Positions 1 to 32,529 of a stretch of DNA of 32,529 nucleotides are shown piece by piece. The notes beneath the pieces were generated by a model. That model saw only the letters and a program-made list of their open reading frames with translations. It searched no databases and was not told where the DNA came from. The translations under genes were made by a program, and so were the position numbers. Origin of the DNA: Acidobacteriota bacterium (GTDB taxonomy: Bacteria > Acidobacteriota > Terriglobia > Bryobacterales > Bryobacteraceae); the NCBI GenBank assembly GCA_016213775.1, contig JACQZR010000266.1, positions 1 to 32,529 on the forward strand. Direction: 5' to 3'. Positions within the stretch are counted from its first letter, which is position 1; each line of letters opens with the position of its first letter.

Positions 1-443
1 ACCTCATCCGTGCCCAGATCGCCGAAGTCCAGGTCTACGAGCGTCAGGACGACCCCAACATCGATCCGCTCGTCGATGACAAAAACGAAGCCAAACTGAA
101 GCGCATTCGCCAGTTCTACCGGTCCAACTACACCGCTCGCGAGACCGCCATCAAACGTCTCTCCGAGGTCCAAACCGAAATCCGCGCACGCCTCCAGGCC
201 TTTCCTCCCGACGCGGCCTCCACTACTCCGCTGTCGCAGCAGCACCCGCATAGCCTTTCGGTCCTCGCGCGTCTCCGCGACGTAGTAAAAGCAATGAAGG
301 ACACCGAGGCTTTTAAAGCAACCCTCGCCGCAAAGAACGAACCCAATTCTCCCGCAACCCCCGAGCAACAACAGCAAATCGCCGCTCTCCTCGCCGCTCT
401 AAAAGCAAGAGTCGCGCAATCGGAAACGAAGCCAGACTCCTAA
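1..443 (+). CDS. 3' end of an unrecognised protein (partial, 146 residues visible)
   Basis: The frame is open from the left edge (first full codon at base 3) to TAA at 441-443, so only the C-terminal part is present. The visible part is hydrophilic and rich in Lys, Arg, Glu and Gln. It looks mostly helical, with alternating charges in the first 60 residues and a Pro/Gln/Ala-rich stretch near the end (PATPEQQQQIAALLAALKAR). No membrane segment, signal or catalytic motif is visible and I do not recognise the family. Codon choice is C-ending and arginine/alanine-rich, as expected of a real gene in this genome, and no competing frame is better. It lies 178 bp upstream of ruvA and probably has its own transcript, because a hairpin and a separate -10 box lie between them. 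Confidence 0.6.
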   Translation, partial: LIRAQIAEVQVYERQDDPNIDPLVDDKNEAKLKRIRQFYRSNYTARETAIKRLSEVQTEIRARLQAFPPDAASTTPLSQQHPHSLSVLARLRDVVKAMKDTEAFKATLAAKNEPNSPATPEQQQQIAALLAALKARVAQSETKPDS

Positions 444-542
444 TCGGTCCTGTTCGACACTTGGGGCGCCCCTGCGAAGGGCAACGACCCCGCCGATCCT
501 TGACAACCGAATACCTCACAGGCTGCGGTCTGTCCGCAATCC

Positions 543-576
543 CAAGGCGCCGCACCAATGTCAGTCCGGCGCCTTG
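543..576. repeat. 10-bp perfect inverted repeat upstream of ruvA
   Basis: Bases 543-552 (CAAGGCGCCG) are the exact reverse complement of 567-576, with a 14-nt loop. The stem would be very stable as RNA. No U-run follows on either strand, so it is not a textbook intrinsic terminator. It may still end or stabilise the transcript of the upstream gene, or act as an operator near the ruvA promoter. The rest of the 444-621 spacer contains a GGGGCGCCCC palindrome at 463-472 and an isolated TTGACA at 500-505 without a matching -10. Confidence 0.5.
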
Positions 577-603
577 TCCCCAGGATTCCGCACCTGACGA
601 CGA

Positions 604-609
604 TACAAT
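604..609 (+). promoter_or_regulatory. candidate -10 box of ruvA
   Basis: TACAAT lies 12 nt before the ruvA ATG, which would give a leader of only about 6 nt. No Shine-Dalgarno sequence is present in that gap. No convincing -35 element is seen at the right spacing. Confidence 0.45.
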
Positions 610-621
610 GAAATACTTCCT

Positions 622-1224
622 ATGATTGGACTCCTGCGCGGCCCGTTGCTCGAAAAGCACCCCAATGAAGTGATTGTCGATGCCCAGGGCGTCGGCTACC
701 TGGTGACCATTCCTGTGTCCACATTCACCGCGTTGCCAGATGTCGGCACCGAGGTGAAGCTGCGCATTCATACACACGTGCGCGAGGACGCCATCGCCCT
801 GTTTGGGTTTCTCACCGCCGATGAGAAGACGCTGTTCGAGCGGCTGATCGCGGTGAGCGGCATCGGGCCGAAGCTGGGGATCACGGTGTTGAGCGGGCTG
901 CCGGTGGGCGATCTCGTGGGGGCGATCCGGGGCGGTAATGTACAGCAGTTGACGCGCGTTCCGGGCATTGGAAAAAAGACGGCAGAGCGTCTCGTACTGG
1001 AGCTGAGGGACAAGCTGGAATTTTTCGCTGGGAAGACGGCGGCGAGTCCGCAGACCGCGCCGGTGTCGCCGCTCAACGACGTGGAAGAGGACGTATTGAG
1101 CGCGCTGGCGAATCTTGGCTGCGCGAGGCCGGCGGCGGAAAATGCAGTGCGCAAGGTGCGTCAGGCCGGCGGCGCCGATACTTTTGAAGCACTGTTCCGC
1201 AAGGCTCTCGATCAGGTTCGCTAG
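622..1224 (+). CDS. ruvA: Holliday junction branch migration protein RuvA
   Basis: RuvA forms a tetramer that binds four-way DNA junctions and loads the RuvB helicase ring, which drives branch migration in recombinational repair; RuvC resolves the product. The 200-residue protein has the standard length and plan. An N-terminal OB-fold (MIGLLRG start, residues 1-62) is followed by two helix-hairpin-helix motifs (VSGIGPKLG around residue 79 and VPGIGKKTAERLVLEL around 114). A Pro/Ala-rich linker follows, then a C-terminal three-helix RuvB-contact domain (about 150-200). The ATG at 622 is the canonical family start and sits 12 nt after a TACAAT box with no ribosome binding site. ruvB and ruvC are not next to it; the downstream neighbour is an unrelated receptor gene. 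Confidence 0.97.
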   Translation: MIGLLRGPLLEKHPNEVIVDAQGVGYLVTIPVSTFTALPDVGTEVKLRIHTHVREDAIALFGFLTADEKTLFERLIAVSGIGPKLGITVLSGLPVGDLVGAIRGGNVQQLTRVPGIGKKTAERLVLELRDKLEFFAGKTAASPQTAPVSPLNDVEEDVLSALANLGCARPAAENAVRKVRQAGGADTFEALFRKALDQVR

Positions 1225-1309
1225 AGGAAAGTCCATACTCTAGACACAGTACTGTTTCCTTTTTGCTCCGCATCTGATATATCATTGCTGGGACCAGAGG
1301 GGAGCTTAA

Positions 1310-4300
1310 ATGATGCGCAACTGTCTGTTGTTTCTCGCGGGGAGTATTCTCGCACTGGCACAAACCACCGGAACCGCCACCTTGGTGGGCACGCTGACCG
1401 ACTCAACCGGTGCAGTAGTTGCCGGAGCCAAAGTCACGGTGGTCAACATCGGAACATCTTTCACCTCGACAACGGTGACCAACAACGAAGGCTACTACTT
1501 CGTGCCGTACCTCAATCCTGGAACGTATCAACTCAGCATAGAAGCGGCTGGGTTCAAGCGTTACGTGCGCGACGGGGTAGCGCTGCGAACGAATGAATCT
1601 CCGCGCATCGACGTGATGCTCGAAGTCGGCGCGGTGAGCGATTCGATTCAGGTGACCGGCGCGCCTCCGCTGCTGGAAACCGAGACCTCGGTGTCGGGCG
1701 GTGTGCTGGGGGTCGACACGATCGTCAAGATCCCGGTACTGCAAAAGCTGGTGTTCCGGCTCACGCTATACCTGCCGGGAACGCAGGTGGTGAACGGGGT
1801 TCATGCGATGGGGCAGCGCGATCGCGCCATGGGATATGTGCTCGACGGGTTGAGCGCCAAGGAGCCGGTGCGCGGACCCAACAATTCCACCAACCAGGTG
1901 ATCACCTCGACCACCGATGCGATGACCGAAGTCAAGCTCTTTACCACGGGGATGCCGGCCGAATTCGGCCACTCGTCCGGCGGGCAGCTCTCCGCCGTTT
2001 TCCGCTCGGGCACCAACCAGTTTCACGGCAGCGGGGAAGACCGCTTTGTCAACAAACAGTTGATGCATCGCAACTACTTCGACGTAGGGCGTCCTACTGG
2101 ACCGTTTACCTATCACGAGATCACCGGAGTCGCATCCGGTCCGGTGTGGCTGCCGAAGCTGTACAACGGCAAGGACAAGACCTTCTTCCTATTCGGATAC
2201 ACGCGGCATCACGAGAATGGCGGTGAGAGCGTCCTGCGCGACGTGCCGAGTCCGGACATGCTCGCCGGCAACTTCAGCTTTGGTGGCGTGGGGCAAGCCA
2301 TCTACGATCCATTGACGACGCGGCAGGAAGGGACAACATGGCTCCGCACGCCATTGCCCGGGAACATCGTCCCGCAGTCGCGGTTCGACACGGTAGCGAA
2401 GAATTTTTTGGCTCAAAATCCATTCACGGCCCAGAACCAGACCGGCACGATAGACCGCCTGGGGCCACATCAGAACTACGCAAACACGACCGCGTACAAA
2501 TCCTTCCGCACGCGATTCGACATCAAGCTGGATCACCAGTTCTCTTCCGCGCACAAGATGTTTGGGCGCTACTCGCAATCTCACCACCGGGCTTTCTCCG
2601 ACCGTTGGGCGCTGGAAATCAACTGGCGGTTGATCGACCCGAACACGGTACCCATTCCCATCGACCAGGAGAACGTCGTCGTCTCCGACATTTGGACGTT
2701 CAGCCCGACGATCGTCAATGAACTGCGGTTGGGCATGAACCGCCGCAAGTTCACCCGCGTTCCGGAAGCCAACGGGCAGGGATGGGCGAAGAAGCTCGGC
2801 ATCCCCAATGTCGGCGATGACACGTTCCCGGGCTTCAGCATCACAACATATAACTACCGCATGCAACCCGGCGGGTATCAACAGGACGTAGGCGAGGATT
2901 TCACCTTCCAGGACAATTTCACGAAAGTGAGAGGAAAGCACACCCTCAAGTTTGGATATGAGCTGATCCGCACGCGCTACAACTCGCTCGCGCAGGCGTT
3001 GCCGTCAGGAACGTATACGATGGGCGGGACGGACGCGCCGTTTGTGGCGAACACCGGAAACAACTTCGCCGCGTTCCTGCTGGGCAGCGTCAGTTCCGCC
3101 ACGTTCACGCGCGCGGTGGCGAGTTGGCTGCCACGCTGGTGGTCGCATGCCTTCTATGCTCAGACCGACTGGAAGCCGTTGCGCAACGTGACGGTAAACC
3201 TGGGCTTGCGCTGGAGCTACGAGTCGCCGTTTAGCACCAAGTACGGCCAGCAATCGCAATTCGATCCCACGGCGCGCGATCCGATCACCGGCCGCCTGGG
3301 CGCCATCGTGCACGGGAAGGGCCTGTTAGCCAGGAAGGATCTGAACAATTTCCAGCCACGCGTCGGGCTTGCCTGGACACTGACTCCAAAGCTCGTTTTT
3401 CGCGGCAATTTTGGGATGATCACTTCGGACCTGTTCACCAACGGACTGAACCAGAACTTCGAGGAATATCAGGCAACGGGCGTAGTGGCGCAGACGCCCG
3501 GCGATCCGCGCATCGCCTTCCTGCTATCGCAAGGTCCTCCCACGGTCAACTTCCCGGCTGCCTCCGACGGTTCGGTACCATTCGTGGGCTCGAACTACTC
3601 CGGACGCAACGCCTCCTGGTTTGATCCGAACATGCGGTCGCCTTACGTGATGAACTGGTCAGGCGGTCTGCAATACCAACTCACCAGCGACGTTCTGACC
3701 GAGGTTCAGTACCAAGGGTCGGCGGGCGTGAAGCTGCTGAACAACTGGGACTATAACGCGATTCCGCTCGACATATCGAGAGATCCGGCGGTGCTGCAAC
3801 AGGTGTTCCAGGCGGCGCAGAACTACAAGCCTTACCCGCAGTTCGGCGCTATCCAGCATTACTCCAATTACGGCCACAACACCTATCACGGAGCGACGAT
3901 CCGCGGCGAAAAGCGTTTTTCGCGCGGCTTCTTCCTGAACGGGTTCTACACCTTCTCGAAGACCATCAACAACACGGACGGCGACGGTGGAGCGAGCGGC
4001 ATCACCTTTTACAACCGCAGTCTGGAAAAAGGCCGCGCCAACTACGACACAACGCACCGGTTCGTGAGCGTGTTCACCTCCCAGCTTCCGTTTGGCAAGG
4101 GCCGGAAGTACCTGCAACAGGGGTTTGCGAGTAGGATTTTCGGGGGCTGGGACTTCATGTACAGCCAGACGCTGCAGACGGGCGTACCCGTCACTATCGG
4201 CTTCAACGGCAGCCCGTTCAACTATCTGCCCGGCGCGCGCAGAGCGAATCAGGTATTGCCGAACGACCAGGCGAAGTTTGACGGATGGGCCATCGGCCCC

Positions 4301-4654
4301 AACCGGTTTCCGACGGCGGCGCAAAACCCGCTGTTGAATATCGACGCGTTCCGATACCCGGCCGCCTTCACGGCAGGGACCGTCGGGCGGAACACGATCA
4401 CCGGCACGTGGATCAACTGGGTGCAAACATCGCTCTCCAAGGAATTCCCGATCAAGGAAAGAGCGAAATTCATCCTCCGCGTGGACGTGAACAATCCGTT
4501 CAAGACCCAGGCATTCGCCGATCCTGACGCTGTCTTCAACACGCAACCTCCCGTTGGGTCGAGAACCTTTGGACGGCACAGCACTACTCGAGGGAGCTTC
4601 AGTGATGTCGGCGGCAGGTTAAACACGCTGCTGGTGTTGCGCGTCGAGTGGTAG
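1310..4654 (+). CDS. TonB-dependent-receptor-like outer-membrane protein with N-terminal carboxypeptidase regulatory-like domain
   Basis: This 1114-residue protein is probably an outer-membrane beta-barrel of the large acidobacterial Oar-like/CarboxypepD_reg TonB receptor family, whose members are thought to take up polymers or oligosaccharides; the substrate here is unknown. In order it has a signal peptide (MMRNCLLFLAGSILALAQ), a beta-sandwich CarboxypepD_reg domain (about 22-105, with the typical NxxGYYxxPxLxPGTYxL pattern), a plug-like region (about 115-245), and a long barrel rich in aromatic alternating strands. It ends in RVEW, a terminal aromatic residue as expected for barrel assembly. 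No clear TonB box is seen. Start: ATG at 1310 after a GGGGAG ribosome binding site; an ATG at 1313 is an alternative. An AT-rich GATATATC (1276-1283) may be its -10. No SusD-like partner is adjacent, which is normal in Acidobacteria. Confidence 0.9.
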   Translation: MMRNCLLFLAGSILALAQTTGTATLVGTLTDSTGAVVAGAKVTVVNIGTSFTSTTVTNNEGYYFVPYLNPGTYQLSIEAAGFKRYVRDGVALRTNESPRIDVMLEVGAVSDSIQVTGAPPLLETETSVSGGVLGVDTIVKIPVLQKLVFRLTLYLPGTQVVNGVHAMGQRDRAMGYVLDGLSAKEPVRGPNNSTNQVITSTTDAMTEVKLFTTGMPAEFGHSSGGQLSAVFRSGTNQFHGSGEDRFVNKQLMHRNYFDVGRPTGPFTYHEITGVASGPVWLPKLYNGKDKTFFLFGYTRHHENGGESVLRDVPSPDMLAGNFSFGGVGQAIYDPLTTRQEGTTWLRTPLPGNIVPQSRFDTVAKNFLAQNPFTAQNQTGTIDRLGPHQNYANTTAYKSFRTRFDIKLDHQFSSAHKMFGRYSQSHHRAFSDRWALEINWRLIDPNTVPIPIDQENVVVSDIWTFSPTIVNELRLGMNRRKFTRVPEANGQGWAKKLGIPNVGDDTFPGFSITTYNYRMQPGGYQQDVGEDFTFQDNFTKVRGKHTLKFGYELIRTRYNSLAQALPSGTYTMGGTDAPFVANTGNNFAAFLLGSVSSATFTRAVASWLPRWWSHAFYAQTDWKPLRNVTVNLGLRWSYESPFSTKYGQQSQFDPTARDPITGRLGAIVHGKGLLARKDLNNFQPRVGLAWTLTPKLVFRGNFGMITSDLFTNGLNQNFEEYQATGVVAQTPGDPRIAFLLSQGPPTVNFPAASDGSVPFVGSNYSGRNASWFDPNMRSPYVMNWSGGLQYQLTSDVLTEVQYQGSAGVKLLNNWDYNAIPLDISRDPAVLQQVFQAAQNYKPYPQFGAIQHYSNYGHNTYHGATIRGEKRFSRGFFLNGFYTFSKTINNTDGDGGASGITFYNRSLEKGRANYDTTHRFVSVFTSQLPFGKGRKYLQQGFASRIFGGWDFMYSQTLQTGVPVTIGFNGSPFNYLPGARRANQVLPNDQAKFDGWAIGPNRFPTAAQNPLLNIDAFRYPAAFTAGTVGRNTITGTWINWVQTSLSKEFPIKERAKFILRVDVNNPFKTQAFADPDAVFNTQPPVGSRTFGRHSTTRGSFSDVGGRLNTLLVLRVEW

Positions 4655-4736
4655 CGGCAGGCCTACTGTCCTTTCCGCTCGCCAATACAGCCCGCTCTGT
4701 ATGCGCCCCGCCTGCGCTTCTCCCTACTCTTGAGAG

Positions 4737-4744
4737 AGGAGGTG
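4737..4744 (+). promoter_or_regulatory. strong Shine-Dalgarno sequence that sets the start of the glycosyltransferase operon
   Basis: AGGAGGTG is fully complementary to the 16S rRNA tail and lies 5 nt before ATG 4750. It decides that start over an in-frame upstream candidate near 4648, which would overlap the receptor gene and add an unlikely leader. The 95-bp gap after the receptor shows no clear promoter or terminator. Confidence 0.75.
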
Positions 4745-4749
4745 GACCG

Positions 4750-5979
4750 ATGGCGGACTTCTATCAGACTGGCGTTGTCACCACATTGCATCGCCTGACG
4801 GCGAATCACGTCGAACGGCTCGAAGCGGACCTGGAGAAGTTCTCACGCAACAAGCCGATTGGGCTTGTACTGCCGGCCCTCTACTCGGAGTTCGAGACGA
4901 TGGCGATGCAGCGGATTGTGCCGCAACTGCGAAAGGTACGCTACCTGCAACGGATCGTTGTGGTGCTGGGGAGAGCGAACCTGGAGCAATATGAGAAAGC
5001 CCGGAGTTTCTTTGACGATTTCTACACTCCGGTCACCATGATCTGGGTGGACGGCGAGCGGATGCAGAACCTTCTGGCGATGCTCACCGAGCGGGGATTG
5101 TCGGCTGGCCCTGACGGCAAGGGACGATCCTGCTGGCTGGCCTATGGCTACCTGCTGGCGAAGCACGATTGCCAGATGATCGCGCTCCACGACTGCGACA
5201 TCATCAACTATGAGAGACAAATGCTGGCGCGGTTGTGCTACGCCGTGGCTCACCCGCACCTGCCGTTCGATTTCTGCAAAGGCTACTACGCCCGCGTGAC
5301 CGACCGCATGCACGGGCGCGTGACCCGCCTGTTCATGTCACCGTTGATTCGGGCAATGGAAGGAATGGCCCCGGCGAATCCGTTTCTGCGCTTTCTGGAT
5401 AGCTTCCGGTACCCGTTGGCCGGTGAGTTCGCGATGGATATCGACCTTGCGAGAGTGAACCGGATTCCCGCTGACTGGGGCCTCGAGGTCGGCGTACTCG
5501 CCGAAGTGTTCCGCAACTGTACGGTCGCGAGAACGTGCCAGGTGGACCTGATGGACAACTACGAGCATAAGCACCAGTCGCTTTCCACCGACGATCCGAC
5601 GAAAGGACTGGCGCGAATGGCTACCGACATCGCGAAATCGCTGTTCACGACATTGGCAGCCGAGGGTTTGGTCTTCACCGACGATCACTTCCGCACCCTG
5701 GAAGTGCGCTATGTGCGGATGGCGCAGGATTCGATCGCACGCTACTACGCCGATGCGATGCTGAACGGGCTGAAGTTCGACCGGCACTCCGAGGAGTTGG
5801 CGGTTTCGGTGTTCGCCAAGAGCCTGAGCGCGGCGGCAACGGATTTCATTCGAGACCCGCGCGGGCTACCGCTGATTCCGAATTGGAACCGGGTGTTGGC
5901 GGCGATGCCGGAGTTCTTCGAACTGCTGCAGGACGCCGTGGAGAAGGAGTCCCGGCCGCTGGCGCGTCGCAGCGCCTGA
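4750..5979 (+). CDS. GT81-type glycosyltransferase, similar to glucosyl-3-phosphoglycerate synthase (GpgS)
   Basis: GpgS enzymes transfer glucose from a nucleotide sugar to 3-phosphoglycerate, the first step to glucosylglycerate, a compatible solute. The 409-residue protein follows the family plan. It has an N-terminal Rossmann-like nucleotide-sugar part starting LVLPALYSEFE (39-49), a GKGRSCWLAYGYLLA segment (123-137) and the metal-binding DxD-type motif HDCDI (147-151). Next come FCKGYYARVTDRMHGRVTRL (175-194), an acceptor-site-like YPLAGEFAMD (221-230) and WGLEVGVLAEVF (243-254). These match the order of motifs I recall for mycobacterial GpgS; the family match is from memory and the acceptor is inferred. 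The second gene of the operon follows 10 nt later. A GpgP-type phosphatase, the usual partner, is absent from the window, so either another phosphatase acts or the product is different. Confidence 0.78.
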   Translation: MADFYQTGVVTTLHRLTANHVERLEADLEKFSRNKPIGLVLPALYSEFETMAMQRIVPQLRKVRYLQRIVVVLGRANLEQYEKARSFFDDFYTPVTMIWVDGERMQNLLAMLTERGLSAGPDGKGRSCWLAYGYLLAKHDCQMIALHDCDIINYERQMLARLCYAVAHPHLPFDFCKGYYARVTDRMHGRVTRLFMSPLIRAMEGMAPANPFLRFLDSFRYPLAGEFAMDIDLARVNRIPADWGLEVGVLAEVFRNCTVARTCQVDLMDNYEHKHQSLSTDDPTKGLARMATDIAKSLFTTLAAEGLVFTDDHFRTLEVRYVRMAQDSIARYYADAMLNGLKFDRHSEELAVSVFAKSLSAAATDFIRDPRGLPLIPNWNRVLAAMPEFFELLQDAVEKESRPLARRSA

Positions 5980-5989
5980 AGGAGAACCC

Positions 5990-7342
5990 ATGGCAACGTC
6001 GCTGCCGGAAGAAGCCCGGCGGGCCGCGGATGTAATCCGGCGCGCCGACATCGTGATCGGCATTCCGAGCTACAACAACGAACGGACGATTGGTCATGTG
6101 GTGCGGGCCGCTTATGCCGGGCTTGCGAAGTACTTTCCGCAACTCACCGCCGTCGTGGTGAATTCAGACGGTGGGTCGACGGATGGCACACAGGAGGCCG
6201 TCCTGTCGGCGCGCGTGGAGGCAAACAGTCTGATGCTGCTATCTACGCCCCTGCTGGCTGCCCACCGGCTGACCTTCCCGTACCACGGAGTGCCGGGAAA
6301 AGGTAGCGCATTCCGGCTGGTGTTTCAAATGGCCGAGCAACTCGACGCCAAGGTCTGCGCGGTGGTGGACTCCGATCTGCGGTCGATTACGCCGGAGTGG
6401 ATCGACCTGCTGATCAGGCCGGTGCTCTTTGCGGGTTTTGACTTTGTGGCGCCTTACTATCAGCGGCACAAGTACGACGGAACCATTACCAACAGCATTG
6501 TGTACCCGCTCACGCGGATGCTCTACGGAGTGTCCGTCCGGCAGCCCATCGGAGGCGAGTTTGGAGTGTCCGCGAGGCTGGTGAAGCGATACCTCGAACG
6601 TCAGGATTGGGAGACGGACGTGGCGCGGTTTGGGATCGACATCTGGATGACCACACTCGCTCTGGCTGAAGGATACCGCGTGTGTCAGAGTTTCCTGGGG
6701 GCGAAGCTGCATGATGCAAAAGACCCGGGGTCAGATCTGTCGGCGATGCTGCAACAGGTGGTGGGGAGTGTGTTCAACCTGATGGAAGAGTACTCGCCAG
6801 TGTGGCAGAAGGGGTCGGGGAGCACTCCCGCGGAGCTTTTTGGATTCCGGTTTGACGTTGGGCTGGATCCGATTCATGTGAATGTTCATCGCATGGAGGA
6901 CGCGTTTCGGCGCGGCTGCGAAGAGTTGGGCGAGGTTTGGGAGACGGTGCTCGAGAAGAAGACGCTCTCTGCCGTGCGTGCTCTGGCCGCGGGATTGGGA
7001 AAGAACGGAAACGGGCTCCACCTCAGCGACGAGCTTTGGGCGGAGGTGGTGCTGGAGTTCGCATGTGCGTACCGGCGGCGGTCGCTCGCTCGAGGCATGA
7101 TCCTGCGATCGCTGACGCCGCTTTACCTGGCGAGAGTTGCTTCCTTCGTTCGAGACACCGAGAATCTCGTCGCGTCCCAAGTCGAGGACAAGATCGAGCA
7201 GCTCTGCCTGACGTTTGAGACTTTCAAGCCGGGACTGATCGCGCGCTGGAACGGCAATTCCGGCCAGAGTGAGGCGAGTCCGGTGGAACTAGGCGCTGTG
7301 GTGTCCGCGACGAACGAATCGAAAATTGGAGGTGAGAAATGA
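5990..7342 (+). CDS. GT-A glycosyltransferase, candidate glucosylglycerate synthase-like enzyme
   Basis: This 450-residue GT-A fold enzyme starts at ATG 5990 after an AAGGAG ribosome binding site. Motifs in order: IGIPSYNNERTIG (23-35, nucleotide-binding first strand), VNSDGGSTDGT (57-67), VPGKGSAFRLVF (101-112, the GKG segment seen in solute-type glycosyltransferases), VDSDL (126-130, metal-binding DxD), FVAPYYQRHKYDGTITNSIVYPL (around 152-174, acceptor region) and RQPIGGEFGVS (184-194). The last two resemble the glucosylglycerate synthase group that joins a sugar nucleotide directly to glycerate; this assignment is from memory. The C-terminal 170 residues are helical and do not match a domain I know. 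It is co-transcribed with the GpgS-like gene, and its stop overlaps the start of the MscS-like gene (ATGA at 7339-7342). An alternative is a second sugar transfer giving a di-glycosylated glycerate. Confidence 0.72.
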   Translation: MATSLPEEARRAADVIRRADIVIGIPSYNNERTIGHVVRAAYAGLAKYFPQLTAVVVNSDGGSTDGTQEAVLSARVEANSLMLLSTPLLAAHRLTFPYHGVPGKGSAFRLVFQMAEQLDAKVCAVVDSDLRSITPEWIDLLIRPVLFAGFDFVAPYYQRHKYDGTITNSIVYPLTRMLYGVSVRQPIGGEFGVSARLVKRYLERQDWETDVARFGIDIWMTTLALAEGYRVCQSFLGAKLHDAKDPGSDLSAMLQQVVGSVFNLMEEYSPVWQKGSGSTPAELFGFRFDVGLDPIHVNVHRMEDAFRRGCEELGEVWETVLEKKTLSAVRALAAGLGKNGNGLHLSDELWAEVVLEFACAYRRRSLARGMILRSLTPLYLARVASFVRDTENLVASQVEDKIEQLCLTFETFKPGLIARWNGNSGQSEASPVELGAVVSATNESKIGGEK

Positions 7343-8040
7343 TTGAAGTCATGAAGAAGGTTCTGGAGAGCGCCGTCGACCGCCTCCAATTCCAAATCAC
7401 CACGTATCTACCGTCACTGCTGGCCGCTCTGACCCTGGTGCTCGGAGCGTACCTGACGGCGCTTTTCGTGCGCTGGCTGATCTACAAAATCTTCAAAGGT
7501 CTGACCATTGACAAGTTCCTGCGGCAAAGCGGAGTGGCGTTCCTCGTGGACCCGTCGGGGCGGCTTCGGGCAACACGGCTGGCAGCCGAGAGCGCATACT
7601 GGTGCATCCTGTTAGGGGGTGTCCTGTTGGGGCTGAACGTCTTCGGCACCGATCTCACGACGCAGATCGTCCAGGGCTTTGTGTTCCTGCTTCCCAAACT
7701 CTTTGTCGCGGGGTTAATCCTGTTGGGCGGAACCTGGCTCGGCCATTATCTGGGACGCAGCATGCTCGTCTGGGCTGTGAACGAGAACTTTCCCACGCCG
7801 CGCCGGCTGGCGACGGTGGTCCGTATCCTCATCATGTTTGTGGCAGTGGTGGTGGCGGCGGACAGGCTGGACTTCGCCAAGCAGGTATTCCTGTCGGCGT
7901 TCATCATCATTGTGGGTGGCGTTGTTCTGGCCGGCGGGCTGGCGATCGGGCTCAGCGGAAATGGAGTGCGACGGTTCTTTGAGGAGAAGCGGGAGCAGTC
8001 GCGCGAGTCCAACGAGAGGTCGCTGTGGAGCCATCTGTGA
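7339..8040 (+). CDS. MscS-like mechanosensitive channel-type membrane protein, transmembrane part only
   Basis: This 233-residue integral membrane protein has five predicted helices (about 23-48, 85-104, 113-137, 155-174, 184-206). The last one is Gly/Ala-rich and ends LAIGLSGNGVRRFFEE, which resembles the pore helix of MscS channels just before the beta domain. The cytoplasmic beta and alpha/beta vestibule domains of MscS are missing; a charged 25-residue tail (EEKREQSRESNER) follows instead. This matches the 'conserved TM helix' (PF05552-type) subgroup. MscS-family channels open under membrane tension and release solutes after hypo-osmotic shock. Start ATG 7339 follows GGAGGT with good spacing and overlaps the preceding stop, so it is translationally coupled to the glycosyltransferase. 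That pairing supports a role in osmolyte release or volume control, which is inference. Confidence 0.8.
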   Translation: MIEVMKKVLESAVDRLQFQITTYLPSLLAALTLVLGAYLTALFVRWLIYKIFKGLTIDKFLRQSGVAFLVDPSGRLRATRLAAESAYWCILLGGVLLGLNVFGTDLTTQIVQGFVFLLPKLFVAGLILLGGTWLGHYLGRSMLVWAVNENFPTPRRLATVVRILIMFVAVVVAADRLDFAKQVFLSAFIIIVGGVVLAGGLAIGLSGNGVRRFFEEKREQSRESNERSLWSHL

Positions 8041-8068
8041 TACGCACCCTCATGGCCATCGAATTTCG

Positions 8069-9430
8069 CTACTTCACCACCACCGGCCGCCCCACATCCC
8101 CATCCATCTTCACCGGCAGCCGCCACACCCCTGTCCCTTCCCGATCAGTAAAATAAAGCCCCGATTCCGAAGGCCCATGTGTGTCCCCATCCGCCCACAG
8201 CGCATAGAACTCTGGATGCGCATTCACCGGCTTCCGCGCATACGTATGATTGAACCGCTCCGCACGAGTCAACTGCTTTACACGAGTCCAACGGCGCCCC
8301 GCATCCTTGCTCAACCACATCACCATGTCCCCGCCCGTCATGAACGGCTGCGGTCCCGGATCAGTCGGCGCAATGATCCGCCACGCCCCAGTCGCCTCCA
8401 GATACAACGACCCGAAATCATAATTGTGATCCGAAGTCGTCACCCCGCGAATATCCCAGCCCTTCCCATTCCACCGAGCCGTCTTCCATTCCTGAGGACC
8501 GCTCCCCGGTCCCGGCTCCCACCCCTTACTTGTCAAAAACAGAATTACCGGCCGTCCATCCAACCCGAACTCGACATTCTTCAAATACACCAGCTTCTTC
8601 TCTGCCGCGTAATCGTGAACCAAGGCCGGAGTCGCCACCTCGCGCAACGGCGGCGTCACTACGCGCCCATCCGCACTCTTCCACGTCCGCCCCAAATCCG
8701 AAGTCTCCAAGTAATAAAGATTGGTCCGCGCATTCAACCCCTGTGGCTTGGGATGATAATTGAACACTGTCGCCGTCCGCGCGCCATCATGCGCCGTGAT
8801 CTGGTAATGCCCCAGATCCATCCGCGCCAACAACGAAGGCTCGCCCCACTGAACCCCATCCGCGCTCGTATTCCAGTACAAACTCCGCCCGCCATTCTCA
8901 TACAGCGTGTGCAGAAAGAAGAACCCCTTCCGATCCACCCACCGCGGATGCCCATACGAGAAATTCGTAGTCTTCACCAAGGTCCACCCATCGATGTCAT
9001 AGGGCCGATCGCTGCGCCAGACAAACGAATCCCGCGACGTTCCATGCGCATTCGAAAACACCCACAGATGCCCCGCCCCGTCCATCGCCAACACCGGGTT
9101 GTCGTGCGCATCCCCGGTCTTCTTGTTCACCAGAACCACCGGCCTCGGCACCGTCTTCGTCTTGTGATCGAAGTACGAAACCATGTGTAGCAGTTCCTGC
9201 TTCCCGGCCGTGCTGCCGCCGTAGCAGAAGAACGTCTTCCCTGCCTTCGCCGAATAAATCGCAATCGGCGACTGCTGCTGCGGATACGTCGCAAATCCGC
9301 CGCTGTATTTGTAGACGTACTTGTCCTTGGTCGGCTGATTGTAATACCAGATCCCCCGATAGCCGTTATCACGCGGCATCTGCTCGGCCATCGCCGCGCC
9401 CGCGAGCACCAACACCATCATCAATCGCAT
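8069..9430 (-). CDS. secreted BNR_4 (BNR repeat-like) protein
   Basis: This 453-residue protein has a short signal peptide (MRLMMVLVLAGAAMAEQ) and a predicted beta-propeller. It starts with DNGYRGIWYYNQP and carries repeated Asp-box-like or BNR-like blades such as SDLGRTWKSADGR, SADGVQWGE and SKDAGRRWTRV. This pattern fits the BNR_4 family (PF15892), found in secreted polysaccharide-active proteins including some ulvan-lyase-type lyases; no catalytic assignment can be made from the sequence alone. A His/Asp-rich conserved stretch (DAHDNPVLAMDGAGHLWVF) lies early in the propeller. It is monocistronic, convergent with the MscS-like gene (28-bp gap) and divergent from DUF309 (29-bp gap). Start ATG 9430: a TATACT box lies 11 nt upstream and no ribosome binding site is visible. 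Confidence 0.85.
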   Translation of the reverse strand: MRLMMVLVLAGAAMAEQMPRDNGYRGIWYYNQPTKDKYVYKYSGGFATYPQQQSPIAIYSAKAGKTFFCYGGSTAGKQELLHMVSYFDHKTKTVPRPVVLVNKKTGDAHDNPVLAMDGAGHLWVFSNAHGTSRDSFVWRSDRPYDIDGWTLVKTTNFSYGHPRWVDRKGFFFLHTLYENGGRSLYWNTSADGVQWGEPSLLARMDLGHYQITAHDGARTATVFNYHPKPQGLNARTNLYYLETSDLGRTWKSADGRVVTPPLREVATPALVHDYAAEKKLVYLKNVEFGLDGRPVILFLTSKGWEPGPGSGPQEWKTARWNGKGWDIRGVTTSDHNYDFGSLYLEATGAWRIIAPTDPGPQPFMTGGDMVMWLSKDAGRRWTRVKQLTRAERFNHTYARKPVNAHPEFYALWADGDTHGPSESGLYFTDREGTGVWRLPVKMDGDVGRPVVVK

Positions 9431-9441
9431 AGGCTCGCCTG

Positions 9442-9449
9442 AGTATAAT
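9442..9449. promoter_or_regulatory. overlapping divergent -10 boxes (BNR_4 gene / DUF309 gene)
   Basis: Plus strand TATAAT at 9444-9449 lies 10 nt before ATG 9460. Minus strand TATACT (bases 9447-9442) lies 11 nt before the start at 9430. The two hexamers share four base pairs inside a 29-bp intergenic gap, so one AT-rich core probably fires in both directions. Confidence 0.55.
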
Positions 9450-9459
9450 CCAAGTCGGC

Positions 9460-9789
9460 ATGCGCTCTGCCATCGATCTCTTCAACGCCGGCAAGTTCTT
9501 TGAAAGCCACGAAGCCTTCGAGGAAGAGTGGCGCACCGCAACCGGTCCCCGCCGCCTCTTCCTCCAGGCCTTGATCCATTTCGCTGTCGCCTGCCATCAC
9601 TCACAACGCGCCAACACCATCGGCGCGCAACGTCAAATCCGCAAAGGACTCGTCAAACTCCAGCCCTACCTGCCCGCTTACGAAACCATCGACACCGGCC
9701 GCCTCTACTCCGGCTTCCTCCCATTCGTCGAGGCCCTCGAAGCAGGCACGCCCACCGGACCATTCCCCCTCATCCACTTGCTCGAATAA
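9460..9789 (+). CDS. DUF309 domain protein
   Basis: This small 109-residue helical protein of the DUF309 family (PF03745) has no known biochemical function. The family hallmarks are clear: LFNAGKFFESHEAFEEEWR near residues 8-26, with the HExxE-like arrangement of His and Glu, and LFLQALIHFAVACHH at about 33-47. The motif is suggestive of a metal site, but this is not established. It starts at ATG 9460, 10 nt after a TATAAT box, so the transcript is probably leaderless or nearly so. Its 3' end overlaps the 3' end of the convergent IscU-like gene by 20 bp (9770-9789). Confidence 0.88.
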   Translation: MRSAIDLFNAGKFFESHEAFEEEWRTATGPRRLFLQALIHFAVACHHSQRANTIGAQRQIRKGLVKLQPYLPAYETIDTGRLYSGFLPFVEALEAGTPTGPFPLIHLLE

Positions 9790-10126
9790 ATCGCCGCACC
9801 GCATCCACCGCCAGCACCGCCGCGTGCTTCGATTCCGCCGACAGCCCGCCCACCGCCTCCTCGATCACCTCCGCCGTCACACCCGCCAACTCCGCCCGCG
9901 ACCTCCCCTCCATCCACTCACTCAACGCGCTCCCCGTCGCAATCGACGCCGTACACCCGCGCGCCTTGTACCGCACCGCCTTCACCACATCCCGATCCCA
10001 CAACACCGACACTCTCAGAATGTCCCCGCACACCGGATTCATCACCTCTACTGTCTGCGCGGGCGGCTCCAACTCCCCCGTATTGCGCGGGTTCTGAAAA
10101 TGGTCCAGCAGCTTCTGTGAGTACAT
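9770..10126 (-). CDS. IscU/NifU-N-type iron-sulfur cluster assembly scaffold, third ligand cysteine missing
   Basis: The 118-residue protein has the U-type scaffold fold signatures. These are MYSQKLLDHFQNPRNTGEL at the N-terminus, then NPVCGD (Cys33, Asp35), then ARGCTASIATGSALSEWMEG (Cys58). U-type scaffolds assemble Fe-S clusters using sulfur from a cysteine desulfurase, with three cysteines and often a histidine as ligands. Here the third position reads SKHAAVLAVDAV: His101 is kept but the following cysteine is Ala102. No other cysteine exists in the protein. It may be a variant scaffold or carrier, or may use another ligand. No desulfurase gene is near; the divergent neighbour is a radical SAM enzyme that needs a 4Fe-4S cluster, which gives a plausible functional link. 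The start at 10126 has no clear ribosome binding site. Confidence 0.88.
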   Translation of the reverse strand: MYSQKLLDHFQNPRNTGELEPPAQTVEVMNPVCGDILRVSVLWDRDVVKAVRYKARGCTASIATGSALSEWMEGRSRAELAGVTAEVIEEAVGGLSAESKHAAVLAVDAVRRFIRASG

Positions 10127-10135
10127 GCAATGTCC

Positions 10136-10146
10136 TACAATTGATA
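10136..10146. promoter_or_regulatory. overlapping divergent -10 boxes (IscU-like gene / radical SAM gene)
   Basis: TACAAT at 10136-10141 on the plus strand lies 10 nt before GTG 10152. TATCAA on the minus strand (bases 10146-10141) lies 14 nt before the IscU-like ATG at 10126. The boxes share base 10141. The spacing copies the BNR_4/DUF309 arrangement. Confidence 0.45.
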
Positions 10147-10151
10147 CAAAC

Positions 10152-11321
10152 GTGTCCGAGAGGCAGAGCTCTTACTTCCCCATCCTACGGCAGCGTGTGC
10201 GGCAACGCTCGTTTCGCGCCCTCTTTCTCTTCGTCACCTCGCGTTGCAATTCGCTCTGCCGCACCTGCTTCTACTTCGACAAACTCAACTCGCGCGACGA
10301 CCTCACCTTCGCCCAACTGGAAAAAATCTCCGCCACCGCACCGCCGTTTGAAAAACTCTGGCTCAGCGGCGGCGAACCCTTCCTGCGCGAAGAACTCCCG
10401 GAAATCGTCGGCATGTTCGCGCGCAACAACGCCATCGCCAACGTCAACCTCCCCACCAACGGCCTCCTACCCGACAAGATCTTCCGTGCAGTCGACCGCA
10501 TGCTCGCCGCGACACCCAACGTATCCATCGATCTCAACTTCTCCCTCGACGGTCTCGCCAACACGCATGACGCCATCCGCGGCGTGCCCAACAATTTCCG
10601 CCGCACGCTCGCCACTATTGAAGAAGCCGAACGCCGCTACAAAAGCGTCCGCCGCCTGCGCCGCAACGTCCTCACCGTGATCACCCGCGAGAACTACAAC
10701 GAGATCGTTGAACTCGGCCTCCACCTTGCCGCGGAAGGCCGCATTGACGGCCAATACTTCGAAGTCGTCCGCGGCCAAACACCCGACGCTTCGCTCAAAA
10801 ACCTCACGCAATCCGGCGTGGCCGCACTCCATCGTAGGCTGATGCCGTTCCATCGCCACTACGCGCGCAAACTCTTCGCCCATCTACCCGCGCCCGTCCG
10901 CCAGTTCGCCACCACCTACTACCTCGGCAATCTGCGCTTGCACTTCGATCTGCACGAACAGTGCCTCGAACAGCCGCGCAAATGGCCGATGCGATGCACC
11001 GCGGGCGAAACCACCATCGTCATCGACCACAACGGCAAGTTCCGATCCTGCGAGATGCGCGACATCGTTGGCGACCTTGCCGCATTCGACTACGATATCC
11101 GCGCTGCGCTCGCATCCACCGCCATGCGCGGCGAAATCGCCGCCATCGAAAGGGCCAACTGCTGGTGTACCCACAGTTGCTTCATTCAGGAAAGTTCCAA
11201 GTTCTCTCCCAGTGTGCAGTTGTTCCGCATCCCCTGGGCATGGCTGCGCCAGCGCTCGCAAGGCCTCGACGGCATCCCGCTGGAGCAGGTGGAACGATTC
11301 CGCGCACTGGAGGCTGTTTAG
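10152..11321 (+). CDS. radical SAM protein with SPASM-like C-terminal cysteine cluster
   Basis: Radical SAM enzymes reductively cleave S-adenosylmethionine at a 4Fe-4S cluster to start radical chemistry. The cluster motif CNSLCRTC (CxxxCxxC, Cys32/36/39) is followed by a LWLSGGEPFLREEL segment (SAM-binding GGE motif) and a LNFSLDG strand. The C-terminal third carries further cysteines: RCTAGETTIVIDHNGKFRSCEMRD and NCWCTHSC. This resembles a SPASM/twitch auxiliary-cluster domain, as in peptide-modifying and sulfatase-maturing enzymes. The substrate is unknown; no short precursor peptide gene is evident next to it. Start: GTG 10152 is preferred because a TACAAT box sits 10 nt before it; an in-frame ATG at 10125 would overlap the IscU-like start codon on the other strand and has no ribosome binding site. 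The stop overlaps the GTG of the Nudix gene by one base. Confidence 0.85.
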   Translation: MSERQSSYFPILRQRVRQRSFRALFLFVTSRCNSLCRTCFYFDKLNSRDDLTFAQLEKISATAPPFEKLWLSGGEPFLREELPEIVGMFARNNAIANVNLPTNGLLPDKIFRAVDRMLAATPNVSIDLNFSLDGLANTHDAIRGVPNNFRRTLATIEEAERRYKSVRRLRRNVLTVITRENYNEIVELGLHLAAEGRIDGQYFEVVRGQTPDASLKNLTQSGVAALHRRLMPFHRHYARKLFAHLPAPVRQFATTYYLGNLRLHFDLHEQCLEQPRKWPMRCTAGETTIVIDHNGKFRSCEMRDIVGDLAAFDYDIRAALASTAMRGEIAAIERANCWCTHSCFIQESSKFSPSVQLFRIPWAWLRQRSQGLDGIPLEQVERFRALEAV

Positions 11322-11731
11322 TGGCCCGCCCCTTCCGAATCCCAGTCGTCGCCGGTCTTATTGAACACAACGGTAAAGTCCTCATCTGCCAGCGCAAGTC
11401 CGGCACGCGTCACGGTCTCAAATGGGAATTCCCCGGCGGCAAACTGGAACCAGGTGAATCTCCGCAACGCGCCCTCGCCCGCGAACTGGAAGAAGAGCTC
11501 GGCATTCAAGCCAATGTGGGCCGCGAGTTGTTGCGTTACGAAGTCGCCTATCCCAAGCGCGCCACCATCCTCCTCATCTTCCTCCAGGTGGATTCCTTCG
11601 AAGGCCCGGTCGAAAATCGTGTTTTCGAAACCCTCCGCTGGGAGGATCGCCATAAACTCGCCGAATACGACTTCCTCGATGGCGACCTCGCATTCGTCAC
11701 CCGGCTGACCTCCGGCTCACCTCCGCTATAA
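11321..11731 (+). CDS. MutT-type Nudix hydrolase
   Basis: This 136-residue Nudix enzyme is close to the MutT (8-oxo-dGTP diphosphatase) group, which cleaves oxidised dGTP to its monophosphate and so prevents mutations. The Nudix box is complete: GGKLEPGES...RELEEELGI (GX5EX7REUXEEXGU). The N-terminus VVAGLIEHNGKVLICQRK and the WEFPGGKLEPGE lead-in are typical of MutT. The exact substrate cannot be read from sequence. The GTG start at 11321 overlaps the TAG of the radical SAM gene (TAGTG), indicating translational coupling. A longer reading frame upstream in the same phase runs inside the radical SAM gene and is not used. The stop codon TAA (11729-11731) lies within the TATAAT box of modB. Confidence 0.9.
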   Translation: MARPFRIPVVAGLIEHNGKVLICQRKSGTRHGLKWEFPGGKLEPGESPQRALARELEEELGIQANVGRELLRYEVAYPKRATILLIFLQVDSFEGPVENRVFETLRWEDRHKLAEYDFLDGDLAFVTRLTSGSPPL

Positions 11732-11732
11732 T
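11727..11732 (+). promoter_or_regulatory. candidate -10 box of modBC, containing the Nudix stop codon
   Basis: A perfect TATAAT lies 12 nt before the modB ATG. The TAA stop of the preceding gene is part of it. No ribosome binding site lies between the box and the ATG. Confidence 0.55.
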
Positions 11733-11744
11733 GCATAGTTCCCC

Positions 11745-12410
11745 ATGGCGATCGACTGGTTCCCTCTCTGGCTCAGCCTCCGCGTCGCTTTCCTCTCCAC
11801 AATCCTTGCCTGCGCCGTCGGCCTCTGGATCGCCTACTGGCTCGCCTTCCGCGAGTTCCGTTTTAGGGACACCATTGATGCCCTCGTCACCTTGCCGCTA
11901 GTGCTTCCTCCCACCGTGCTCGGCTACTACCTGCTCGTTCTTTTGGGCCGCAACAGCTTCATCGGAAAAGCATACGAAGCCGTCACCGGAGGCCCGCTCG
12001 TATTCACCTGGCAGGCCGCCGTCATCGCCGCTTTCATCCACTCCCTTCCGCTGCTCGTCAAATCCACACGATCGGCGCTGGAAGCGGTGAACCCCAACAT
12101 TGCCCGTGCCGCACGCAGCCTCGGGTCCTCGGAATGGCGCCTTTTCTCGCGCATTATTCTTCCACTCTCCCTGCGGCCTGTTCTTGCCGCCGCCGCCATC
12201 GCATTCGCGCGCGCGCTCGGTGACTTTGGAGTCACCATCATGATCGCCGGCAACATCCCCGGCCGCACCCAAACCATCGCAGTCGCCATCTACGACGCCG
12301 TCGAATCCAACAACGGCGATCTCGCGCGGACTCTCGTTCTCGTCATCTCCGCCGTCGCTCTCTTCATTCTCTGGATCGCCAACCGGCTGGCCCCCAGGCA
12401 GACCACATGA
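11745..12410 (+). CDS. modB: molybdate ABC transporter permease ModB
   Basis: This is the inner-membrane permease of an ABC importer for molybdate (or tungstate), the metal of molybdopterin cofactors. The 221-residue length and about five to six helices match ModB. The EAA-type coupling loop is seen as EAVNPNIARAARSLGSSEWRLFSRIILPLSLRP (about residues 112-144). LPLVLPPTVLGYYLLVLLGRNSFIG (about 50-74) and ARALGDFGVTIMIAGNIPGRTQTIAVAIYD (about 156-185) are ModB/CysT-family signatures. The stop overlaps the modC start by ATGA (12407-12410). The periplasmic binding protein gene modA, normally first in the operon, is not in the window; the gene directly upstream encodes a Nudix hydrolase. Confidence 0.93.
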   Translation: MAIDWFPLWLSLRVAFLSTILACAVGLWIAYWLAFREFRFRDTIDALVTLPLVLPPTVLGYYLLVLLGRNSFIGKAYEAVTGGPLVFTWQAAVIAAFIHSLPLLVKSTRSALEAVNPNIARAARSLGSSEWRLFSRIILPLSLRPVLAAAAIAFARALGDFGVTIMIAGNIPGRTQTIAVAIYDAVESNNGDLARTLVLVISAVALFILWIANRLAPRQTT

Positions 12411-13477
12411 TCCTCGCGCGCATCAAAAAAGCATTCCCCCCCGGCAAGGATTCCGCCGCCTTCACCATCGATGCCGACTTCAGGACCGACGCCCCGGTGA
12501 CGGTTCTATTCGGTGAAAGTGGCTCGGGCAAAACACTCACTCTCGATGCCATCGCCGGCTTCGTGCGCCCCGACGAAGGCCGCGTCATGATCAACGACGA
12601 TCTGCTCTTCGATGGCGCCACCGGAGTCCACCTGCCCCCGCAAGCCCGCCGCTGCGGTTACGTTTTTCAGAACTACGCGCTCTTCCCCAACATGACCCTG
12701 CGTCAGAATCTCGAGTTCGCCGCCGAATTCCGCCCCAAGCTTGACCGTCACCGCAAGGTGAACGAGATGCTCGAACTGTTTCGCCTCGCCGACATCGCCG
12801 GCCGTAAACCCCACGAGCTTTCCGGGGGCCAGAAGCAGCGCTGCTCCATCGCGCGCGCGCTCCTCGCCGAACCACGTGTGCTGTTGCTGGACGAGCCCGC
12901 GCAGGGCCTCGACGCCACTCTCCGCGCCGAGCTCCATGTGGTTCTGCGCAAGGTCCGCGCGGCTTTCACAACGCCTATCGTGATGGTGACCCACGACCTC
13001 GATGAGGCCTTCGCCCTCGGAGACCGCATGTTCATCTATCAGGCCGGCAGGATTCTGCAACAGGGCACCCCCACAGAGATATTTGACAGGCCCGCATCAC
13101 TCGCCGTCGCGCGCCAACTCGGAGTCTACAATCTGCTCGAAGCCGAAGTCCTCACTCTCGATCCCGGCCGCAACACCTCCACCTTGCGTTACGCCGATTT
13201 CGACCTCCAGGGTCCCTATCTGCCCGGCAAATTCAAGGGCGATCACGTGTGGGTCTGCGTCCGGCCGGAAGAGTTACGCCCCTCCGTTCGCACAGCCCGT
13301 CCCGGCATGGGTCAGGTGGCCGTCCAACTGGAGCGCGCCACCCCCCGGCCCGGCGCCATGCGGCTCGAGTTTGACCGCGACCTCGTGGCCGACATTAACC
13401 GTGACGACTATGAACGCAACCGTCATCTCAAGGACTGGATTCTCGACTTCCCCACCTCCTCGCTCCGCGTCCTGTAA
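12407..13477 (+). CDS. modC: molybdate ABC transporter ATP-binding protein ModC
   Basis: This is the ATPase subunit that powers ModB. The 356-residue protein has all ABC motifs: Walker A GESGSGKT (36-43), Q-loop VFQNYALFPNMT (around 87-98), signature LSGGQKQR (around 138), Walker B VLLLDEPAQGLD and the switch histidine in MVTHDLDEAF. The C-terminal 120 residues (VRPEELRP region) form a regulatory beta domain like those of ModC/CysA-type proteins; a classical MOP molybdate-binding motif is not obvious. It is coupled to modB by a 4-bp overlap. Molybdate versus sulfate specificity is inferred from ModB and protein length, and modA is missing locally. Confidence 0.9.
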   Translation: MILARIKKAFPPGKDSAAFTIDADFRTDAPVTVLFGESGSGKTLTLDAIAGFVRPDEGRVMINDDLLFDGATGVHLPPQARRCGYVFQNYALFPNMTLRQNLEFAAEFRPKLDRHRKVNEMLELFRLADIAGRKPHELSGGQKQRCSIARALLAEPRVLLLDEPAQGLDATLRAELHVVLRKVRAAFTTPIVMVTHDLDEAFALGDRMFIYQAGRILQQGTPTEIFDRPASLAVARQLGVYNLLEAEVLTLDPGRNTSTLRYADFDLQGPYLPGKFKGDHVWVCVRPEELRPSVRTARPGMGQVAVQLERATPRPGAMRLEFDRDLVADINRDDYERNRHLKDWILDFPTSSLRVL

Positions 13478-13499
13478 AATCAACGGAACCTTTTTCTAC

Positions 13500-13536
13500 T
13501 TGACTCGTACTCTCCTTTAGTTGAACTACAGGAGAG
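13500..13536 (+). promoter_or_regulatory. promoter region of PadR-ADOP unit 1 with a 27-bp dyad (candidate PadR operator)
   Basis: TTGACT (13500-13505) is a good -35 box. It is followed by an inverted repeat spanning 13510-13536: left arm CTCTCCTTTAGTT, centre G at 13523, right arm AACTACAGGAGAG. Twelve of 13 base pairs match. The core TAGTTGAACTA is where the -10 would lie (weak GAACTA at 17-bp spacing). The right arm also contains the AGGAG ribosome binding site of padR. Either PadR binds here as an autorepressor, or the RNA folds and hides the ribosome binding site. Confidence 0.55.
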
Positions 13537-13544
13537 AGCAGGAA

Positions 13545-13883
13545 ATGCCCGCTGACACCAAGGAAATCCTCCCCGGCACTCTGGATCTGATGGTCCTCAA
13601 GACATTGGACACGATGGGGCCCATGCATGGCTATGGCATCGCCCAGCGCATCGTGTCGATCTCCGAAGGCGTCCTCCAACTCAACCAGGGTTCGCTCTAC
13701 CCGGCGCTGCTGCGCATGGAGCAACGCGGTTGGATCCGCAGCCAATACGGCACCTCCGAAAACAACCGTCAGGCCCGCTTCTACTCGCTCACCGCCGCGG
13801 GCCGGAAGCGCCTGACCGCCGAAACCGGAAACTGGATGCAGATGGTCGCCATCATGGGCCGCCTGCTGGCCGCAGACGAATAG
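13545..13883 (+). CDS. PadR-family transcriptional regulator (unit 1)
   Basis: This is a 112-residue winged-helix regulator of the PadR family. These are dimeric repressors that commonly control a neighbouring transporter and respond to small molecules. The family signature is complete: LPGTLDLMVLKTL at the N-terminus, HGYGIAQRI (helix 2), GSLYPALLRMEQRGWI (recognition helix and wing start) and NRQARFYSLTAAGRKRL (wing). The short C-terminal helix (WMQMVAIMGRLL) is the dimerisation part. Start ATG 13545 is chosen because AGGAG lies 10 nt upstream; a TTG-initiated extension at 13521 would begin inside the dyad. The gene ends 9 bp before the ADOP permease, so the two are co-transcribed, the standard acidobacterial PadR-ADOP arrangement. 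Confidence 0.93.
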   Translation: MPADTKEILPGTLDLMVLKTLDTMGPMHGYGIAQRIVSISEGVLQLNQGSLYPALLRMEQRGWIRSQYGTSENNRQARFYSLTAAGRKRLTAETGNWMQMVAIMGRLLAADE

Positions 13884-13892
13884 AGATACCCC

Positions 13893-16547
13893 ATGGACTC
13901 CCTGAACGAACTTCTCCAGCGCCTCACGGGCCTCTTCCTAAGCAAACAGGCCAACCGCCGGATTGCTGAGGAAACAGAATTCCATTTGCGCATGCTCCGG
14001 GACAAATACCGCGCCCAGGGACTCAGCGATCACGACGCCGCCATCGCCGCCCGCCGCGAGTTCGGTTCCACCGCTCGCATGCAGGAAGACTACCGCGCGC
14101 AAAGCTCGTTCGGCTGGATGGACACCCTTCGCGGCGACGTACTCTATGCGGTACGTACTCTTGGCAAAACACCGGGAATCACCGCGCTGATGATCCTCAT
14201 GCTCGGCCTCGGCATCGGCGCCAACACCGCCATCTTCAGCTTCTTGAGCGAACTCCTGCTCCGCCCGCTCCCCTACCGCGATCCCGATCGCGTCGTCGTC
14301 GTCGGCCGCTGGCGCAACGGCACGATGTGGGCTACTTCGCCGCGCGACTTCGCGGCCTTGCGAGACAAAACGCAAACCCTCGAATCGGTCACCACCTCTT
14401 TCCTCTACCGCGGCGTCAATCTCGAAACCGCCGCTGAGCCGCGTCACGTTCCGTCCATCCACGTCACGCACGAATACTTCCGCACCATCGGCGTCGCGCC
14501 CCAACTCGGCCGCGCATTCCTGCCCGAAGAAGACAAGCCCGGCGGCCCACATGTCACCGTACTCAGCTACTCGCTCTGGACCGACGCCTACCAGTCCGAC
14601 GCGAACATCCTCGGCCGTCAGGTGCGCATCAACGGCGCGCCGCACACTATTGTTGGCGTCCTCCCCGAAGCCTTCTCCGCGCGTGCGCGAGCCAAGCTCT
14701 ACTTGCCGCTACAATCCACGTTGCGGGGCACCGACACCAACTACACCATCCTGGCGAGGCTCGCCCCCGGCGCAACGGCGGAACAGGCCTCGGCGGAAGT
14801 CGACTCGCTCTTCGCGGTCGTGGATGCCGAACGCGCGCAGAGAGCCACCAAGGGTCAACCATTCGTGCGAACGCCCGGCAGAGCCATCTCCGCGCAAGAG
14901 GACTCGGCGGGCGAGTTCCGCTCGCAGGTGTTGTTGCTCTTCGGCGCGGTAAGCGTGATGCTCTTTGTCGCCTGTCTGAACACCGCCAATCTGCTGCTGG
15001 CGCGCTCCGCAGCGCGTACCCGCGAGATCGCTATCCGATGCGCCCTCGGCGCCGGACGAGGCCGCATCACCCGCCAGTTGCTCACCGAAAGTCTGATGCT
15101 CTCCGTGCTCGGCGGCCTCTCGGGAATCGGCCTCGGACACCTCTTTATCACCGGACTGGCGCGCCTTTCGCCATACGATGTGCTGCGCCACGTCAGCCTC
15201 GATCAGCGCGCTCTCGTGTTCACCGCCGCGGTTTCCATCCTGGTGGGCCTGCTCTTTGGACTCGCCCCCGCGCTCCACGCCTTCCGGCTCGGCCTCGGCG
15301 AATCCCTGCAACAGAACGCCACCCGCGTCTCGGCCGGCCGCGGCACATTGATGAGCCGTCAGGTGCTCGTCATCGCGCAAGTAGCGCTGTGCACCATCCT
15401 GGTGGCGGGCGCGGGCCTGCTGGTACGAACCGTCCTCAACATCCGCTCCGTCAGCACGGGCTTTGATACCCGGAACCTGCTTGTGTCACCGATGGTGCTG
15501 AACGCGGACAAACTCGAATCCGTCCAGGCTCTGGTGAACTACTACGAACAGGCCTCGCGCCAGATGCGCGAGGTACCCGGCGTACTCGATGTCGCCTACA
15601 CCAATCAGTTGCCTTACGAGGGACAGTTCAACCTTCCGATCGAATTGCCCGACACCGCCACACCTGACCGCACCATGAGCATGCAGTTCCGCATGCAAAG
15701 TCCCGACACCTTCCGTGTCCTCGGAATGAAAATCGTCCGCGGCCGCGACTTTGCGCAATCGGACACCACCGGTGCGCCGCAGATTGCCATCGTGAATGAA
15801 GCATTCGCGCGCCAGTTCTACCCGCAAGGCGATGTGCTCGGCAAGCGGATCACAATGAAGAACTACCTCAAGGTGCCCGACGTATTCACCATCGGCGGTG
15901 TGGTGACCGATGTTCGCGAGATGGGCCCCAAGCGGCCCGTTCCACCGGCCATCTACGTGGTCGCGGGCCAACTGCCGCTGACGGTCGTCAAAGGTGTGTT
16001 CTCGTTCGTCTCCACAAAGTGGATCGTCAAAGTGCAGCCGGGTGTCAACAACGTGATTCCGCAACTGCGGCGCGCCGCCGGCTCTCTCGATCCATCGCAG
16101 CCGTTTGTCGAATTCACTTCGATGGACACAGTCGTTGCCTCCTCCGCTCGGCTGGAACGGGTCCTGATGACACTGCTTGCTGCTTTCGCCGGACTGACAC
16201 TTCTGATGGTCGCCGCCGGCATCTACGGCACAATGGCCTACATGGTCTCATTGCGCAAACAGGAGATCGGCATCCGCATGGCGCTCGGAGCGCGCCCGCG
16301 CGACGTCATGGCGATCATTGTCGCCAGCGGCGCACGCCAAGTGATCGCCGGCCTCATGATTGGTTTCGCCGTAGCGTGGTGGGCGACGAAATGGATGACC
16401 ACTTTCCTCTTCCAACTCAAGGCAACTGACCCCGCCAACCTCGCCACCGCCGCCGCGATCCTGCTCCTCGCTGGAGTGCTCGCCTGCGCCGGACCCGCGC
16501 GTACCGCTCTGAAGCTTGCTCCCATCAAGACTCTGCGAATGGATTGA
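13893..16547 (+). CDS. ADOP-family permease (MacB/FtsX-like, unit 1)
   Basis: This 884-residue protein belongs to the ADOP (acidobacterial duplicated orphan permease) group. These are MacB-like membrane proteins with two FtsX modules in one chain and no adjacent ATPase gene. Layout: a cytoplasmic N-terminal helical domain unique to ADOPs (1-85, EETEFHLRMLRDKYRAQG), TM1 (about 97-120), a periplasmic MacB_PCD domain (about 130-340), FtsX module 1 with three helices (about 343-470, including [18 protein letters not shown]), TM about 489-511, a second periplasmic domain, and FtsX module 2 at the C-terminus (including KQEIGIRMALGARP). It probably passes mechanical signals or exports an unknown substrate using an unlinked ATPase; function is not established. 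It is the second gene of the padR operon. Confidence 0.92.
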   Translation: MDSLNELLQRLTGLFLSKQANRRIAEETEFHLRMLRDKYRAQGLSDHDAAIAARREFGSTARMQEDYRAQSSFGWMDTLRGDVLYAVRTLGKTPGITALMILMLGLGIGANTAIFSFLSELLLRPLPYRDPDRVVVVGRWRNGTMWATSPRDFAALRDKTQTLESVTTSFLYRGVNLETAAEPRHVPSIHVTHEYFRTIGVAPQLGRAFLPEEDKPGGPHVTVLSYSLWTDAYQSDANILGRQVRINGAPHTIVGVLPEAFSARARAKLYLPLQSTLRGTDTNYTILARLAPGATAEQASAEVDSLFAVVDAERAQRATKGQPFVRTPGRAISAQEDSAGEFRSQVLLLFGAVSVMLFVACLNTANLLLARSAARTREIAIRCALGAGRGRITRQLLTESLMLSVLGGLSGIGLGHLFITGLARLSPYDVLRHVSLDQRALVFTAAVSILVGLLFGLAPALHAFRLGLGESLQQNATRVSAGRGTLMSRQVLVIAQVALCTILVAGAGLLVRTVLNIRSVSTGFDTRNLLVSPMVLNADKLESVQALVNYYEQASRQMREVPGVLDVAYTNQLPYEGQFNLPIELPDTATPDRTMSMQFRMQSPDTFRVLGMKIVRGRDFAQSDTTGAPQIAIVNEAFARQFYPQGDVLGKRITMKNYLKVPDVFTIGGVVTDVREMGPKRPVPPAIYVVAGQLPLTVVKGVFSFVSTKWIVKVQPGVNNVIPQLRRAAGSLDPSQPFVEFTSMDTVVASSARLERVLMTLLAAFAGLTLLMVAAGIYGTMAYMVSLRKQEIGIRMALGARPRDVMAIIVASGARQVIAGLMIGFAVAWWATKWMTTFLFQLKATDPANLATAAAILLLAGVLACAGPARTALKLAPIKTLRMD

Positions 16548-16563
16548 ACGCCGTCGATCGTGC

Positions 16564-16569
16564 CACAAT
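16564..16569 (+). promoter_or_regulatory. candidate -10 box of the NIF3-like gene
   Basis: CACAAT lies 7 nt before ATG 16577, so transcription would begin at or next to the start codon. It is the weakest match in the series of -10 boxes close to start codons. Confidence 0.3.
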
Positions 16570-16576
16570 GAGCCCC

Positions 16577-17440
16577 ATGAAACTGCTTCTGGCGCTGGTC
16601 GCCACCACCGGATCGATGGCCGCACAATCCGGACAAGCACTCACAGCCGCCCAAATCCTCGACCGCATCAGGGAACACGTCGGCGTCGAATGGCGCAAGG
16701 AGACCGTCGACACCATCAAATCCGGCGACCCCTCCACACACGTCACCGGCATCGCCACTACCATGTTTGCCACCTACGACGTTCTCAAGCGCGCCGCAGC
16801 AGAAGGCAAGAACCTTGTGATCGCCCACGAGCCCACCTTCTACAGCCACCAGGACCGTACCGAGTCCTTCGCCTCCGCCAACGATCCTGTCTACCTGGAG
16901 AAGGAAAAGTTCATCAAGGAGCACAACATGGTCGTCTTCCGGTTCCATGATCACTGGCATATGCGCCGGCCGGACGGCGTGCTGGAAGGCATGACCAAAG
17001 CGCTCGGCTGGCAGAAGTATCAGGACGCGTCCGCGCCTTCGATGTTCCGTCTCCCTGAATCGTCCCTGGAACTGCTGGCGGCGGGCATGCGCGACAAGCT
17101 TGGCGCTACCACCATGCGCGTGGTGGGCGAGCGCGGCATGAAGGTCACCAAGGTCGCCCTCTCGCCCGGCGCGGGCGGGTCAGCGGGACACTTGCGCATC
17201 CTTCGCCGCAGCGATGTCGAAGTGCTCGCCATCGGCGAAGTCCCGGAATGGGAGACCATCGCTTACGTTGCCGATGCCTCCGCCCAAGGACGCCGCAAAG
17301 CCCTCATCCTCATCGGGCACACGCCTTCTGAGCAAGCCGGGATGGAAAACTGCGCCCAGTGGTTGAAAGGCTTTATTCGCGAGGTTCCGGTTGGTTATGT
17401 TGCTGCCGCGGAGCCGTTTTGGAATCCTCGTTCGCGTTAG
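16577..17440 (+). CDS. NIF3-like dinuclear-metal protein with a signal peptide
   Basis: NIF3/YbgI proteins are widespread, form hexameric toroids and bind two metal ions; their true reaction is debated (GTP cyclohydrolase and other roles were proposed). The 287-residue protein shows NIF3 landmarks: THVTGIATTMFATYDVLKRAAAEGKNLVIAHEP (His/Glu around 84-85), FRFHDHWH (around 122-128), and the C-terminal AIGEVPEWE and LIGHTPSEQAGMENCAQWL, which supply the remaining ligands. Unlike most members it starts with a hydrophobic leader (MKLLLALVATTGSMAAQ), which predicts export to the periplasm. This leader fixes the start at ATG 16577; upstream ATGs at 16544 and 16568 would only add residues before it. 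It ends in a 68-bp convergent overlap with the receiver/ATPase gene. Confidence 0.85.
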   Translation: MKLLLALVATTGSMAAQSGQALTAAQILDRIREHVGVEWRKETVDTIKSGDPSTHVTGIATTMFATYDVLKRAAAEGKNLVIAHEPTFYSHQDRTESFASANDPVYLEKEKFIKEHNMVVFRFHDHWHMRRPDGVLEGMTKALGWQKYQDASAPSMFRLPESSLELLAAGMRDKLGATTMRVVGERGMKVTKVALSPGAGGSAGHLRILRRSDVEVLAIGEVPEWETIAYVADASAQGRRKALILIGHTPSEQAGMENCAQWLKGFIREVPVGYVAAAEPFWNPRSR

Positions 17441-18254
17441 GCAAATACTTAATCAGCAACACCTCATTGCCGGCTTCGTTGTGAATCATCTCATCGACAA
17501 GATTCCGCGTCATCAGCAACCCGTAACCGCCCGGCCGCATCCCCATCTCCTCACGCACGCGGACATGTTCGATGGGCGACTCCTCCGGGTTTGCAACCGC
17601 GGCGTGCGCCAGTTTCTCAAACGAAAACCCCGGCCCCGGATCGCGCACATAGTAGTACAAGGCACGCGCGCTGCGGGCGAACGTCAGCGTCACTTTATTG
17701 CGCGGATCTGAGCCGCCGCCATGCTCGATGGCATTCAGCAGAATCTCGCGAAACGCCGTGGCGATCTCCAATTGCTCCGGCTCCCCCAACCCGGTTCCCA
17801 TACCGTGAACAAAGGGAAGAATGCGATCCGCCGTTTCCAGTTTGCAGCGCAACCGCAACGATAGCCAGTCGGGCTTGGCTGAGAGGACCTCGATATCGTC
17901 GTCGCCCGCAGGGTTGTAGAGCGCCGTCTCGACCAGGTCCACCACCGACTGCAAAGTGAATGGCTGGGCGACATAAGAATATGCCCGCTCGCGGATGGCT
18001 CTCACAACACTCTCCGGCGTTGCCGAGCACGTCATCAGTATCACCCGCTTGCTCGGCTGCACCTGCACGATCGCCTCCAGCAGATCGGCATTGCTGATCA
18101 CCAGATCGAAAGGCTCGCCGTTCATCTTCATCACAGCGTCGCCCGCGCTGTTCGCATGTTCGATGTGACGGCCGGGAGCAGCTAACGCCGCGGCGAGTTG
18201 TTCCTGAATTACGGGATCGAGATCGACAATCAGCAGCCGGTGGCGTTCACCCAT
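17373..18254 (-). CDS. degenerate receiver domain fused to an RsbW/SpoIIAB-type ATPase (anti-sigma-factor-like)
   Basis: This 293-residue protein has two parts. Residues 5-115 form a response-regulator receiver-like fold (LLIVDLDP at strand 1, VILMT at strand 4). The phosphoacceptor Asp position reads Asn55 (FDLVISNADL), and the conserved Lys is Gln97 (YVAQPF), so ordinary phosphorylation is unlikely. Residues about 130-275 form a GHKL ATPase of the serine-kinase anti-sigma type. Its N-box is FREILLNAIEHGG (168-180), its G1 box RDPGPGF (204-210) and its G2 box RPGGYGLLMTRNLVDEM (240-256). Such kinases bind sigma factors or phosphorylate an anti-sigma antagonist (partner switching); no partner gene is adjacent. 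A GATACT box lies 8 nt before the start and there is no ribosome binding site. Its 3' end overlaps the NIF3-like gene by 68 bp. Confidence 0.82.
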   Translation of the reverse strand: MGERHRLLIVDLDPVIQEQLAAALAAPGRHIEHANSAGDAVMKMNGEPFDLVISNADLLEAIVQVQPSKRVILMTCSATPESVVRAIRERAYSYVAQPFTLQSVVDLVETALYNPAGDDDIEVLSAKPDWLSLRLRCKLETADRILPFVHGMGTGLGEPEQLEIATAFREILLNAIEHGGGSDPRNKVTLTFARSARALYYYVRDPGPGFSFEKLAHAAVANPEESPIEHVRVREEMGMRPGGYGLLMTRNLVDEMIHNEAGNEVLLIKYLPNANEDSKTAPRQQHNQPEPRE

Positions 18255-18262
18255 ATATCGCT

Positions 18263-18268
18263 AGTATC
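18263..18268 (-). promoter_or_regulatory. candidate -10 box of the receiver/ATPase gene
   Basis: GATACT on the minus strand lies 8 nt before the ATG at 18254. The 51-bp divergent gap to aguB also holds a plus-strand GAAAAT (18292-18297) and a GAGGA (18299-18303) just before ATG 18306. Confidence 0.4.
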
Positions 18269-18305
18269 CCATCCGCACATAGGTCTTGCGCGAAAATAGA
18301 GGACT

Positions 18306-19193
18306 ATGCCAATTGATGACCAGCGTTTCCGGATCGGGCTGGTGCAAATGACGTGCTCCACTCGTCCGGAAGAGAATCTGCACAAGGCCGTGGCACGAAT
18401 CCGCGATGCCGCCGCGCAAGGCGCGCAGATCGTCTGTTTGCAGGAACTGTTCCGCTCGCAGTATTTCTGCCGCGAAGAGAATCACGAACTGTTCAATCTT
18501 GCCGAATCTATTCCGGGCCCTTCCACGGAAGCGATCGCCAAAGCTGCCAAAGACTGCGGAGTGGTTGTGATCGCATCGTTGTTTGAGCGGCGAGCGCCGG
18601 GGCTGTATCACAACACGGCGGCCGTTCTCGACGATGAGGGAAACCTCGCCGGCATCTACCGCAAGATGCACATTCCCGACGATCCGCTCTACTACGAGAA
18701 GTTCTACTTCACCCCGGGCGATCTGGGCTTCCTCAACTTCGACACACGCTTCGGACGCGTCGGCGTTCTCGTTTGCTGGGATCAGTGGTATCCGGAAGGC
18801 GCACGCGCCACCGCGCTGCTCGGCGCCAACGTCTTGTTCTATCCCACCGCCATCGGGTGGCACCCACAAGAAAAGTCGCAATACGGCGAGGCGCAGCTCG
18901 ATGCCTGGCGCACCATCCAGCGTGCCCATGCGATTGCCAACGGCATTTACGTCGCTGCAGTCAATCGTGTGGGCTTTGAAGGCTCGCCCGAATCGGGCCT
19001 CGAATTCTGGGGGAACTCATTCGTCGCCGATCCGTTCGGCCGCGTCATCGCCCAGGCTTCGTCAGACAAGGAAGAGATCCTCGTCACCGAATGCAGTACG
19101 GCTCATTCGGAAGAGGTGCGCCGCAACTGGCCCTTCTTCCGCGATCGCCGCATTGACGCATACGCCCCTTTGCTGGAGCGCTGGCGGCGGTGA
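18306..19193 (+). CDS. aguB: N-carbamoylputrescine amidase
   Basis: This nitrilase-superfamily amidase hydrolyses N-carbamoylputrescine to putrescine, CO2 and ammonia, the last step of the agmatine route to polyamines. The catalytic triad is visible: Glu47 (CLQELF), Lys120 (YRKMHIP) and Cys157 (VLVCWDQWYPE). The 295-residue length is standard. FRSQYFCREE, the substrate-loop YEKFYFTPGD and the YPTAIGWHPQEK segment are typical of AguB and not of other nitrilases. It is the first gene of aguB-aguA-(PLP enzyme). Its TGA overlaps the aguA start (TGATG at 19191-19195). An arginine decarboxylase that would supply agmatine is not in the window. Confidence 0.94.
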   Translation: MPIDDQRFRIGLVQMTCSTRPEENLHKAVARIRDAAAQGAQIVCLQELFRSQYFCREENHELFNLAESIPGPSTEAIAKAAKDCGVVVIASLFERRAPGLYHNTAAVLDDEGNLAGIYRKMHIPDDPLYYEKFYFTPGDLGFLNFDTRFGRVGVLVCWDQWYPEGARATALLGANVLFYPTAIGWHPQEKSQYGEAQLDAWRTIQRAHAIANGIYVAAVNRVGFEGSPESGLEFWGNSFVADPFGRVIAQASSDKEEILVTECSTAHSEEVRRNWPFFRDRRIDAYAPLLERWRR

Positions 19194-20242
19194 TGAGACA
19201 GCAGGGCACTCCCAAATCGCTCGGCTATCGCATGCCCGCCGAGTGGGCTCCCCATGAAGCAACGTGGCTCGCCTGGCCCCATGAGAAATCCGACTGGCCC
19301 GGCAAGTTCGCACCAGTGCCGTGGGTTTACGGCGAGATGGTCCGATACCTTTCCCGCGTCGAGAAGGTGCGCATCATCGTTGCGGATGATAAGGCCGAAC
19401 TGGCCGCGCGCACCGTGCTCGACAAGTCCGGCGCCACCATGGACCATGTGGAATTCTTCCAGTTCCCCACCGATCGCAGTTGGACGCGCGACTTCTGCCC
19501 GATCTTCCTCACCAATGGCGCCACGACGTCAATGACCCACTGGCGATTCAACGGCTGGGCGAAGTATGCCAATCATGAACGCGACGCGAGGATTCCGGCG
19601 CTGCTGCGACCCAAGCTACATATGGCGTACTTCAAACCGATGCTCGGCAAACGCCACATCGTGCTCGAGGGCGGCAGCATCGACGTTAATGGCAGCGGTT
19701 TGCTGATGACCACCGAGGAATGCCTGCTCAGCCCCATTCAGGCGCGTAATCCCGGACTCACCCGCCAGGAAATCGAAACCGTACTCTGTGAATGGTTCGG
19801 CGCGCACATCGTCATCTGGCTGAAGGATGGGATCGCCGGCGACGACACACACGGGCACATCGATGACCTGGCGCGGTTCGTGAATGAGACCACCGTCGTG
19901 GTGGCGAGCGAGGCCGATCGAAACGAGGACAACCACGGCATCCTGCGGGAGAATTGGAAGCTACTGAAGAAGACGCCGCTTGAAGTGGTGAAGCTGCCGA
20001 TGCCGCGCCCGGTGTGGTTCGACGGCCAGCGCCTTCCGGCCAGCTACGCCAATTTCTACATCGCCAACGGCATCGTCCTTGCGCCCGTGTTCAACGATCC
20101 CGCGGATCGTATCGCTCTCAACACGCTGGCCCGCGTGATGCCGCAGCATGAAATTATCCCCATCTACTGCGGCGATCTCGTGCTCGGTTTGGGCACCATC
20201 CATTGCGCGACGCAACAGCAGCCCGCGGTGACACAAACATGA
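19193..20242 (+). CDS. aguA: agmatine deiminase
   Basis: AguA (peptidyl-arginine-deiminase-like fold) converts agmatine to N-carbamoylputrescine and ammonia, feeding the AguB reaction encoded just upstream. The 349-residue protein has the family N-terminus (RMPAEWAPHEATWLAWPH) and TDRSWTRDFCPIF, with the catalytic Asp region. It also has EGGSIDVNG, the catalytic His in DDTHGHIDDLARF, and the nucleophile Cys338 in GTIHCATQQQPA near the C-terminus. Start: ATG 19193 overlaps the aguB stop by one base; a GTG one codon earlier is possible. It ends in ATGA, which also starts the next gene (20239-20242), so all three genes should be translated together. Confidence 0.95.
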   Translation: MRQQGTPKSLGYRMPAEWAPHEATWLAWPHEKSDWPGKFAPVPWVYGEMVRYLSRVEKVRIIVADDKAELAARTVLDKSGATMDHVEFFQFPTDRSWTRDFCPIFLTNGATTSMTHWRFNGWAKYANHERDARIPALLRPKLHMAYFKPMLGKRHIVLEGGSIDVNGSGLLMTTEECLLSPIQARNPGLTRQEIETVLCEWFGAHIVIWLKDGIAGDDTHGHIDDLARFVNETTVVVASEADRNEDNHGILRENWKLLKKTPLEVVKLPMPRPVWFDGQRLPASYANFYIANGIVLAPVFNDPADRIALNTLARVMPQHEIIPIYCGDLVLGLGTIHCATQQQPAVTQT

Positions 20243-21150
20243 TTCCACTTTCGAAAACCCCACTCGTCCCCATTCCACTCGACCCTTCCCTGCCCCCCAT
20301 CTGGTGCAAACTGGAGTTCCTGAATCCATCGGGTTCCACCAAGGATCGCATCGCACGCTACATTCTTCAGAAGGCTTGGCGAACCGGCGCAATCGGCCAC
20401 GGTTCTACTGTGATCGAGGCGTCATCCGGATCCACCAGCATTGCCATGGCGCTGGCCTGCGCTCAGTTGGGCATCCGCTTTGTGGCCGTCATGCCGGAGG
20501 GCGTTTCCAACGAGCGCGTGCTGATGATCCGCGCTTACGGCGGTGAGATCCGGCTCACTCCCAAGGAGGGCGGCATCCAGACCGCGATCGCGGAAACCGA
20601 AAGACTCGCCCGCGAGTGGAACGCCTTCCTGCCGAAGCAGTTCTCCAACCCCGACAATGCGGCTTCCCACCGCGTCGGCACTGCGTCTGAAGTGCTCGAT
20701 CAGATTCCCGGCAACCGCGTCGACATGGTGGTAAGCGGTGTCGGCACCGGCGGCACGCTGGTCGGCCTGTATCAGGGATTCGCCGAAGCCGGCTGCCGCA
20801 TCACACCCATCGCCGCCAGGCCCGTCGACATCATTCATCAGGGCGACATCGAATGTTGCAGCTACTCCGCGCGCATCCCCGGCGTTGTCGAGTGCGTGTC
20901 CACTATCTTCCGCGAGGGCGAATTGCCCGGACTGGACACCATCGAAGTGAAGGATATCGAAGCCCTCGAAATCACCCGTGAGTTGATCCGGCGTGGATTC
21001 CCCGTGGGACCAAGTTCCGGCCTGAATTACCGCGCCGCGCAGTTAGCCGCAATGAAGCGCCTGCCCGCGCAGCCAAATGTCGTGACGGTGCTGCCTGACC
21101 GCATGGAACGCTACTTCACCACCGAACTCTTCCGGCCCTACAGGTCGTAA
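20239..21150 (+). CDS. cysteine-synthase-family PLP enzyme (fold type II)
   Basis: This 303-residue PLP-dependent beta-replacement enzyme resembles cysteine synthase, which makes cysteine from O-acetyl- or O-phosphoserine and sulfide. The Schiff-base lysine is Lys35 in FLNPSGSTKDRIA. The PLP-phosphate loop is GVGTGGTLVG (about 166-175), and the C-terminal GPSSGLNYRAA is the PLP-ring serine region. The substrate-binding loop reads ASSGSTSIAMA where CysK/CysM usually have T-S-G-N-T-G, so Asn is replaced by Ser and the substrate may differ. Start ATG 20239 overlaps the aguA stop; an upstream frame extension is not needed. Fusion to the polyamine operon is unusual. Alternatives are a 2,3-diaminopropionate-type or other amino-acid synthase. 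Confidence 0.8.
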   Translation: MIPLSKTPLVPIPLDPSLPPIWCKLEFLNPSGSTKDRIARYILQKAWRTGAIGHGSTVIEASSGSTSIAMALACAQLGIRFVAVMPEGVSNERVLMIRAYGGEIRLTPKEGGIQTAIAETERLAREWNAFLPKQFSNPDNAASHRVGTASEVLDQIPGNRVDMVVSGVGTGGTLVGLYQGFAEAGCRITPIAARPVDIIHQGDIECCSYSARIPGVVECVSTIFREGELPGLDTIEVKDIEALEITRELIRRGFPVGPSSGLNYRAAQLAAMKRLPAQPNVVTVLPDRMERYFTTELFRPYRS

Positions 21151-21180
21151 AACACGACTCTTCGATTGCGACACCCTCGA

Positions 21181-21384
21181 TCACATCGGCCCAACCGCAG
21201 CGCCTTGAAGAGCAGCGGTGATGTGGTCTTTGGTCAGTTGCGGATATGCGGCAAGGATCTCTTCAGCCGTCTCCCCAGCTCCCAACTTTTCGAGGATCAG
21301 GTAGACAGGAATGCGAGTGCCCTTGAGGCATGGCTTGCCCATCATGACATCGGGTCGAATTTCGATGTTTTGCGGCAGATCCAT
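21181..21384 (-). CDS. DUF433 protein, solitary (antitoxin-like)
   Basis: This 67-residue protein is of the DUF433 family (PF04255), small helix-turn-helix-like proteins often paired with a DUF5615/PIN-like toxin as an antitoxin. The hallmark order is present: IEIRPDVMMGKPCLKGTRIPVYLILEKLGAGETAEEILAAYPQLTKDHI. The C-terminus (AALQGAAVGPM) is a little short and lacks the usual AlaTyrAla-type ending. No DUF5615 reading frame lies downstream: the next 30 bp lead straight into the end of the PLP-enzyme gene. It is therefore an orphan antitoxin, a remnant, or an independent regulator. Upstream, 64 bp separate it from the end of the hydrolase gene on the same strand. Confidence 0.8.
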   Translation of the reverse strand: MDLPQNIEIRPDVMMGKPCLKGTRIPVYLILEKLGAGETAEEILAAYPQLTKDHITAALQGAAVGPM

Positions 21385-21448
21385 AGCTCAACCTTAGCAG
21401 TCATCTCGAGTTGGCTCAAAGGAGAGCGTCGCTGCTCCGTGACGGCGC

Positions 21449-22561
21449 CTATTTCTTCAAGCCGCCAACGAAGCTCCGAATTTCTTTCAGCACTTCCGAT
21501 TCGTTTGACAGGAACACGTAGTGAGTCGCTCCCGGCACCCGAACAATGCGTGATAAAGGCGCCCCCTTTGCGAACGCCTTCGCGCAACCGTCTCTGGCAG
21601 GGGCTGCACCATTGGGCGGCGTGCCTTCCTTGGGCGCGGCATATATGGCGAGCGCGGGAGCCCGGATGCTCGTGTACCTTTGCGTCCCGGCTTGAATCGC
21701 GGCCTGCACCGTCTTAGGACTGGCCTTCTGCGGAGGCGCCGGCGGCAGCGAGCAGGACAGCGCCGCATCATCAATAGCGTAGGCGTGCGCGGCCTCGAGA
21801 TACACCAGGCCGGCGACTTTCTCCGGATACCGCGATCCAATCGAACTCATCTCCTCCCCGGCAACGGAGTGCCCCGCCAGGACCGGACGGTTCAGCTTCA
21901 AGGCGTCGATCACTCGCAGAACGTCGTCCGCTAACCGATCCGCGGAATAACCTGAGAAGGGTCTGCTCGACGCCCCGAATCCACGCCTTGTGATTCCGTA
22001 AACGTGAAACTGGTGGATGAGCTTTGGCGCCAACCTGTCGAATATGTGCGCCGTGTTTCCCATACCCGCGAGAAGAACCAGCGGCGGACCGGAGCCGCCC
22101 CAATCGAGGACTTCCAGCCTGACGTCCTGATCCACCGTGACGAACTGATCGGTATGCGGAACCGGATCGCGCCACGCGGTATCCTTGGTCGCGCGATGCA
22201 GTTCCAGGGGAAGGGAGCCCCCCTGCGTCAATGTGCCCGTCATCGAGTTTCCGCCGGCGCTCAGTTTTCCTTCGTAAACGACCTTCATGGAGTCGACCGT
22301 GAACCTGAAATCGGAGCCTTCTAGCGACACCGAATTGGCCCGGTTACCCGATCCCCAGTCGGGCACATTCTCGCCAACTCGAATGATTCTGGCCTCCAGG
22401 CTGCCGTCAAGCTGCTTCGAAATGCGAATGATCATGCGCATTTCTCTTGCTTCCAGCGTCCCTTGCCAATCGCCTCTGATGTCCTGCGCGCAAAGCGCCC
22501 CAGTCACCAACAGCAACAGAGTGGTCACCCACAGAGTGTGCTTTGTCTTCAGATGCCGCAT
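21449..22561 (-). CDS. secreted alpha/beta hydrolase with N-terminal lipocalin-like domain
   Basis: This 370-residue exported hydrolase begins with a signal peptide (KTKHTLWVTTLLLLVTGALCAQ). A beta-rich domain follows (about 27-125, DIRGDWQGTLEA..., of a type often fused to acidobacterial hydrolases), then an alpha/beta-hydrolase domain. The nucleophile elbow is GHSVAG (Ser232), the oxyanion-side motif is LLAGMGNTAHIF and the catalytic His is in PGATHYVF near the C-terminus. The substrate is unknown (ester or small amide). Start: ATG 22561 follows GAGGAGAGGAG; a GTG 15 nt upstream (22576) lies inside that ribosome binding site and is less likely. It follows ADOP unit 2 by 74 bp on the same strand and could belong to that operon. 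Confidence 0.85.
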   Translation of the reverse strand: MRHLKTKHTLWVTTLLLLVTGALCAQDIRGDWQGTLEAREMRMIIRISKQLDGSLEARIIRVGENVPDWGSGNRANSVSLEGSDFRFTVDSMKVVYEGKLSAGGNSMTGTLTQGGSLPLELHRATKDTAWRDPVPHTDQFVTVDQDVRLEVLDWGGSGPPLVLLAGMGNTAHIFDRLAPKLIHQFHVYGITRRGFGASSRPFSGYSADRLADDVLRVIDALKLNRPVLAGHSVAGEEMSSIGSRYPEKVAGLVYLEAAHAYAIDDAALSCSLPPAPPQKASPKTVQAAIQAGTQRYTSIRAPALAIYAAPKEGTPPNGAAPARDGCAKAFAKGAPLSRIVRVPGATHYVFLSNESEVLKEIRSFVGGLKK

Positions 22562-22635
22562 GGCTCCTCTCCTCACTCTCTATGACGCGACGGGAACCCG
22601 CTTATTTCAGGACGGCTGGATTTATTCTGAAAACG

Positions 22636-25203
22636 CTATTCAGTCCTCAATGCGATCAGCGGATCCACGCGCGCCGCACGGCTCGCCGGGATGTAACCGG
22701 CTATCAAAGTTGCCCCAAGGATGCCGGTCACAATCGCCGCGAAAGCAGCCGCATCAGTGGCGCCGGCTCCGAACAGCAAGCTGCGGAACACCTGCGTCGA
22801 AGCGAGGGCGAGGGGCACACCGATACAGATTCCGCATACTGTGAGAATCAGCGCGTCCTTCAGGACCATCCACACAACCTGGAGCTGCCTGGCGCCCAGC
22901 GCCATTCTCACGCCGATCTCGCCGGTCCGCTCCGAGACGGCGTAGGAGAGGCGTCCATACAGTCCAATGCAGGCGATCAGGAGCGCAAACCCGCCGAACC
23001 AGGAACATAGCGTGGAAACCATGCGTTCCCGGACCAGAGTCGCGTCCACACGGTCATCCAACGTATCGAGGTACCAGACGGGGACGTCACGCGCCGTTTC
23101 GCGGAGCTCACGCCGAACGGCGCCAGCGAGCATTGCGGGATCACCGGAGGTGCGGATGGCATACGATCCTGATCCGAAGGCAGGCTGGTAAACCATGGGT
23201 TCGGCGGGCTCGCGCAGGCTTCGATAACGGGCGTCCCTCACAATGCCGATGACCTCACTGTCGGTCCCAAAAACGTCAAGGTGCCGGCCGAGCGGGTTCC
23301 GGTCAGGGAAGAATCTCCGGGCCACAGTCTCGCTGATGATGGCCACCGGCCGGCGCTCCACGGCATCCTGTTCGCTAAACGGGCGACCCGACACAAGCGC
23401 AATCCCCATGGTCTCGAAGAAACGTGGACCCACTTGATTGATGCTGAAGTCGTTGGTCGTGACGTTGGCGCCTCCGAGCGGCACATCCGCAAAAGTGCTC
23501 ACTGCCACCACTCCAGGAAGTGCCGCAAAGCGCTGGTGCAGTTCCCGGTGCAGGCGAAGCGCGTCTGGGCCCTTATAGTGGCCGGCGCTGAAGCTCAGCA
23601 TCAGCAGGCCTTCCTTTCGGAAGCCCGCGTCCACCTGCTGAAGCTTACGCAGACTTCCCAGCAGCATGCCCGCCGAAACCAGCACGATCACACACAGAGC
23701 TACCTGGGAGACGATCAGCGCCGCGGACCATGCCCGTGAGCCGGTCTTCAGACGCGATCCATGCTGAGCGCCGATCGTGTCGTCCCGGATCACGCGCAAC
23801 GCCGGAACGATGCCGAACAATACCCCCGTCAACAAACTCACCGCAGCGGTAAAGGCCAGCGTCCGCCAGTCGGGCGCAAGGTCCAGCGAGATCGGTGTCC
23901 GGCCACGGGACATTGACTGCACCACCAGCTTGCTCGCCACCTGTGCAATTCCGAAAGCGAAAAGGGCGCCCAGGCTGGACAGCAGCAGGCTCTCCGTCAG
24001 CATCTGCCGCAGGAGACGGCCGCGGCCTGCGCCCAGGGCGATTCGCATGTGAATCTCCTGACGCCGCCCGCTGGCCCGAGCGAGCAACAGGCTGGCAAGA
24101 TTCATACACGCGATCAACAAAACCAGAGCGACCGCGCTCATCAGAATCCGCAGCGGAAGGGCGAACTGCATTCGCACGTCACCGAATCCGCTGCCCGCCG
24201 GGATGACTTCCAACCTCGGCGGCGGGCCTTTTATTTTGGGGTTTCGCGGCAAATTCGCGAACCGCACCGCAAGATCGGCTTGCACCTGTTCGATAGACAA
24301 TCCGGGCCTTCGCCGGCCCAGCAGCCGCAACCAATAAACATCCGGATTTGTCAGCAACGGTCCACCCTGGCTTTTCAGCGGGACGATGATGTCGGCGGGT
24401 CTACCCGGTTCCAGCCCCGTAAATCCCCGCTGAGCAACACCCACAATCGTGAAAGGCCGGTCCTGTAAAGTGACCGTCTGTCCGATGGCATTCGGGTCGG
24501 CGCCGAACTGGCGCTGCCAGTAGCCGTAGCTCAACACCGCCACGGCATCCGCAGCCTGATCATCGGCTTCGGTAATCATTCGTCCGAGGGCGGAGGATAT
24601 GCCAAGTAAAGAAGCACAGTTCCCACTGGCGAGCATCCCCTCGACGAACTGCGATTCTCCTGACGTTCTTGCGCGCAGGATCGAATGCCGGGACGCGCAC
24701 AGCCCCGCAAGCGTCTCACTCGCTGCAAACGCTTCACGCTGCCGGTTGTTGAGCATCAGGGACTGCCGATCGCTGAAGTGCTGCGTGGCCAGCACCAGTT
24801 CCGCGGGCGACTTGAGCGGAAGCGGTCGAAAAAGTAGCGCGTCAAACACACTGAAGATAGCCGTATTGGCGCCGATGCCGAGTGCGAGAGATAGCACGGC
24901 CGTCGCAGTGAAACCCGGATTCCGGCGAAGCGTCCGAAGCCCATAACGGATGTCCTGAATCAGCGTATCCACAAGTGAGTACCTCCAGGAATCGAGCGTC
25001 TGTTCCGCCAGCAGTGACGGGTTGCCCACCTCGCGGCGAGCCCGCCCGCGTGCCTCCTCAGGTGGTACACCCGCTTCGATCAAGCGCTGCTCACGCATCG
25101 CGAGGTGGAACTCCAACTCTTCACTGGCTCTGGCATGCAGGCTGCGCCTGGCGAACAGAGCAGCCAGCCGAACCCGCACCTCAATCCAAAACTGATTGGG
25201 CAT
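22636..25203 (-). CDS. ADOP-family permease (MacB/FtsX-like, unit 2)
   Basis: This 855-residue second ADOP permease has the same plan as unit 1 but only moderate similarity to it. An N-terminal helical domain ([19 protein letters not shown] around 25-45) is followed by [47 protein letters not shown]. After that come a periplasmic MacB_PCD domain, FtsX module 1 ([22 protein letters not shown]), a second periplasmic domain and FtsX module 2 ([21 protein letters not shown]). No ABC ATPase is adjacent. Its ATG overlaps the padR stop by one base (TAATG at 25205-25201), so expression is coupled to the regulator. The C-terminus ends DPLIALRTE, the usual ADOP ending. The substrate or signal is unknown. 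Confidence 0.92.
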
Positions 25204-25544
25204 TATGGCACCAACGGGTCGATCACACGGTTGACCGCCTCCACCACCCGCCGCCAGTTTGAGATCTTCACTGTGACTTGCTTGCGTCCCCGCGGCGTGA
25301 GCTTGTAGAAACGGGCCCGGCGGTTGTTTTCGGAAACGCCCCAGGCCGACTCAATCAACCCCTGCGACTCGAGCCGGTGGAGGGCCGGATACAACGATCC
25401 CTCTTCCACATGCAAAGCGTCCGAGACTCCGTGAAGGTACTCGGCAATGCCAAATCCGTGCATTTGCCCGCGAGCCAGGCGGGACAGGATCAGCAGATCC
25501 AGCGTACCAACGGAATCTGCGCCGGGTTGTTGTGGGCGACCCAT
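25203..25544 (-). CDS. PadR-family transcriptional regulator (unit 2)
   Basis: This 113-residue PadR winged-helix regulator carries [46 protein letters not shown] and [17 protein letters not shown], the same motif order as unit 1. It probably represses its own operon with the coupled ADOP permease. Upstream on its strand, TTGACT (bases 25590-25585) is followed by a CATACT-like -10 at 17-bp spacing, with an ATGCAT palindrome at the -10. No long dyad like that of unit 1 is present, and no Shine-Dalgarno sequence precedes the ATG at 25544. The divergent neighbour is vapB, 124 bp away. Confidence 0.92.
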
Positions 25545-25623
25545 AGATTTTTGATATGAGTATGCATCGGCACAGGCGAGAAGTCAAGCGGGCTCGCCCC
25601 ACAGCACACGGTTGAGGCCATAC

Positions 25624-25652
25624 TTTGCAGTGCCAGCGCGGCGGCGGATAAT
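25624..25652 (+). promoter_or_regulatory. candidate vapBC promoter
   Basis: TTTGCA (25624-25629) and GATAAT (25647-25652) are separated by 17 bp, a good sigma-70 match. A GAGG ribosome binding site (25659-25662) follows, 6 nt before ATG 25669. Confidence 0.5.
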
Positions 25653-25668
25653 GAGATTGAGGTTCTTC

Positions 25669-25893
25669 ATGTCTCTCGAACAAGCGATTCTGGAAGCCGT
25701 CCGCGCGTTGCCGGCTGACAAACAGCAAGAAGTGCTGAACCATGCCGCCAAACTTCGTGACGAGGCAGGAAGGAAGAGACCCTTCAAGAGTGTCAGAGGC
25801 CTGTGGGCCGACCTGGGTATTTCGCTGTCGTCGGAGGAGATCGACGAGAATCAGCGGGACATGGGACGGAACTTCCCCAGGGAAGACATCTGA
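25669..25893 (+). CDS. vapB: antitoxin of a VapBC-type pair (DUF2281-like)
   Basis: This is a 74-residue antitoxin. The N-terminal helical part (MSLEQAILEAVRALPADKQQEVLNHAAKL) resembles the DUF2281 antitoxin family. The C-terminal tail, with WADLGISLSSEEIDENQRDMG, is the acidic, flexible part expected to wrap and inhibit the toxin. Such antitoxins bind their own promoter together with the toxin. Start ATG 25669 is supported by GAGG 6 nt upstream; longer in-frame starts upstream lie inside the promoter. The TGA overlaps the toxin ATG by one base (25891-25895), the normal toxin-antitoxin coupling. Confidence 0.85.
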   Translation: MSLEQAILEAVRALPADKQQEVLNHAAKLRDEAGRKRPFKSVRGLWADLGISLSSEEIDENQRDMGRNFPREDI

Positions 25894-26294
25894 TGCCTGC
25901 GGTTGTGGCAGATACACACACCATTGTCTGGTACCTGTCGGCTGACGACCGGCTATCGGCAAATGCGGCTGATGCCCTCGATGCCGCGACGGCTGCCGGG
26001 GAGCATATTCATGTGCCCTCGATTTGTCTCGTGGAACTAACCTATCTTGTCGAGAAGGGTCGTTTGCCTGTCGTGGCGCGTGATCGGTTGATCCGTGCAT
26101 TGGATGACCCGGCATCTCCATTCTTATTAGCGCCACTCGACCGCATGGTCGCCGATGCCCTCGAATTGGTGAGCCGCTTAGAGGTTCCGGACCTGCCGGA
26201 TCGAATTGTGGCAGCCACGGCGGTTGCTCTTCGAGCGGCCCTCATTAGTCGCGACAGGAAGATCCGGGCATCCCAAGTCCGTACGCTCTGGTAG
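25893..26294 (+). CDS. vapC: PIN-domain ribonuclease toxin VapC
   Basis: VapC toxins are Mg-dependent endoribonucleases that cut tRNA or rRNA when freed from their antitoxin. The 133-residue protein keeps the acidic PIN residues: Asp7 (VVADTHTIVWYL), Glu48 (SICLVELTYLVEKGRL), Asp100/Asp103 (VPDLPDRIVAATA) and Asp121 (LISRDRKI). It therefore looks intact and active. It starts on the antitoxin stop. Downstream, 27 bp separate it from the convergent sulfatase gene; no terminator is visible there. Confidence 0.93.
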   Translation: MPAVVADTHTIVWYLSADDRLSANAADALDAATAAGEHIHVPSICLVELTYLVEKGRLPVVARDRLIRALDDPASPFLLAPLDRMVADALELVSRLEVPDLPDRIVAATAVALRAALISRDRKIRASQVRTLW

Positions 26295-26321
26295 CGAGCA
26301 CCATTGCCGGGCCGAATCACG

Positions 26322-27683
26322 TCACTTTACCCAGTCGCGCGTCCCCCCGGCATGCGGCCGGGGCGGCGTGTGATTCTGCTTCAGCACTGCCGCCATGCGT
26401 GCGGCAACGGTGGGCTCCGCCGCCGACAGATCCGTCCTCTCAAACGGGTCCGTGGCAAGATCAAACAGCTCCAAAGGCCGGGCCGGCGATTCCTTCACCG
26501 CCTTCCAATTCCCTACGCGCGCCGCTTGCCGCAACGACCCCGGCGGCAATGTCGATGTCTTGAAGTCGAAGCCCCAGTTCTCCCAATACAGCGTCCGCTC
26601 GGGTGCGCGCGTCTCCTTGCCCAGAAACAGCGGCATCAGGTTCCGCCCATCCAGACCTACGGGTGCGCGCAACCCAGCCAGATCGAGAAATGTCGGGAAC
26701 AGGTCGCAAAATGCCCACGGCGTCGCCGAGACCGAACCCGCCTTGATCCTCCCGGGCCACCGCGCAATCGCCGGAATGCGAATGCCGCCTTCATACATCG
26801 TCCCTTTGGCTCCGCGCAGCCCCGCCGTGCTGTTGAAGAACGAAGCGGAATGAGAACCTCCGGTGGGCGCTCCATTGTCGCTGGCGAAGAGCACCAGGGT
26901 GTTCTCCTCCAACCGCAGATCGCGAAGCAGCCCGAGCAGACGTCCCGCCATGTCATCGGCTCGCGTCACCATCGAGGCCATGTTTTTCTCCACCTCCGGC
27001 CATGGCTGTTTGGCGTACTCGCCCTGACCGGGAACCTCATAGGCGGCGTGCGGCAGCGTGTAGGTGGCATACAGGAAGAAAGGCGAATCCTTCCTGCGCC
27101 TCAGAAAGTCGTAGCTCCTCTCGGCGATCACGTCCGCGCTATACACCTTGCGCCCACCATCCCGGTTGTCCGGAATCTCGTGACGCTTGCCATTGTTCCA
27201 AAGAAAGTCCGTGTAGTAGTTGTGCGCGTGGATCTGATGGAGGTAGCCGAAGAACTCATCGAAGCCGTGCCGTTCCGGTGCCCCCGTAGTACCCGCATCG
27301 CCAAGGCCCCATTTCCCAAACCCCCCGGTCGCGTACCCCGCCTTCTTGAGGTGCGTGACAAAGGTGACATCCCCGGGTGCAATTGGAGCCGTACCCGCAT
27401 TGGCTCGGATAGCGGCATGACCGTTATGCAAGCCCGTCATTAGCGAGCAGCGAGACGGCGCGCAAACCGTCCCGCCTGCATAGGCGCTTGTGAATCGCAA
27501 GCCTTCGCTACCTAGCCTGTCGATATTCGGTGTCTTGATCTTTGTTTGGCCAAAACAGCCAACATCGCCGACACCCAGATCATCAAGCAGCAGGAACACA
27601 ACGTTTGGCAGGCGTTGCTGCGACCGCAGCACAGCGGGTGCGGCAGCGGCCTGCAAAAGCGCACGGCGAGGAATGCAGTTCAT
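26322..27683 (-). CDS. exported type I sulfatase
   Basis: This formylglycine-dependent sulfatase hydrolyses sulfate esters, probably from a sulfated carbohydrate. The FGly motif CAPSR (Cys74) is intact. Metal ligands are seen in LLLDDLG (Asp34-Asp35) and LFASDNGAP, and the substrate-side MYEGGIRIPAIA and PHAAYEVPG segments are typical. The N-terminus (CIPRRALLQAAAAPAVLRS) looks like a twin-arginine signal, so the folded enzyme is probably exported. Start ATG 27683 is preferred over upstream ATGs at 27692 and 27710 because a perfect TATAAT sits 7 nt before it, overlapping the 27692 candidate. The radical SAM enzyme at 10 kb could in principle mature sulfatases, but it is distant and its substrate is unknown. 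Confidence 0.93.
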   Translation of the reverse strand: MNCIPRRALLQAAAAPAVLRSQQRLPNVVFLLLDDLGVGDVGCFGQTKIKTPNIDRLGSEGLRFTSAYAGGTVCAPSRCSLMTGLHNGHAAIRANAGTAPIAPGDVTFVTHLKKAGYATGGFGKWGLGDAGTTGAPERHGFDEFFGYLHQIHAHNYYTDFLWNNGKRHEIPDNRDGGRKVYSADVIAERSYDFLRRRKDSPFFLYATYTLPHAAYEVPGQGEYAKQPWPEVEKNMASMVTRADDMAGRLLGLLRDLRLEENTLVLFASDNGAPTGGSHSASFFNSTAGLRGAKGTMYEGGIRIPAIARWPGRIKAGSVSATPWAFCDLFPTFLDLAGLRAPVGLDGRNLMPLFLGKETRAPERTLYWENWGFDFKTSTLPPGSLRQAARVGNWKAVKESPARPLELFDLATDPFERTDLSAAEPTVAARMAAVLKQNHTPPRPHAGGTRDWVK

Positions 27684-27690
27684 CCATTGC

Positions 27691-27696
27691 ATTATA
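27691..27696 (-). promoter_or_regulatory. candidate -10 box of the sulfatase gene
   Basis: A perfect TATAAT on the minus strand lies 7 nt before the preferred ATG (27683), so transcription should start at the start codon itself. It lies in the 42-bp gap after the GntR gene. Confidence 0.55.
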
Positions 27697-27725
27697 CCGG
27701 CGTGCGGCACATCAAGAACCAGCGG

Positions 27726-28388
27726 TTACGCGGTCATTGTCGCCGCGGTTGCTACCTCGTCCGCGGATTCTTCACCTCCAACTGGCGGTTGCTGCAAATG
27801 CGACTTTAGCGACTCCGCGATCGCGGTGGAATCACCGGACCGCAGATTGGCGGCGAGATGCTTGTACTCCACTCCGGCTCCACCCCGCAGGCGCGCGCGG
27901 CGGACAAACAATGGCATGGAAACCTGCTCCAAAGTGCGAGACAGTACCGGATTTCCAGCCAATTCCCATACGCGCCCGTGAAAGCGCCGCTCGGCTTGGA
28001 TAGCATCATAGGCGCCGTTGCGAGAGGATTGCTCCGCTTCATTAGCAAGCATTGCAATCTCCTCCATTTCATCAGGAGTCATCCGCTCCCGGGCTTCCAG
28101 AAACGCGACGGTTTCCAAAGCACATCGTACTGCCTGTCGTTGGTCTGCTTCGTCCGCCGCGAATGTCGTCACGTTGGTACTGCGATTTGGTGTACGCACA
28201 ACAAGTCCGTACTGCTCGAGATGCGCCAGCGCTTCCCGAACCGTCGCCTGACTCACGTTGAGCGTCTTCGCAAGACCAAGCTCTCGCAATGTCTCTCCGG
28301 GTTTCAATTCGCCCCGGAAAATGGCATCACGTATCGTTTCAAAGACCTGCGCACTGAGTGACTCTGCACGAACAGGTTGAAAAGGCAT
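27726..28388 (-). CDS. GntR-family regulator, FadR/FCD subfamily
   Basis: This 220-residue regulator has an N-terminal GntR winged helix (about 10-72: AQVFETIRDAIFRGELKPGETLRE, with recognition helix NVSQATVREALAHLEQYGLV) and a C-terminal all-helical FCD domain. The domain's metal or ligand-binding His residues can be seen in RRFHGRVWELAGNP, KHLAANLRSGD and LKSHL. FCD regulators usually respond to organic acids or sugar acids and repress nearby catabolic genes. The sulfatase lies 42 bp downstream on the same strand and the sugar-type permease is a few kb upstream, so either could be a target. Start ATG 28388 follows GAGGAGG with 7-nt spacing. Confidence 0.93.
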   Translation of the reverse strand: MPFQPVRAESLSAQVFETIRDAIFRGELKPGETLRELGLAKTLNVSQATVREALAHLEQYGLVVRTPNRSTNVTTFAADEADQRQAVRCALETVAFLEARERMTPDEMEEIAMLANEAEQSSRNGAYDAIQAERRFHGRVWELAGNPVLSRTLEQVSMPLFVRRARLRGGAGVEYKHLAANLRSGDSTAIAESLKSHLQQPPVGGEESADEVATAATMTA

Positions 28389-28425
28389 CCTGAACCTCCT
28401 CTACCGGACCGAACCCCCATCCACT

Positions 28426-28454
28426 ACTATAAACGAAATAAGGTGTACTCTCTA
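28426..28454 (-). promoter_or_regulatory. candidate promoter of the GntR gene
   Basis: On the minus strand TAGAGA (28454-28449) and TATAGT (28431-28426) are 17 bp apart. It lies in the 82-bp gap between the GntR gene and the envelope protein gene. Confidence 0.35.
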
Positions 28455-28470
28455 ATACTGGACGATCATT

Positions 28471-29379
28471 TCATCTTTCAGTGATCGTTACCGCGGTCCG
28501 TAAACGGAACGATACTTTCGACTCCACCGGCAAAACCACCGGCTTGCCCCGAGTGGCTAAAACCACTCCTGTGCCGGCTGCGCCGCCGGAACCTGCGCCG
28601 ATGGCAGCGCCTTTTCCGCCCCCAAAGATCGCCCCCAATGCCGCCCCGACCCCAGCGCCGATCGCGACTTTTTGTGCGTCCGATTTGCGCGTCTGCTCAC
28701 CTTCCTTGTCCCATGCCTGTGTTTGAATCCCCACCTTTTGTCCATCGGAGGTGTGGATACGGGTGAGTTCGAGCGACAGATGTGAAACCCCCTTCACTCG
28801 ACCCGCTTTCTCGGTATCAATCACGCGTCCCTCCACCCGAGCCCCGCGCTCTGCGATCGCAAACCCGTCTACGATTATCGGCTGATCCAATGTAGCTTCA
28901 AATGTCTGCCCGTCATGCACCGTCTCGGAACTCAACGTCTGCACCAGCCGCACGACTACAGGGGTTCCGGGCGCCAGCGTCACTCGATTCGGTTCGCGGG
29001 GCGCGGCCTGTGCCGGCGCGGGAGCAGGATTGGATGCCTGCTGCGGGATCGCCGCCGGTGCACTCGCCGCCGGTACACTCGAAGGCGTTGTATCGGGCGT
29101 CTGGGGAGACGGTTGTTGCGTGGCTTGTTCCTGCGATTTCGGCGGTGTCTTGCCTGATGCCGGTGTGGCGCGCTGCTGTGGCGCCCGCGCGAATGAAGAT
29201 ACCGGCGCCGGGTTGGTGGGTACCACCGCCGGACTTCCCGAGGGCTGCGGTTCCAGGGTCTTCTGCACCACCTCTTGCGGTGCGGGTTGCGAAGGCTGCT
29301 CCGAACCGCGGTTGGTCACCAGGAGGGCGATACTACCCGCCACCAGAGCCCCTCCAACGAATGCAATCAAGGGTTTCAT
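28471..29379 (-). CDS. membrane-anchored Pro/Ala/Gln-rich protein with C-terminal glycine zipper
   Basis: This is a 302-residue envelope protein of a type often seen in Acidobacteria; I know no function for it. An N-terminal membrane anchor or uncleaved signal (LIAFVGGALVAGSIALLV, 4-21) leads into a long low-complexity Pro/Gln/Ala/Ser linker (about 25-130). A compact beta-rich domain follows (LAPGTPVVVRLVQTLSSETVHDGQTFEATLDQPI, about 137-225). Then comes a Gly-Ala zipper helix pair (GAGVGAALGAIFGGGKGAAIGAGSGGAAGTGVVL, about 245-280) and a final strand KVSFRL. The linker suggests it spans the periplasm, with the beta domain near the cell wall or outer membrane. Start ATG 29379 follows GAGAGGTG. 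It has its own promoter and is not clearly part of an operon. Confidence 0.75.
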   Translation of the reverse strand: MKPLIAFVGGALVAGSIALLVTNRGSEQPSQPAPQEVVQKTLEPQPSGSPAVVPTNPAPVSSFARAPQQRATPASGKTPPKSQEQATQQPSPQTPDTTPSSVPAASAPAAIPQQASNPAPAPAQAAPREPNRVTLAPGTPVVVRLVQTLSSETVHDGQTFEATLDQPIIVDGFAIAERGARVEGRVIDTEKAGRVKGVSHLSLELTRIHTSDGQKVGIQTQAWDKEGEQTRKSDAQKVAIGAGVGAALGAIFGGGKGAAIGAGSGGAAGTGVVLATRGKPVVLPVESKVSFRLRTAVTITER

Positions 29380-29396
29380 GGACCAGACACCTCTCT

Positions 29397-29425
29397 ATAG
29401 TCTATATGCGCGAGACGACTGTTAA
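29397..29425 (-). promoter_or_regulatory. candidate promoter of the glycine-zipper protein gene
   Basis: On the minus strand TTAACA (29425-29420, five of six matches to the -35 consensus) and GACTAT (29402-29397) are 17 bp apart. The -10 lies in an 11-bp palindrome TATAGACTATA. A tandem TTAAGTTT repeat (plus strand, 29422-29438) flanks the -35. Confidence 0.4.
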
Positions 29426-29528
29426 GTTTCTTAAGTTTGAGTGGCGGACGCGCACGCACGCCCCAAGCTCCTGAAGACACAGCCCGGAATGGAGATGTGA
29501 AATAAATACACTTTCGACGGTATGGGAA

Positions 29529-29562
29529 TATGCCATCGCTTGCGGATATCCTGGATGGCATA
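29529..29562. repeat. 9-bp perfect inverted repeat in the 29380-29635 gap
   Basis: TATGCCATC (29529-29537) is the exact reverse complement of GATGGCATA (29554-29562), with a 16-nt loop that itself contains the palindrome GGATATCC. A GGTATG just upstream (29519-29524) can pair alternatively with CATACC (29559-29564), so two competing folds are possible. No gene is seen in this 256-bp gap, which otherwise holds the promoter at 29397-29425 and, at 29615-29632, a GC-rich palindrome next to a T-run. Confidence 0.5.
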
Positions 29563-29635
29563 CCACTCCAGAGGTGAGAAGCGCGCCGGTTGCTGATGCG
29601 ATCCTCCAAAAGAGACGGCGCCGGCGCTTTTTTAA

Positions 29636-30658
29636 TCACCTGACGTAGAGCGGCGCAAGCGAAACCGCTGCCAGGCCGCAGACAAACAGGACCAACATGA
29701 GCCCGAGCAAAGTGCGGACCTTGGCGTCAGCACCGGCAAACTCCTTCCAGTAGAACAGACCCCAAAGTGCGCTCACCAGCGTGGCCCCTTGTCCGAGGGC
29801 GTAGCTGACCGCTGGTCCCACCTGAACAGTCTTGGGTGCGCTCGCGGCCACGAAATTCGTAATCGCGCCAATGCTCCACAGCGCCCCGCCAATCAATCCG
29901 AGCAGGTGCTCCTTCCGTGTTCCCTTCCAGTACTCGCCGAAATCGACTGGCTTGCCGTGCAGCGGCAGATTCATGAAATAGATGTTGAAGATCCAGGTGG
30001 ACAGCAGAACGCCGGCGCCAAAGCACACCGCCACCGAGTACGCTCCAAGCCCCACCTCGCCCACACGCGACATCTCCACCAGCGGGTAAAACGACCCCAT
30101 CAGCACGCCGCTCAGAAGGCTGATGACGATGCCCTTGGTATGGCTCCTCGACTTCTTTCCCTGATTCGCGGCGACGCTCCTGCGGTGGGCCGAAAAGGCC
30201 ATCGCATCGACGATGATCGCCGCCACCACCAGCAGGACACCCACCCCCAGCAGCGTGGGATTGCCTTGCGGATTGATAGTGTAGTTCCAGATCACGCCGA
30301 TGACGAGGGCCAAGCCGATGCCGATCGGGAACGCAACCGCCATACCGGCAATGGCAATAGCGCCCACCAGCAGCATATTCGCCAGATTGAAGACAACGCC
30401 CGCCGTGAAGGCGTACGCCATGGCCCGCTTGCTCGCGATGGCGAGATTGTCTTGAAAGGTGAGTTCCGTTCCATACTGTCCAAAGGTGAAGGCCGCTATG
30501 ATGGCGGTAAGAAGTACGCCGAAAGCGTAATCGAAGTAGAACAGTTCGAAACGCCATTTGCCGCCAGTCAGCTTGAACGTATTGGCCCACGAACCCCAGC
30601 ACAGCATCGAAAGTAATGCCAGCGCTAAAGCCGCCCCGTAAGTAGTTGGGATAACCAT
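29636..30658 (-). CDS. DMT-superfamily permease, sugar (GRP) or ureide-permease-like
   Basis: This 340-residue membrane protein has about ten hydrophobic helices. It begins with a pattern typical of GRP/RhaT-type sugar uptake permeases and of the related ureide permeases (LLSMLCWGSWANTFKLTGGKWRFELFYFDYAFG). Other helices are rich in Gly and Ala (AIAIAGMAVAFPIGIGLALVIGVIWNY; SYALGQGATLVSALWGLFYWKEFAG). A central charged loop (HRRSVAANQGKKSRSHTKG) separates the two five-helix halves. It probably imports a sugar or another small polar compound with protons; the substrate is unknown. It sits downstream of the Gfo/Idh/MocA gene on the same strand, with a candidate terminator and its own promoter region between them. 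Confidence 0.85.
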   Translation of the reverse strand: MVIPTTYGAALALALLSMLCWGSWANTFKLTGGKWRFELFYFDYAFGVLLTAIIAAFTFGQYGTELTFQDNLAIASKRAMAYAFTAGVVFNLANMLLVGAIAIAGMAVAFPIGIGLALVIGVIWNYTINPQGNPTLLGVGVLLVVAAIIVDAMAFSAHRRSVAANQGKKSRSHTKGIVISLLSGVLMGSFYPLVEMSRVGEVGLGAYSVAVCFGAGVLLSTWIFNIYFMNLPLHGKPVDFGEYWKGTRKEHLLGLIGGALWSIGAITNFVAASAPKTVQVGPAVSYALGQGATLVSALWGLFYWKEFAGADAKVRTLLGLMLVLFVCGLAAVSLAPLYVR

Positions 30659-30673
30659 AGTTGTGGAAAGTAG

Positions 30674-30712
30674 AGGTTACACCTAGGAACGGGTCGAGGT
30701 CAACCTTAGGTT
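30674..30712. promoter_or_regulatory. cluster of AGGT/ACCT half-sites around the permease promoter
   Basis: Within 39 bp there are an AGGT-TAC-ACCT dyad (30674-30684), an AGGT-CA-ACCT dyad (30697-30706) and an 11-bp palindrome AACCTTAGGTT (30702-30712). On the minus strand a TTGACC -35-like box overlaps the second dyad. The spacing suggests an operator cluster for a sugar-type regulator, but none is encoded next to it. Confidence 0.35.
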
Positions 30713-30722
30713 ATCCGTGGCA

Positions 30723-30763
30723 AAAACCGCCCTACGGAGCCACGCGCGTCAGCAAGCGGTTTT
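30723..30763 (-). terminator. candidate intrinsic terminator of the Gfo/Idh/MocA operon
   Basis: Arms AAAACCGC (30723-30730) and GCGGTTTT (30756-30763) form an 8-bp stem with a 25-nt loop. On the minus strand the stem is followed by a T-run (GCGGTTTTTG). It lies 47 bp after the oxidoreductase stop. The loop is long, so efficiency is uncertain. Confidence 0.4.
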
Positions 30764-30810
30764 CGGATTTTTTCACAGACTCTGAGCGAGCGGTTACTCC
30801 ATAAATGCAG

Positions 30811-32328
30811 TTATGTCCATCCGCCCCGGTACGGCGGGTCGACGAATTTCGCTCCGGTTTTCGATTTCAGGCCGCCGCTGGAGGTGTCCCATTCCAAACG
30901 CTCGCCCGGTAGCCGTTGCGCCAGACAGCCCAGCAGGAAAGCCTCAGTCACTGGCCGTTGTGCCACAAATCCAGCCTCCGGCGCAGGCCCGCCCTTACAT
31001 GCCGCTACCCACTGATCTATTGCCCCGTCGCGTTCGCGTTCGCGCTCGCCGGCATTACGCTGCCGCCGCGGCGCGGTGTATTTCGCCTGTTCCGGATAAA
31101 CCCGCGGGTTCTGGCCGTTGAAACCAGCCAATAGGATCCCTTTATCCCCTCTGTACAGTATGCCTTCTCCGCGCGGACGGAACAGCGATTGATCCTCCTC
31201 CTTGATACCGGCCGGCCGCGCGGGCATCAATCCGCCGTCGTACCAGGTAAGATGCACGGGTCCACGCCCACCCGCGGCGGGGAAATCCATATGCACGATG
31301 GATGCTGCGGGGTAGCTTTCCGAATGCGGCTCGCTCGACGAAGCTTCCACCACCGTCGGCGGTGTCAATCCAAGAATCTTGTAGATACCGGCAAAGCTGT
31401 AGCAGCCCATGTCGCCAAACGACCCGCACCCGAAATCAAACCACCCGCGCCACACAAACGGCAGGTACGCTTTGTGATACGGGCGTGCCGCGGCGGGCCC
31501 CAGCCACATGTCCCAATCCAGATTCTCCGGCACCGGCATCGCCTCCGCGGGACGCTCGACCCCTTGCGGCCAGAAGGGACGGCTCGACCAGTTGTGGACC
31601 TCCTTCACCTTGCCAATCGCCCCGTCGGCAATCCAGGCGGCAATCAGCTTTGTGGAATCGCTCGTCGGATTGTTCACCGGCAATGAGGTGGCCACTTTAT
31701 TTTCGGCGGCGAGCGCCGCCATGCGCCGCGCTTCCCCGATAGAGTGTGCCATCGGCTTCTGCCCCAGCACATGCTTCTTTTTCCGCATCGCGGCCATTGC
31801 GATGGGCGCGTGCCAGTGATCGGGCGTGGCCACGTACACAGCGTCCAGGTCCGCCGTCTTGTCCAGCAGTTCACGGAAATCGGCGTAAGCGGCGCATCCT
31901 TTGTAAGCTGCGTTATTACGTGAGGCGTAATAGGCCTCCACCATCCGCTTCGCCGGCTCGCGTCCCCCCATCCCGAGGCTGGTGCGGAACGTCTGCGTCA
32001 GGTTCACTGATCCGGGCGATGCCAGATCCGTTCCCCATTGCTCGTACCCTTTGCCCAGCATTCGCCGGGCCGACGTGAGCAGCGCGTTGCTCCCATACTC
32101 CGCATAGTCCTTGCTGCCTTTGTTGACATCGCAGACAGCAATCACCTGCACATCGCTCCGCTCCAGCAGATCCATGGTCACGGCCATGCCCTGCCGGCCC
32201 ATGCCAATGCTCGCCAGCGTGATCCTGTCCGAAGGCGGTGTGAACCCCATTCCAAGAACGTGGCGGGGCACGATGAGAAACGGCGCAGCCGCTGCGGCCA
32301 ACTGGCGGCGCGTTACCGAAGTAGTCAT
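30811..32328 (-). CDS. Tat-exported Gfo/Idh/MocA-family oxidoreductase
   Basis: This 505-residue NAD(P)-dependent sugar dehydrogenase-like protein has a twin-arginine leader (TRRQLAAAAAPFLIVPRHVLG). The Rossmann part begins ITLASIGMGRQG (about 36-47) and continues VQVIAVCDVNKG and YVATPDHWHAPIAMAAMRKKKHVLGQKPMAHSI. The family's EKP motif reads QKP here, a change I recall in many exported members. The C-terminal beta-sheet domain includes GCGSFGDMGCYSF and HLTWYDGG. It probably acts on a sugar or cyclitol, possibly with a tightly bound cofactor as in other exported members. An ERERER run near residue 430 comes from a short codon repeat. Start ATG 32328 follows AAAGG and lies 15 bp after the upstream gene's stop, so they form one operon. 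Confidence 0.92.
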   Translation of the reverse strand: MTTSVTRRQLAAAAAPFLIVPRHVLGMGFTPPSDRITLASIGMGRQGMAVTMDLLERSDVQVIAVCDVNKGSKDYAEYGSNALLTSARRMLGKGYEQWGTDLASPGSVNLTQTFRTSLGMGGREPAKRMVEAYYASRNNAAYKGCAAYADFRELLDKTADLDAVYVATPDHWHAPIAMAAMRKKKHVLGQKPMAHSIGEARRMAALAAENKVATSLPVNNPTSDSTKLIAAWIADGAIGKVKEVHNWSSRPFWPQGVERPAEAMPVPENLDWDMWLGPAAARPYHKAYLPFVWRGWFDFGCGSFGDMGCYSFAGIYKILGLTPPTVVEASSSEPHSESYPAASIVHMDFPAAGGRGPVHLTWYDGGLMPARPAGIKEEDQSLFRPRGEGILYRGDKGILLAGFNGQNPRVYPEQAKYTAPRRQRNAGERERERDGAIDQWVAACKGGPAPEAGFVAQRPVTEAFLLGCLAQRLPGERLEWDTSSGGLKSKTGAKFVDPPYRGGWT

Positions 32329-32343
32329 GGCGGTCAGCCTTTC

Positions 32344-32529
32344 TTAAGCACCAACTCTTTTGAGCACAAGCCGGTCTACGATTGCTTTGGCTCCCAGTAC
32401 CGTTTCCACTTCCTTGGCGAACAGTTCCTCCACCGGCATCTTCACTCCTCGCGCCGACCGCGGCGTTACCTCCAGCCCCCAATTGCCGCTGTAGCCCCCA
32501 TCCAGCGCCGTCTTCACCAGCCGCTCGCA
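32344..32529 (-). CDS. C-terminal end of a probable sugar-phosphate isomerase/epimerase-type TIM-barrel protein (partial)
   Basis: The reading frame enters from the right edge and stops with TAA at 32346-32344; 61 residues are visible. The segment LVKTALDGGYSGNWGLEVTP resembles the last strand and helix of xylose-isomerase-like TIM-barrel proteins (AP-endonuclease-2 fold), where G-Y-x-G-x-W/G-x-E is common. The rest (VEELFAKEVETVLGAKAIVDRLV) is helical. It lies 15 bp upstream of the exported oxidoreductase, a frequent pairing in sugar catabolic clusters. The family call rests on a short stretch only. Confidence 0.55.
   Translation of the reverse strand, partial: CERLVKTALDGGYSGNWGLEVTPRSARGVKMPVEELFAKEVETVLGAKAIVDRLVLKRVGA

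Follow-up and report, generated by a model that had tools for sequence, protein, structure and literature searches.

The window analysed here, a stretch of 32,529 nt from an Acidobacteriota genome, carries three consecutive genes that encode a GpgS-like synthase (gene 1), a glycosyltransferase resembling mannosylglycerate synthase (MGS; gene 2) and a minimal MscS-like membrane protein (gene 3; Table 1). The original prediction described these genes as coupled by a 10-nt gap and an ATGA overlap and led by one strong ribosome-binding site. The gap between genes 1 and 2, the overlap of genes 2 and 3 (7339-7342) and the coupling are confirmed, as is the site before gene 1, and genes 2 and 3 prove to have sites of their own. 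We speak of one operon because of the spacing and its conservation, not because of a transcript. A consensus scan for promoters of the sigma-70 type found none 5' of gene 1. An alternative, longer frame of gene 1 starts with GTG at 4648.

Table 1. Features of the three-gene locus, in window positions
Feature	Position	Strand	Details
Ribosome-binding site of gene 1, AGGAGGT	4737-4743	+	read from sequence; ends 6 nt before ATG 4750
Gene 1 (GpgS-like)	4750-5979	+	409 aa, ATG start
Ribosome-binding site of gene 2, AGGAG	5980-5984	+	read from sequence; within the 10-nt gap
Gene 2 (MGS-like glycosyltransferase)	5990-7342	+	450 aa
Ribosome-binding site of gene 3, GGAGGT	7328-7333	+	read from sequence; within gene 2
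Gene 3 (minimal MscS-like)	7339-8040	+	233 aa
Conserved C-terminal His-Leu codons, gene 3 residues 232-233	8032-8037	+	after variable linker

An identical gene order is found once more in this genome, on contig C20 (identity 74, 68 and 51% for genes 1, 2 and 3), and the complete trio is present at 18 of 23 loci whose gene 1 is at least 62% identical, a count that includes both loci of this genome; another three are interrupted by contig ends. Thus, the order of the trio is not a matter of chance. An Hsp20 gene was considered as a conserved neighbour and rejected, as it occurs at the C20 locus only (1/139 loci).

All three family assignments of the original prediction are supported. Gene 1 aligns with the GpgS profile NF040724 over residues 3-400 (E 1.4e-108), although its 363 bits fall below the curated cut-off of 700 bits, and, among PDB profiles, matches GpgS (7p5l/7pdo) and MpgS (3f1y). 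It carries a DxD motif, the Lys-Asp-Glu ion-pair residues, P-L-[SA]-G-E and a G-R-V-T acceptor loop. The positions checked (K124, D148, D150, G189-R190, G225-E226, E246 and H275; residue roles according to PMC2581804) are identical in 60/60 aligned rows, among which the window's own gene is possibly counted twice; within the G-R-V-T loop, V is present in 53/60 rows and T in 58/60. The predicted activity of gene 1 is the joining of NDP-glucose to 3-phosphoglycerate. An apparent N-terminal extension of 470 aa, fused to gene 1 at two loci (L050/L053), was rejected: the upstream frame overlaps another ORF common to five loci and is therefore read as a chance ORF.

Gene 2 matches PF21969 (MGS_GT) with 28.9 bits (cut-off 27). 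Its AlphaFold model (pLDDT 86.6) comprises a GT-A domain and a C-terminal helical domain, and the best PDB match found by Foldseek is Rhodothermus mannosylglycerate synthase 2y4j (E 3.8e-16, 414 columns, rmsd 5.0, TM-score 0.75 by target and 0.64 by query), with the MGS GT-A fold over the full length. Like the Rhodothermus marinus enzyme (PDB 2bo4, 2y4j), gene 2 has the full-length fold, the DxD and the acceptor-loop R, D and T positions, at 16-17% identity in structural alignments with an rmsd of about 5. We know of no channel partner of that enzyme. R159, D163 and T167 of gene 2, which are kept in intact copies of the gene, align with R131, D135 and T139 of MGS. We take R131 and D135 to have glycerate-binding roles. 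The carboxylate of the acceptor is bound by T139 in MGS and by the equivalent residue in GpgS (PMC2581804). By family and fold, gene 2 is an MGS/Ggs-type glycosyltransferase, most likely one that glycosylates glycerate directly, in which case a phosphorylated and a direct route would operate side by side. The same pairing of chemistries is reported for Persephonella marina, which, in J Bacteriol in 2007, was reportedly found to have a two-step GpgS/GpgP and a one-step Ggs pathway to glucosylglycerate; the likeness is one of pathway.

Gene 3 matches the MscS conserved transmembrane helix (PF05552, 34.2 bits, cut-off 22) and, below the cut-off of 100 bits, NF033912 (43 bits); the MscS beta domain (PF00924) gave no match at E up to 1. 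Profile matches to MscS chains 9seh/9sdb/9sdg have E values of 0.003-0.005. The model (pLDDT 84.2) consists of five long helices and a C-terminal helix (207-232), with neither beta domain nor cage, and its best Foldseek match is MscS 2oau (probability 0.98, rmsd 2.1 over 89 columns, but E 1.7). By profile and model, gene 3 is a predicted MscS-like transmembrane pore region, not a full MscS. As an MscS-type pore without a cytoplasmic cage, it would probably release solute on down-shock.

The genes found around the trio fit this chemistry. An MPGP-family/GpgP phosphatase gene is convergent with gene 3 in 10/18 complete trios, and one further stretch ends 0.6 kb past gene 3; glycerate 2-kinase adjoins in 7/139 loci. 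Together with a GpgS that has all checked catalytic residues, these enzymes support the predicted glucosylglycerate pathway, and genes 1 and 2 probably make a stress-protecting sugar acid, with GpgP then freeing glucosylglycerate. In the window, a BNR-repeat gene occupies the place where relatives have gpgP. The two phosphatase homologues of this genome lie on contigs C20 and C32. The suggestion of a self-contained unit does not hold here, since the enzyme required for the step after GpgS is not encoded behind gene 3.

Could the enzymes instead glucosylate an envelope lipid or polysaccharide, with the membrane protein an accessory rather than a channel? A mycobacterial GpgS does start a lipopolysaccharide (PMC2674218), and gene 2 weakly matches the generic GT2 family PF00535 (20.3 bits, under the cut-off of 23.3). 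Against this stand the structural match of gene 2 to MGS, the GpgP and glycerate kinase neighbours, and the presence of just one cell-wall protein (an M23 peptidase, L139) among 20 neighbours given to Pfam; the neighbours tested with Pfam/NCBIfam were picked by hand, not at random. We consider an envelope role very improbable.

The original prediction named rare adjacency in related genomes as a finding that would tell against it; such rarity was not observed. Beyond the trio counts given above, 78 of the 80 best gene-2 loci have gene 3 as the next gene in the same orientation. These loci come from several phyla, not from Acidobacteria alone, and are best matches to an alignment of gene-2 sequences that were themselves paired. 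The unit conserved most tightly is the pair of genes 2 and 3 rather than the trio. At one of the 80 loci (L090) the order is gpgS-gene 2-gpgP, with gene 2 intact and gene 3 absent. No gene 2-gene 3 fusion protein was found, in that no ORF matched both profiles. The further partners of the pair differ: they include GpgS, GpgP, glycerate kinase, and trehalose, NDP-sugar and glycogen genes, and in two Nitrospirota loci (L105 and L128) TreT and TPS/TPP lie directly 5' of the pair. Such variety favours the idea that the two genes are merely co-transcribed within a common osmotic-stress regulon, their proteins never touching and the channel serving as a general valve. MscS channels are unspecific, which also counts in its favour; an adjacency kept in 78 of 80 loci counts against it.

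The distribution of intact and broken gene-2 copies bears on this question. In a sample of 199 Acidobacteriota genomes (threshold E 1e-30 for gene 2 and GpgS; gene-2 status from a motif check, with the copy of G216 scored intact despite differing at one of nine positions), GpgS is present in 31/35 genomes with intact gene 2, in 0/18 with only broken gene 2 and in 2/146 others. Among other genomes tested for GpgS, 11/12 were positive, including 9/10 without GpgS in the stretch around gene 2. Twelve of 39 intact copies lie beside gene 3 and 26/39 have no adjoining gene 3. The channel is thus dispensable for an intact gene 2, a further point for co-transcription alone. Broken gene 2 always adjoins gene 3, in 17/17 cases in the sample and 2/2 at a lower threshold (19/19; lower-threshold gene-2 search, 49/148 genomes without gene-2 match), a count in which the pairing in G167 assumes a gene 2 split across two contig ends. 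As the profile derives from paired genes, it may miss some broken copies that are unpaired. In G250 and G167, the broken gene 2 retains the DxD and is changed at other positions.

The near-constant presence of GpgS with intact gene 2 fits a sequential reaction equally well as a parallel route. In a sequential scheme, gene 2 would act after GpgS/GpgP and add a second sugar to glucosylglycerate, giving glucosylglucosylglycerate or mannosylglucosylglycerate, and the channel would vent that product. The 31/35 count can be taken as dependence rather than an alternative route, and a diglycosyl glycerate, MGG, is a real osmolyte in Rhodopirellula baltica (PMC3694870). However, gene 2 retains the acceptor-site positions of MGS, where glycerate itself is glycosylated, and the glycerate 2-kinase neighbours suggest free glycerate. 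On balance, we find addition of a second sugar unlikely.

After filtering, gene-2 sequences fell into 97 class I, 26 class II (unpaired) and 17 class III (broken) members, class III being assigned by eye. The filter removed L093, L057, L077 and L051 (contig ends), L127 (gene 3 split), L149/L191 (one and the same locus, rearranged), L090 (no gene 3), the fragment L198, redundant sequences and those shorter than 330 aa. Class III has retained the C-terminal domain, which matches the class-I consensus at 0.76, but its GT half is not conserved (0.21 and 0.35); in class II, the values are 0.62 for the C-terminal domain and 0.65/0.74 for the GT half. Classes II and III each form one clade in a tree that included 34/97 class-I rows and has several long class-III branches of unusual composition; each class may therefore go back to a single event, so the counts cannot be treated as independent. 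Since the pair is retained in genomes in which no GpgS was found and gene 2 has lost active-site residues, the making and venting of one solute, as originally proposed, can be at most part of its role.

The C-terminus of gene 3 supplies a second line of evidence. H232 and L233 are conserved at 0.94 and 0.85, and the preceding 14 residues at 0.17-0.57 (up to 96 aligned class-I proteins). Among paired gene-3 proteins, 107/115 distinct tails end in H-[LIVMF]. Among unpaired relatives, 0/20 end in His-hydrophobic, a figure reached from a first set of 23, two with a His ending, after L191 (linked despite rearrangement), L127 (gene 3 split) and another L127 fragment had been reclassified as not truly unpaired. 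By eye, about nine of the 20 are longer proteins that extend further at the C-terminus, which makes them less suitable for comparison. In genome G034, which has no gene 2, gene 3 also lacks the His-hydrophobic tail. Because the tail is nearly always present beside gene 2 and the pair survives loss of active-site residues, genes 2 and 3 probably form a functional pair beyond common metabolism. The persistence of the pair in genomes with no GpgS found, and the tracking of pairing by the tail, likewise speak against mere co-transcription, which we regard as rather unlikely, though the least so of the alternatives considered.

The tail could hold the glycosyltransferase at the channel's cytoplasmic mouth, where the enzyme would anchor or gate the channel. 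Support from co-variation for docking on the gene-2 C-terminal domain was sought in a mirror-tree comparison and rejected, the trend being opposite: the gene-3 distance matrix agrees better with that of the gene-2 GT half (partial r 0.61) than with that of residues 300-424 (0.33). This makes the C-terminal domain less likely as the sole docking site.

The original prediction knew of no described operon of this form. A comparable, non-homologous arrangement has been published, the msc-gt-tpsp operon of Thermoproteus tenax (PMC3634074). It is the closest precedent: a three-gene operon of osmolyte synthase, glycosyltransferase and short MscS-TM-like protein (197 aa), for which a make-then-vent model was proposed and which was described as unique to Thermoproteus and Pyrobaculum. 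The solute there is trehalose, here glucosylglycerate, as predicted; the T. tenax glycosyltransferase was assigned to GT4 (PimA-like), whereas gene 2 is GT-A/MGS-like. The trio of GT4, TPSP and MSC is thus not matched by GpgS, MGS-like glycosyltransferase and MscS-like protein, with no TPSP. A degenerate glycosyltransferase lineage and a tail signature are features of the present system that do not appear in the part of the T. tenax account available.

In T. tenax, the glycosyltransferase is needed for full TPSP activity, through complex formation (PMC3634074). By analogy, gene 2 might mainly regulate the synthase or flux, a role that the degenerate lineage would keep. However, the nine checked positions of gene 2 are unchanged in classes I and II, save for one change each in L088 and L197 and the truncated row L051, and class III persists in genomes in which no GpgS was found (0/18). 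GpgS is therefore an unlikely target of class-III gene 2, and a mainly regulatory role seems to us quite unlikely. A further parallel is CmpX of Pseudomonas aeruginosa, an MscS homologue that shares a transcriptional unit with its neighbour cfrX; it differs from gene 3 in its partner and in its regulation by SigX, and is likened by description (PMC10965496).

We favour, with a probability of roughly 0.57, the reading that this operon is a copy of a widespread osmoadaptation module, in which a GpgS is joined to an MGS-like glycosyltransferase that is also the partner of a cage-less MscS-type channel. The adjacency of genes 2 and 3 in distant bacteria, even where the active site has been lost, suggests such a dual role. 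More tentatively, and with the odds somewhat against it, the soluble glycosyltransferase may be the missing cytoplasmic subunit of the cage-less MscS, attached via the His-hydrophobic tail, usually also an osmolyte enzyme and catalytically dead in one Acidobacteriota lineage; synthesis and release of the osmolyte would then be coupled in one complex. If the pairing is physical, it would represent a metabolic enzyme turned channel subunit, would couple the making and releasing of an osmolyte, and would hint at what stands in for the cage of certain minimal MscS-type proteins. Within the open library searched, a single paper mentions glucosylglycerate together with Acidobacteria (the older spelling); we predict that glucosylglycerate is a stress solute in these Acidobacteriota and in Nitrospirota.

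Open frames in the window bear out the original prediction of a three-gene operon joining two osmolyte-type glycosyltransferases to a minimal MscS-like channel, in all three gene positions, the gap and the overlap. The NCBIfam model for GpgS, NF040724, picks up gene 1 (E 1.4e-108), at a score below its curated cut-off. In Pfam, gene 2 clears the threshold of PF21969 (mannosylglycerate synthase) and gene 3 that of PF05552 (MscS conserved TM helix); the Pfam search found no MscS beta domain in gene 3.

Features of the window and of compared loci
Feature	Sequence	Position	Strand	Remarks
Outer membrane beta-barrel protein, 1114 aa	window	1310-4654	+	PF25183, with carboxypeptidase-regulatory-like domain PF13620; immediately 5' of trio
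Gene 1 (GpgS-like)	window	4750-5979	+	ribosome-binding site ahead
Gene 2 (MGS-like)	window	5990-7342	+	10-nt gap after gene 1; ribosome-binding site ahead
Gene 3 (MscS-like)	window	7339-8040	+	ATGA overlap with gene 2; ribosome-binding site ahead
BNR-repeat protein	window	8069-9430	-	PF15892; at the place where close relatives have gpgP, convergent with gene 3
DUF309 protein	window	9460-9789		adjoins Radical SAM gene
NifU-N protein	window	9770-10126	-	adjoins Radical SAM gene
Radical SAM protein	window	10125-11321	+	PF04055
Second trio	own genome (G000), contig C20 (L035)	5921-11232		same-strand Hsp20-like gene ahead (named by eye); convergent MPGP/GpgP phosphatase after
Third gene 2-gene 3 pair	own genome (G000), contig C300 (L036)	6778-8823	-	DxD changed to N..W; in degenerate-glycosyltransferase clade
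~386-aa protein	L092, Syntrophaceae	3789-4949		ahead of gene 2
~386-aa protein	L100, Thermodesulfobacteriota	3788-4948		ahead of gene 2
~386-aa protein	L109, uncultured bacterium	3795-4952		ahead of gene 2
Full MscS gene	L139, one Nitrospirota genome	3924-4946		beta and C-terminal domains; directly 5' of gene 2-gene 3

The gene 1 profile aligns with solved GpgS and MpgS enzymes, and K124, D148, D150, G189-R190, G225-E226, E246 and H275 are identical in all 60 rows of an alignment that may include the window's own gene twice. The DxD, the network of Lys, Asp and Glu, the motif PLSGE and Thr187 take their roles from published work (PMC2581804). For gene 2, the AlphaFold model (pLDDT 86.6) is matched best in the PDB by the Rhodothermus mannosylglycerate synthase, along its full length (E 3.8e-16; rmsd 5.0). 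In the profile alignment, R159, D163 and T167 take the positions of MGS R131, D135 and T139, and the GpgS loop G-R-V-T becomes G-T-I-T, with Thr in place of Arg. From these acceptor-site residues, which fit non-phosphorylated glycerate, we infer that glycerate may be the acceptor. The gene 3 model (pLDDT 84.2) has a C-terminal helix after five long helices; the structure search ranks the pore region of MscS from E. coli first (probability 0.98; 89 columns at rmsd 2.1, though with E 1.7).

Conserved adjacency, by which the original prediction was to be judged, holds among relatives. Gene 1 is present in 25 of 61 genomes (the window's own and 60 relatives). Where it is at least 62 % identical (23 loci), the complete ordered trio is found in 18; three reach a contig end, one (G034) is without gene 2 and one (G018) without both partners. 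At four remoter gene-1 loci (48-54 %) the partners are absent alongside, and in one of these genomes (G022) genes 2 and 3 are paired on a separate contig. The phosphatase gene gpgP lies convergent, just 3' of gene 3, in 10 of the 18 complete trios. The window's genome has a second trio on C20 and a further pair on C300, and its two phosphatase homologues are on C20, next to that trio, and on contig C32. Out of 139 loci, an Hsp20 neighbour was seen only at the one on C20.

The gene 2-gene 3 pair extends well beyond this group. A gene-2 alignment scan of named genomes gave at least 575 relatives, of which the best 80, from Acidobacteriota, Nitrospirota, 'Deltaproteobacteria', Thermodesulfobacteriota, Zixibacteria, KSB1 and others, were analysed. 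Gene 3 follows gene 2 on the same strand (gap ≤298 nt) in 78 of these best 80, a count that takes in one split gene 3 (L127) and one cut by a contig end (L093) and that, because the query alignment was made from paired genes, holds for nearest relatives and not for every gene 2. The exceptions are L077, where the contig ends, and L090 (gpgS-gene 2-gpgP). Stretches around the best 80 contain gene 1 in 36 and an MPGP/GpgP phosphatase in 30; the L092 phosphatase is above the TIGR02461 cut-off, and six others tested pass that of the wider family, TIGR01486. Other partner genes include a nucleotidyl transferase (L111), TreT with TPS/TPP (L105 and L128) and, at L085 and L099, glycerate 2-kinase, which passes the Pfam cut-offs of DUF4147 and MOFRL and, where NCBIfam models were run, falls short of their cut-offs. 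Three gpgP-bearing loci share the ~386-aa protein; searches of Pfam and NCBIfam with the copy from L092 gave no match.

The occurrence of GpgS follows the state of gene 2. Of 199 evenly drawn Acidobacteriota genomes, the window's own included, 51 have gene 2, 63 have gene-3-like proteins and 33 have gene 1; a lower threshold, tried on 49 of the 148 gene-2 negatives, added broken gene 2 in two further genomes. Sorting by nine active-site positions, with G216 (one change) taken as intact, gave 35 genomes with intact gene 2, 31 of which have GpgS. GpgS was found in 0/18 genomes with only broken gene 2 (at E 1e-30) and in 2/146 remaining sample genomes, where gene 2 was not found. It is present in 11 of 12 genomes tested from the named scan, including 9 of the 10 where it is absent from the stretch around gene 2. 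Gene orders include mscS-gpgS-gpgP-glycerate kinase-gene 2 (G143, L191) and gpgP-glycerate kinase-gene 2-gpgS (G116, L188).

Gene 3 stands beside all 19 broken gene-2 copies found in the Acidobacteriota sample (17, plus two at the lower threshold), counting the C300 copy and one (G167) that appears to be split across two contig ends. Decay is uneven: Lys and DxD are gone in most, and G250 and G167 retain DxD with changes elsewhere. Among 39 intact copies, 12 are paired with gene 3, one (G143) is loosely linked and 26 are unpaired, so the channel is dispensable for an intact gene 2. A tree of 77 sequences, which took 34 of 97 intact paired rows, places the broken class in one clade (100/100) and the unpaired intact class in another (100/99), with long branches for some broken sequences; each class thus reflects few evolutionary events, whatever the number of genomes. 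Against the consensus of the intact paired class, broken copies retain residues 346-424, the helical domain at the C-terminus (mean match 0.76), but have not kept the half that holds the active site (0.21 and 0.35); the unpaired class has 0.62 for the helical domain and 0.65 and 0.74 for the catalytic half. In region 261-345 the two are similar (0.46 and 0.49).

Gene 3 itself carries a mark of pairing. His plus L/I/V/M/F ends 107 of 115 distinct complete tails of gene 2-paired proteins, the other eight ending in PL, YL, HW or QL. The same ending, after a different linker, occurs beside broken gene 2. Two of the 23 tails first classed as unpaired also have it, each belonging to a locus with a gene 2 that is actually linked; the corrected count is 0/20, leaving out L191 (rearranged, linked), the split gene 3 of L127 and its second fragment. 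Since tail groups are related sequences, a Fisher value on paired versus unpaired tails cannot be read as if each tail were an independent event. Within the intact paired class, conservation in the final 16 residues is limited to the last two (0.94, 0.85). In G034, a single natural case, a genome search at E 1e-5 found no gene 2; gene 3 directly follows gene 1 and has lost its tail, and gpgP is still convergent alongside.

We suggest that the operon is a glucosylglycerate module in which, with presumed substrates, GpgS and GpgP would form one route and the MGS-like enzyme a direct one. Ggs, the one-step glucosylglycerate synthase, has reportedly been studied in Persephonella marina. The MGS-like protein may double as the partner of an MscS-type pore that lacks a cage, with the gene-3 tail as the probable link; we infer an enzyme-channel contact and a possible gating role of gene 2. 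Distances among gene-3 proteins correlate better with those of gene 2's GT half than with those of its C-terminal domain (partial r 0.61 versus 0.33), which counts against simple docking on that domain.

Among matches listed in the open literature, with most subscription papers outside that scope, none reports the MGS-like/MscS pair, the degenerate lineage or the tail; priority for the pair is not proven. The only comparable operon among those matches is msc-gt-tpsp of Thermoproteus tenax, in which a trehalose synthase is joined to a GT4 protein that activates it and to a 197-aa protein resembling the transmembrane region of MscS; a make-then-vent model is proposed for it (PMC3634074). A short MscS-like protein is common to both, whereas the window's trio has GpgS and an MGS-like enzyme in place of trehalose synthase and GT4.
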